A program made the translations under genes and the position numbers. A stretch of DNA of 44,614 bases. Origin: an uncultured Bacteroidales bacterium. Lineage in GTDB: Bacteria > Bacteroidota > Bacteroidia > Bacteroidales > Bacteroidaceae. This document shows, one piece after another, positions 1 through 44,614 of the stretch; within the stretch, counting starts at the first letter, position 1, and every line of letters starts with the position of its first letter. Where the stretch lies: assembly GCA_902774275.1 (NCBI GenBank), contig CACYHN010000009.1:1-44614 (forward strand), in the 5' to 3' direction. Below the pieces are notes generated by a model. The model ran no database searches, was not told where the DNA came from, and was given only the letters and a program-made list of their open reading frames with translations.

Positions 1-178
1 AGACCGCAACGTGCTCTTTGCCGTCATCGCCAGTTTCACTCTGAGCGGCATCTGCGCTGTGGCGCCTGTCATCAGTCAGTGGAGCAGCGGCATGCGAACA
101 GTCGTTCTGACCGTTGTGATATCGGCCGTAGCGGCATGGCTCAAACCTATTAAGTCCGATGACAATGGAGCAGCATAG
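1..178 (+). CDS. azlC: AzlC-family branched-chain amino acid exporter, large subunit (3' end only)
   Basis: The reading frame is open from base 2 to a TAG at 176-178 and gives 58 residues of a hydrophobic protein, with two membrane segments around FAVIASFTLSG and VVLTVVISAVAAWL and a short polar tail. The 5' part lies outside the window. The assignment rests on the hydrophobic C-terminus and mainly on the next gene, a typical AzlD that overlaps it by 20 bases; AzlC and AzlD form a two-subunit branched-chain amino acid exporter in the inner membrane. The overlap suggests translational coupling. Confidence 0.75.
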   Translation, partial: DRNVLFAVIASFTLSGICAVAPVISQWSSGMRTVVLTVVISAVAAWLKPIKSDDNGAA

Positions 179-461
179 AATACTGATTTACATACTTTTA
201 GCCATTGTCACGACCAACCTGATTCGCGTCCTGCCCATGGTATTCATCAAGGGACCCATAAGCAACCGCTTTGTGCGAAGTTTCCTTTACTACGTGCCAT
301 ACGTCACGCTGGCAGTCATGACGTTTCCCGATATGATATCGGCCACACCCACACCCTGGCCCGGCCTGATTGCGCTGGTAGTAGGCATCGTTGCCGCCTG
401 GCTGCGATTGGGACTCCTGCCCGTTGCCGCCATCTGCTGCCTCATAGTCTACCTCCTGTAA
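159..461 (+). CDS. azlD: AzlD-family branched-chain amino acid transporter subunit
   Basis: 100 residues, the usual AzlD size, with three to four hydrophobic segments and the family-like motif TNLIRVLPMVF near the N-terminus and YVPYVTLAVMTFPD in the middle. AzlD is the small partner of AzlC in export of branched-chain amino acids and their analogues across the inner membrane. It overlaps the end of azlC. An alternative start is the second ATG at 165. A stem-loop repeat follows its stop directly. Confidence 0.8.
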   Translation: MTMEQHRILIYILLAIVTTNLIRVLPMVFIKGPISNRFVRSFLYYVPYVTLAVMTFPDMISATPTPWPGLIALVVGIVAAWLRLGLLPVAAICCLIVYLL

Positions 462-464
462 AAG

Positions 465-502
465 TGACGCAAAACGAAACGACCCCAATGCGGCGATTTT
501 TT
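465..502. repeat. Chimeric copy of the GAAACGACCCC stem-loop repeat
   Basis: Directly after the azlD stop. The left part (GTGACGC then AAAACGAAACGACCCC) matches the copies near 43814-43902, while the right part (AATGCGGCG followed by T6) matches the copy at 1101-1141. The two halves pair only partly, so this looks like a recombinant or decayed copy. The run of T after it may still help termination. Confidence 0.6.
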
Positions 503-503
503 A

Positions 504-511
504 TACATTTG
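504..511 (+). promoter_or_regulatory. -7 promoter element of the lipoprotein gene
   Basis: TACATTTG fits the Bacteroidetes -7 consensus TAnnTTTG and lies 20 bases upstream of the ATG at 531. No clear -33 TTTG is present at the expected 19-20 base distance, where the repeat lies instead. Confidence 0.5.
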
Positions 512-530
512 TGAATCAAACCAATCAGTT

Positions 531-1100
531 ATGAAAAAAGTATTTCTATTCTTATCGGCCGCACTTGCGATGATGGCCATTGCCTCTTGTGATAAAAATG
601 AAGAAAAAGAGCAGAACGAACCCGAAAAGAACGTTACTGTTGAGATTAACGCAGCCAACCTTCAGGGTACCTGGGAAGGTGGTGTAGAGCATGATTTCGG
701 CCAGGGTTATCCCCAGAAATGGCGCCTTCAGATTGAAGGAGAGAATTATACAAACTGGCATACCTACCAGACAGCCGGCACCACAAAAGATGAAGTTCAG
801 GGCCTTAAGACCGTGGGCAACAAGGAGAAGGGCACCTGGGCTTATGCCAATAAAAAACTGTCGTTCACTCCTACTGAGCAATTTGCGTCATACTATCAGG
901 TGATGAAACCGGATTATTCCCTCGGCGGGAATGTCTATTACGACTATAATGAGGAAACCATGGAGTCGACCACCTGGTATGTGACTCCCGAGTCACTTGT
1001 AAGGCCTTCGTTCAACTCCGAGTGGACTGTCATTTCGCTGACCAAGACTGCTCTCACCGTCAAGATCAACATGGACACTTTCGTCCTGCAAAAAAAGTGA
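531..1100 (+). CDS. Putative lipoprotein, possibly lipocalin-like
   Basis: 189 residues. The N-terminus (MKKVFLFLSAALAMMAIASC) is a lipoprotein signal with cysteine 20 as the likely lipidated residue, followed by an acidic, Lys/Glu-rich linker. The mature part starts with LQGTWEGG, the entry motif common in lipocalin-like and DUF4488-like Bacteroidetes lipoproteins, and is rich in beta-prone segments (WRLQIEGENYTNW, GTWAYANKKLSFTP). I infer a small outer-membrane or periplasmic lipoprotein; the ligand is unknown. It stands alone between azlD and the efflux operon, with its own -7 element and a strong terminator hairpin. Confidence 0.7.
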   Translation: MKKVFLFLSAALAMMAIASCDKNEEKEQNEPEKNVTVEINAANLQGTWEGGVEHDFGQGYPQKWRLQIEGENYTNWHTYQTAGTTKDEVQGLKTVGNKEKGTWAYANKKLSFTPTEQFASYYQVMKPDYSLGGNVYYDYNEETMESTTWYVTPESLVRPSFNSEWTVISLTKTALTVKINMDTFVLQKK

Positions 1101-1141
1101 AAAAACGCCGCATTAGGAAACGACCCCAATGCGGCGTTTTT
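1101..1141 (+). terminator. Terminator hairpin after the lipoprotein gene; repeat family copy
   Basis: Perfect 14-bp stem (AAAAACGCCGCATT at 1101-1114 with AATGCGGCGTTTTT at 1128-1141) around a loop containing GGAAACGACCCC. It lies right after the stop, has A and T tracts on either side and can work in both directions. It belongs to the same loop family as 465-502, 35836-35876 and 43814-43902. Confidence 0.8.
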
Positions 1142-1152
1142 AAAAAAAAAAG

Positions 1153-1160
1153 TAAATTTG
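1153..1160 (+). promoter_or_regulatory. -7 promoter element of the RND efflux operon
   Basis: TAAATTTG fits TAnnTTTG and is 26 bases upstream of the ATG at 1186. The preceding terminator occupies the region where a -33 element would be, and no TTTG is visible there. Confidence 0.5.
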
Positions 1161-1185
1161 CACCTTTAAGATTAACCTTATATTT

Positions 1186-2265
1186 ATGAGCAAAACTACC
1201 AAATGGGTGCTGATTGCCGCTATTGTTATAGGACTGGCCGTTTTAGGAATATACCGTTTTAAACCAAAATCAAACTCAGAAATACCCACGGGGCCGATGC
1301 CCACAGCCGGTGCGCCGATAGGCCGAGGAGGCCAGACTTTATTGGTGCGTCACGTAGTGATGCAGCCCACTGAGCTTGTAGATGGCATCAACATCAGCGG
1401 AAGCCTCATTCCGAACGAGGAGGTGAACCTGTCATTCGAGACATCGGGCAAGATTACCGGAATTTTCTTTGAGGAGGGCAGCAAGGTCCGTAAAGGTCAG
1501 GTACTGGCCAAGATAAACGATGCCCCTCTACAGGCCCAACTCAAGAAGTTAGAGGCCCAGTATCAGTCAACCGAGGACCGTCTGGCCCGCCAGAAAGCGC
1601 TCTACGAGAAGGAGGCCGTAAGTAAGGAGGCTTACCAGGAGGCCGAGGCCAACTTCAACAAGCTCCAGGCCGATATAGAGGAGTGCCGCGCCAAGCTTGA
1701 CCAGACCGAGCTCAAGGCCCCGTTTGACGGAATAATAGGCCTGCGTCAGGTAAGCGTGGGTGCATACGCATCGCCCAGCATAAGCGTAGCCACACTCACC
1801 AACACTGAGAAACTCAAGGTGGAGTTTGCCATCCCCGAGCGTTACGCAGGCGTGCTCCAGAACGGCGCCAAGCTCACATTCACGGTAGAGGGCATTGATG
1901 AAGTTTTCCCCGCCCAGGTATATGCCACCAACTCCAAGGTTGACCAGGGCACCCGTACCTATCTGGTACGTGCCATTTACAATAACGTGGGCGGCAAGCT
2001 TGTTCCGGGCCGATACGTAAGCGTAACCCTGAATACCCGCACATTCCCCAACGCCCTTGCAGTACCCAGCGAGGCCATCATATCCGAGATGGGTATAGAC
2101 AAGGTGTTCCTCTATAAGGGCGGCAAGGCCATTCCGCAGGAGATTACCAAGGGTCTGCGTACCGATGCAATGGTTCAGGTGCTGAGCGGCCTCAATGTTG
2201 GAGATACCGTTATAACCAGCGGCACCATGCAGCTGCGTACCGGAATGAGGGTTGAACTCAAATAA
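1186..2265 (+). CDS. RND efflux periplasmic adaptor (membrane fusion protein)
   Basis: 359 residues of the AcrA/HlyD family. Residues 7-24 form an N-terminal membrane anchor without a lipobox. Then come the lipoyl/barrel-sandwich half (FETSGKITGIFFEEGSKVRKGQVLAKIND), an alpha-helical hairpin (LEAQYQSTEDRLARQ onward), the second sandwich half (LKAPFDGIIGLRQVSVGAYAS), a beta-barrel and a membrane-proximal domain ending SGTMQLRTGMRVEL. It bridges the inner-membrane pump and the TolC-like channel encoded by the next two genes; the gap to the pump gene is 12 bases. Substrate cannot be told from sequence. Confidence 0.93.
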   Translation: MSKTTKWVLIAAIVIGLAVLGIYRFKPKSNSEIPTGPMPTAGAPIGRGGQTLLVRHVVMQPTELVDGINISGSLIPNEEVNLSFETSGKITGIFFEEGSKVRKGQVLAKINDAPLQAQLKKLEAQYQSTEDRLARQKALYEKEAVSKEAYQEAEANFNKLQADIEECRAKLDQTELKAPFDGIIGLRQVSVGAYASPSISVATLTNTEKLKVEFAIPERYAGVLQNGAKLTFTVEGIDEVFPAQVYATNSKVDQGTRTYLVRAIYNNVGGKLVPGRYVSVTLNTRTFPNALAVPSEAIISEMGIDKVFLYKGGKAIPQEITKGLRTDAMVQVLSGLNVGDTVITSGTMQLRTGMRVELK

Positions 2266-2277
2266 TCCCGCCTGACG

Positions 2278-5200
2278 ATGAACATCTCTGAACTTAGTAT
2301 CCGCCGACCGGTACTTGCCACAGTACTGGTGCTCATAATAATACTGTTCGGTATCGTAGGTTACACCAGCCTTGGTGTGCGCGAGTACCCGTCAGTAGAT
2401 AACCCCATAATATCGGTATCGGCCTCCTATCCCGGAGCCAACGCTGAGGTTATTGAGAATCAGATTACCGAGCCGCTCGAGCAGCAGATCAACGGTATCC
2501 CGGGTATCCGCTCACTCTCATCGGTAAGCCAGTACGGAAGCAGCCGCATAACCGTAGAGTTTGAGCTCTCTGTTGACCTTGAGACCGCCGCCAACGACGT
2601 GCGTGACAAGGTATCGCGCGCCCAGCGAATGCTGCCCCGTGACTGCGATCCCCCCACAGTTTCCAAGGCCGATGCCGACGCAATGCCAATCCTTATGGTG
2701 GCCCTGCACTCCGATAAGCGCTCCCTGCTGGAACTGAGTGAGCTGGCAGACCTTGTGGTTAAGGAGCAGCTCCAGACCATCCAGGACGTAAGCTCCGTAA
2801 TGATATGGGGTGAAAAACGTTACTGCATGCGTCTGTGGCTTGATCCAGTAAAGATGTCAGGTTACGGCATCACCCCCATGGACGTAAAGAATGCCCTTGA
2901 CAAGGAGAACGTGGAGCTGCCGTCAGGTACCATTGAGGGTAATACCACTGAGCTTGAGATACGTACCCTAGGCCAGATGCACACCACTGAGGAGTTCAAC
3001 AACCTAGTAATAAAGCATGACGGCACCAAGGTAATCCGATTCAGTGACGTTGGCCAGGCCGAGCTCAGCCCGCGCGACATAAAGAGTTACATGAAGATGA
3101 ACGGCATCCCCATGGTGGGTGTGGCAGTTACCCCGCAGCCGGGTGCCAACCACATCAACATTGCCAACGCCGTTTATGACCGCATGAAACTGATGGAGAA
3201 GGACCTGCCTGAGGACGTTGGTTACGAGTACGGATTTGACAACACCCGATTCATCCGCGCCAGTATCAATGAGGTAAAGACCACCCTGTATGAGGCATTC
3301 ATACTGGTTATCTTCATCATTTTCCTGTTCCTGCGCGACTGGCGTGTAACCCTTATCCCCTGCCTTGTAATCCCTGTATCAATTGTAGGTTCATTCTTTG
3401 TGATGTACATGCTGGGATTCAGTATCAACGTGCTCTCAATGCTTGCGGTGGTGCTGTCGGTAGGACTTGTGGTCGATGACGCCATCGTTATGACCGAGAA
3501 CATCTACAACCGAATAGAAAAAGGCATGACCCCGCTGCAGGCCGGCATAGACGGCTCGCGCGAGATCCTGTTCGCCATCATATCGACCTCAATCACACTG
3601 CTCTGCGTATTCGTACCTATCGTATTCATGCAGGGCCAGACGGGCCGATTGTTCCGCGAGTTTGCATTCGTGATTGCGGGCGCCGTGGTGATATCGACCT
3701 TTGCGGCTCTTACATTCACCCCAATGCTCTCTACCAAGATTCTGGTAAAGCGTGAAAAGAAGAATGCGTTCTACGCATGGTCAGAGCCCTTCTTTGATGG
3801 CATGAACAAGTATTACAGCAAGAGCCTGGAGTTCATCCTGCGTAACCGCTGGATAACAATAGTCACCATGGTGTTGGCGCTGGGAGCAGCAGTCTGGATG
3901 TGGACCAAGACCCCGTCTGAGATGGCTCCAATGGAAGACCGTTCACAGGTGACAGTCCGTACCCAGGGCCCCGAGGGCGTAACCTATGAGTACATGCGTG
4001 ACTACACCGAGCGCATAAACGATGTGGTTGATTCACTTATGCCCGATGCCAAGTTCGTGACAGCACGTGTATCGAGCGGCGGCGGTAACATACAGATTAC
4101 CCTCAAGGACATTAACGAGCGCAGCTACTCGCAGATGGAGGTGTTTGAGAAACTGAGCGCCGCCGTACGCCGCGAGAACGATGCCCGCGCGTTCGTACAG
4201 CAACAGTCATCATTTGCAGGCGGCCGTGGCGGCATGCCGGTACGCTACGTTCTGCAGGCCACCAATATTGAGAAGCTGCAGGATGTGCTGCCCAAATTCC
4301 TGGCCCGTGTCAATGAGAACCCTGCCTTCCAGATGGCCGATGCAGACCTTAAGTTCTCCAAGCCTGAGGTCCGCATATCCATAAACCGTGAAAAGGCCAA
4401 TCTGCTGGGCGTAAGCACCCGTGACATTGCGCAGACCCTGCAGTGGGGCTTGAGCGGCCAGCGAATGGGTTACCTCTACATGAACGGAAAGCAGTATGAC
4501 ATCATAGGTGAGATAAACCGCCAGCAGCGTAACACCACCCAGGCCCTCAAGTCCATCTACATGCGTAGCGGAAACGGCAGCATGATACAGATGGAGAACC
4601 TGGTTGATCTTAAAGAGGATATCGCTCCACCCCGCCTTTACCGTTACAACAGGTTCGTATCGGCCACCGTATCGGCCGGACTGGGTAAAGGCTACACTCT
4701 TGGACAGGCACTTGACGAGATGGACAAGATTGCCAAGGAGACTCTTGATGATACATTCCGCACCGCGCTTACCGGTGAGTCAAAGGATTTCCGCGAGAGT
4801 TCCAACAGCCTGCTGTTCGCTTTCGGTCTGGCACTGCTGCTTATCTACCTGATCCTGGCTGCACAGTTTGAGAGTTTCAAGGATCCGCTCATAGTGATGA
4901 TTACCGTGCCTCTGGCTGTGTTCGGAGCACTTGTATTCCTGCGCGGCGGAGCCCAGACGATGAACATATTCAGTGAGATTGGCATTATAATGCTGATAGG
5001 ACTTGTGGCCAAGAACGGTATCCTGATTGTGGAGTTTGCCAATCAGAAACAGGAGGCCGGAATTGACAAGTTCATTGCTATCCGTGATGCATCAATACAG
5101 CGTCTAAGACCTATCCTCATGACCAGTACATCAACCATGCTGGGTCTGCTGCCGCTTATGTTCGCCCACGGTGAAGGCAGCGCCGGACGTGTGGCTATGG

Positions 5201-5313
5201 GTACAGCCGTTGTAGGCGGTATGCTTATATCCACATTCTTTACCATGTACATTGTACCTGCCATATACAGCTACATTTCAACTGACCGTAAAACCCGCAA
5301 GAAAAAGGAATGA
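2278..5313 (+). CDS. RND multidrug efflux pump, inner-membrane transporter (AcrB/HAE1 type)
   Basis: 1011 residues, usual length for the family. N-terminal MNISELSIRRPVLATVLVL enters the first membrane helix; a large periplasmic loop contains SYPGANAEVIENQI; helices 2-6 begin at about 338, with the proton-relay aspartate pair at D400-D401 (GLVVDDAIVMTENI). The second half repeats this plan, with GLVAKNGILIVEFAN in the tenth helix and RLRPILMTS after it. It uses the proton gradient to expel hydrophobic compounds through the adaptor and the outer-membrane factor encoded beside it. Its last codons overlap the start of the TolC-like gene by 4 bases (ATGA). Confidence 0.95.
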   Translation: MNISELSIRRPVLATVLVLIIILFGIVGYTSLGVREYPSVDNPIISVSASYPGANAEVIENQITEPLEQQINGIPGIRSLSSVSQYGSSRITVEFELSVDLETAANDVRDKVSRAQRMLPRDCDPPTVSKADADAMPILMVALHSDKRSLLELSELADLVVKEQLQTIQDVSSVMIWGEKRYCMRLWLDPVKMSGYGITPMDVKNALDKENVELPSGTIEGNTTELEIRTLGQMHTTEEFNNLVIKHDGTKVIRFSDVGQAELSPRDIKSYMKMNGIPMVGVAVTPQPGANHINIANAVYDRMKLMEKDLPEDVGYEYGFDNTRFIRASINEVKTTLYEAFILVIFIIFLFLRDWRVTLIPCLVIPVSIVGSFFVMYMLGFSINVLSMLAVVLSVGLVVDDAIVMTENIYNRIEKGMTPLQAGIDGSREILFAIISTSITLLCVFVPIVFMQGQTGRLFREFAFVIAGAVVISTFAALTFTPMLSTKILVKREKKNAFYAWSEPFFDGMNKYYSKSLEFILRNRWITIVTMVLALGAAVWMWTKTPSEMAPMEDRSQVTVRTQGPEGVTYEYMRDYTERINDVVDSLMPDAKFVTARVSSGGGNIQITLKDINERSYSQMEVFEKLSAAVRRENDARAFVQQQSSFAGGRGGMPVRYVLQATNIEKLQDVLPKFLARVNENPAFQMADADLKFSKPEVRISINREKANLLGVSTRDIAQTLQWGLSGQRMGYLYMNGKQYDIIGEINRQQRNTTQALKSIYMRSGNGSMIQMENLVDLKEDIAPPRLYRYNRFVSATVSAGLGKGYTLGQALDEMDKIAKETLDDTFRTALTGESKDFRESSNSLLFAFGLALLLIYLILAAQFESFKDPLIVMITVPLAVFGALVFLRGGAQTMNIFSEIGIIMLIGLVAKNGILIVEFANQKQEAGIDKFIAIRDASIQRLRPILMTSTSTMLGLLPLMFAHGEGSAGRVAMGTAVVGGMLISTFFTMYIVPAIYSYISTDRKTRKKKE

Positions 5314-6629
5314 AACCACATACGATAACACTGGCTATTGCAGCCTTGTCTGTCAGTCTGGGAACATCAGCCCAGATCATGACTCTTAAGGATTGTCTTG
5401 AAAAAGGCATCAGTGATAGTTATCAGATAAAACTGGTCAATATCTCTGAGGAGAAAGCCGCCAACAATGATTCCTGGCTTTATGCCGGAGGTTCACCCAC
5501 CGTAAGTGCATCGGGCAGTTACTCTGGCTCGATTTCCAGCAATGATGCTACACTTGCCTCAGATGGTTCTACTGTCTCTAACCGCAATGTATTGGACCAC
5601 ACCCTCAGCGCCCAGATCCGTGCTGACTGGACCGTTTTTGACGGATTCAGCATACAGGCCACACGCAGCCGCCTGGATGAACTGCACAACCAGGGTACAA
5701 TCCAGACCCGCATCACGATTGAGGACTATATAGCAAGCCTCACTACAGAGTACTACAATCTGGTCAAACAGACCATACACCTTAAGAATCTGGAGTATGC
5801 AGCTGCCCTGTCCAAGGAACGTCTGCGCATAAGCAGTGAACGCTATGACATGGGTGGCAATTCCCGTCTTGAGATGCAGCAGGCACAGGTTTATTTCAAC
5901 TCGGACAGCGCAAAAAGCCTTAAGCAGCATGAGTCTGTGGCATCGGCCAACATACGCATCAACCGCCTCATGTCAAACCAGGACCTTCGTTCAGTACATG
6001 TAGCTGCCGATACAGCCATCAACCTGCTTACAGGACTTGATTATGAGTCTCTCTATGAGGATATGATGAAGACCAATGCATCACTGCTGCGTGCAGAGAG
6101 CAACCGTACGCTGGCACAGCTGGACCGCCGCACCGTTCAGGCCCGTAACTATCCGTATCTTAAGGTAAATGCATCATACGGCCTGTCACATAACATCTAC
6201 GGCAACAGCACCTACACAGAGCGCACCAACTGGGGCCCCTCTTTCGGTGCCACAATGGGTATAAACCTGGTTACAGGTAAACAGCGCGTACAGGAGCGCA
6301 ACGCCCGTCTGGATGAACTCACAGCCGATATCACCGTTGAGCAGCTTGAACTACAGCTCCGCGCCAATCTGGATGATTTCTGGCAGGCCTACATGAACAA
6401 CCTCAAGCTGCTTGAGCTACAGGAACAGAACCTCAAGACCGCGCAGGAGACTATGGAGATAGCACAGGAGCGCTACATGCTGGGTAACCTGTCAGGCCTT
6501 GAGATGCGTGAAGCACAGAAATCCCTCCTTGATGCCGAGGAGAGCCTCCTCCAGGCCCAATACGACACCAAAGTCTGCGAGATATCCCTCCTTCAGATCA
6601 GCGGCCGCATCATGCAGTACCTGGAATAA
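5310..6629 (+). CDS. TolC-family outer membrane efflux protein
   Basis: 439 residues with a signal peptide ending near TSAQ (residues 1-21). It has two repeats of the outer membrane efflux protein domain; LTTEYYNLVKQTIHLKNLEYAA and FWQAYMNNLKLLELQEQNL are the paired helical segments, and RYDMGGNSRLEMQQAQ / RYMLGNLSGLEMREAQ are the equivalent turns in the two repeats. It completes the three-part efflux system and is translationally coupled to the pump gene. Its stop is followed within two bases by a short repeat tract. Confidence 0.93.
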   Translation: MKPHTITLAIAALSVSLGTSAQIMTLKDCLEKGISDSYQIKLVNISEEKAANNDSWLYAGGSPTVSASGSYSGSISSNDATLASDGSTVSNRNVLDHTLSAQIRADWTVFDGFSIQATRSRLDELHNQGTIQTRITIEDYIASLTTEYYNLVKQTIHLKNLEYAAALSKERLRISSERYDMGGNSRLEMQQAQVYFNSDSAKSLKQHESVASANIRINRLMSNQDLRSVHVAADTAINLLTGLDYESLYEDMMKTNASLLRAESNRTLAQLDRRTVQARNYPYLKVNASYGLSHNIYGNSTYTERTNWGPSFGATMGINLVTGKQRVQERNARLDELTADITVEQLELQLRANLDDFWQAYMNNLKLLELQEQNLKTAQETMEIAQERYMLGNLSGLEMREAQKSLLDAEESLLQAQYDTKVCEISLLQISGRIMQYLE

Positions 6630-6630
6630 A

Positions 6631-6666
6631 TTCAATTGAAAATTGAAAATTGAAAATTGAGAATTC
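6631..6666. repeat. GAAAATTGA short tandem repeat
   Basis: Immediately after the tolC-like stop there are three to four tandem units of AAAATTG ending GAGAATTC. The same words form the inverted repeat at 14871-14985 and a single unit (ATTGAGAATT) recurs at 6741-6750. Confidence 0.75.
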
Positions 6667-6730
6667 TTGGAGCAGCGAGAGGAGAGAAAGTTTACTTTCT
6701 ATCCCGAGTCGCGACAAGAATCATGGAACG
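6661..6730. repeat. Long imperfect hairpin
   Basis: GAATTCTTG at 6661 can pair, with interruptions, to CAAGAATC ending at about 6722, with inner pairing GAAAG-TTTA-CTTTC at the tip. No reading frame of note lies here. It resembles other structured gaps in this window. Confidence 0.5.
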
Positions 6731-6798
6731 AAGTGACATAATTGAGAATTAATACAACCGCACCTGCGTTTCCCCGTGCGTGTCCCTAATCCGCACAA

Positions 6799-6897
6799 GG
6801 TTTCCAGCTGCACACACCAGCACGGTTTCCAGCTGCAGTTATAGTAACGGCGTTCCGCCGTTACCCGGCCGGAGGCCGGCCCGTTTGCGGAGCAAAC
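6799..6897. repeat. Direct repeat plus a chain of three perfect tri-loop hairpins
   Basis: GGTTTCCAGCTGCA occurs at 6799-6812 and again at 6824-6837. Three perfect hairpins follow back to back, all with 3-base loops: 6844-6864 (9-bp stem, loop TTC), 6865-6879 (CCGGCC, loop GGA) and 6883-6897 (GTTTGC, loop GGA). The words CCCGGCC and AAACTAAAAAAAGG recur in the gap at 18664-18740. The surrounding gap (6630-7003) holds no gene I can support. Confidence 0.75.
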
Positions 6898-6954
6898 TAA
6901 AAAAAGGTATGGCTTCACCGCAGCTGCTAAGTCTGGCTGAATCAACACAAAAAA

Positions 6955-6984
6955 GAAAGGATGCAAAATCAATTGCATCCTTTC
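6955..6984 (-). terminator. Terminator of the histone H1-like gene
   Basis: Perfect 12-bp stem (GAAAGGATGCAA / TTGCATCCTTTC) with a 6-base loop, 19 bases past the stop of the minus-strand gene, followed on that strand by six T. It has a T tract on the plus side as well. Confidence 0.85.
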
Positions 6985-7003
6985 CTTTTTGTCTGAAAAT
7001 AAA

Positions 7004-7177
7004 TCACTTAGCAGCTGCGAGTGAAGCCTTACGGAACTCCTTCATAAGCTTCTCAAGCTCCAATGATGCCTTACGAGCACGTGTACCGGCAGCCTTGTTA
7101 CCCTTCTCAACCTGTGCGTTAGCGTCCTTTGCAAATGCTGCATAAAGCTCAGCAGCCTGTTTCAAAATTTTCTCCAT
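7004..7177 (-). CDS. Histone H1-like nucleoid protein (57 aa)
   Basis: ATG at 7175-7177 to TGA at 7004-7006 on the minus strand gives 57 residues starting MEKILKQAAELYAAFAKDA and containing NKAAGTRARKASLELEKL and MKEFRKASLAAAK. This Lys/Ala-rich pattern is that of the Bacteroidetes histone H1-like (Hc1) proteins of about 55-60 residues. I infer a small basic DNA-binding protein. It has a complete promoter (7223-7253) and its own terminator, so it is a single-gene unit. Confidence 0.85.
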   Translation of the reverse strand: MEKILKQAAELYAAFAKDANAQVEKGNKAAGTRARKASLELEKLMKEFRKASLAAAK

Positions 7178-7222
7178 AGTTGTTTGTTATTGAAATGATT
7201 AATTGGTTAATTCATACTGTCG

Positions 7223-7253
7223 CAAAAATAACACTATTTCCAATAGTCGCAAA
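7223..7253 (-). promoter_or_regulatory. Promoter of the histone H1-like gene with a palindrome in the spacer
   Basis: On the minus strand TTTG (7253-7250), a 19-base spacer and TATTTTTG (7230-7223) match the Bacteroidetes consensus exactly. The spacer contains the palindrome ACTATT-TCC-AATAGT (7233-7247), a possible operator. A near copy (ACTATT-GCC-AATAAT) is at 7367-7381, upstream of the divergent DUF4468 gene. Confidence 0.75.
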
Positions 7254-7392
7254 GATTAGGTTATATTTTTTTTGAAAAAAAGTGAAAATTTTCTTCAAAT
7301 GAGTAAAAACAGGCAAAAATAGCCCCAAATATGCCTCTGAGCACGCCATAGTTGTTAAATCATACCACTATTGCCAATAATGCTTTCAAGCG

Positions 7393-7424
7393 TTTCCACT
7401 TTTACATAAAAAGCACTATTTTTG
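7393..7424 (+). promoter_or_regulatory. Promoter of the DUF4468-porin operon
   Basis: TTTC (7393-7396), 20 bases, then TATTTTTG (7417-7424). This places transcription start near 7431, so the ATG at 7422 cannot be used and translation must begin at 7455. Confidence 0.65.
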
Positions 7425-7454
7425 TGCTGTATATTTTTCAATAAGGTATATAGT

Positions 7455-8048
7455 ATGAAAAAAGCATTATTTACAATAACAGCACTATTGGTAAGCCTGA
7501 TGGCTTTTGCAAAACAATCCAATGAGCAGGATCCCAAATACGGTAAAGGGGCTGTCCCTGTTGATGAAAACGGCAGTGTCTATTTCACACAGACCTTTGA
7601 CATACCTGAGGGAATGTCTGAGGACCGTTGCTATGAACTCCTGTTCAACTGGGCCAAGGGACGTTTCGCTTTGCCGTACGCAAATGCAGGCCGCGTACTC
7701 AACGAGGATGCAGAATCACGCCGTTATATCTTCCACGTCGATCAGATGATAGTATTCAAAAGCACCGCCCTCACTGCTGATGAATCAAAAATATCATACA
7801 ACTTCTCTGCCATAGTCAAGGACGGTAAATTCACTCTCAAGATAACGGACATCAAATACCGTTATGAGGAGGGTCGTGAAGGAGGCGGCAAGATATTCCC
7901 TGCTGAGGATTGGATAACTGACCAGGAGGCTTATAACCGCAAGGGAACCAAATTCCTAAAAAGTACAGGCAAGTTCCGCATCAAGACCATTGACCTCAAG
8001 GATATTCAGTTCCAGAAAGCCTTTGAGGCAATATCAGATAACAAGTAA
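7455..8048 (+). CDS. DUF4468 domain secreted protein
   Basis: 197 residues from ATG 7455, chosen because it follows the promoter and begins a clear signal peptide (MKKALFTITALLVSLMAFA). The mature part has the DUF4468 pattern: VYFTQTFDIPEGMSEDRCYELLFNWA, then a central beta-rich stretch (YIFHVDQMIVFKS, SYNFSAIVKDGKFTLKITDIKYRY) typical of this TBP-like fold seen in Bacteroidetes periplasmic proteins of unknown role. It is first in a tight run; the next gene starts 5 bases after its stop. Confidence 0.8.
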   Translation: MKKALFTITALLVSLMAFAKQSNEQDPKYGKGAVPVDENGSVYFTQTFDIPEGMSEDRCYELLFNWAKGRFALPYANAGRVLNEDAESRRYIFHVDQMIVFKSTALTADESKISYNFSAIVKDGKFTLKITDIKYRYEEGREGGGKIFPAEDWITDQEAYNRKGTKFLKSTGKFRIKTIDLKDIQFQKAFEAISDNK

Positions 8049-8053
8049 TCCTG

Positions 8054-8467
8054 ATGGCTTCCACCAAGGAACTCTACTCAATTTTGGGTGTTGATGAGAC
8101 CGCATCGGATGCAGAGATACGGTCGGCTTATGAACATCTCATTGCTGATACTCCGGAAGGAACACCTGAATATACCAACATAACTCACGCCTATTCCGTA
8201 CTCTCTGATATGGATAAGCGTGCCATGTATGATGTAACCGGAAAAGTAAAAGGAAACATAAGGCACTCAAGTACTTCAGGGCATAGCAACAAGATACAGA
8301 AAGCCAGGACAATACTTAATACTCTCTTTCTGGCCGGTGCAGCCGCAACTACAGTCTGTTTCATACTGCAATGGAGCGGTGCAATGGGAACCACACCCTT
8401 TTATTGGATATGTGGCATATCCTTGCTTCTCAAGATTGCAGAGTATATTCTAAGACTCATTCCCTAA
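8054..8467 (+). CDS. J-domain-like membrane protein lacking the HPD motif
   Basis: 137 residues. Residues 5-60 read as a J domain (ELYSILGVDETASDAEIRSAYEHL then NITHAYSVLSDMDKRAMYD), but the loop that should hold His-Pro-Asp reads IADTPEGTPE, so it should not stimulate DnaK ATPase in the usual way. Residues ~80-137 contain two hydrophobic helices (TLFLAGAAATTVCFILQW and FYWICGISLLLKIAEYIL). I infer an inner-membrane protein using the fold as a docking module. It is 5 bases after the DUF4468 gene and 4 bases before the porin gene, so probably co-transcribed. Confidence 0.75.
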   Translation: MASTKELYSILGVDETASDAEIRSAYEHLIADTPEGTPEYTNITHAYSVLSDMDKRAMYDVTGKVKGNIRHSSTSGHSNKIQKARTILNTLFLAGAAATTVCFILQWSGAMGTTPFYWICGISLLLKIAEYILRLIP

Positions 8468-8471
8468 CAAG

Positions 8472-10568
8472 ATGTCAGCCTTGAAATCATCCGTAAAAAT
8501 CCTGTCTGTAATGGCATTGACAGTTCTTCTGTCTGTATCCCTGCCTGCATGGGCACAAAGTACCCTTTCACAGAATCAGGACGGATTCAACGGTGAGACC
8601 ATGGACGGATTCATGAACATGGATCCTGACAAGGATTCTACAGTGGTAGAGCGTACCGTTTCAAAGGATTATTATCAGTGGGTAATAAATACCAGGACCG
8701 GACTTCCCAATATAATCCAGCCGGATACCATTCATCACTCCTTCCAAAACGTGCATTTTACCGAGGGAATGTTCGGAACATACAGCCATCTTGGAAATAT
8801 GGGTTCTCCACGTCTGTCACGTCTCTATTTTGAACGTGAGCAGCCGGAAGATTTCATATTTGACGCCCCGTATGATTTCTGGATAAAGAACCCAGACCAG
8901 TTCCGGTTCACTGACGCCAAATCACCTCACACAAGTATTGATTATTACAAAGGAGGCAATAAGCGTACAGGTGAGGAGCGCATCAAAGGTTATTTTGCAG
9001 CAAACTTCAACAAGAAAGTAGGCATAGGCTTCAATCTGGACTATCAGCTTGGACGCGGACGGTATAATAATCAGGCCACATCAATGTTTGACGCCAGATT
9101 ATACACCTATTACAGGGGTGACATCTACAATCTCTATGTTTCAGTAAACAAAGATGAAATTAAAGTAACAGAGAACGGAGGAATCCAAGACAACAGATAT
9201 ATAATCAACCCCGAGGCTATGGCTGAGGGAAAGAAACAATATGATGCAGAGGATATTCCGTTCCGTCTGTATGACAACTGGAACAACATAAGACGAAGCC
9301 AAGCCCTGCTGAACCATAATCTGACCATAAAAACCACCAAGTTCAGTACAGACAGCATAGGTGATACGGTTTACACATTCCAACGCGACATAGAGTTTGG
9401 AAAGGTTGCACATACGTTTGAGATAGGCAAGTTACAGAGAAGATATATCTTTTATCAGGTGCCTGACGGTTTTTATGCACATTCCTTCCTTAATGGCAGC
9501 TCAACAGACGATATGAGGAACTTCTATGTAACCAACACCCTGTCATTATCGCTATTGGAAGGCTCCACAAAATGGGCTTTAGCCGGATTGTCAGGATTTG
9601 CACGGTATGAATACAAGAACTACTCCATGCCTGATACACTGGCTGACGGTTCCAATTACACGCACAACTACAATGAAGGAAACTTCTCTATAGGTGCTCA
9701 ACTTGAAAAAGCCCAAGGTGAAAACCTGACCTTCAACGCCGGTATAGAGAGTATTATTATAGGAGATAACATAGGTGATTTTACCCTGTCAGGAGAGATG
9801 AAACTAAGATATCCCATCAGAGGTCAAGAGGCCAGCATCGGCGCATACGCCCTGATGTCAGCTAAGGAATCACCTTTCTTTTATGCAAACCACCATTCCA
9901 CATTCGCATGGTGGGATGAGGACTTTGACAAGGAATTCAGGACACGTATAGGTGGGTCTATTGATATTGAAAGCACTGGAACGAGATTCCAATTGGACGT
10001 TGAGAATGTAGCAGGCTATATCTATCTCAAGAATGATGCCGGAGCGCATATCAACAACGACGGTGTCGCCCAGTCATCCTACTCCATCACAGCGGCACAA
10101 CACAGCGGTTCCATACAGATACTTAGTGCCACACTACAGCAGAACTTCAAGTTGGGCCCGATTCATTGGGACAACCATATAACTTACCAGTTATCGGGTA
10201 ACAAGGATATAATCCCTCTCCCTGAACTGAATGTATTTACAGATTTATATTTCAAGTTTATCTATTACAAGAGGCTTCATATGGAGGTGGGTGCCAACGC
10301 TCTCTATTTTACCCGATACAATGCTCCTGACTACTGCCCAGCCGTAGGAATGTATCATCTTCAGAATGATTCATTTACCAGGGAGGTGGGAGATTATCCT
10401 CTCATGACCGCATACGTAAATTGTTATATTCGTGGAGCACGTTTCTATATAATGTACTACCATGCCAATGACAAGCAGATGAGCAACCGCGACTCATTCA
10501 TAGTACCAGGCTACCCAGCCAACCCAAGTATGATAAAGTGGGGATTCAGCTGGACTCTTTTTGATTGA
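8472..10568 (+). CDS. Putative outer membrane porin (Porin_10 type)
   Basis: 698 residues with a signal peptide (residues ~1-28, ending LPAWAQ). The sequence is beta-barrel throughout, with alternating aromatic strands (YDFWIKNPDQFRFTDAKSPHTSIDYYKGG, FNLDYQLGRGRYNNQATSMFDARLYTYYRG) and a C-terminal strand ending in Phe-Asp (KWGFSWTLFD). This matches the Bacteroidetes 'putative porin' family of ~650-700 residues. Substrate unknown. The short gaps to the J-like gene (4 bases) and the oxidoreductase gene (27 bases) suggest one operon. Confidence 0.8.
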   Translation: MSALKSSVKILSVMALTVLLSVSLPAWAQSTLSQNQDGFNGETMDGFMNMDPDKDSTVVERTVSKDYYQWVINTRTGLPNIIQPDTIHHSFQNVHFTEGMFGTYSHLGNMGSPRLSRLYFEREQPEDFIFDAPYDFWIKNPDQFRFTDAKSPHTSIDYYKGGNKRTGEERIKGYFAANFNKKVGIGFNLDYQLGRGRYNNQATSMFDARLYTYYRGDIYNLYVSVNKDEIKVTENGGIQDNRYIINPEAMAEGKKQYDAEDIPFRLYDNWNNIRRSQALLNHNLTIKTTKFSTDSIGDTVYTFQRDIEFGKVAHTFEIGKLQRRYIFYQVPDGFYAHSFLNGSSTDDMRNFYVTNTLSLSLLEGSTKWALAGLSGFARYEYKNYSMPDTLADGSNYTHNYNEGNFSIGAQLEKAQGENLTFNAGIESIIIGDNIGDFTLSGEMKLRYPIRGQEASIGAYALMSAKESPFFYANHHSTFAWWDEDFDKEFRTRIGGSIDIESTGTRFQLDVENVAGYIYLKNDAGAHINNDGVAQSSYSITAAQHSGSIQILSATLQQNFKLGPIHWDNHITYQLSGNKDIIPLPELNVFTDLYFKFIYYKRLHMEVGANALYFTRYNAPDYCPAVGMYHLQNDSFTREVGDYPLMTAYVNCYIRGARFYIMYYHANDKQMSNRDSFIVPGYPANPSMIKWGFSWTLFD

Positions 10569-10595
10569 TTCAACAGTTCTTTTTCAACATAGGAA

Positions 10596-11564
10596 ATGAT
10601 TAAATGGGGTTTTATAGGATGTGGGCAGGTAACCGAGAAGAAGAGCGGTCCCGCATTCGCTAAAGCCGATGGCTCTGCAATAGAGGCAGTCATGAGCCGT
10701 GACAAGGCCAAAGCACGTTCATATGCCGAGAGGCACAATATCAAAAAATGGTACACCGATGCAATGGATATCATCAATGACCCCAATGTTGATGCCGTAT
10801 ATATAGCCACCCCGCCTTCATCGCACGCCACATACGCCATCATGGCCATGAAAGCCGGCAAGCCGGTATATATTGAGAAACCCATGGCGCAAAGCTATGA
10901 TGAATGTATGCGCATAAACCGTGTATCACGTGAGACCGGCATTCCCTGCTTTGTAGCATACTACCGCCGTTATCTCCCCTATTTCCTTAAAGTAAAGGAA
11001 CTCTTGCCACAGATAGGTAAGCTGATAAACGTACAGATACGTTTTGCCCAGCCGCCTAAGGAGCTTGACTACAACAGCACCAACCTGCCCTGGCGCGTTA
11101 TCCCCGACATATCAGGCGGCGGATATTTCTATGACCTTGCCCCGCACCAGATTGATATGATCCAGGAACTCTGCGGCTGTATTATTGATGCCTATGGAGT
11201 ATGCAGCAACCGCGGAGGTTTGTATCAGGCAGAGGACACTGTAAGCGCCTGCTTCAAGTTTGAGACCGGCCTGGTAGGCTCCGGCTCCTGGTGTTTTGTA
11301 GCCGATGAATCAGCCAAGGAGGACCGCATTGAAATCATCGGCAGCAAGGGTATGATTTGTTTCTCCATTTTCACCTTCCAGCCTATCACCTTGCATGACA
11401 GCGAAGGACGTCATGAGTTTGACATTCCCAATCCCGAACACGTACAGTTCCCGCTGGTACAGGCTGTAGTTGACCATCTGAACGGCAAGGCAGAGTGCAG
11501 TTGCGACGGTATCAGCGCCACCCCCACCAACTGGGTGATGGATCGCATCCTGGGCAAGTTCTGA
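10596..11564 (+). CDS. Gfo/Idh/MocA-family oxidoreductase
   Basis: 322 residues. The Rossmann entry is IKWGFIGCGQVTEKKSGPAF; DAVYIATPPSSHATYAI and the catalytic-region motif YIEKPMAQ (around residue 98) are standard for NAD(P)-dependent sugar or inositol dehydrogenases of this family. The C-terminal alpha/beta domain includes GGGYFYDLAPHQIDMIQELCG, whose histidine is in the usual position for the active site. The substrate is not predictable. It closes the 7455-11564 run. Confidence 0.9.
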   Translation: MIKWGFIGCGQVTEKKSGPAFAKADGSAIEAVMSRDKAKARSYAERHNIKKWYTDAMDIINDPNVDAVYIATPPSSHATYAIMAMKAGKPVYIEKPMAQSYDECMRINRVSRETGIPCFVAYYRRYLPYFLKVKELLPQIGKLINVQIRFAQPPKELDYNSTNLPWRVIPDISGGGYFYDLAPHQIDMIQELCGCIIDAYGVCSNRGGLYQAEDTVSACFKFETGLVGSGSWCFVADESAKEDRIEIIGSKGMICFSIFTFQPITLHDSEGRHEFDIPNPEHVQFPLVQAVVDHLNGKAECSCDGISATPTNWVMDRILGKF

Positions 11565-11592
11565 ACAATCATTGATCAGACTGATATAAAAA

Positions 11593-11622
11593 GTTCCGGC
11601 AAACCCCACGGCCTGCCGGAAC
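11593..11622 (-). terminator. Terminator between convergent oxidoreductase and FadL-like genes
   Basis: Perfect 9-bp stem GTTCCGGCA / TGCCGGAAC with a 12-base loop. Only the minus-strand side is followed by a T run (TTTTTAT), so it mainly serves the minus-strand barrel gene. Confidence 0.75.
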
Positions 11623-11648
11623 CCAACCAAAAATTATCTCAAACTTAT

Positions 11649-13115
11649 TCAGAAGTTCCAACCTATTGTGAACATTACCTTGTCTGACTTGTAGTTGTAA
11701 TTAACATCTACATCCTCATCATATTCATTTACGTTAAGCACGCTGTTCTTTACACCATGTACATACGCAAGGTCAAAATAGAACTGCGTACCGTCATAAT
11801 CAGGTGCAGAGCAATAACCTAAGCCTGCTGTAAAATAACGGGACTTACCTAAACGGTCTATCTGGAAATCCATGCGACTGTCATTGAAGTCAGTATCAGA
11901 GAAGGTAAATCCTTTCTTGTCATTAAACATGGACTCAGTAAAATTATATCCAGCGCGGAGTGACAGATTACCTATGTTCTGCTCAATTCCCATCTTGAAA
12001 GTGGAATAGTCCCTGAAATCAACTGCACCCTGGCTTGCCAATCTGGTATTGCCTACTGAGAGCGATGAACGCTGGGTGAAATGTTTTTCATATTCCAGAC
12101 CTATGGCAGTGTGGTCTATTGTAAGACCTGCGCTTAGATTGAGTGACCAAGGTGAAGTAAACTTATACTCAGTAGATGTACTGAAACTCTTGCCATCCTT
12201 TTGAACATCTTTCAGGGCATAAAGACAGTCTTCATACACCAGTTCCTGCTTGAAATAGGTAGGCGTCTTTATTGCAACACCCAGACGAAGTGCCGGGACT
12301 GGACGTACTATTGCTCCGAATGCCATATTCCAGCCTGTTCCTTGGGCAGAATTCATCTTGTCTGCTGATGAATAATCATGCTGCTTATCATAGTATTCAG
12401 GAACAATATAGTCCCTGTCTGCAATAGTTGCCTGATCAAATGAAGGGAAGTAATCATAGAAATAACCTTCTGACCATGTATCAGTAGAAAGGATTCCGAA
12501 AGTCCATCCTAAATAGAGCATATCTGACAGATTGCATGAGATGTTGAAATCATAGGAGTTGACCTTGTTTCTCTGATGGTCACCGTACTCTCTATAAGCA
12601 ACATATTTCTGTTCCGGATTATGTTCATCTTTTATAAAGTACTTATCCAGATAATCCAGATTACGGTCAGTATTCAACAGCTTACGGTAAGAGAAACCGA
12701 AATTCACATAATTACGACCCTGATCTGAACCTGAGAATATCACCGAAAGATTATCATAAGCCACATTGATATCTGACTTGATATTGTTGGAATAGAAGTA
12801 TCTTGCATTATCTCCGGTATTTCCCACTCCCTGATTATACGATGTATAAAGAGGATCAGTATTTACGGATGTCCCAAAGAATGACAGAGATGTGTTTAAA
12901 TCACTGTTATGATATGTACCTATTCCTGCAGGATTATGGCTTATTACAGAAGGATCACTTCCGAGAGCTGACATTGCTCCGCCCATTGCAACATATCTGG
13001 CTGTTCCGTTAAGATCCTCCTCATATACCTTGGCGGCATCGAATGTGGTCTGAGCTGCGATTGATACGCAAGCTGACAATGCCACAAAAGAAAGAATTAA
13101 CTTATTGGTTTTCAT
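11649..13115 (-). CDS. OmpP1/FadL-like outer membrane transport protein
   Basis: 488 residues with a signal peptide (MKTNKLILSFVALSACVSIAAQ). The N-terminus of the mature protein (GTARYVAMGGAMSALGSDPSVISHNPAGIG) is the hallmark of the OMPP1/FadL-type barrels of Bacteroidetes, followed by about fourteen predicted strands and a final aromatic strand (KVMFTIGWNF). FadL relatives take up hydrophobic compounds across the outer membrane; the ligand here is unknown. It is the downstream neighbour of the serine-rich repeat gene, 73 bases apart. Confidence 0.85.
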   Translation of the reverse strand: MKTNKLILSFVALSACVSIAAQTTFDAAKVYEEDLNGTARYVAMGGAMSALGSDPSVISHNPAGIGTYHNSDLNTSLSFFGTSVNTDPLYTSYNQGVGNTGDNARYFYSNNIKSDINVAYDNLSVIFSGSDQGRNYVNFGFSYRKLLNTDRNLDYLDKYFIKDEHNPEQKYVAYREYGDHQRNKVNSYDFNISCNLSDMLYLGWTFGILSTDTWSEGYFYDYFPSFDQATIADRDYIVPEYYDKQHDYSSADKMNSAQGTGWNMAFGAIVRPVPALRLGVAIKTPTYFKQELVYEDCLYALKDVQKDGKSFSTSTEYKFTSPWSLNLSAGLTIDHTAIGLEYEKHFTQRSSLSVGNTRLASQGAVDFRDYSTFKMGIEQNIGNLSLRAGYNFTESMFNDKKGFTFSDTDFNDSRMDFQIDRLGKSRYFTAGLGYCSAPDYDGTQFYFDLAYVHGVKNSVLNVNEYDEDVDVNYNYKSDKVMFTIGWNF

Positions 13116-13187
13116 ATGCTTATATTTTAATTGTTTCTAACTTGAATATATTATTCTCTCATTTTCCAATTCTTTCTGACATCTCAT

Positions 13188-14771
13188 TTATCTTCTTGAA
13201 GGACTGGCACTGCGTGAAGAGCCTCCACCTGAACTGCCGCTGCTTACGCTACGACTGGAACTGGAGCTACCGCTACTTACACTACGGCTGGAGCTGCTGG
13301 AACTGCCACTGCTTACACTACGGTTTGAGCTTGAACTACCGCTACTTACACTACGGTTAGAACTGCTGGAGCTGGAACTGCTGCTCCTGCTTACGCTACG
13401 GCTGGAACTGCTGGAACTACCGCTGCTTACACTACGGCTGGAACTGCTGGAACTGCCACTGCTCACACTACGACTAGAACTGCTGGAACTACCGCTGCTT
13501 ACACTACGACTAGAACTGCTGGAACTACCGCTGCTTACACTACGGCTGGAACTGCTGGAACTACCGCTGCTTACACTACGGCTGGAACTGCTGGAACTAC
13601 CGCTGCTTACACTACGGCTTGAACTTGAACTGGAGTTGCCGCTGCTTACGCTTCTTGATGAGCTGGTGCTGCTGGGACGGTCATAGGTATTACTTGACTG
13701 GTTTGACCTGGAAGCACTGCTGTTTACCGTACGTGATGAGCTTGACGAACCTGAAGAACTTACGCCTGAACGGCTCGGTGAACTTGATCGGCTTGATGTA
13801 GCAGGTGCTACACTTCTTACTGAAGAAGATGAACTACTGGCTGACTGTGATTCATTACGGCTTGAGTTCCTGGCTACTGAACGCTCTGATGAAGATTCAG
13901 AACCGGATCTTGATACTGATCTTGAAGCTGAAGAACTTGAAGCGGAACTGTTGACGCTGCGCTCGCTGCTTGAACCAGAGAATGACCTGCGTTCTGAACT
14001 ACTGCGACTCAGATCCCTGTCCCATCCGCCTCCATTTACACTACGGTTAGGAGTGAAATTATTGATACGTCTCTCATTCTTGGTTACAGGACCGCGATCA
14101 TAATATACCGGAGCGGGATGTGGATGATGAGCCGGACCATAATAGTAGTATGTATCATAGTACCAGGGATCATAATACCAGGGGTCATAGAACCAGGGGT
14201 CATAATAATAGGTGTGTGAATACACCCAGTAACGGTCATCAAAGTAACGGTCCCAATATACTATATCAAAAAGGATATCATCAACCAGAGTGAAATACGG
14301 GCGACCGTTATGACGGAAACGGTACAGGCGGCGTGTCAGGTAATAATCCTCAACCGCATCATTGTAACCCTCGGCATAAGAGTTGTCACCTATATATATG
14401 TATTTTTCATTACTGGCATCCTTTACATAAATGGTGTCATGGATATAAACTGTAGGAACATCATCCAGTATTGAACCGTCCTCATACTGAATCTGGCTGG
14501 TTCCGTAAGTATAACGGCGGTTATACTCATCAGGATCACGGTCCACAATAATCTGAGGAGTGGTTGTTATGACAGGTGCTGCCTGCTGGACAGGAGCAGG
14601 TTCCGTATATGTATTAGAAGGTGTACGTGTTATAACAGCAGACTGTGACTGTGTTGTTGACTGACTTGAAGACTTTGAGTTGTTCTTGCCCGTGGAGTAC
14701 AAGTCATTCCTTTGTGCACCGGCTGTCAATGTGACTGCCATAAATGCCATTAACAATACTGACTTTTTCAT
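13188..14771 (-). CDS. Secreted serine-rich repeat protein
   Basis: 527 residues, not recognised as a known family. A signal peptide (MKKSVLLMAFMAVTLTAGAQ) is followed by a Ser/Thr/Gln-rich stretch, a folded-looking middle (residues ~75-190, including YIHDTIYVKDASNEKYIYIGD and GRPYFTLVDDILFDIVYWDRYF), an aromatic repeat of YDPWY units (~190-215) and a long Ser/Arg tail (~235-527). The tail contains tandem 12-residue units RSVSSGSSSSSS encoded by 36-bp DNA repeats. The tail is presumably unstructured and cationic. Function unknown; it may be a surface or cell-envelope protein. Confidence 0.75.
   Translation of the reverse strand: MKKSVLLMAFMAVTLTAGAQRNDLYSTGKNNSKSSSQSTTQSQSAVITRTPSNTYTEPAPVQQAAPVITTTPQIIVDRDPDEYNRRYTYGTSQIQYEDGSILDDVPTVYIHDTIYVKDASNEKYIYIGDNSYAEGYNDAVEDYYLTRRLYRFRHNGRPYFTLVDDILFDIVYWDRYFDDRYWVYSHTYYYDPWFYDPWYYDPWYYDTYYYYGPAHHPHPAPVYYDRGPVTKNERRINNFTPNRSVNGGGWDRDLSRSSSERRSFSGSSSERSVNSSASSSSASRSVSRSGSESSSERSVARNSSRNESQSASSSSSSVRSVAPATSSRSSSPSRSGVSSSGSSSSSRTVNSSASRSNQSSNTYDRPSSTSSSRSVSSGNSSSSSSRSVSSGSSSSSSRSVSSGSSSSSSRSVSSGSSSSSSRSVSSGSSSSSSRSVSSGSSSSSSRSVSSGSSSSSSRSVSRSSSSSSSSSNRSVSSGSSSSNRSVSSGSSSSSSRSVSSGSSSSSRSVSSGSSGGGSSRSASPSRR
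13210..13640 (-). repeat. 36-bp tandem repeat inside the serine-rich gene
   Basis: At least six near-identical 36-bp units run through 13390-13620, with diverged units on both sides. Each encodes RSVSSGSSSSSS. Units differ mainly at single positions (for example CGGCTGGAAC against CGACTAGAAC), so copy number changes would keep the reading frame. Confidence 0.9.
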
Positions 14772-14802
14772 AACCGTATGCTTTAATGGTTTCTTTCTGA
14801 TG

Positions 14803-14810
14803 CAAAAATA
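14803..14810 (-). promoter_or_regulatory. -7 element of the serine-rich repeat gene
   Basis: TATTTTTG on the minus strand, 31 bases upstream of the ATG at 14771. No TTTG at the right distance. Confidence 0.5.
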
Positions 14811-14870
14811 ACATGGTAATAATACCCGGAACGCGGATAATCCCTACTTGTTCAGGGGAAAATCCCTAAA

Positions 14871-14985
14871 AATTGAGAATTGAAAATTGAAAATTATAAA
14901 AGGCGCTCAAAAAAAATTTCGAACGCCTTTTAATGTCGCGGGATAACGCAGGTGTTTGTTAATTTTCAATTTTCAATTCTCAATT
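14871..14985. repeat. Inverted repeat built of GAAAATTGA units, overlapping the end of the GH25 gene
   Basis: A perfect 26-bp inverted repeat: left arm 14871-14896, right arm 14960-14985, spacer 63 bases holding a terminator hairpin. The arms consist of AATTGAGAATTGAAAATTG-type words also present at 6631-6666. The right arm contains the last codons and the TGA of the lysozyme gene. Confidence 0.85.
14898..14931 (-). terminator. Terminator of the GH25 gene (also usable on the other strand)
   Basis: Stem AAAAGGCG (14898-14905) with CGCCTTTT (14924-14931) around an A/T-rich loop, 35 bases past the lysozyme stop. Confidence 0.7.
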
Positions 14986-15808
14986 TATTAAATTCGGCTT
15001 CTGTGCCCTTAAATACATTGAAATCAACGTATTCACGGATTCCGTCCACACTGGCATGGTCAGTAAACTGCCAGAAGGACCACTGCTTGTCAGTACCGGG
15101 ACGGACAACATAATAATGCGCCACCCAGAAAGGATAATCATCAAATGCCGGATTTGCCAATTGGCGTTTGCGGAACTTTGAGGAGGCATAAATGATAGGT
15201 TTTACACCATAATGCGCTTCCAGTTCCTTAAGGAATATAAGGAGTTCACGTTGAAGGTCTCCTGATGAACGTCCGATACGCTCTACATCTACTACAGGCA
15301 CTATATCACCTTTTTCAAGATGTGCCGTACTTATAAAATGGGCAGCCTGTTTATCGGGCGATGTCCAAGGATCATAGAAATGATAGGTACCGCATACAAA
15401 TCCTGCAGCGCGTGCCTGACGTATATTTTCTTCATAACTGGTATCAGTGAAAGAACTTCCCTCAGTGGCTTTCATCATGACGAACTTGATAGGCAATCCG
15501 TTCGCAACTGATGATTGCGCCACCATACCCCAATCAATCGTGCCCTGGTGATGAGATACGTCTATACCATAATAGAGGAAACCTGACGGCAGACATACTC
15601 CATACTCTTTTGTACCCTTGCATGGACGGAGACGGTACAGGTACGGCCGCAGATAGAGGAAGTATGCGCAAACGGAGATAATGGAGATAAGGACTATCGT
15701 TATAAGCCAATGCATCCAGTCTGGCATAATATAAGAAGAGGGCCTCCGTCCTTTCTTTTTATCAGGAACGGAAACCCCTTTCTTCTTTTTGCCTTTGCTC
15801 TTTGGCAT
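14966..15808 (-). CDS. Membrane-anchored GH25 family lysozyme
   Basis: 280 residues. A basic N-terminus (KSKGKKKKGVSVPDKKKGRR) precedes one transmembrane helix (~32-52), giving an inner-membrane anchor with the catalytic domain in the periplasm. The GH25 domain starts at YYGIDVSHHQGTIDW (D83) and contains VKFVMMKATEGSSF-like and PVVDVE motifs, the latter supplying the acidic catalytic residues, and SFWQFTDHASVDGI near the end. Such enzymes cleave the glycan of peptidoglycan. The final residues KLRIEN and the stop are encoded by an inserted repeat, so the native C-terminus may have been altered. The start is 3 bases from the pfp stop. Confidence 0.9.
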   Translation of the reverse strand: MPKSKGKKKKGVSVPDKKKGRRPSSYIMPDWMHWLITIVLISIISVCAYFLYLRPYLYRLRPCKGTKEYGVCLPSGFLYYGIDVSHHQGTIDWGMVAQSSVANGLPIKFVMMKATEGSSFTDTSYEENIRQARAAGFVCGTYHFYDPWTSPDKQAAHFISTAHLEKGDIVPVVDVERIGRSSGDLQRELLIFLKELEAHYGVKPIIYASSKFRKRQLANPAFDDYPFWVAHYYVVRPGTDKQWSFWQFTDHASVDGIREYVDFNVFKGTEAEFNKLRIEN

Positions 15809-15811
15809 TAT

Positions 15812-17458
15812 TTACTTATGCTCAAGCTGGAGAGTCTTGGTAGGCTGATCGCAGACCTCGGTGGGACCGAAGTACTGGATAGGACCGGGATATACGAAGC
15901 AGGTCTCGCGGGCCCACTCGTCACGATGCTTGGCAAACTCCTTGAAGGGAGCGCCGTCCAGTTCTACAAGAGCCTTGCGGATAACGGGCTTCATCTCACC
16001 GTTACGCTTCTCCATATTCATCATCATGGTGATTGGAATACCACCGGCAATCCACTGATCTGCAGGAGCCACAGTATTCTTGATAGATGACATGTAACCG
16101 GTCTTGCCGGCAGCAATCAGCATAGATGCATTGTAACCAAGGCTATAGCAATAGTCAGCGTCAAAGTTTGACGGAGCGGCGCAACGGCCCTCATAACCGC
16201 AGAAGTGATGCTGGGTAGCATACTTGCCCTGATACTTGCCTTCCTCCTTCCACTCAGCGAGCTTGGTACCTACCATATCGGCCAGGAGCTGCTCAGTCTC
16301 AATGAGTGATACCTGAACGTTTCCGTGCGGGTCACGCTCCAAAGCGAGCTGACGGCTTACACTCTCAGGCAGGCTCTGGAATATAGCGGCATTCTCCTTT
16401 GAGAGCTTGCTTACGATATATTCAATCTTGCGGCTCATCTTGATGAGGTTGAACTCATTCTGATTGGCAGCCAGGACATCATTGAGCTCAGAGATAAGCT
16501 TCTTGATAGCCGGAATGAACTCGATCAGGCCCTCGGGAACAAGAACAGTACCGAAGTTGAGGCCACGGGCAGCGCGGTCAGCAACAACCTGAGCGATATA
16601 TGTAACGATATCATCAAGAGTCTGGTTCTTAGCCTCAACCTCCTCACCGATAAGGGTGATGTTAGGCTGGGTCTGCAGAGCGCACTCCAAAGTAACATGG
16701 CTGGCTGAACGGCCCATCAGCTTGATAAAATGCCAGTATTTACGTGCTGAGTTGCAGTCACGCTCAATGTTACCGATAATCTCAGAATAAACCTTGGTAG
16801 CGGTATCAAAACCGAATGAGGTCTCAATCTCTGAGTTCTTGAGGTCACCGTCAATGGTCTTGGGGCAACCGATAACCTGTACACCTGCACCGATAGCCTT
16901 GTAGTACTCGGCAAGAACGCATGCGTTAGTGTTTGAGTCATCACCGCCTATGATTACGAGAGCCTTGATATCAAGCTCCTTGAGAATCTCCAGACCCTTG
17001 TCAAACTGATCCTTCTTTTCAAGTTTGGTACGGCCTGAGCCGATGATGTCGAAACCGCCGGTGTTGCGGTACTCGTCAATGATATCGGCCGTGAGCTCCA
17101 TATAGTTGTGGTCAACCAGACCGCCGGGACCCAGGATAAATCCGTACAGCTTGTTGGCGGGATCCAGTTTCTTAAGTCCGTCAAACAGACCGGCAATCAC
17201 GTTGTGGCCACCGGGAGCCTGACCACCAGACAGGATTACACCTGCGTTGATTGATTTCTTGGCAGGAGCGCCATCGGCTGGCTCAAACTTAAGGTACGGC
17301 ATACCGTAAGTGTTGGGGAAGAGTTTCTTTACCTCCTCCTGATCAGCAACTGACTGTGTGGGAGCACCCTCAACAGTTTTCAAAGCACCGCGAAGAGCCT
17401 GTGGAAGTTTGGGCTGATAAGCGGCACGTGCAATCTGTAATGCGCTTTTTGTACTCAT
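15812..17458 (-). CDS. pfp: Diphosphate-fructose-6-phosphate 1-phosphotransferase (PPi-PFK)
   Basis: 548 residues from ATG 17458. The frame extends to a TTG at 17527, but a promoter at 17505-17536 puts transcription start near 17498, so ATG 17458 is right. Key motifs: [14 protein letters not shown] (~73-86), the PPi-specific GGDDSN at 171-176 where ATP enzymes have GGDGS, and PKTIDGDL at 199-206 with the catalytic aspartates. Length and the long insert mark the plant-like/Bacteroidetes PFP group. It runs reversible phosphorylation of fructose 6-phosphate with pyrophosphate, in parallel with the ATP-type pfkA at 42322. Confidence 0.93.
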
Positions 17459-17504
17459 TTTCTTATATAAAGTGTTTATTAAACCTTCTTTGCGTTGATT
17501 TGCG

Positions 17505-17536
17505 CAAATTTCGTCAAAAAAGCGCAACCCTACAAA
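17505..17536 (-). promoter_or_regulatory. Promoter of pfp
   Basis: Minus strand: TTTG (17536-17533), 20 bases, GAAATTTG (17512-17505; one mismatch to TAnnTTTG). It decides the start codon of pfp. Confidence 0.6.
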
Positions 17537-17573
17537 CGTAATGGACTTTTGTTTCTGTAAATTTTTGTTATTT

Positions 17574-17659
17574 AAAGCTTCGCTTTGAACATAGGCTGCG
17601 CCTCGGGATAAAAAATAAACGAGTTTATTTTGTTCTCCTCTCGGCTTGCACTATATTTG
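17574..17659 (+). promoter_or_regulatory. Hairpin chain followed by promoter of the lipid kinase gene
   Basis: Three perfect hairpins in a row: AAAGC-TTC-GCTTT (17574-17586), AGGC-TGC-GCCT (17593-17603) and a 9-bp stem AAAATAAAC/GTTTATTTT (17612-17631). The promoter TTTG (17629-17632), 19 bases, TATATTTG (17652-17659) starts inside the right arm of the third hairpin, so the structure could influence promoter access or end upstream transcripts. Confidence 0.75.
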
Positions 17660-17693
17660 CGCTTATTTTAAGCAAATCTGACCTATCAGGACT

Positions 17694-18590
17694 ATGCATT
17701 ACTGCTTTATTGTTAACAACGAGCCCGGCAAATCGGGCAACGCCGAGGTTATCCGTAACGGCATTGAGAGTCTCCAGAACCCTATCGACTACGAACTTCA
17801 TCTCACCACTGCTGAAAAAAATGCCACAGAATTCGTGCGTGAATACTGTGCTGAGAATCCGGCCAAAGAGACATGCTTTGTAGCATGCGGAGGTGACGGC
17901 ACCATAAATGAGGTGGCCACCGGAATGGTTGGAGCCAAGAACAAGCATCTGGCAGTTCTGGCATACGGAAGCGGCAATGATTTCATCAAGTATTATGAAG
18001 GTAAGGATTTCCGCAGCATAGAGCAGCTGGTCAACGGTACTCCCCATAACATTGACATAATGAAGGTAGGCAATGACCGCTACTCCATCAACGTCTGCAA
18101 CTTTGGTTTTGACTCAGTTGTGGCATCGACAGCAAACAAACTGAGCCGCAAGGGCAACAAGAACCCTTACCGTTGGGGTATTGTGAAAGCCATTTTCTGC
18201 GGCCGATTCAACCGCATACAGGTTAAGGCCGATGGTGAGGAGCTCAATCCCGGCAAGCGTATGCTTCTTTGCACACTCGGCAACAACAACCACGTGGGAG
18301 GCGAGTTCTTCTGCTCACCCCGTGCCAAGAATGATGACGGCCTGATTGAGGTATGCTACAGCAAGACCACCACTCTGGTAGGATTCTTAGGCATGCTCAA
18401 GGTTTACACCTTAGGAAACCATCTGGATGATCCCAAGGTAAGCAAGCACTTCATATACCGTCAGTCAAAGACAGTTGATGTACACTCCGACAAGCAGATA
18501 GAGCTCTGCCTTGACGGCGAGATGCTGCCCGGCAATGATTTCCACATTGAAATCCTTCCCGGCGCAATCAGCTTTATAATCCCCGCCTGA
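17694..18590 (+). CDS. Diacylglycerol kinase family lipid kinase
   Basis: 298 residues of the DagK_cat (YegS/BmrU) family. Motifs: IVNNEPGKSGNAEV at the start (phosphate-binding N-x-x-x-G), CGGDGTINEVATGM at 65-78 (nucleotide-binding GGDGT), and AYGSGNDF around 100, all three standard for this kinase fold; the beta-sandwich C-terminal domain includes FGFDSVVAS and LDGEMLPGNDFHIEI. It phosphorylates a lipid such as diacylglycerol at the inner face of the membrane. Single gene with its own promoter and terminator. Confidence 0.92.
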   Translation: MHYCFIVNNEPGKSGNAEVIRNGIESLQNPIDYELHLTTAEKNATEFVREYCAENPAKETCFVACGGDGTINEVATGMVGAKNKHLAVLAYGSGNDFIKYYEGKDFRSIEQLVNGTPHNIDIMKVGNDRYSINVCNFGFDSVVASTANKLSRKGNKNPYRWGIVKAIFCGRFNRIQVKADGEELNPGKRMLLCTLGNNNHVGGEFFCSPRAKNDDGLIEVCYSKTTTLVGFLGMLKVYTLGNHLDDPKVSKHFIYRQSKTVDVHSDKQIELCLDGEMLPGNDFHIEILPGAISFIIPA

Positions 18591-18620
18591 AATACCCAGT
18601 CTGTTTCCAGTTGCACCAAG

Positions 18621-18664
18621 TAAAACAAAACCCTGACAGCGAAGCCCGTCAGGGTTTTGTTTTA
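18621..18664 (+). terminator. Terminator of the lipid kinase gene
   Basis: Perfect 17-bp stem (18621-18637 with 18648-18664; core ACCCTGAC/GTCAGGGT) and 10-base loop, 30 bases past the stop; A and T tracts make it bidirectional. Confidence 0.9.
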
Positions 18665-18665
18665 C

Positions 18666-18800
18666 CCGGCCTGGAAGGCCGGCAAGCGGAGTGGAATGAA
18701 ATGGAACGGAGCGCGTTTCCAGAAGGAAACTAAAAAAAGGTTGTTTCTAATACGCAGATAGGATTCCATCCTGACGCTTAAGGCCATAGGCCGTAAAGCG
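18666..18800. repeat. Cluster of small perfect hairpins
   Basis: The gap 18591-18921 has no gene. It holds CCGGCC/GGCCGG (18666-18682), GTTTCC-AGAA-GGAAAC (18715-18730), GGAT-TCC-ATCC (18761-18771) and a composite stem CGCTTA..GGCC/GGCC..TAAAGCG (18775-18800). The words ACCCGGCC and AAACTAAAAAAAGG are shared with 6864-6905, so the two gaps contain related, diverged elements. Confidence 0.65.
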
Positions 18801-18866
18801 CATGGAAAACCGAGCGTAGCGAAGCCGCGAGAAACCGCCGCACGGTAAAAAAACAAATACCTACGT

Positions 18867-18897
18867 TTTGCCAAAGCAAACCTTTTCATTATCTTCG
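18867..18897 (+). promoter_or_regulatory. Promoter of the 18922-24226 gene run
   Basis: TTTG (18867-18870), 19 bases, TATCTTCG (18890-18897; one mismatch), 24 bases before the ATG at 18922. Confidence 0.65.
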
Positions 18898-18921
18898 CGT
18901 AAACATTAAAACCCAACAACT

Positions 18922-19194
18922 ATGGCAAGTCGCAGAAATCTCAAGAAGGATATCAACTACGTGATTGGTGACATCTTCACCGAGTGTCTTATATACAAGG
19001 AGCTCGTTCCGGGTACGGATTCACAGGCTGCTGATGAACTTATCGTTGACCTGCTCCGCATTGACAATGATTTCAACGCCCGTATAAGCCATACTGAGCC
19101 GGGTAAGGCCAAGGAATACTACCGCACTCTTATCAAGGACTTCCAGAAGCAGATCTCTGAGGTTATTGACAAACTGGCCAAGCTCAAAAAGTAA
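18922..19194 (+). CDS. Conserved hypothetical protein (90 aa), helical
   Basis: 90 residues, basic at both ends (MASRRNLKKDINYV; KLAKLKK), and predicted all-helical with no signal or membrane segment. I do not recognise a named family, though small cytosolic proteins of this look are widespread in Bacteroidales. It has its own promoter and heads a run with the amidase gene 15 bases downstream. Confidence 0.75.
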   Translation: MASRRNLKKDINYVIGDIFTECLIYKELVPGTDSQAADELIVDLLRIDNDFNARISHTEPGKAKEYYRTLIKDFQKQISEVIDKLAKLKK

Positions 19195-19209
19195 ACACAC
19201 TTAAGGATT

Positions 19210-22095
19210 ATGTTCCGGTGCGTGCGAGCTTTGCTGGCGGCGCTGACCGTCATATTGCCTGTCCTGGGCCTGCAAGCCCAAACGGACAATGCTACTATCC
19301 GCACCCGTATAAAGGAACATTTTCAAACGTATCAGGCTGACCTGGACCTCAAAAGCCTAAAGGTTGACCGTACAAACATAAACCGTAACGGCCGCCGTCT
19401 TGACATCTATCTTAACCAGAATTTCAGTTACCAGAGGTTCCGTCACTCCCTTATAGACACCATTTATAAAAACCTCCGCAGTGACCTTCCGCAGGACATC
19501 CGCCGTTACAGTATAGGCATACACACGGCTGACCGTACCATAGAACAGCTCATCCCCAACTGGGCCCGTAAAGTGACAAGCAAGGATGACCTTTGGAATG
19601 AAACCCGCTATAACGGCCAGCCCTGGGTATCAAATGACAGCCGTCCATATACGCCCACCAAGGGCCTGACAAACATACACATGGCTGTCACCCCCAGCCA
19701 CGGCCTCTATTATGACAACGGAGACACTCTGTGGGAGTGGCAAAGGCCACCGCTGTACTGCACACGTGAGGATCTGCTCACACAATCATTTGCCTACCCA
19801 TATCTTATCCCGATGCTGGAGAATGCCGGAGCAGTGGTATATACTGCCCGTGAACGTGACTGGCAGACCAACAGCGTGATTGTCAAAGCCGGCTCAGATG
19901 ATTATCGTGAAGACGGCAACTGGACGACATCACATATGGGAGGCTATGTTGAAGACTCACTCCGGATATGTCCTGACAGCCTTATGGTACCTACACGCAG
20001 CGCACAGGCAGGAAGCGGTCCGGGAATAGTAATGTCAACGGCCATGTGGATACCCGATATCCCTGAGGACGGTGATTATGCCGTATATGTGACATACCAG
20101 ACGGAATCAAACAGTATTGATGACGCCCGCTACATAGTATTCCACAGCGGAGGCACCACCACATTTCATGTAAACCAGCAGATGGGAGGCGGCACATGGG
20201 TCAATTTAGGCACCTTCCACTTCAGGAAGGGGCACAGCCCCCAGGGCATGGTAACCCTTGACAACAGCAGCCAGATGCACGGCACTGTCAATGCCGATGC
20301 AGTAAGGTTTGGCGGCGGAACAGCAGTCGAGGTCCGTGAAGGACTTCAGTTAGAGGCTCCCCGCTACAATATGGGAGCAAAATATTACACACGTTTTTCA
20401 GGCGCTCCGGACAGCGTATTCAATAAATATGATGGTGCCGATGATTACAGGGAGGATATATGGACCCGCCCGTATATGGCCAACTGGTTATCAGGAGGAT
20501 CCATTTTCAACCAGAACAATCCGGGATTGAACGTACCGTTGGAGTTATATTTTGCCCTGCATACTGACGCAGGTTATTTTCACGGTGACACCCTGGTGGG
20601 TACATTGGGAATTTGCACCACAAATTTCAATAACCGCAAGCTGGGTGAAGGCCATTCGCGTTACCTGAGCCGGGATCTGACAGATATGGTTCTCACCGGG
20701 CTGATAGAAGACCTGAATGCAGGCCTTGACCGTGATTGGGTTTATCGCGGAATCTGGGACAAGAACTATTGTGAAAGCCGCGAGCCGCAGATTCTCTCCA
20801 TGCTTCTGGAACTGCTTTCACATCAGAACTATTGGGATGTAAAACTTGCCCTGAACCCCAATTTCAGGTTTATGGCATCGCGCTCCATCTATAAATCCAT
20901 TCTCAAATATGAGAGTTTCCTGCATGAGCGTAAATACGTGGTACAGCCGCTGCCTGTAACCAATTTCAGCATCGGGATATCAGGAAATTCTGTCCTGAAC
21001 CTGACATGGCAGGCTGTAGCCGATACACTGGAGCCTACCGCCGTACCTGAAGGCTACATTATCTATACAGCCATTGATGACGGCGGTTTTGACAACGGCA
21101 CATTCAGCCGCATAAGCAGTTACCGCATAAGCCCTGAAAAAGACCGCTTGTACCGTTTCAAGGTGACAGCAGTAAATGAAGGCGGTGAGAGCATGCCCTC
21201 AGAGACACTTGCAGCCTGCATCGCATCAGACAGCAAGGGAACCGCACTTGTGGTGAACGGATTCCAGCGTTTAAGCGCCCCGCAGACCATTGAGACTGAC
21301 AGCACACAAGGATTTGACATACTCTCTGATCCGGGTGTGCAGTATATGTATTCCCCTATCCTGTGCGGTGCCCAGCAGATATTCCTGATAGACAGCATTG
21401 ACTCACCTGAGGAAGTATCGCTTGGCACGAGCGATGAGACTCTGAACGGAACCCTTCTGGCGGGCAACACCTTTGATTACCCGGCTGTTCATGGACGTTC
21501 CATAGCTCAAGCCGGATGGTCTTTTGTATCTTGCAGCCGTGAGGCGGTGCAGGACGGCAGCGTTGACCTGAACGAATATCCAGTTGTGGATCTTATCTTA
21601 GGATTGCAGAAACGTTCCCTTCAGGATACCATCTTCCACAAGGATTACTCTACGTTTACTCCCGTTCTGCAGCAGAAGATAACCGCTTATCTGAATAATG
21701 GCGGAAGCCTGCTGTCAAGCGGATCATATGTAGGTGCCGATATGATTTCCGACCTGGCCGATGAACAGTTCACCACGGAGGTACTGCATTACCGATGGGA
21801 GGGGCCTCTGCCATCATCTACGGAAAATGAGGTCAAGGGATTCAGAAGCAAGCTGGAGATAAGACGCAACGCTACAAGCACAGGATATGGCGTAACCCGT
21901 CCCGATGTGTTAAGCCCCACCAAAAGAGGAACCACCCTGCTCACCTACACCGAGAGCGGCCTGACTGCCGGAGTAGGATTCAAGGAGCGTAACACCAGAT
22001 GCCTCACGTTAGGGTTCCCGTTTGAAAGCATAACATCGGAGCGTGAACGTGACAAACTGATGCGTTCCATACTCAAGTATCTGACAGAAAACTAA
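19210..22095 (+). CDS. Secreted N-acetylmuramoyl-L-alanine amidase-like protein with golvesin-type and FN3 domains
   Basis: 961 residues with a signal peptide (cleavage near LGLQAQ). The amidase domain looks split: its first part holds IHMAVTPSHGLYYDNG (H164) and a helix with ENAGAVVYTARERD, then a ~100-residue golvesin C-terminal-like beta domain (~225-330, GTWVNLGTFHFRKG and NADAVRFGGG) is inserted, and the second part resumes at LYFALHTDAGYFHG (H451) with a conserved Glu in ESREPQILSMLLELL (~524-535). An FN3-like domain follows (~610-680) and then a beta-rich C-terminal region. Relatives are often labelled 'xanthan lyase', which the zinc-ligand pattern does not support. Probably a periplasmic or exported cell-wall enzyme. 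Confidence 0.8.
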   Translation: MFRCVRALLAALTVILPVLGLQAQTDNATIRTRIKEHFQTYQADLDLKSLKVDRTNINRNGRRLDIYLNQNFSYQRFRHSLIDTIYKNLRSDLPQDIRRYSIGIHTADRTIEQLIPNWARKVTSKDDLWNETRYNGQPWVSNDSRPYTPTKGLTNIHMAVTPSHGLYYDNGDTLWEWQRPPLYCTREDLLTQSFAYPYLIPMLENAGAVVYTARERDWQTNSVIVKAGSDDYREDGNWTTSHMGGYVEDSLRICPDSLMVPTRSAQAGSGPGIVMSTAMWIPDIPEDGDYAVYVTYQTESNSIDDARYIVFHSGGTTTFHVNQQMGGGTWVNLGTFHFRKGHSPQGMVTLDNSSQMHGTVNADAVRFGGGTAVEVREGLQLEAPRYNMGAKYYTRFSGAPDSVFNKYDGADDYREDIWTRPYMANWLSGGSIFNQNNPGLNVPLELYFALHTDAGYFHGDTLVGTLGICTTNFNNRKLGEGHSRYLSRDLTDMVLTGLIEDLNAGLDRDWVYRGIWDKNYCESREPQILSMLLELLSHQNYWDVKLALNPNFRFMASRSIYKSILKYESFLHERKYVVQPLPVTNFSIGISGNSVLNLTWQAVADTLEPTAVPEGYIIYTAIDDGGFDNGTFSRISSYRISPEKDRLYRFKVTAVNEGGESMPSETLAACIASDSKGTALVVNGFQRLSAPQTIETDSTQGFDILSDPGVQYMYSPILCGAQQIFLIDSIDSPEEVSLGTSDETLNGTLLAGNTFDYPAVHGRSIAQAGWSFVSCSREAVQDGSVDLNEYPVVDLILGLQKRSLQDTIFHKDYSTFTPVLQQKITAYLNNGGSLLSSGSYVGADMISDLADEQFTTEVLHYRWEGPLPSSTENEVKGFRSKLEIRRNATSTGYGVTRPDVLSPTKRGTTLLTYTESGLTAGVGFKERNTRCLTLGFPFESITSERERDKLMRSILKYLTEN

Positions 22096-22108
22096 ATAAG
22101 TTACAACT

Positions 22109-22426
22109 ATGTACACTATCCAAGCCAATGAATCAGGAACACGCAGCATAAGCGTTTCCGATGAGAATCTGGGCACTATCCGCCGGTTTTCACTGTTCCA
22201 GTTGCTGATAGACAGCAGTGGAATCGTAACTGAACAGTCACTTGACAAGCTCAAGCTGAATATCCGTTCGCTGCTTACTACGCCAGAGGGATCAGACAAG
22301 GCACTGCTTGACCTTTGTATTGATGTTATTTATCACCGTGACATGAAGGCATTGGGACTCAAGAACCTGATAGCCCTCTATGAGCAGTGGAACGCCGCCA
22401 ATCCTGAACCTCAAACTGCAGAATAA
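22109..22426 (+). CDS. Conserved hypothetical protein (105 aa)
   Basis: 105 residues, cytosolic in character, N-terminal beta hairpin (MYTIQANESGTRSISVSDEN) then helical (FSLFQLLIDSSGIVTEQSLDKLKL, LIALYEQWNAA). Not recognised. It lies 13 bases after the amidase stop and 3 bases before the radical SAM gene, so it is probably co-expressed with both. Confidence 0.65.
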   Translation: MYTIQANESGTRSISVSDENLGTIRRFSLFQLLIDSSGIVTEQSLDKLKLNIRSLLTTPEGSDKALLDLCIDVIYHRDMKALGLKNLIALYEQWNAANPEPQTAE

Positions 22427-22429
22427 AAC

Positions 22430-24226
22430 ATGCCGCAATGGCTACCTACAACAAAAAAGGAGTGTGAACGGCTGGGCTGGGACCAGCTGGATGTAATCCT
22501 ATTTACCGGTGATGCGTATGTAGATCACCCCTCATTCGGCAATGCCGTAATAGGGCGTGTCCTTGAAGCGCACGGCTATAAGGTGGCCATTGTACCCCAG
22601 CCCAACTGGCAGGATGACCTGCGTGATTTCAAGAAACTGGGTGCCCCGCGTCTTTTCTTTGGAGTATCGGCAGGCGCCATGGATTCCATGGTAAACCGTT
22701 ACACAGCCGGCAAACGTCTGCGCTCCGAGGATGCCTATACCCCCGACGGACGTCACACCGGACGTCCGGAGTATCCGTCCATAGTCTATACCAAGGCTCT
22801 CAAGAAACTCTTCCCGGATGTACCTGTAGTGTTAGGAGGTATTGAGGCCTCACTGCGCCGGTTCACCCACTATGACTACTGGCAGGACAAGCTGTTGCCC
22901 AATATCCTGGAGATGAGCGGTGCGGATTATCTTACCTACGGAATGGGCGAAAAGGTTACCGTTGCCTTTGCCGACGCCATAAGCCAGGGCCGTATGGATG
23001 ACCTGCTCACTCTGCCGCAAACCGCTTTCATGCGCAGTGAAGTGCCGGGGGGCATAACCGATAATGACAAACTGCTGGCATCACATGAGCAGTGTCTTGC
23101 CGACAAACGCTGTCAGGCTGCCAATTTCCGTATCATAGAGGAGGAGTCAAACCTGATTGAGGCGCACCGCATAATACAGCCTTCAGGTGAACGTTACATG
23201 GTAGTCAATCCACCCTATCCCCCACTCACAACCCAGGAACTTGATGCCATCTATGACCTTCCATACACCCGTCTGCCGCATCCGCGCTACAACGGCAAGC
23301 GCATACCGGCATATGAGATGATACGCCACTCCGTGACAATACACCGTGGCTGCTATGGTGGTTGTTCATTCTGCACAATATCAGCCCACCAGGGCAAGCA
23401 GATAGTGAGCCGCAGCAAGGAGAGCATACTCCGTGAGTTGCGCCAGATAACCCAGATGGATGATTTCAAAGGTTACATATCTGATCTGGGAGGACCATCG
23501 GCCAATATGTACGGCACAGGCGGTCGTGACAAATCACTCTGCAACAAGTGTAAGCGTCCCACATGCCTCACCCCAAAGGTATGCCCCAATCTGCAAACTG
23601 ACCTCACTGCCCTGATTGACCTCTACCGTGCTGCCGACAAGGTTCCCGGAATCAAGAAAACCTGCATCGGAAGCGGCATACGCTATGACATACTGCAATA
23701 CAATGACCCGGATCCCAAGGCCAACAAATCACATGCGGAATATGCCAAGGAACTTATTGTGAAACACGTGAGCGGACGTCTCAAGGTGGCCCCGGAACAC
23801 ACATCAGACTCCGTGCTGGCACTCATGCGCAAGCCGTCATTCGTTCAGTTCGGACAGTTCAAGAAGACATTTGACAAGATAAACCGTGAGTGCGGCCTGC
23901 GCCAGCAACTCATACCATATTTCATAAGCAGCCACCCGGGATGTACTGAGGTGGATATGGCAGAACTTGCCATACAGACTAAGCAACTCAACTTCAAGCT
24001 GGAGCAGATTCAGGACTTTACACCTACTCCCATGACACTGAGTACTGAGATTTTCTACACCGGAATCAATCCATACACCATGAAGCCTGTATTTACAGCC
24101 CGCACTGACCGTGACAAACAGGCGCAGCGACAGTTCTTTTTCTGGTATGACCCCGCACAGCGCCACCGCCTCATTGCAGAGCTAAGACGCATTGGCCGCC
24201 CTGACCTGATTCAGAAATTATTCTGA
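22430..24226 (+). CDS. YgiQ-family radical SAM protein
   Basis: 598 residues. The radical SAM cluster motif is HRGCYGGCSFCTI, with cysteines C308, C312 and C315; the N-terminal region (DVILFTGDAYVDHPSFGNAVIGRVLEAHGY) is the cobalamin-binding-like domain typical of the YgiQ family, and the C-terminal part contains the conserved KVAPEHTSD and FISSHPGC motifs. A further cysteine group (LCNKCKRPTCL...PKVC, ~365-385) may bind a second cluster. The family's reaction is not established. Last gene of the 18922-24226 run. Confidence 0.9.
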   Translation: MPQWLPTTKKECERLGWDQLDVILFTGDAYVDHPSFGNAVIGRVLEAHGYKVAIVPQPNWQDDLRDFKKLGAPRLFFGVSAGAMDSMVNRYTAGKRLRSEDAYTPDGRHTGRPEYPSIVYTKALKKLFPDVPVVLGGIEASLRRFTHYDYWQDKLLPNILEMSGADYLTYGMGEKVTVAFADAISQGRMDDLLTLPQTAFMRSEVPGGITDNDKLLASHEQCLADKRCQAANFRIIEEESNLIEAHRIIQPSGERYMVVNPPYPPLTTQELDAIYDLPYTRLPHPRYNGKRIPAYEMIRHSVTIHRGCYGGCSFCTISAHQGKQIVSRSKESILRELRQITQMDDFKGYISDLGGPSANMYGTGGRDKSLCNKCKRPTCLTPKVCPNLQTDLTALIDLYRAADKVPGIKKTCIGSGIRYDILQYNDPDPKANKSHAEYAKELIVKHVSGRLKVAPEHTSDSVLALMRKPSFVQFGQFKKTFDKINRECGLRQQLIPYFISSHPGCTEVDMAELAIQTKQLNFKLEQIQDFTPTPMTLSTEIFYTGINPYTMKPVFTARTDRDKQAQRQFFFWYDPAQRHRLIAELRRIGRPDLIQKLF

Positions 24227-24329
24227 CAAATCTTAATAAAACATAATAACCTTAACTTTTCGTTGTCTTGGATATATTGTTTATGACTTACGTCACAAGA
24301 GTAAACATTAAAAACAAAAAATAAGGACA

Positions 24330-25196
24330 ATGAAAAAGTATTTGATGGCTGCCGCTCTGATTGCTGCAGTATGCGTTTCAGCAAGCGCAAAGAAAAAAGA
24401 GGTAAAAGAGACTTTGTTCGGTGTAAAATCCGGAGTCATAACTGTTTCATCCGATATGGGTGACATGCCTGATTTCTCAACCATTACTGCCATGAGTGGA
24501 GGCAACACCTCATTCGGTGACAGCACCTTCATGAATATGATGAACAGTTTCGATGCAAGTGCCATGAGAGAGCAGATCTATTTTGATGACTACGGAAAGA
24601 AGACCGCAAGAATAACTATTTACGGTGAGACTATCACCCGTGTCATTGCAGTAGGTGACACTACTTATACTATCAACGAAAAAGAGAACACAGCCACAGC
24701 AATGCCTATATTCGGCGGTGGACGTAACGGCCGTAGCGGCGGTTTCGGTATGGGCGGTTTCGGTATGGGTGGTGCCCAGATCGGTCAGCTTGGTGAGATT
24801 GACTGGATGAACCTGGACAAGAAGACCATACGCCGCAACAAGATCAAGGAACTGGGCGAGGAGCAGGTAGCCGGTGTTACTTGCAAGAAGTACTCCATGA
24901 GCCCAAGCAATCAGATGGGTTTCACCCAGAATATCACAGTATGCGTATATGAGGGTATTCCTCTATCAACCGTAACTGAGAGTGACTGGTCCACAACAAG
25001 CCAGACTGCCGTAAACTTCATAGCTGAGGATGTTGATCCTTCATTCTTTACTCTCCCCAAGGGCTGCAAGGTAAGTCAGCAGAACTTCGGCGGCGGATTC
25101 GGCGGCGGTGACTTCATGATGATGGGCGGCGACTTCGGCGGCTTTGGTGGCGGCGGATTCGGCGGTGGCTTTGGAGGTGGCTTCGGCGGATTCTAA
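24330..25196 (+). CDS. Secreted protein with glycine-rich tail, unknown function
   Basis: 288 residues. A signal peptide (MKKYLMAAALIAAVCVSASA) precedes a domain of ~190 residues with the flow YFDDYGKKTARITIYG, DTTYTINEKENTATAMP and EEQVAGVTCKKYSMS, reminiscent of the DUF4412/GLPGLI type of periplasmic proteins; I cannot fix the family. There are two Gly/Phe/Met low-complexity tracts, one central (residues ~130-150) and one at the C-terminus (from ~250, repeated FGGG units). It stands alone with a terminator behind it. Confidence 0.7.
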   Translation: MKKYLMAAALIAAVCVSASAKKKEVKETLFGVKSGVITVSSDMGDMPDFSTITAMSGGNTSFGDSTFMNMMNSFDASAMREQIYFDDYGKKTARITIYGETITRVIAVGDTTYTINEKENTATAMPIFGGGRNGRSGGFGMGGFGMGGAQIGQLGEIDWMNLDKKTIRRNKIKELGEEQVAGVTCKKYSMSPSNQMGFTQNITVCVYEGIPLSTVTESDWSTTSQTAVNFIAEDVDPSFFTLPKGCKVSQQNFGGGFGGGDFMMMGGDFGGFGGGGFGGGFGGGFGGF

Positions 25197-25204
25197 TCCA
25201 GACC

Positions 25205-25247
25205 AAAAATAAAGAAGGGTCGCTATCCAGCGGCCCTTCTTATTTTT
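25205..25247 (+). terminator. Terminator of the glycine-rich protein gene
   Basis: Long stem AAAAATAAAGAAGGGTCGCT against AGCGGCCCTTCTTATTTTT (one bulge, one G-T), T-rich on the 3' side. Confidence 0.85.
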
Positions 25248-25278
25248 ATTCCGGATTGAATCCCTTTCCTTTTTTTAT

Positions 25279-25375
25279 TTCGCTAACGCGAAAACGCTCA
25301 CTCCGTTCGCTTGGCGGCCCTCCGGGACCGCTCTCGCCCTATGGGCTCGCCATAACTGCTTTCTGTTAGCTCTTC
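25279..25375. repeat. Cluster of small hairpins between convergent genes
   Basis: TTCGC-TAAC-GCGAA (25279-25292), a GCGG..CCGC stem around 25313-25331 and GCCC-TAT-GGGC (25336-25346) follow each other directly up to the lpd stop. No reading frame is credible here. Confidence 0.55.
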
Positions 25376-25377
25376 GC

Positions 25378-26673
25378 CTAATTGTTAAGGGCAGCCTGCA
25401 GCACTTCACTGAGAGTGGGATGTGCGTGGATGACAGATTGCAGTTGCTTCACGGTGGCACCCAGATTCATGGCGGTGGTGATCTCATGTATCAGGTCTGA
25501 GGCATGGGCACCCATAAGGTGGGCTCCCAATATTACACCGTTTTCTGACACTATCAGTTTGCAGTACCCATCGGTTTCATCCATTGATACGGCCTTGCCG
25601 TTGGCGCGGTAAAATGACTTGAGGCAGCGCACCTGGAGTCCCTGTTCTTTACACTGTTCCTCCGTAAGTCCAACCATAGCAACCTCTGGCATGGTGAAAA
25701 CCGCTGCGGGAATCAGGTCAAAGCGTATGCTGTCCTGCTGGCCACAGATGTAATTGAGCGCATGAAGTCCCTGATATGTGGCAGCATGAGCCAGCATTAT
25801 TCCGCCTGTGACATCACCCACGGCAAATATACCGGGTACTGATGTCTCAAAGCGGTCGTTCACCGTGATACCTTTACGAGTGTAATCTATACCGGCAACC
25901 TCAAGGTTCAGCCCATCAGTGTTTGGACGGCGGCCCACAGCCATAAGAATCTTATCGGCTTGGACTGTGCACTCCTTATCCTTCTTGACATAAGTTACGG
26001 TATTGCCGTCTATGGCTGTCACCTGAGCCTGCACCTCAATGTTGATGCCACGCTTGGTGAGTGACTGCTTAAGACGTTTGGCCAGATCCACATCAAAGCG
26101 CGGCAGTATATTGGGGCAGAACTCCAATACCGTTACCTCACTACCGAAACTACGGAATATTGATGCAAACTCAAGGCCGATAACCCCGCCACCAATCACG
26201 CAGAGGCTCTCAGGAACTTCGGTCAAGTCCAGAATCTCCTTCGATGTAAGGCAACTCTCAGCACCCGGTATCGGTAATGAAGCCGATACGGAACCTGTTG
26301 CTATTATGATCTTTTCGGCAGTATATTCCTGACCATCGCAAAGCACAGTCTTGGAATCCTTGAACTGAGCCTTGCCGCGTACCACCTGAATGTTCTTGAG
26401 CAGCATGTCTATGCCACCGCTCAGTTGCTCAATTACAGCCTGCTTGCGCTCTGCAACAGCAGCAAATGACGGTTTGCAGTCAAGCCCTGCCTTGAGGTTC
26501 TGCTCAATCAACTCAGCATAATGGCAGAATGTCTTGGTGGGTATGCATCCCTCGTTAAGGCATGTTCCGCCAAGCGGCCCTTCTGATATGAGGGTTACCT
26601 CCAATCCGCGTTTTGCAGCCTCAACCGCAGTTTCATAGCCGCCGGGGCCTGCGCCTATAATCAAAAGCTTCAT
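25378..26673 (-). CDS. lpdA: Dihydrolipoyl dehydrogenase (E3 / L-protein)
   Basis: 431 residues. FAD-binding GAGPGGYETAVEAA, the redox disulfide GGTCLNEGCIPTKT (C38/C43), NAD-binding VIGGGVIGLEFASIF, FAD motif IFAVGDVTGG and the catalytic HAHPTLSEVL near the C-terminus are all present. At 431 residues it is a compact version of the usual 450-475. It reoxidises the dihydrolipoyl arm of GcvH. It overlaps the gcvPB stop by 4 bases and ends the gcv operon. Confidence 0.95.
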   Translation of the reverse strand: MKLLIIGAGPGGYETAVEAAKRGLEVTLISEGPLGGTCLNEGCIPTKTFCHYAELIEQNLKAGLDCKPSFAAVAERKQAVIEQLSGGIDMLLKNIQVVRGKAQFKDSKTVLCDGQEYTAEKIIIATGSVSASLPIPGAESCLTSKEILDLTEVPESLCVIGGGVIGLEFASIFRSFGSEVTVLEFCPNILPRFDVDLAKRLKQSLTKRGINIEVQAQVTAIDGNTVTYVKKDKECTVQADKILMAVGRRPNTDGLNLEVAGIDYTRKGITVNDRFETSVPGIFAVGDVTGGIMLAHAATYQGLHALNYICGQQDSIRFDLIPAAVFTMPEVAMVGLTEEQCKEQGLQVRCLKSFYRANGKAVSMDETDGYCKLIVSENGVILGAHLMGAHASDLIHEITTAMNLGATVKQLQSVIHAHPTLSEVLQAALNN

Positions 26674-28070
26674 GCGTCCCAGTACTTTAGGATAGGATTA
26701 CGGGCTGCAGTAGTCTCATCAGGACGGGAGACTGGCGTATTGTGCGGAGCGCCGTGCAGGATATCGGGATCCCGTGCAGCCTCAGCCGCAATCTTACGCA
26801 TCACCTCTATAAACTCATCCAACGTCTCCTTTGACTCTGTCTCAGTAGGCTCAATCATTATTGCCTGATGAAACAGCAGCGGGAAATAGATAGTTGGTGC
26901 GTGGAACCCAAAGTCAAGCAACCTTTTGGCTACATCGAGTGTTGCGGCACCCTCCTTACCCTCACATGCGCCGTCATTTATGAGTCCGTCAAATACGAAC
27001 TCATGCTTGCATACTGTGGGTATGGGCAGCTTGTAGCAATCCTTGAGGCTCTCCTTGATGTAGTTGGCGCCCAGGGTGGCCAGCTTGCCGCACAGCTTCA
27101 CGTTCTCACGGCCCAGCATCAGGATATATGCGTAGGCACGCAGTATCACACCAAAGTTTCCGTTGAATCCCGATACGTTCACGCCCAGGAACGGAACCAG
27201 TTTCTCACATACTCCCACAGGACCGCTGCCAGGACCGCCGCCTCCATGTGGCGTTGAGAATGACTTGTGCAGATTCAGATGCATCACGTCAAATCCCATA
27301 TCTCCCGGGCGTACCGTGCCGATGAGCGGGTTCATGTTGGCTCCGTCATAATAGAGCAGACCGCCTGCGGCATGTACCAGATGTGCTATCTCCCTGATCT
27401 CTTTTTCAAAGAGTCCCAGAGTGTTGGGGTTGGTCATCATGATACCGGCAATGGTATCATCCAGCAGAGGTTTCAGATCCTCTACATCTACCAGCCCCTG
27501 AGCGTTTGACTTTACCACAACCACATCCAGACCGCATACTGCAGCACTGGCGGGATTGGTTCCGTGTGCACTGTCAGGTACTATTATGCGGGTACGTTTT
27601 GTATCACCGCGTGACATATGGTACTCGCGGATTATCATCAGGCCGGTAAGCTCACCGTGTGCTCCTGCGCAGGGCTTGAAGGTGAAGTGTTTCATGCCGG
27701 TTATGGCGGCAAGGGCCTTGTCCATACCTTCATAAACGGCATCCACACCTGGTACATACTTCTGTAACGGATGAATAGCATTGAACGCCGGCATGGCTGC
27801 AATCTCCTCATTTATCTTGGAATTGTACTTCATGGTGCAGCTGCCCAGCGGATAGAATCCGGTGTCAACGCCAAAGTTCATCTGGCTCAGGTTGGTATAG
27901 TGGCGCACTACATCAACCTCACTTACCTCTGGCAATTGGGGCGCACTGTTCCTTAAGAGAGTGGCGGGAATTGCCTTGGTATCGGCGCACTTGCTACAAG
28001 CCTGAGGCAGAGAGTATCCCACGCGGCCAGGCTTGCTTAACTCAAATATCAGTTTGTCGTAGTACTTCAT
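26670..28070 (-). CDS. gcvPB: Glycine dehydrogenase (decarboxylating) subunit 2
   Basis: 466 residues of the P-protein C-terminal half. The PLP lysine lies in MHLNLHKSFSTPHGGGGPG, within the Gly-rich loop typical of the family, and the N-terminal LGSCTMKYNSKINEEIA is the conserved substrate-channel motif. Together with GcvPA it decarboxylates glycine and passes the aminomethyl group to the lipoyl arm of GcvH. The 4-base gap to gcvPA and 4-base overlap with lpdA indicate coupled translation. Confidence 0.96.
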   Translation of the reverse strand: MKYYDKLIFELSKPGRVGYSLPQACSKCADTKAIPATLLRNSAPQLPEVSEVDVVRHYTNLSQMNFGVDTGFYPLGSCTMKYNSKINEEIAAMPAFNAIHPLQKYVPGVDAVYEGMDKALAAITGMKHFTFKPCAGAHGELTGLMIIREYHMSRGDTKRTRIIVPDSAHGTNPASAAVCGLDVVVVKSNAQGLVDVEDLKPLLDDTIAGIMMTNPNTLGLFEKEIREIAHLVHAAGGLLYYDGANMNPLIGTVRPGDMGFDVMHLNLHKSFSTPHGGGGPGSGPVGVCEKLVPFLGVNVSGFNGNFGVILRAYAYILMLGRENVKLCGKLATLGANYIKESLKDCYKLPIPTVCKHEFVFDGLINDGACEGKEGAATLDVAKRLLDFGFHAPTIYFPLLFHQAIMIEPTETESKETLDEFIEVMRKIAAEAARDPDILHGAPHNTPVSRPDETTAARNPILKYWDA

Positions 28071-28074
28071 GGCG

Positions 28075-29400
28075 TCACTTCTTTATGGATTCAACAAGTG
28101 CATCAATCTCCTCATAGGAGCGTTTCTCAGTGACGCAGAAACTTACGTAGCCGTCCTCGGTCTCAAGAGCGCCAAAGAAACCGGCATCAGCCAGCTTCTT
28201 CTGGACCTGCGCGGCGGGAACCTTTGACTTGAGCACAAACTCTTTCAGGAATACGGCATCCTTGAATACGGGCTCAAACTGACCTGTCTCCAGCAGTTTA
28301 TCATACAGATAATGCGCACGCTGGTAGCACAGGTCGTTAACCTGCTTCATTCCTTGTGGCCCCATGAGTGACAGATATACTGTTACCCAGAGTGCCATGA
28401 GGCTCTCGTTTGAGCAGATGTTGCTGGTGGCTTTCTCGCGGCGTATGTGCTGCTCGCGGGCCTGCAGGGTGAGCACGAATGCGCGGCGGCCCTCCTTGTC
28501 AGTGGTTTGGCCCACTATTCGGCCGGGCAGTTTACGCATGTAGTCCTGGCGGCAGGCCATGAAGCCCACGTACGGACCTCCGCAGCACAACGGAATTCCT
28601 AAGGGCTGGCCGTCGCCTACGGCTACATCGGCTCCCCACTCTGCGGGGGTCTTTACCACCGCCAGGGCCGATGGGTCACAATAGACTGTGAGCATTGCCT
28701 TGTCGGCGTGCAGGGCATCGGCCATACCCTCCAGATTCTCTATTATTCCGAACCTGTTTATGGAGGGAACGATTGCTCCGGCTACATCACCCTGGGCGAT
28801 GAGTGCCTCGAGTGATGATTTGCTGGTCTGGCCTCCCTCCTGTGCTATCTCCTTTATGGTTATTCCTGCATACTTGGCGTAGGTGGCTATCACTCCCCTT
28901 ACGTGGGGCAGCAGGGTGTTTGATACCAGCACGGTGTTCTTTTTCTTGGCCTGAGCCACCATCATTCGCATGGCCTCGGCGGCGGCTGTGGGGCCGTCAT
29001 ACATGGAGGCGTTGCTTACGTCCATTCCTGTAAGGGTGCAGATCATGCTCTGGTACTCGAATATGTACCTTAGCGTTCCCTGCGATATCTCGCACTGGTA
29101 TGGGGTGTAGGCGGTCAGGAACTCGCTGCGCTGGGTTATGTAGGGGATTACGGCCGGGGTGTAATGATCATAGGCTCCGGCTCCGGCAAATACCTTCAGC
29201 CTGGGGTTCTTGGCGGCAAGGCCTTCAAAGAAGTCTCTTACCTGCTGCTCGGTCATGGCGTCGGGCAGGTCATACTCGCCCTTATACAGACAGTCTGCGG
29301 GGACATCGGCATACAGGTCATCAAGACTATTCACTCCTATGCGGTCAAGCATGGCGCGGATGTCTTGATCTGTCTGCGGGAAATACTGGAAACCGGCCAT
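28075..29400 (-). CDS. gcvPA: Glycine dehydrogenase (decarboxylating) subunit 1
   Basis: 441 residues of the P-protein N-terminal half. Typical features: FAGAGAYDHYTPAVIPYITQRSEFLTAYTPYQ near residue 72, EYQSMICTLTGMDVSNASMYDG, and GRIVGQTTDKEGRRAFVLTLQAREQHIRREKATSNICSN further on. Split P-protein is normal in Bacteroidetes and Firmicutes. Its ATG shares one base with the gcvH stop. Confidence 0.96.
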   Translation of the reverse strand: MAGFQYFPQTDQDIRAMLDRIGVNSLDDLYADVPADCLYKGEYDLPDAMTEQQVRDFFEGLAAKNPRLKVFAGAGAYDHYTPAVIPYITQRSEFLTAYTPYQCEISQGTLRYIFEYQSMICTLTGMDVSNASMYDGPTAAAEAMRMMVAQAKKKNTVLVSNTLLPHVRGVIATYAKYAGITIKEIAQEGGQTSKSSLEALIAQGDVAGAIVPSINRFGIIENLEGMADALHADKAMLTVYCDPSALAVVKTPAEWGADVAVGDGQPLGIPLCCGGPYVGFMACRQDYMRKLPGRIVGQTTDKEGRRAFVLTLQAREQHIRREKATSNICSNESLMALWVTVYLSLMGPQGMKQVNDLCYQRAHYLYDKLLETGQFEPVFKDAVFLKEFVLKSKVPAAQVQKKLADAGFFGALETEDGYVSFCVTEKRSYEEIDALVESIKK

Positions 29401-29780
29401 TACTCCTTGATAAATGCTTTGTAGGCCGATGCGTCCATCAGGTCGTCAAGTTCCGATGCTTCACTCATCTGCACCTTGATGATCCAGTTCTCAAAGGCAT
29501 CGTCGTTGACCAGTTTGGGGTCGTCAACTACGGCCTCATTAACCTCTACTACGGTGCCGCTTACGGGGCTGAAGAGGTCACTGGCGGCCTTTACGCTCTC
29601 CAGAGCTCCGAATTCGCTGCCTTTCTCCAGGTCATCATCTACATCGGGGCAATCTACATAGGTGATCTCGCCCATCTCCTTTTGGGCAAAATCTGTTACT
29701 CCGATGATTGCGATGTTACCTTCTACCTTTACCCACTCGTGGGTGTCACTGTACTTCAGTCCTTCTACAATTTTACTCAT
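29400..29780 (-). CDS. gcvH: Glycine cleavage system H protein
   Basis: 126 residues, family-typical. KYSDTHEWVKVEGNIAIIGVTDFAQ at the start and the lipoylation site in FGALESVKAAS (lysine of ESVKA) are clear, as is SGTVVEVNEAV. It is the lipoyl carrier between the P, T and L proteins. It overlaps gcvPA by one base; the 196 bases before it hold a structured repeat that separates it from gcvT. Confidence 0.97.
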   Translation of the reverse strand: MSKIVEGLKYSDTHEWVKVEGNIAIIGVTDFAQKEMGEITYVDCPDVDDDLEKGSEFGALESVKAASDLFSPVSGTVVEVNEAVVDDPKLVNDDAFENWIIKVQMSEASELDDLMDASAYKAFIKE

Positions 29781-29816
29781 AAGCTATTTATTTGTTATTT
29801 AGGCTCGTTTTTTGGC

Positions 29817-29937
29817 GCGGGAGGATTAGGGTAGATAAAACTTCGCTTCGCTCATCCCTCCCACCGCTTCGCGGCGGGCCCCTCCCGTTTACGAGGCCAC
29901 GGGTGGCCACGGTTTTCCTTACCCTAATTCCTCCCGC
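29817..29937. repeat. Element with 17-bp terminal inverted repeats inside the gcv operon
   Basis: The left end GCGGGAGGATTAGGGTA (29817-29833) pairs with the right end at 29920-29937 (one extra base). Between them lie small stems, including CCGC-TTC-GCGG (29864-29874) and a GGCCAC/GTGGCC pair. It fills most of the gap between gcvT and gcvH. Confidence 0.75.
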
Positions 29938-29976
29938 TTCCAACTGCAGATTTGGGAGAGAATCAGGAAAGGAGCA

Positions 29977-31080
29977 TTACTTTTTATAATTAGTTTGATA
30001 GAATCTCTTTTTTATTACTTTGCCGGGGAAGACTTTCTTACGGATGCGTATAAACAAGTCTGTTCCCAGCGTTGAATATTCAGACTTCACAAGGGCAAAG
30101 CAGATGCTGCGGTCTAGGGTTATGCTGTGGTAGCCAGTTGTTACCTCACCGATTACGGTTCCATCCTCCAGTTCTACGGGGTAGCCGTGGCGGGGGATGG
30201 CTCGGTCGAAGATTTCTATGCCGACTAGCTTCTTTTCTACTCCCAGTTCCTTTTGGGCTACCAGGGCTTCACGGCCTATGAATTCGGCTTTATCAAGCTT
30301 GCAGAAGATACCAAGGCCGGCTTCTATGGGGGTGATTTCCTCACTCAGTTCATCGCCGTAGAGCGGTAGGCCGGCTTCAAAGCGGAGGGTGTCGCGGCAG
30401 CCTAAGCCGCAGGGCTGGACTCCGGCTTTCAGCAGACGGTCCCATATCTCCACGGTGTCCTGCAGGGTTGCGTAGAGTTCAAAGCCGTCCTCACCGGTGT
30501 AACCGGAGCGGCTTACTATCAGACGATGGCCGTTGTACTCTGCGTTGCAATACTCGTAGAAGCATAACTTTTTGGTACAATCAAGTCCTAACACATCCAG
30601 GACTATTTTTTCTGATTCCGGGCCCTGAATAGCAATCTGCCCCCATGCGTCTGACTGGTTGTCAATTTTTACATCATAACCGATGCTGTTCCTGAGCATC
30701 CATTCATAGTCCTTGTCTATGTTGGCGGCGTTTACCACCAGCAGGAAACGGTCGGGCTCAAACTCGCGGTAAACCAGAAGGTCATCAACGCAGCCGCCAT
30801 TGGGATAAAGCATCATTCCGTACAGGATCTTGCCGGGGCGGAAACCGCTGATGTCATTCGTGAAGATATGGTTTATGTAACGTTCGGCATCCGGACCGCT
30901 TATGAATATCTCGCCCATGTGAGAAACGTCAAACATTCCTACATGATTCCTTACGGCCTGATGCTCCTGCGTTATGCCGGCATACTGTATGGGCATGTCA
31001 AAACCGGCAAAGGGGCTCATCTGTGCTCCCAATGCCACATGACTGCCGTGCAAACATGTCTTCTTAATTTCTCCGTCCAT
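29977..31080 (-). CDS. gcvT: Aminomethyltransferase (glycine cleavage T protein)
   Basis: 367 residues. Motifs: FAGFDMPIQYAGITQEHQAVRNHVGMFDVSHMGE near the start, GYTGEDGFELY in the middle with the conserved aspartate-glutamate pair, and GLGCRDTLRFEAGLPLYGDEL. It transfers the one-carbon unit from the aminomethyl-H protein to tetrahydrofolate, releasing ammonia. Its first 17 bases overlap the end of lplA. Confidence 0.96.
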   Translation of the reverse strand: MDGEIKKTCLHGSHVALGAQMSPFAGFDMPIQYAGITQEHQAVRNHVGMFDVSHMGEIFISGPDAERYINHIFTNDISGFRPGKILYGMMLYPNGGCVDDLLVYREFEPDRFLLVVNAANIDKDYEWMLRNSIGYDVKIDNQSDAWGQIAIQGPESEKIVLDVLGLDCTKKLCFYEYCNAEYNGHRLIVSRSGYTGEDGFELYATLQDTVEIWDRLLKAGVQPCGLGCRDTLRFEAGLPLYGDELSEEITPIEAGLGIFCKLDKAEFIGREALVAQKELGVEKKLVGIEIFDRAIPRHGYPVELEDGTVIGEVTTGYHSITLDRSICFALVKSEYSTLGTDLFIRIRKKVFPGKVIKKRFYQTNYKK

Positions 31081-31786
31081 ATTTTATAAAGTTTTCATCA
31101 AAATAGGTTTTCTCAATTTCAAGCACCTCCGCCAATTGGGCTGCGCTCAAGTACTGCGCATCGCTGCAGAAATGATCCGTAATCTTAGTCCTCAGCTCAT
31201 CAAATCCAATATCCAGCCCCAACTCCTTAAGATTTGCCACCCTCTGCCGCACTGATTTGATGCCCTTGCTGTCAAGTTTCTCTCGGGATGGCGTTATGGC
31301 ACATTCCATCTCTGTGAAATCAGTGTCATACAGCAAGGTGCCATGTACTATGCAGCCTGTAGGTGTTGCGTAACAGGCATTGCCTGACACTTTTCGGCCA
31401 CCCACCAGCACGTCATTATGTTCAGTACGCACTGCATCCAGCCCCATCCCTTTTAATGCATCGGCCAGACTGGAAAGATATGCGTCAAACACCCTGTTTA
31501 CATCAGTACAGTCTGTAATGTATGAAATCATCAGGTTACCGCCATCAGCATAGACGCAACCGCCACCGCTTTTGCGGCGATACATCTCTATACCATGCTC
31601 ACGGCAATACGTGACATTGACCTCTGCCTCCATATCCTGGTTGCGGCCGAATATCACCGTAGGCTCCACGCTCCACACAAACAGTGAACCTGGAGCATTG
31701 GCTACAGCCCACTCCTCAAGCGCCAGCCAGAAAACCAGTCTGTGCCTACAGCCACTCTCACCATCCGGCAAACCAAGTAATCTCAT
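31064..31786 (-). CDS. lplA: Lipoate-protein ligase A family protein
   Basis: 240 residues. The adenylation motif RRKSGGGCVYADGGNLMIS and the lysine motif GGRKVSGNACY are canonical for the LplA/LipB/BirA fold, followed by HGTLLYDTDF. It lacks the ~90-residue accessory C-terminal domain of E. coli LplA. It overlaps gcvT and probably supplies lipoate to the GcvH encoded in the same locus. The only promoter element visible is 11 bases upstream of the ATG, so the transcript would be nearly leaderless. Confidence 0.9.
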   Translation of the reverse strand: MRLLGLPDGESGCRHRLVFWLALEEWAVANAPGSLFVWSVEPTVIFGRNQDMEAEVNVTYCREHGIEMYRRKSGGGCVYADGGNLMISYITDCTDVNRVFDAYLSSLADALKGMGLDAVRTEHNDVLVGGRKVSGNACYATPTGCIVHGTLLYDTDFTEMECAITPSREKLDSKGIKSVRQRVANLKELGLDIGFDELRTKITDHFCSDAQYLSAAQLAEVLEIEKTYFDENFIKYGRRN

Positions 31787-31797
31787 ACCTATAAATG

Positions 31798-31805
31798 CAA
31801 AAATA
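31798..31805 (-). promoter_or_regulatory. -7 element before lplA
   Basis: TATTTTTG on the minus strand, 11 bases from the lplA ATG. No TTTG at the right spacing upstream. Confidence 0.45.
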
Positions 31806-31870
31806 ACGTATTCGCCAAAAGCGATACGCTATTTTCATAAAAGGTTATCAACAAGTTATCAGACACAAAA

Positions 31871-31906
31871 ATAAATGGCAGCCAACCTTACAAGACTGCC
31901 ATTTAT
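31871..31906 (-). terminator. Orphan terminator between divergent lplA and AraC-type genes
   Basis: Perfect 11-bp stem ATAAATGGCAG / CTGCCATTTAT with a 14-base loop, followed on the minus strand by TTTTTGTG. No gene ends here: both neighbours start away from it. It may end a small RNA read from the 31910-32110 gap. Confidence 0.6.
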
Positions 31907-32009
31907 CCGGGGTCCATGCGTTAGGGTTAGAAAAGGTAATAAACCCTGAACACACTTAACGGACACCTTTTCATTCCAACATTGCCTTTTTACAATCCTG
32001 AATGTCATC

Positions 32010-32041
32010 CCGACATCGCAGAATTGCATGACAAATGTCGG
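32010..32041. promoter_or_regulatory. Inverted repeat CCGACAT/ATGTCGG in the lplA-AraC gap
   Basis: CCGACAT (32010-32016) and ATGTCGG (32035-32041) with 18 bases between. It could be a stem or a regulator site. The rest of the 369-base gap shows no credible reading frame. Confidence 0.35.
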
Positions 32042-32080
32042 ACAAATAACGATAGAAATAATAGTCAAAAAAAAAATATA

Positions 32081-32140
32081 GTTGTCAAAATTGAAACAAA
32101 CGCAAATTTTAAGAAGTATATTTGTTGTCAAATTTGAAAT
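32081..32140 (+). promoter_or_regulatory. Direct repeats and -7 element upstream of the AraC-type gene
   Basis: GTTGTCAAAATTGAAAC (32081-32097) recurs as GTTGTCAAATTTGAAAT (32124-32140), 43 bases apart start to start; each core (TCAAATTTGA) is near-palindromic. The -7 element TATATTTG (32117-32124) lies between them. This layout suits binding of the AraC-type protein to its own promoter. Confidence 0.55.
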
Positions 32141-32155
32141 CGTGATGAAAATATT

Positions 32156-33064
32156 ATGAATAGATTCAGCATAAAGGACTTGATCAGTATGCCTCAAAAT
32201 GAACCGGAGGCAATATATAAAGACCAGATTGTCGTGATCAACGCCAACCTTCATGGAATAGCAACCGTTCAGGACCTGTTTGCTATAGATGCTTTTGCCA
32301 TAGGTTATATTCTGGAGGGATATAGCATTACCGAATTCAACAATGACCAATACAGGTTGGAACCCGGAAAGGTCTTCATTCTTGCCCCTACTCACACATG
32401 CCGTCTGGTAGAGTGCAGCAAGGATTACAAGGTACGCCTTTTGCTTCTTGACTCCAACGGCCACAACCTATCTGTCCATCTCAATTATCTGGTAAAGTCT
32501 GAAAGATGGATACAGACCTATTTCCACCCTGTACTCAAACTCAATGAGGACGAATCAAAGACCATGAATGACTGCATCGACAAGATAGTGGAGCAGACAA
32601 AACGCATAAACTGCCCTAACCGCGTAGCTTTCCTAAGGCTTGCCACCACCTGGCATCATGTGGAACTGGACAACATCATGCAAGAGCATATGAATGAGGT
32701 GACTGATAACAACAAGCCCCTTACCAGGCAACAGGCTTTGGCCAGACAGCTATACCGTCTGATAATAAACAACTACCGCACAAAGCATCAGGTCAAGTTC
32801 TATTCAGAGCAGATGTGCCTTACGCCACAATATCTGAACCAGATAGCAAGCAACATTTTTGGAAAGACACTGAGCGCAATCATTTCTGACCTGTTGTTCT
32901 CCACCGCCAGATCCATGATACTGGCATCAGAGATGAGCATACAGGAGATTGCTGATGAACTTAGTTTTCCGGATCAGGCTTCATTCAGCAAGTTCATAAA
33001 GAAGACAACAGGAGTAAGCCCCAGCACTCTCCGCAAAATGAATCCTCACAAGGATTCTATCTGA
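32156..33064 (+). CDS. AraC-family transcriptional regulator
   Basis: 302 residues. The N-terminal ~150 residues form a cupin-like sensing domain (YILEGYSITEFNNDQYRLEPGKVFILAP), and the C-terminal ~100 carry two helix-turn-helix units, with VKFYSEQMCLTPQYLNQIAS and SIQEIADELSFPDQASFSKFIKKTTGVSPSTLR matching the AraC signature. Its 3' end overlaps the convergent barrel gene by 8 bases. The target is unknown; its own promoter carries two direct repeats. Confidence 0.92.
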   Translation: MNRFSIKDLISMPQNEPEAIYKDQIVVINANLHGIATVQDLFAIDAFAIGYILEGYSITEFNNDQYRLEPGKVFILAPTHTCRLVECSKDYKVRLLLLDSNGHNLSVHLNYLVKSERWIQTYFHPVLKLNEDESKTMNDCIDKIVEQTKRINCPNRVAFLRLATTWHHVELDNIMQEHMNEVTDNNKPLTRQQALARQLYRLIINNYRTKHQVKFYSEQMCLTPQYLNQIASNIFGKTLSAIISDLLFSTARSMILASEMSIQEIADELSFPDQASFSKFIKKTTGVSPSTLRKMNPHKDSI

Positions 33065-35786
33065 AATCATTGAATCGGTAACTGAACGATATCACGAACA
33101 TGGATGTGTCACCGAACGTGCGGCTCTCACTCCAGTTGGTCCCCGATGCACTTGCCGAGAAACCGCTATAGGACTTGAGTATGTCACGCCAAGTCAGGCT
33201 GAATGTAGCCTGACGCTCCTTAAGGAAGCTGTAATTGGCCGATATGCTCCACAGGCACTCCGAGCGGTTGGCTGACTCCATCTCATAACCGAACGGACGG
33301 TTGTAGTTGATTCTTGTGGATGCGCCGAGTCCGAATGATGACTGATATGAGATGTCCGCACTCGCCGTAATACGCTTACCGCCGTTTGATGTTTCCATGT
33401 AGTCACTCTTGCTGTCATCCATGCTGTAGCCTACATTTCCCCTCAGCACCCAGAAACGGTCGGAATAGGCACTTTCCAGAGTCAGGCTGAGCCTGCTGTA
33501 ATCCGTAGCACTCTTGTTGGCAGCCGCATCGGTAAAACTCTGGACATACGCCACGTTATGACTCAGCGAATGGTTTACGGTAAAGTTCAGGGAAAGGTCG
33601 CGAAACGGATAGGTAAGGAACAGATACTCGCTCATATTCCAACTGCCGTTGATGTTATCGGGCGATGTTATACGGGCGCCAGTCTGCCTATCCATCCTGG
33701 TAAGGGTTGTTATCTGATTTATTGTGGTTCCCCAACTTACACGGGTACGCATCCAGGACTGCAACTGGAACTCCACATTCACGTTATGCGAGAAAGAGTT
33801 CTTGAGGTTGCTGTTTCCCTCACGTATGTTCATAGGGTCACTGTAGTCTGTAACCATGGAAAGCTGCTCTACTCCCGGCAGTCCGTTTGATCCGTTATAA
33901 CCCAATCCTATCTGGCTCTTCTTGAATATCTTGAAACGGAAATTGGCGTTGGCGTTATATCGGATGCCTCTGTAACTGATATGCTCGTCATCCTTACCGG
34001 GTATCTTGTTCAAATTGTCAATAGCCATCAGCACCGGAGCAGCATTGACTGACATATTGATCCTATATACGGAATCAGAGTAGTTGTAATCCACATCGAA
34101 CGAGTTGTTCAGATTGCTGTTGCGCCTCTCATAATAGAGTGAATCCACCTCACTCAAAGTGCCGTCATCATCCATATCCTCATAACTCTGTGTGCTCTTT
34201 CCGTCATCATAAGAGAAGTTGTAGCCAACTCCAAGGTAGCCCGATTCACCCATCCTGCGGTTAAGGCTAACGTTAATCGAGTAATTGTTTGACACTGACG
34301 GGGAATATATCCGATGATCAACCTTGCGGACACTGTCAGTGAACTGGGCAAAACGGCTGTCAGATTTGTTGATGCTGGTATTGTCATTATCGGACCTGCC
34401 CATCCTCATGTTCACATAGAGGTTGTATCTTTCATCCGGGCCGAATGATTTGCCGAATCCGCCGTTAAGGCTATATGTGGTGCCTGTGCCTTCAGACTCA
34501 TTGCTCTGGATGGTGGATCTTATCAGTCCCTCTCCCTCGTTAGATACCGAATCAACCGAGTGGCTGCTGCTGTTGTTCCAGTTCTTGGACAAATCCATGC
34601 TCATATTGTACCAGGTGTTGTCATTGATACGTCCGTTCAGTCCGGCCGAACCGCCCCAGTTGTGCCCGCCGTTGGAGCTTGTGTTCTCGCTGTATGAGTT
34701 CTGAGTGAACTCGGGCATGAACATCTTGTTGAATGACTCGCTCCTGTTCTCATTGTAGTTGTCACCGTAACCCAACTGCGCATTGACCGATACCTTGCCG
34801 AACTCCTTGTCATAATAGATATTACCGTTTGAGTTCTCAGTCTTGAGCTGAGTGGAGTACTCATACGGAATGGTGTTCCTGCTATATGACGCATACAGTT
34901 CAGAGCCACCCTGTTTCCACATTGAGCCATCCACCGATACGCGGTACTTGTCAAAATTCTCGGTGGTACCCAGCTCTACATTGGCAAACAGAGTAAGGTT
35001 CATAGGCTCCTTGGTCTGCATATCCATTACCAGATGATTATCACTCATGCGGTTCAGGGTGTCATCGGGCACCTCATACACCTTGAGGCTCTTGAGCTTG
35101 TCAGTGGGCATGTTGTTGAGGGCTATGCTCATGTCGCGCTTAAAGAACTGGTCTCCGTTAAGTCGTATCTCATTAATGTCGCGCCCCAGATAGGTCATCT
35201 TACCGTCCTCATACTTTAGTCCCGGCAGACGGCGCACCAGGTCCAGCAGAACGCTTCCGGTGGGCATCTCGTATGCATCGGCATTGAAAATGACAGTATC
35301 GCCGCGCTGGTACATGCGCTGCAGCTCGGCCACAATCTCCACCTCCTCGGTGGTAAGGGGATTGCTGCGCAGCACTATTGAGTCAAGCTCAACGGTGTAA
35401 GTGTGGATTCCGCTTTCGCGTTTCATGGGCGGATCTACGATGGTATCCAGCGTCTGCATGCCTAAATAAGAGATTCTTATGCGCAGACGTGTGTCCTTAA
35501 TCCTGTCGCGACGTGACATATAGGTCCAGAAATCGCCGTCCTTATCGGCCATACTTCCGTCGGTGGCAGTTGTGTCACCCATACATTTGACCAGGATATT
35601 GGCACCCTGCAACGGATAGGGATCGGGCTCATAATCATCAACCCCATATACCCTACCTGTTACCTGAAATGACTGTTTTATATAAGTACGCAACATAGAT
35701 TCCACCTCCGGACTGCTCCAGTCCTGCGCACTCACACTAATCGTAAACAGCATCAAAGCTGCCAAAAGGACTCTCTTTAAATTCAT
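33057..35786 (-). CDS. Large outer membrane beta-barrel protein (TonB-receptor-like, OMP_b-brl family)
   Basis: 909 residues with a signal peptide (MNLKRVLLAALMLFTISVSAQ). Residues ~35-135 look like a carboxypeptidase-regulatory-type beta domain; ~150-260 are plug-like (GSVLLDLVRRLPGLKYEDGKM and YLGRDINEIRLNGDQFF, typical of this family); the rest is an Asn/Ser-rich barrel of ~22 strands ending SMFVISFSYRFNDF. No TonB box is obvious. It shares only the convergent 3' ends with the AraC-type gene, so control by that protein is possible but not shown. Substrate unknown. Confidence 0.85.
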   Translation of the reverse strand: MNLKRVLLAALMLFTISVSAQDWSSPEVESMLRTYIKQSFQVTGRVYGVDDYEPDPYPLQGANILVKCMGDTTATDGSMADKDGDFWTYMSRRDRIKDTRLRIRISYLGMQTLDTIVDPPMKRESGIHTYTVELDSIVLRSNPLTTEEVEIVAELQRMYQRGDTVIFNADAYEMPTGSVLLDLVRRLPGLKYEDGKMTYLGRDINEIRLNGDQFFKRDMSIALNNMPTDKLKSLKVYEVPDDTLNRMSDNHLVMDMQTKEPMNLTLFANVELGTTENFDKYRVSVDGSMWKQGGSELYASYSRNTIPYEYSTQLKTENSNGNIYYDKEFGKVSVNAQLGYGDNYNENRSESFNKMFMPEFTQNSYSENTSSNGGHNWGGSAGLNGRINDNTWYNMSMDLSKNWNNSSSHSVDSVSNEGEGLIRSTIQSNESEGTGTTYSLNGGFGKSFGPDERYNLYVNMRMGRSDNDNTSINKSDSRFAQFTDSVRKVDHRIYSPSVSNNYSINVSLNRRMGESGYLGVGYNFSYDDGKSTQSYEDMDDDGTLSEVDSLYYERRNSNLNNSFDVDYNYSDSVYRINMSVNAAPVLMAIDNLNKIPGKDDEHISYRGIRYNANANFRFKIFKKSQIGLGYNGSNGLPGVEQLSMVTDYSDPMNIREGNSNLKNSFSHNVNVEFQLQSWMRTRVSWGTTINQITTLTRMDRQTGARITSPDNINGSWNMSEYLFLTYPFRDLSLNFTVNHSLSHNVAYVQSFTDAAANKSATDYSRLSLTLESAYSDRFWVLRGNVGYSMDDSKSDYMETSNGGKRITASADISYQSSFGLGASTRINYNRPFGYEMESANRSECLWSISANYSFLKERQATFSLTWRDILKSYSGFSASASGTNWSESRTFGDTSMFVISFSYRFNDFR

Positions 35787-35835
35787 GCCTGCTAAGTTAT
35801 CTCATCTTCTTATACGAAACAACTCTGCAATTGTC

Positions 35836-35876
35836 AAAAACGCCGCAAAGGGGTCGTTTCCCTTTGCGGCGTTTTT
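35836..35876. terminator. Strong hairpin of the GGGGTCGTTTC repeat family
   Basis: Perfect 17-bp stem (35836-35852 with 35860-35876) and loop GTCGTTT; the core is the reverse complement of the loop at 1115-1127. It lies upstream of the barrel gene and downstream of the first M56 gene, and can end transcripts from the latter. Confidence 0.8.
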
Positions 35877-35919
35877 TCAGTTCAGTCTCGCGTTGACCGG
35901 TACCTGGAACCTGGTCTTG

Positions 35920-35948
35920 GTACAAAAGGGGTCTGACCCCAATTGTAC
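35920..35948. repeat. Palindrome of the AATTGGGG family, after the first M56 gene
   Basis: GTACAAAAGGGG / CCCCAATTGTAC (10 of 12 pairs) with a 5-base loop TCTGA, 5 bases past the stop of the M56 gene. Related to 38985-39013 and 43298-43334. Confidence 0.75.
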
Positions 35949-35953
35949 TGTTT

Positions 35954-38461
35954 TTATCTTACATTTTGATAGAAGATGGTTTTATCAGCATATTTTTCTG
36001 ACAATAAAATCCTTATCTGCTGATAGTTGGCAACAGAGAATGGTAACAAGACCGCGTCACGGCGACCTTCAAAGAGGTCTTTAACGGCCGATTCCAGATT
36101 ATCGGGTGTAACAACCACACTTGAATCAGGAATGGCAACCGGCATATCCAGGCAGATGTATGCCCCACTCTTTGATACAGACTGCCAGGCTTCTTTTATC
36201 TTAGGCTGCATACTGCCAATAAGTTCATCGCTTCTATTACGCAAAGATTCCTGGAGTTCCTGATATTTCTGTGTCAGCTTTTGCTGACCGTCAGCCAGTT
36301 CCTTTTCATAGCTGGAACGCATGCTTTCAGTCAACTGCTCCTGCTCTTTCTGATATTCCTCAGTTTTTTTCTTTAAATCATTGTTTAAAGCCTGCATCTC
36401 TTCCTGCATCTTGTTCTGCAAGGATTGCAGTTCTTCTTGGGCCAATCTGTACGCATCAATGAAAGCCCTCATCTCAGGTGTATTCAATTCACCCAGTTCC
36501 TCATGGCTCATGGCAACATTCATCAGGAGTGAGCGTACGTTATCATCGGTCTCATCTTTTGCATTATAGAGGTTTATCCATTCAGGAGTGGGACGCTGAC
36601 TGCTGCCATCAAGCCTGAAAGTGATTGGAACAGAGTACTTTACACGTACTGGTTTTCCCTGTTGCCGACCGGGAGTCCAGGCTGGCATGAGTCCAATGAC
36701 TCTGAGAGCCTCTGCATCAAGTAACGGATGGACAGACTTTACAACCTCCGGCTCGCAGATGTATCCATCCTTGTTGATTATGAATGTGACGATTACTCTT
36801 CCCTGAATAGAACTGTCCTTGCACTCTGAAGGATATTTGATGTTTTTTCTAAGGAACTGCAGTAATTCGGCCGTACCGCCGGGGAACTCCGGCTGCTCTT
36901 CAACAACCATTGCCGGTTCGTCATCTGATCCTGTGTTAAGCTTTTTAATGCTTATCGGGCCATTGGCAATAGGTCTCTGATTCTCACCATACTCCGGATG
37001 TGAGATTGTAAGAACATCATCGGGATTTACAATGCGCATGCTGAATTTGCCTTCATTGTCGGTGAGAGCATGTGAAACGATACGGTTTTCTGCATCCTTC
37101 TCAATCACATTGGCCATCATTATGGTTACTCCGGTTTCAGCGTCTGCCACAAATCCGTGAATCACATCACCGGCCTTTACGGTCTGGGGTGCAACCGTGG
37201 ATTTTAGTTCATTGGGTTCATTGACTTTATCAGGCTGCTTCCGGCTGCTCTGAAGTGTGATTGTCAAATCAGATGAAGGACTCTCATAACTGACCTTTAT
37301 AGGATCGTAACCTTGTTTGGAAACCGTAACAAGTTCTCCCTTACCGGTAGAATAGGCAAATTCGCCATTTCTGTCAGAGCTGCATTTTACAAGAGCGGCA
37401 AGCCCGGAGACATTGGATATTACAGTGAATTCAGCCGATGCAATCGGATTGCCTTTTTCATCAACCACCTTTCCGCTTACCTGGAATGTGGTGTTGTCAA
37501 CAGTCTCTTCCTCATCAATTTCATTTGATGCAGGAACACTCAATACATTGTCTTGATTTACGGCCTTTTCTGTACGCGCAAACAGGACAGATGTCATTCC
37601 CAACATGGGAACTAGAAGCAGAAGCCACATGAGGCGTCTCTTCCGGGTTTTTGTTTTGTTCATCATAATAATTCTCTTTTTAATGTTAAGGTTAAAGGAG
37701 CTGGCAAGCGCATAGGCCTCTGCGCCGACAGTCCGCATTATCAACAGTTTCTGATAGTCACTGTTACGTATGCCGTAATGATTGATCACTTCATTATCGG
37801 CTTCATATTCATGGACTATCTTTATCTCTTGAAGTACAAGCCAGCACACCGGATTAACAATAGTGCAGGCTAAAAGGAATACAAGGTCAAGTGAATGCAG
37901 CAGCCTTATATGGGCAAACTCATGCCTTAGGCTTGCCCGGCGTGCAAATCCGTTTTCCGCATCGGATATGACGATGTAGTTCATCCAGCTGAACGGGCCG
38001 AATGACTCGTCATGCGTAACCAGCCATACCGTACGGCTTATGCGGCGGCGGTTTTTGCCGCGCAAGAACCGTCTTGCCCTGATGATACTGCGTGACCAGC
38101 CCAACAGGAGCATCAGTACATAAGCAGAATACATGCATACCAGTATCACTGCCCACATACTGTGCCCTGCAGGCTCAGAGGTCTCTACCGCCATCATCTG
38201 CGGCTCACCTATCAGGATAAAGGTGTCGGACAACTCCTGAGCAAACTCCATACGCTCAATGGTCATCTCGCCCATTACGGGAGTTCTTTCAGGAATGGTA
38301 ATGTGCAATAAGGGGAGAAGTGCCGAGAGCACCGTTGCTCCTAACAGGTAGAAGCGGTTGAAACGGCAGAACGTAGTTCCGCTGAATGCCACTTTATAGA
38401 TGGTAAGCAGAACTATCAGGGCAAAAGCCCATTCCATTATGTAAAGAACTATACTACCCAT
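35954..38461 (-). CDS. M56-family (BlaR1-like) sensor protease with carboxypeptidase-regulatory and TonB C-terminal domains
   Basis: 835 residues. Residues 1-300: membrane helices at ~5-25, 36-55, 102-122, ~190-210 and 278-295 around an M56 protease with the zinc motif HEFAH (180-184) and the downstream HEYEAD (217-222). After the last helix the periplasmic part has two carboxypeptidase-regulatory-like beta domains (~327-403 and 433-506), a TonB-C domain (~524-617: PEFPGGTAELLQFLRKNIKYP, VIVTFIINKDGYI), a coiled coil (~655-740) and an end domain (~785-835) shared with the second M56 protein. By analogy with BlaR1, a periplasmic signal would trigger cleavage of the BlaI repressor encoded 5 bases upstream. 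Confidence 0.87.
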   Translation of the reverse strand: MGSIVLYIMEWAFALIVLLTIYKVAFSGTTFCRFNRFYLLGATVLSALLPLLHITIPERTPVMGEMTIERMEFAQELSDTFILIGEPQMMAVETSEPAGHSMWAVILVCMYSAYVLMLLLGWSRSIIRARRFLRGKNRRRISRTVWLVTHDESFGPFSWMNYIVISDAENGFARRASLRHEFAHIRLLHSLDLVFLLACTIVNPVCWLVLQEIKIVHEYEADNEVINHYGIRNSDYQKLLIMRTVGAEAYALASSFNLNIKKRIIMMNKTKTRKRRLMWLLLLVPMLGMTSVLFARTEKAVNQDNVLSVPASNEIDEEETVDNTTFQVSGKVVDEKGNPIASAEFTVISNVSGLAALVKCSSDRNGEFAYSTGKGELVTVSKQGYDPIKVSYESPSSDLTITLQSSRKQPDKVNEPNELKSTVAPQTVKAGDVIHGFVADAETGVTIMMANVIEKDAENRIVSHALTDNEGKFSMRIVNPDDVLTISHPEYGENQRPIANGPISIKKLNTGSDDEPAMVVEEQPEFPGGTAELLQFLRKNIKYPSECKDSSIQGRVIVTFIINKDGYICEPEVVKSVHPLLDAEALRVIGLMPAWTPGRQQGKPVRVKYSVPITFRLDGSSQRPTPEWINLYNAKDETDDNVRSLLMNVAMSHEELGELNTPEMRAFIDAYRLAQEELQSLQNKMQEEMQALNNDLKKKTEEYQKEQEQLTESMRSSYEKELADGQQKLTQKYQELQESLRNRSDELIGSMQPKIKEAWQSVSKSGAYICLDMPVAIPDSSVVVTPDNLESAVKDLFEGRRDAVLLPFSVANYQQIRILLSEKYADKTIFYQNVR

Positions 38462-38466
38462 GATTT

Positions 38467-38829
38467 TTACTTTGCGTTTTCAGCCATTCGGATAAGATCC
38501 TTGAGGTCGTCAATACTTACCTCCTCCTGCTGCACAAGGCAGGATATGAAATCCTTGTATGAGCCGTTGAAGAACCGGGACACACTCTCCTTGTTCATCA
38601 ACTCAACGTATTTGTCACGGCTTACGGCAGGCTCATACAGGAAGAACCGGGCTCCAAGCTCCTGATGCTTTATCATTCCGCTTACCTCCAGACGGCGCAC
38701 AAACGTGGTCAGCGTATTGAAGTTGGGCCGGGGCTCGGGCATGCGTTCCAAAAGATCTCTCATGGACAGCGCTCCGTTATCCCAGAGCACGTTCATGATT
38801 GCAAGTTCCTTATCGGTCAGTTTTTTCAT
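38467..38829 (-). CDS. BlaI/MecI-family transcriptional repressor
   Basis: 120 residues, usual length. Winged-helix N-terminal half (KKLTDKELAIMNVLWDNGALSMRDLLERM, TLTTFVRRLEVSGMIKHQELG) and a helical dimerisation tail ending in DLKDLIRMAEN. Very close to the second BlaI copy at 41474-41836. In the family it binds TACA...TGTA palindromes and is removed by the partner M56 protease; such a site sits in its own promoter (38871-38883). Followed by the M56 gene with a 5-base gap. Confidence 0.93.
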   Translation of the reverse strand: MKKLTDKELAIMNVLWDNGALSMRDLLERMPEPRPNFNTLTTFVRRLEVSGMIKHQELGARFFLYEPAVSRDKYVELMNKESVSRFFNGSYKDFISCLVQQEEVSIDDLKDLIRMAENAK

Positions 38830-38862
38830 ATGTCAATAATGTTTTGTTTCAGGCTTCTGATG

Positions 38863-38894
38863 CAAATAAATTACATTTTGTAAAAACAACCAAA
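38863..38894 (-). promoter_or_regulatory. Promoter of the first blaI operon with built-in palindromic operator
   Basis: Minus strand: TTTG (38894-38891), 20 bases, TTTATTTG (38870-38863; one mismatch to TAnnTTTG). The spacer contains TTACATTTTGTAA (38871-38883), a TACA-N3-TGTA palindrome like BlaI operators. Same plan and spacing as at 41875-41906. Confidence 0.75.
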
Positions 38895-38947
38895 CATTTT
38901 GACAATTATTTGTACTTTCGTTGTAAAAATAAACATACAGCACAAAA

Positions 38948-38977
38948 AAAGAGGGCGGATAAAAGTCCGCCCTCTTT
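38948..38977 (-). terminator. Terminator of the second M56 gene
   Basis: 12-bp stem AAAGAGGGCGGA / TCCGCCCTCTTT, 6-base loop, followed on the minus strand by T7. It separates the two blaI operons. Confidence 0.85.
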
Positions 38978-38984
38978 CGCAAAT

Positions 38985-39013
38985 GTGCAATTGGGGTCAG
39001 GCCCCAATTGCAC
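38985..39013. repeat. Perfect AATTGGGG palindrome at the end of the second M56 gene
   Basis: GTGCAATTGGGG (38985-38996) with CCCCAATTGCAC (39002-39013) and loop TCAGG. Its last base belongs to the stop codon of the M56 gene. Confidence 0.85.
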
Positions 39014-41472
39014 TATAACCTCCAGTTTACCTTCTTGTCCGGATACTTTGTGATGGTTTTTCGGAGCTTTTTGTAGTTATCCTCTGAATACGGAATAACA
39101 AAATAACGTCTTTTGCCTGTAAACAGATCCCTGACAGCTTTTTCCAGATTCTCCACCGGATCCGCGTCTTTGAAATCACCTCCGAAACAGTCTACCCCAT
39201 ACTGCTCAGACGCTGTTGACAAAACTTCTACACCTATCCAATCGGATTCTTCAGTACTTGTAGAAACGATCTCATTTATTATTGGACTAGGGTTACGATA
39301 ACTTACATTATGTAATTGTTTTCTTCGGAGTATTTTTTGGACCTCATTCCGTGTCTCTAAGGGTGCATCGGGCCAAACCGTGACAGTCACTACCTGTATG
39401 TCTTCCTTGGTAAGGTCAGGAGCATCCAGATAATCTTCCAGCTCGTTGAGTTCAAAATGACGCGTTTGAGTTCCAAACACATACTCATCATCACCATTCT
39501 CAAGATGACGAACTTTTATTTTTTCCGCACTTATACCTTGAGCCTGGACAAATAAGAGGATCTCATTATAATCGAAAATACCGGTTCCTGTAACAGGCCT
39601 GTAGCCTTCCTGAACGATATTCAAAAGCATCCTGTAGCGGATGGTTTCTTTCAGGTCAATGATTGGTCCCATGGGAACATCGGGATGGATCTCAAGGCGA
39701 ACATATCGGATTTTCATTCCGTCTGATATTGCCTTGTCTATATAATCATTGAGGTCCTCAATACGAATATTTTTATATGAGGTCTCTCTTTTGAAAACAT
39801 CCTGACCGTTATCATTATCAAACAATGCTAAAGAAACGCTTAACCGGGCAGGATTATCATAAACCCTGATACGCAGATCCTTATTGACTTTGTTGGTCTT
39901 TGCCTGTTCGGGATTGGCGGCAGCAGACCTGACTTCTTTTTTCATGAGTTTTCCTTCAGAATCATATGATCTGGGTTGAGCCTCACTTATTTTCATTGCA
40001 TACATGCCACGGGCAAACAGCTGCTGACTATCGGTGCATTGGTCATAATGCTTTCCGAATTTGCTCATACACACTTCATCGCGTACTTCATTATATGCTT
40101 TCTGCAGCTCATACTTTACATCACTCCATACGGCAGATGATGTAGCACGGTCATAATCTAATGAGAATACATGTTTTATTGTAGTCTGAACAGTTCCATA
40201 ACCTTCCATGTCATAATCTTCTATAACAGGGAGCCTGCTGTCATTATCAGGATTCTGAATGAATTGCTTGGCAAGGTCCTTGATTTCATCAATTGTCACT
40301 GTTCTTGCTATCAGTCCGTTTTTTACATATATCTCATTATTCTTATTGATATGTATTGACATGACATTCCTTTGACGAATGATCATTTCATCGGGTTTTC
40401 TATCCTCGTCACTTACCACTTCATCATCTCCTACAACCCTTATGTACTCGGCACGCGTTACAGCATCGGAAAAATCATCAGGTTCAGGTAACCTGAAAGG
40501 CATTTCAACATTACTTTGCGTGAAACGTAATTTATCATCCAGATTTACGGCCTTCTCTGTACGCGCAAACAGGACAGATGTCACTCCCAGCATGGGGACG
40601 AGAAGCAGCAGCCATATGAGGCGACTCTTCCGGGTTTTGTTCTTGTTCATCATAATGATTCGCTTTTTAATGTTAAGATTAAACGAGCTGGCCAGCGCAT
40701 AGGCCTCTGCGCCGACAGCTTTTATCAGTAAAAGTCTCTGATAGTCCTGTTCCTGGACGCCGTAACGGTTGATCACTTCGTCATCGGCCTCATATTCGTG
40801 GACTATCTTTATCTCCTGGAATACCAGCCAGCACACGGGGTTAACTATGGTGCAGGCCAGCAATACAACAAGGTCTATTGAGTGTAAGAGTTTTACGTGC
40901 GAGTATTCGTGACGCAGGCTGGCGCGACGGGCGAATCCGTTCTCGGAGTCCGATATCACTATGTAGTTCATCCAGCTGAACGGGCCGTACTGCTCGCTGT
41001 GGGTGACTAGCCAGACGGTCCGGCTCAGACGGCGGCGGGGTTTTCCGTGCAGGAACCTGCGGGCTCTTATGATTCCGCGCGTCCATCCTATTATAAGTGT
41101 AAGCACATAAATTGTATATGTGCCGATGAGCATGACCGCCCAGAGGCTGGTCTTGCGTTCGGGTTCAGGCGATGGTGTTGCCAGGTCGGGGGCATCGGCC
41201 CACATGGTCTCTGGCTCAGGGGCAAAAGTGAATGTCCCTGACAGCTCCCGGGCAAAATAGGTCTCCTCTATTGAGAGGCCGGCCGCCACGGGAGTGCTGT
41301 CAGAAATAGTCACGTGCACAAGGGGGAGAAGGGCCGAGAGCAACGTGGCTCCCAGCAGGTAAAACCGGTTGAATCGGTGCAGAGTGGTTCCGCTGAAGGC
41401 TGCCTTGTAGATGGCTATCAGCACCAGCAGAGCAAACGCCCACTCTATTATATAAAGGACTATGCTACCCAT
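39013..41472 (-). CDS. M56-family (BlaR1-like) sensor protease with ExbD-like periplasmic domains
   Basis: 819 residues. Residues 1-310 are nearly identical to the first M56 protein, with zinc motif HEYSH (188-192) and HEYEAD (225-230). The region after the last helix is different: residues ~366-500 match the periplasmic part of Bacteroidetes ExbD (MSIHINKNNEIYV, AKQFIQNPDND, HVFSLDYDRATS, YELQKAYNEVRDE, MKISEAQP), and two shorter units at ~566-626 and ~670-728 repeat the ExbD-like plan (LNDYID...VRLEIHPDVP and LEDYLD...VTVTVWPDAP). The C-terminus (~774-819) resembles that of the paralogue. Probably an inner-membrane sensor that cleaves the BlaI encoded just upstream. Confidence 0.87.
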   Translation of the reverse strand: MGSIVLYIIEWAFALLVLIAIYKAAFSGTTLHRFNRFYLLGATLLSALLPLVHVTISDSTPVAAGLSIEETYFARELSGTFTFAPEPETMWADAPDLATPSPEPERKTSLWAVMLIGTYTIYVLTLIIGWTRGIIRARRFLHGKPRRRLSRTVWLVTHSEQYGPFSWMNYIVISDSENGFARRASLRHEYSHVKLLHSIDLVVLLACTIVNPVCWLVFQEIKIVHEYEADDEVINRYGVQEQDYQRLLLIKAVGAEAYALASSFNLNIKKRIIMMNKNKTRKSRLIWLLLLVPMLGVTSVLFARTEKAVNLDDKLRFTQSNVEMPFRLPEPDDFSDAVTRAEYIRVVGDDEVVSDEDRKPDEMIIRQRNVMSIHINKNNEIYVKNGLIARTVTIDEIKDLAKQFIQNPDNDSRLPVIEDYDMEGYGTVQTTIKHVFSLDYDRATSSAVWSDVKYELQKAYNEVRDEVCMSKFGKHYDQCTDSQQLFARGMYAMKISEAQPRSYDSEGKLMKKEVRSAAANPEQAKTNKVNKDLRIRVYDNPARLSVSLALFDNDNGQDVFKRETSYKNIRIEDLNDYIDKAISDGMKIRYVRLEIHPDVPMGPIIDLKETIRYRMLLNIVQEGYRPVTGTGIFDYNEILLFVQAQGISAEKIKVRHLENGDDEYVFGTQTRHFELNELEDYLDAPDLTKEDIQVVTVTVWPDAPLETRNEVQKILRRKQLHNVSYRNPSPIINEIVSTSTEESDWIGVEVLSTASEQYGVDCFGGDFKDADPVENLEKAVRDLFTGKRRYFVIPYSEDNYKKLRKTITKYPDKKVNWRL

Positions 41473-41473
41473 A

Positions 41474-41836
41474 TCACTTCTTCTTTTCTACCATTTTGAT
41501 CAATTCCTTGAGCTCATCAACGCTCACCTCCTGCTGCTCGACCAGACAGGAGATGAACTCCATGTAGGATCCGCCGAAGAAACGGTTCACGCTCTCCTTG
41601 TTGACCATCTCGGCATATTTCTCGCGGCTCACGGCCGGCTCGTAAAGGAAGAATCTGGCACCCAGTTCCCGGTGGGTTATCATGCCGCTGTTCTCCAGAC
41701 GGCGCACAAAAGTTGCCACCGTATTGAAGTGCGGCTGGGGCTCGGGCAGGCGCTCCAGAATATCCCTCATTGACATGGGCTCCCCGTCCCAGAGCACATT
41801 CATAATTGCAATTTCCTTATCGGTCAGTTTTTTCAT
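41474..41836 (-). CDS. BlaI/MecI-family transcriptional repressor (second copy)
   Basis: 120 residues, close paralogue of the repressor at 38467-38829 (KKLTDKEIAIMNVLWDGEPMSMRDILERL; TVATFVRRLENSGMITHRELG). The stop is one base from the ATG of the partner M56 gene. Both copies keep the winged helix intact, so cross-regulation between the two operons is likely. Confidence 0.93.
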   Translation of the reverse strand: MKKLTDKEIAIMNVLWDGEPMSMRDILERLPEPQPHFNTVATFVRRLENSGMITHRELGARFFLYEPAVSREKYAEMVNKESVNRFFGGSYMEFISCLVEQQEVSVDELKELIKMVEKKK

Positions 41837-41874
41837 ATAGCTGGTTTTGTCAAGTTTTAAACTAATCTATGCTG

Positions 41875-41906
41875 CAAATAAACTACATTTTGTAATTACC
41901 TCCAAA
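41875..41906 (-). promoter_or_regulatory. Promoter of the second blaI operon with built-in palindromic operator
   Basis: Minus strand: TTTG (41906-41903), 20 bases, TTTATTTG (41882-41875). The palindrome TACATTTTGTA (41884-41894) is in the spacer at the same place as in the first operon. Confidence 0.75.
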
Positions 41907-41930
41907 CATTTTGCAGTTTTTTTTTGAAAA

Positions 41931-42290
41931 AGTACTCAATAAGGACAGTTTACTTCTGTGTAACGGATTCAGGTCGCACAGAACTATTTGGGGTATCGGT
42001 ATCAGAAACCATGGCCGCCCGTGGGCTTGTGAACCGACGAACGAAGAGAGAGTAGAGAAAGCTCGCTTACTCTACCGAACGAGGAGGAGGAAAAGAGCGT
42101 AGCTCTTAACGGGAGGAGCCTGTGTTCAAGAAGGTATCATGGAAGGTGGGAGTTTACTCACACCTTTCAGGGTGCCTTATTGGACATAGGAGGGATAGCG
42201 CGAAGCGCGTAGTTTCAGATACTGATACCCCAAAAAGTTCCCTGAAATATCGCACAAAGTATACAGAAGGAACTGTCCCTATTGTGTACT
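41931..42290. mobile_element. MITE-like element with ~80-base imperfect terminal inverted repeats
   Basis: The left end (41931-42010) and right end (42211-42290) are imperfect inverted copies: AGTAC-CAATA-GGACAGTT, CTTCTGT, GAACT-TTTGGGGTATC and GTATC-GAAAC appear on both sides in order. The interior (42011-42210) holds further stems: GTAGAG/CTCTAC, AAGAGC-GTA-GCTCTT (42093-42107), GAGT-TT-ACTC and GCGC-GAA-GCGC (42198-42208). No transposase and no credible gene in this 485-base gap. It ends at the pfkA promoter. The classification is inferred from structure alone. Confidence 0.6.
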
Positions 42291-42304
42291 TTTGTGTACT
42301 TTTG
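42287..42304 (+). promoter_or_regulatory. Two tandem -7 elements of pfkA
   Basis: TGTGTACTTT is duplicated, producing TACTTTTG at 42287-42294 and again at 42297-42304, 10 bases apart. Both fit TAnnTTTG; the downstream one is 17 bases before the ATG at 42322. The upstream copy overlaps the end of the inverted-repeat element. Confidence 0.55.
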
Positions 42305-42321
42305 CAGAAAACGCATTAACT

Positions 42322-43296
42322 ATGGCTAAGATTAACAGTATAGGTGTGCTGACATCGGGCGGCGATGCCCCGGGTATGAACGCTGCAATCCGTGCGGTAA
42401 CCCGCTCGGCAATATTTGCAGGCTGGAAGGTTTACGGTATCTATCGCGGCTGGGAGGGCCTGATTGACGGCGAGGTCAAGGAGTTCACGACCGAGAGCGT
42501 ATCGGGCATAATCTTTGAGGGCGGCACAATCCTGCGCACAGCCCGCAGCAAGAGGTTCCTTACGGCCGAGGGCCGCGCCCAGGCGTACCAGACCATAAAG
42601 AAGCACAAAATTGACGCCCTCATAGTAATAGGTGGTAACGGATCGCTGTCCGGCGCACAGGAGTTGTCGGCCGAATACGACATCCCGGTAATAGGACTGC
42701 CCGGCACCATCGATAATGACCTGTACGGGACCGATAACACCATCGGTTATGACACGGCGCTCAACACCATTGTGGAGTGCGTAGATAAGATTCACGATAC
42801 CGCAAACTCGCACAACCGCATATTCTTTATAGAGGTAATGGGCCGCGATGCCGGTTTCCTGGCCATGAACAGCGCAATTGCCGCCGGAGCCGAGGCCGCC
42901 ATCATCCCCGAGAAGTTTACCGATATCGACCAGCTGGCCGCATACATCGAGCGCGGTATCCGCAAGTCCAAACGCAGTTCGATCGTAATTGTATCGGAGG
43001 CCGACGGAGGTGCCATGCACTACGCTGAGCGTATGCACAACGAGTATCCGCAATTTGATGTGCGTGTATCGATACTGGGGTATGTACAGCGCGGCGGACG
43101 TCCCAGCGCACTGGACCGCATCCTGGCCAGCCGCATGGGTGTGGCTGCAATCGAGGCGCTCAAGGAGGGTCAGCGCAACATCATGATAGGCGTCATCAAC
43201 GACAAGATGGTCAACATCCCTATAGCCCAGGCCGTCAAGAAGGACAAGCCCATAGGCGAGGAACTCATCAACGTGCTTGCAGTACTTTCAACCTGA
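42322..43296 (+). CDS. pfkA: 6-phosphofructokinase (ATP-type PfkA family)
   Basis: 324 residues from ATG 42322; the upstream ATG at 42292 lies within the promoter and is not used. Motifs: [18 protein letters not shown] (phosphate loop), [13 protein letters not shown] with the catalytic aspartate, [13 protein letters not shown], and [14 protein letters not shown]. The nucleotide loop reads GGNGS (104-108) where E. coli PfkA has GGDGS, so the Mg-contacting aspartate is asparagine here. Key glycolytic enzyme; the window also holds a PPi-dependent enzyme (15812-17458). Confidence 0.93.
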
Positions 43297-43297
43297 A

Positions 43298-43334
43298 AAT
43301 AGTACAATTGGGGACAGTCCCCAATTGTACTATT
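43298..43334. terminator. Bidirectional palindromic terminator between pfkA and ndk
   Basis: Perfect 16-bp stem (43298-43313 with 43319-43334; core CAATTGGGG/CCCCAATTG) around ACAGT. It fills the whole 38-base gap between the two convergent stops. Same family as 35920-35948 and 38985-39013. Confidence 0.85.
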
Positions 43335-43796
43335 TTAGAGCTCGTCCTGAGCGTAGAGGTAGTCCAGCAGGGGTGACGGGTAGTCGCAGTAGTCTGCAGG
43401 AGTGAAGAATCGGGCCAGTTCCGCCTGGGCTGTTTCAAGTGAGTCCGATGCATGGATTATGTTCTCCTGATGGCTTACACAAAGGTCACCGCGCACAGTG
43501 CCGGGTTGCGCCTTGCGGCCATTGGTGGCGCCGGCCATCTCGCGCACCACGCTTACGGCGTCAATGCCCTCCCAGCAGCAGAGTACCACTGGAGCCGCCA
43601 TCATCGACTTCTCTATTATAGGATAAAAAGGTTTCTCCACCATATGCGCATAATGACGGCGCAGGATATCGGCATCAAGCTGCTGCATCTTCATGGCCAC
43701 AAGCTTTAGGCCGCGTTTTTCAAACCGTGATATTACCTCTCCAATCAGCCCGCGCTGCACAGTGCAGGGCTTAAGTATTACAAGTGTTCTTTCCAT
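43335..43796 (-). CDS. ndk: Nucleoside diphosphate kinase
   Basis: 153 residues, family-typical. ERTLVILKPCTVQRGLIGEVISRFEKRG at the start, and the active-site histidine H115 in NIIHASDS (the phosphohistidine carrier). It equilibrates nucleoside di- and triphosphates. The best -7 element lies only 4 bases before the ATG, so the mRNA may be leaderless. Confidence 0.96.
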   Translation of the reverse strand: MERTLVILKPCTVQRGLIGEVISRFEKRGLKLVAMKMQQLDADILRRHYAHMVEKPFYPIIEKSMMAAPVVLCCWEGIDAVSVVREMAGATNGRKAQPGTVRGDLCVSHQENIIHASDSLETAQAELARFFTPADYCDYPSPLLDYLYAQDEL

Positions 43797-43800
43797 GCCG

Positions 43801-43808
43801 CAAAATTA
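43801..43808 (-). promoter_or_regulatory. -7 element immediately before ndk
   Basis: TAATTTTG on the minus strand, 4 bases from the ndk ATG. No properly spaced TTTG; the upstream repeats occupy that place. Confidence 0.4.
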
Positions 43809-43813
43809 CTAAA

Positions 43814-43902
43814 AGTGACGCAAAGGGGTCGTTTCGTTTTGCGTCATTTTGCCTGACGCAAAGGGGTTGAGACGCAAAGGGGTCGTTTCGTTTTGCGTCA
43901 CT
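43814..43902. repeat. Tandem copies of the GGGGTCGTTTC stem-loop repeat
   Basis: Copy 1 has stem TGACGCAAA / TTTGCGTCA (43816-43824 / 43838-43846); a partial copy lies at 43853-43869 (TGACGCAAAGGGGTTGA); copy 2 has GACGCAAA / TTTGCGTC (43871-43878 / 43892-43899). Both full copies have the interior GGGGTCGTTTCG. Outer flanks AGTGACGCAAA and TTTGCGTCACT are also inverted. Confidence 0.8.
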
Positions 43903-43937
43903 AAAAGTCTGCTTTAACATACTTTATGTCTTGTTTT

Positions 43938-43969
43938 ATTGTCGCAATGTAATCTATTATTTACATTTG
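43938..43969 (+). promoter_or_regulatory. Promoter of the membrane protein/HTH pair
   Basis: ATTG (43938-43941; one mismatch), 20 bases, TACATTTG (43962-43969), 32 bases before the ATG at 44002. Confidence 0.6.
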
Positions 43970-44001
43970 CATCATCAATAACCTATTAAAGTATCGTAAT
44001 T

Positions 44002-44481
44002 ATGAAGAAGTATCATTTGCTTGACCACAAGTGGCAAAAAGTAGGGTTTATAATCTTTGCTGTTTGCGTTCTGTTATGCCTGGTATTCTGGCAAGCCATT
44101 ATCAGAGACCTATTCCCATATGTATTCTTTAAGGAAAGTTCTTCGCCCGTAGGACACACATGGGCATCGGCTCTGGTATTGTTGCTTACTCCCATATCAT
44201 TTGCCCTAATGGCACTTTCACAGGAAAAGCAGGAAGATGAGAGAATAGTTGAAATCCGCCATCAGGCACTTGTGACTATCGTTATCATATACGTTGTCTG
44301 GTCTCTATTAATGTTTCTGACTACACCTTTCTTAGTCCATATTCTTTCACCCGAAGCAATAGGCAAACTCAATATAATTCTAAAAATACCTACCGGAGTA
44401 TCGGCCTTTATGGGATACTACGTGCTTATTTTCAAATTATCTTTGTGGAAACAAAACAGGGAGTTGAGCGATGAAGAATAA
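44002..44481 (+). CDS. Small integral membrane protein, unknown function
   Basis: 159 residues with four predicted membrane helices (around [48 protein letters not shown] and [15 protein letters not shown]). A charged cytosolic loop ([16 protein letters not shown]) lies between helices 2 and 3. Not assigned to a named family. Its last 11 bases overlap the start of an HTH gene, a common pairing of a small membrane protein with a Cro/C1-type regulator. Confidence 0.75.
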
Positions 44482-44614
44482 CCTTAGAGTGGAGCGCGCC
44501 CGCGTGCGCATGACGCAGCAGGAACTGGCCGATAAGACCGGCGTCACCCGCCAGACTATCGTGGCCATAGAGCAAGGCAAGTTCAATCCCTCAACCGTGC
44601 TTGCACTCAAGATG
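44471..44614 (+). CDS. HTH (XRE/Cro-C1) transcriptional regulator, 5' end only
   Basis: Starts at ATG 44471 inside the end of the membrane protein gene and runs off the window after 48 codons. The fragment ([41 protein letters not shown]) is a complete-looking Cro/C1 helix-turn-helix of the short YozG-type regulators, which are about 65-70 residues. Coupled translation with the membrane protein is likely. Confidence 0.88.

Follow-up and report, generated by a model that had tools for sequence, protein, structure and literature searches.

The window, i.e. the whole stretch of 44,614 nucleotides analysed here (contig CACYHN010000009.1 of an uncultured gut bacterium of the Bacteroidales), contains at 39013-41472 on the minus strand the open reading frame singled out by the original prediction, and this frame is confirmed to start with ATG and to run without interruption over 819 amino acids. 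Its product is an M56 protease of the BlaR1 type that carries the periplasmic domain of ExbD1. A BlaI-type repressor gene adjoins it, and a second BlaI-M56 pair lies downstream. The features of the locus, in the direction of transcription, are:

41875-41895, minus strand: operator TTACAAAATGTAGTTTATTTG before the BlaI-1/M56-ExbD operon, 59 nt before BlaI
41474-41836, minus strand: BlaI-type repressor 1, 120 amino acids, one base upstream of the M56-ExbD gene (PF03965, E 8.1e-25)
40537-41472, minus strand: M56 core, residues 1-312 (PF05569 just below its cut-off, hydropathy, 71% identity to the paralogue over 321 residues), with hydrophobic segments near residues 3-21, 39-57, 110-128, 199-217 and 285-303 (hydropathy)
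40897-40911, minus strand: zinc motif HEYSH, residues 188-192 (HEXXH-type match)
39578-40545, minus strand: 968-bp stretch comprising ExbD1 and ExbD2-like unit 1, without blastn match (E 1e-5) in the corresponding locus of genome G021, its flanks being 95% and 82% identical
39955-40410, minus strand: ExbD1 periplasmic domain, probably captured, residues 355-506 (BLASTP, profile, tree)
39607-39876, minus strand: ExbD2-like unit 1, residues 533-622 (profile matches, hhalign to ExbD2 93.8%, fold model)
39292-39564, minus strand: ExbD2-like unit 2, residues 637-727 (profile matches, hhalign to ExbD2 94.5%)
39016-39255, minus strand: C-terminal Tail module, residues 740-819, also in the paralogue (19/46 residues identical, E 6e-8)
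38944-38974, minus strand: terminator-like hairpin after the M56-ExbD gene (by eye)
38863-38883, minus strand: operator TTACAAAATGTAATTTATTTG of the second operon, 54 nt before BlaI
38467-38829, minus strand: BlaI-type repressor 2, with 89/120 residues identical to repressor 1 (PF03965, E 4.5e-24)
35954-38461, minus strand: paralogous M56 receptor (P0005), 835 amino acids, with M56, two CarboxypepD_reg-like domains, TonB_C, an OmpH-like coiled coil and Tail
36611-36844, minus strand: TonB C-terminal domain (TonB_C) of the paralogue, residues 540-617 (PF03544, E 1.3e-17)

The 819-aa protein matches the Pfam M56 model at E 2.4e-7 with 30.7 bits, the cut-off being 31 bits, and the HEXXH motif required of M56 peptidases is present as HEYSH between the hydrophobic segments 110-128 and 199-217. 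A K/R-rich stretch precedes the last hydrophobic segment of the core (285-303), so that under the positive-inside rule the C-terminus should be periplasmic, and the sensor part that follows this segment should likewise lie in the periplasm. Among the Pfam matches of the protein at E ≤ 1, none was a penicillin-binding sensor domain, and PDB sequence searches returned no relative of P0001 or of the genome's own ExbD1 (P0002) at the same threshold.

Both receptor genes are followed by a terminator-like hairpin, and neither by another gene within its apparent transcription unit, as judged by eye, while each BlaI gene is preceded by a shared operator, TTACAAnATGTA(G/A)TTTATTTG. The 13-mer TTACAANATGTAR occurs in exactly two copies in the host genome, of which the assembly is 78% complete, and both copies are at these operators (the 13-mer read backward, used as a control, gave one match in the same genome). 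On the scale of the genus, the 21-mer operator was found with at most one mismatch at 42 sites in 26 of 37 genomes, never more than two per genome, and all 42 sites are located 44-84 nt before a BlaI gene; the backward 21-mer gave no match in the 37 genomes. Other target genes of the operator had been expected, but in the 78%-complete genome the 13-mer was found only at the two receptor operons. Since the operator is confined to sites before BlaI-M56 pairs, it is a private one, and the visible regulon within this genome is, judging from these sites, the two receptor operons themselves. The association with BlaI that had been predicted is supported by the adjoining repressor gene, and the private operator before blaI fits autoregulation.

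The central claim of the original prediction, a fusion of an M56 core to ExbD at residues ~366-500, was borne out with somewhat wider limits, since in BLASTP residues 355-506 match the ExbD1 of the same genome with 74 identities over 153 positions (48%, E 1e-48). This free-standing ExbD1 (199 aa) is encoded on contig C2 by the second ORF after an exbB-like gene, in an operon exbB-exbD1-exbD2. Moreover, a profile of 50 free-standing ExbD1 sequences matched 21 of 24 M56 proteins, the present one at E 1e-48, and the best of its decoys (4800 shuffled and 24 reversed sequences) reached E 0.005. Chance similarity and a generic M56 tail are therefore ruled out. Note that the Pfam ExbD model (PF02472) gave no match in the 819-aa protein at E ≤ 1, and that a search of the genome with it at E ≤ 10 found three places, the fused domain not among them; free-standing ExbD1 scores 55 bits with this model. 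Since this model missed the domain here, other fusions of the kind may likewise escape annotation.

The fused module keeps the long insert and the C-terminal extension of free ExbD1. The N-terminal membrane helix of ExbD is absent from it: the match covers ExbD1 only from residue 47 on, past the helix, and the helix at 285-303 is part of the M56 core, common to the paralogue and without an acidic residue. In ExbD, the N-terminal membrane helix carries the proton-binding Asp, as is generally held and as described in PMC12204202. Having no such helix, the fused domain is not expected to take part in the proton channel. A mimic domain of this kind could bind without driving, and operators were found only before receptor operons, so both observations would suit a receptor that is itself the effector, in which abundant ExbD and TonB mimics would hold back TonB-dependent import by competing with the real parts of the motor, for instance to limit the entry of harmful cargo. 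However, a zinc protease and a BlaI repressor would be superfluous in a pure inhibitor, and we consider this explanation distinctly unlikely.

The two further ExbD-like units that had been noted are real and homologous to each other by profile comparison, although they are wider (residues 533-622 and 637-727) than the 566-626 and 670-728 given at first. Their kinship with ExbD appears to hold as well, the profile relation being to ExbD2, the gene next to ExbD1 in the genome's own operon, and not to ExbD1. Indeed, hhalign against ExbD2 gave 93.8% (E 1.8e-7) for unit 1 and 94.5% (E 7.8e-8) for unit 2 at 22-25% identity, compared with 0.2% for the repeat units against ExbD1; 200 column shuffles of unit 1 all stayed below its score with ExbD2 (maximum 22 versus 47), and the control profiles, likewise compared with ExbD2, gave 0.2-0.8% (TonB_C, CpD and Tail) and 9.4% (ExbD1). 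An HMM of free-standing ExbD2s alone gave no match at E ≤ 1 to either unit here; on the units of other family members its best E-value was 4.9e-4, the best decoy being at 0.022. It should be noted that the ExbD2 and repeat families merged in the iterative profile search, and the separate profile, hhalign and shuffle tests were relied on. We call the shorter units ExbD2-like, their relation to ExbD2 being remote, and by HMM and hhalign this likeness seems too remote for a recent capture such as that proposed for ExbD1.

Modelled alone, from an alignment of only units 1 and 2 of the family members, unit 1 has a pLDDT of 90.7 and the order b-b-b-b-a-b-a-b. In Foldseek, the ExbD structure 8vgc (TM 0.58 by query and 0.76 by target, E-value rank 34) and the TolR structure 5by4 (TM 0.58/0.56, E-value rank 21) had the best TM-scores among the 50 PDB matches listed, with RNase-H-like and other folds ahead by E-value; on these scores unit 1 models as an ExbD-like fold. 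Foldseek of unit 1 against viral models listed mostly RNase-H-like proteins and gave no pointer to a viral source. The structural search of the entire sensor that had been proposed was uninformative for such tandem small alpha/beta units, the whole-sensor model being moderate (pLDDT 70.9, pTM 0.38) and matching actin-like and other chains at TM about 0.1. The Tail shows a similar strand and helix order in the model, but was rejected as a further ExbD unit given hhalign values of 0.2-0.5% against ExbD1, ExbD2 and the units. The remoteness of the ExbD2-like units, at an hhalign identity of 22-25% and missed by the ExbD2-only HMM, might suggest that the ExbD fold serves only as a scaffold, or for dimerisation, in the recognition of an unrelated ligand; in contrast, the ExbD1 module is 48% identical to its free counterpart, has kept the long insert and the C-terminal extension and evolves with a dN/dS below 1, which makes a mere scaffold very improbable.

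With regard to distribution, an ExbD1 domain is present in or beside an M56 gene in 18 of the 37 genus genomes, and 23 ORFs hold both M56 and ExbD1 (two of them, G015:C6 and G044:C10, cut by a contig end), in addition to two places without an M56 part in frame (G012:C21, broken, and G015:C69, at a contig end). No ExbD fusion was seen in 19 of the 37 genomes, many of which are incomplete. The survey of M56 proteins in Bacteroidales that had been suggested thus recovered the same fusion within the genus, whereas every match listed outside it, in samples of the order, family and phylum, was a free-standing ExbD. The order sample had matches in 221 of 295 genomes (own included; listed frames of 169-337 aa, matches down to E 8.4e-15), the family sample covered 121 genomes, including 7 from the genus (listed frames of 196-214 aa and one of 360 aa), and the phylum sample had matches at E ≤ 1e-8 in 18 of 395 genomes (own included; frames of 182-214 aa). 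The named genome records are MAGs, with titles that mention sheep reticulum, buffalo and yak omasum, and red deer and horse faeces; RUG in the record names presumably stands for rumen.

In a tree of 74 ExbD1 domains, which has long branches among the fused rows and an unsettled bootstrap, the fused domains form one clade (100/99) nested within the genus's own ExbD1s (node 100/94, stem 0.51), the exact sister group being weakly supported (82/51). This clade includes L043, a broken fused copy labelled as free-standing; rows L031 and L033, labelled ALONE, come from outside the genus, and two short matches were dropped. The simplest reading is a single capture from the genus's own exbD1, and both this origin and the exchange of modules described below follow from trees and alignments. 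As for what preceded the capture, nine outgroup loci (L164-L172; eight from genomes of sister genera, the ninth from G048, a genome of the own genus) have BlaI beside M56, with TonB_C in 9/9, CpD in 5/9 and ExbD in 0/9, and a TACA-N3-TGTA dyad is found beside blaI in 4/9. Since these outgroups carry TonB_C without ExbD, BlaI-M56-TonB_C is likely the ancestral form of the locus.

On a tree of M56 cores (45 rows, seven with no operator in the stretch examined), which also has long branches and an unsettled bootstrap, operator type is clustered, with 3 changes for the A-type and 5 for the G-type. The presence of ExbD1 takes 8 changes on the same tree, at least 5 of which are forced by the starred branches, although it, too, shows clustering when compared with 500 shuffles (mean 15.2). 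ExbD1 is one clade in its own tree but changes eight times on that of the core, which suggests frequent loss of modules or their transfer between genes. The architecture table comprises 47 M56 rows, 23 with ExbD1, and in 12 of these 23 fused ORFs one chain combines ExbD1, ExbD2-like and TonB_C domains, TonB_C being confirmed by Pfam in all 5 of the twelve that were scanned; as an example, L093 and L097 read M56-ExbD1-ExbD2-like-ExbD2-like-TonB_C-Tail. A close copy of our locus in G021 has CpD and an ExbD2-like unit in place of ExbD1 and an ExbD2-like unit. The two loci are 96.2% identical before the operon and 95.0% through BlaI and the M56 core, after which 338 other bases in G021 stand opposite the 968-bp stretch, and beyond it the identity is 82% (unit 2 and Tail) and then 97.3% through the second pair. 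Related species appear to swap sensor pieces like cassettes.

The fused ExbD1 module is under purifying selection, with a median dN/dS of 0.31 (28 pairs from a set of 8 out of the 23 genes, each of the eight having a G-like core). The corresponding medians are 0.146 for the M56 core and 0.125 for free ExbD1, the latter from 17 genus genomes with 60/136 pairs usable, i.e. other genomes and another divergence than the fused set. In addition, synonymous divergence is greater in the module (dS 0.44) than in the core (dS 0.20), which different histories of the two parts would lead one to expect. The higher dN/dS of modules, the module content that varies among loci and genomes around a constant core, and the replacement of a module between loci otherwise 95-97% identical apart from one 82% block could all be taken as marks of an integrated decoy, in which putative proteins that attack or hijack the Ton machine, such as bacteriocins or those of phage, would be caught by the modules as baits and so set off the protease, the cassette turnover reflecting an arms race. 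However, neither receptor gene is followed by a further gene in its apparent transcription unit (by eye), the median dN/dS stays below 1 and neutral recombination among duplicated cores could account for the turnover, which leaves such a decoy highly unlikely.

A sensor that copies a piece of the cell's own import motor suggests a receptor watching the import machine. From the anatomy described above, we infer with about even confidence an autoregulated receptor whose mimic domains let it read the Ton machine, either its state or its partners. That a receptor with TonB_C went on to recruit ExbD1 and ExbD2-like domains is Rosetta-stone evidence for business with the Ton machine, and the case is strengthened by TonB_C in the sister locus, by the twelve three-part chains among 23 and by the clustering of ExbD1 within the genus. 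Studies in E. coli and Serratia describe the ExbD periplasmic domain as binding a TonB strand between two protomers, and peptidoglycan glycan as well (PMC10771500; PMC10907165), and CpD is described as a domain type forming the N-terminal extension of many Bacteroidetes TonB-dependent transporters, where it is said to be implicated in interaction with TonB (PMC12204202). The locus would then be one of two autoregulated BlaI/M56 systems with periplasmic sensors made of parts of the cell's own Ton machine. Its ExbD1 and ExbD2-like modules would bind the partners of the real ones, namely the ExbD-binding stretch of TonB, real ExbD subunits or peptidoglycan, and their occupancy would report the load or assembly state of the motor. 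Through the last membrane helix the change would reach the M56 site, and cleavage of BlaI by the protease would free both operators, so that both operons would rise. With operators found only before the two receptor operons, what results directly would be more receptor, in a positive-feedback switch whose effector may be the receptor itself, either through its mimic domains or through the protease acting on another substrate.

Several observations count against a Ton sensor: the divergence of the ExbD1 module (48%) and a dN/dS above that of free ExbD1, so that partner binding may be lost; the 19 of 37 genomes without the fusion, so that it is not essential to the system; the regulon limited to itself; the remote relation of the units to ExbD2; and the swap to CpD and an ExbD2-like unit in G021. 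A receptor of the cell wall, with ExbD modules that bind peptidoglycan only and report wall damage or turnover and not Ton activity, would agree with the response of BlaR1 relatives to wall-active drugs; however, we know of no wall-binding role for the TonB_C and CpD modules found in the same receptors. The binding of peptidoglycan glycan chains described for the ExbD periplasmic domain (PMC10771500) is in its favour, but several parts of one machine have been recruited, which points to that machine, and a sensor of the wall alone seems rather unlikely. Broader than the decoy and overlapping with the Ton-reading receptor would be a family of surveillance receptors on the integrated-decoy principle, in which a signalling protease bears interchangeable copies of the cell's own Ton parts (ExbD1, ExbD2-like, TonB_C and transporter-type CpD domains). 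These copies would pass as cassettes from one of two autoregulated loci to the other, and any agent that engages, jams or hijacks the import machine would engage the receptor as well; we regard this wider proposal as improbable.

TonB-dependent import is a main feeding route of gut Bacteroidales, and to our knowledge no receptor has been described that senses the state of the Ton motor as such. In this context, a protease with ExbD1, ExbD2-like and TonB periplasmic faces is a concrete candidate Ton-motor receptor with testable partners, and the apparent cassette turnover would provide a natural experiment to show which surfaces of the Ton machine are important. A search of open-licence literature found nothing on an M56/BlaR1-type peptidase fused to ExbD or TonB.

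Compared with known systems, the locus resembles BlaR1/MecR1 with BlaI/MecI in its HEXXH M56 protease, the adjacent BlaI-type repressor, the TACA...TGTA dyad before blaI and the sensor behind the last membrane helix. In contrast to them, it has no penicillin-binding domain by Pfam, its sensor is made of ExbD1 and ExbD2-like domains, and no other gene with the operator was found in the 78%-complete genome. The M56-TonB_C receptors of Bacteroidales (the paralogue and the outgroup loci), a type of fusion familiar from annotation, share the same kind of core and the BlaI partner, whereas the nine outgroup loci differ in carrying TonB_C, in five cases with CpD, and no ExbD domain. With the long-type ExbD1 of Bacteroidales the fused module shares a periplasmic domain with long insert and C-terminal extension, but it is without the ExbD membrane helix and its gene is not beside exbB. 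Finally, the model of unit 1 is similar in fold to the ExbD and TolR domains of E. coli (8vgc and 5by4), although the identity is 12-13% and Foldseek places RNase-H-like and other folds above them by E-value.

GC content along the M56-ExbD fusion gene reaches its maximum (0.586, at positions 40900-41399) inside the M56 core, whereas it stays at 0.39-0.43 over the ExbD part (GC windows across 39150-40399), a contrast that is in keeping with different histories of the two parts without amounting to proof. In two of the compared genomes (L107 in G016 and L099 in G050), pairs of M56 receptor genes lie in direct tandem and carry differing C-terminal modules, and such pairs are a plausible substrate for cassette exchange, that is, the swapping of sensor modules between receptor genes. 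Broken receptor genes were also observed: at L101 (G012), separate frames encode the M56 and ExbD parts, and at L112 (G011) the opposite strand holds remnants of a second receptor.

Three further features were noted:

Window 33057-35786: 909-aa protein located after the second receptor operon, with a terminator-like hairpin between them
Window 35928-35940 and 38993-39005: palindrome GGGGYCWGRCCCC, closely 3' of the ends of both M56 genes
L002 (the own-genome stretch with the exbB-exbD1-exbD2 operon) 968-1465: 165-aa ORF between the exbB-like gene and exbD1

Read from its sequence, the 909-aa protein is probably an outer-membrane beta-barrel, and the 165-aa product is apparently membrane-embedded. 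Pattern counting in the own genome gave 10 sites for GGGGYCWGRCCCC and none for the backward pattern, and several homologous loci have stretches resembling this palindrome on the upstream side of BlaI. The palindrome looks like a REP-type element.
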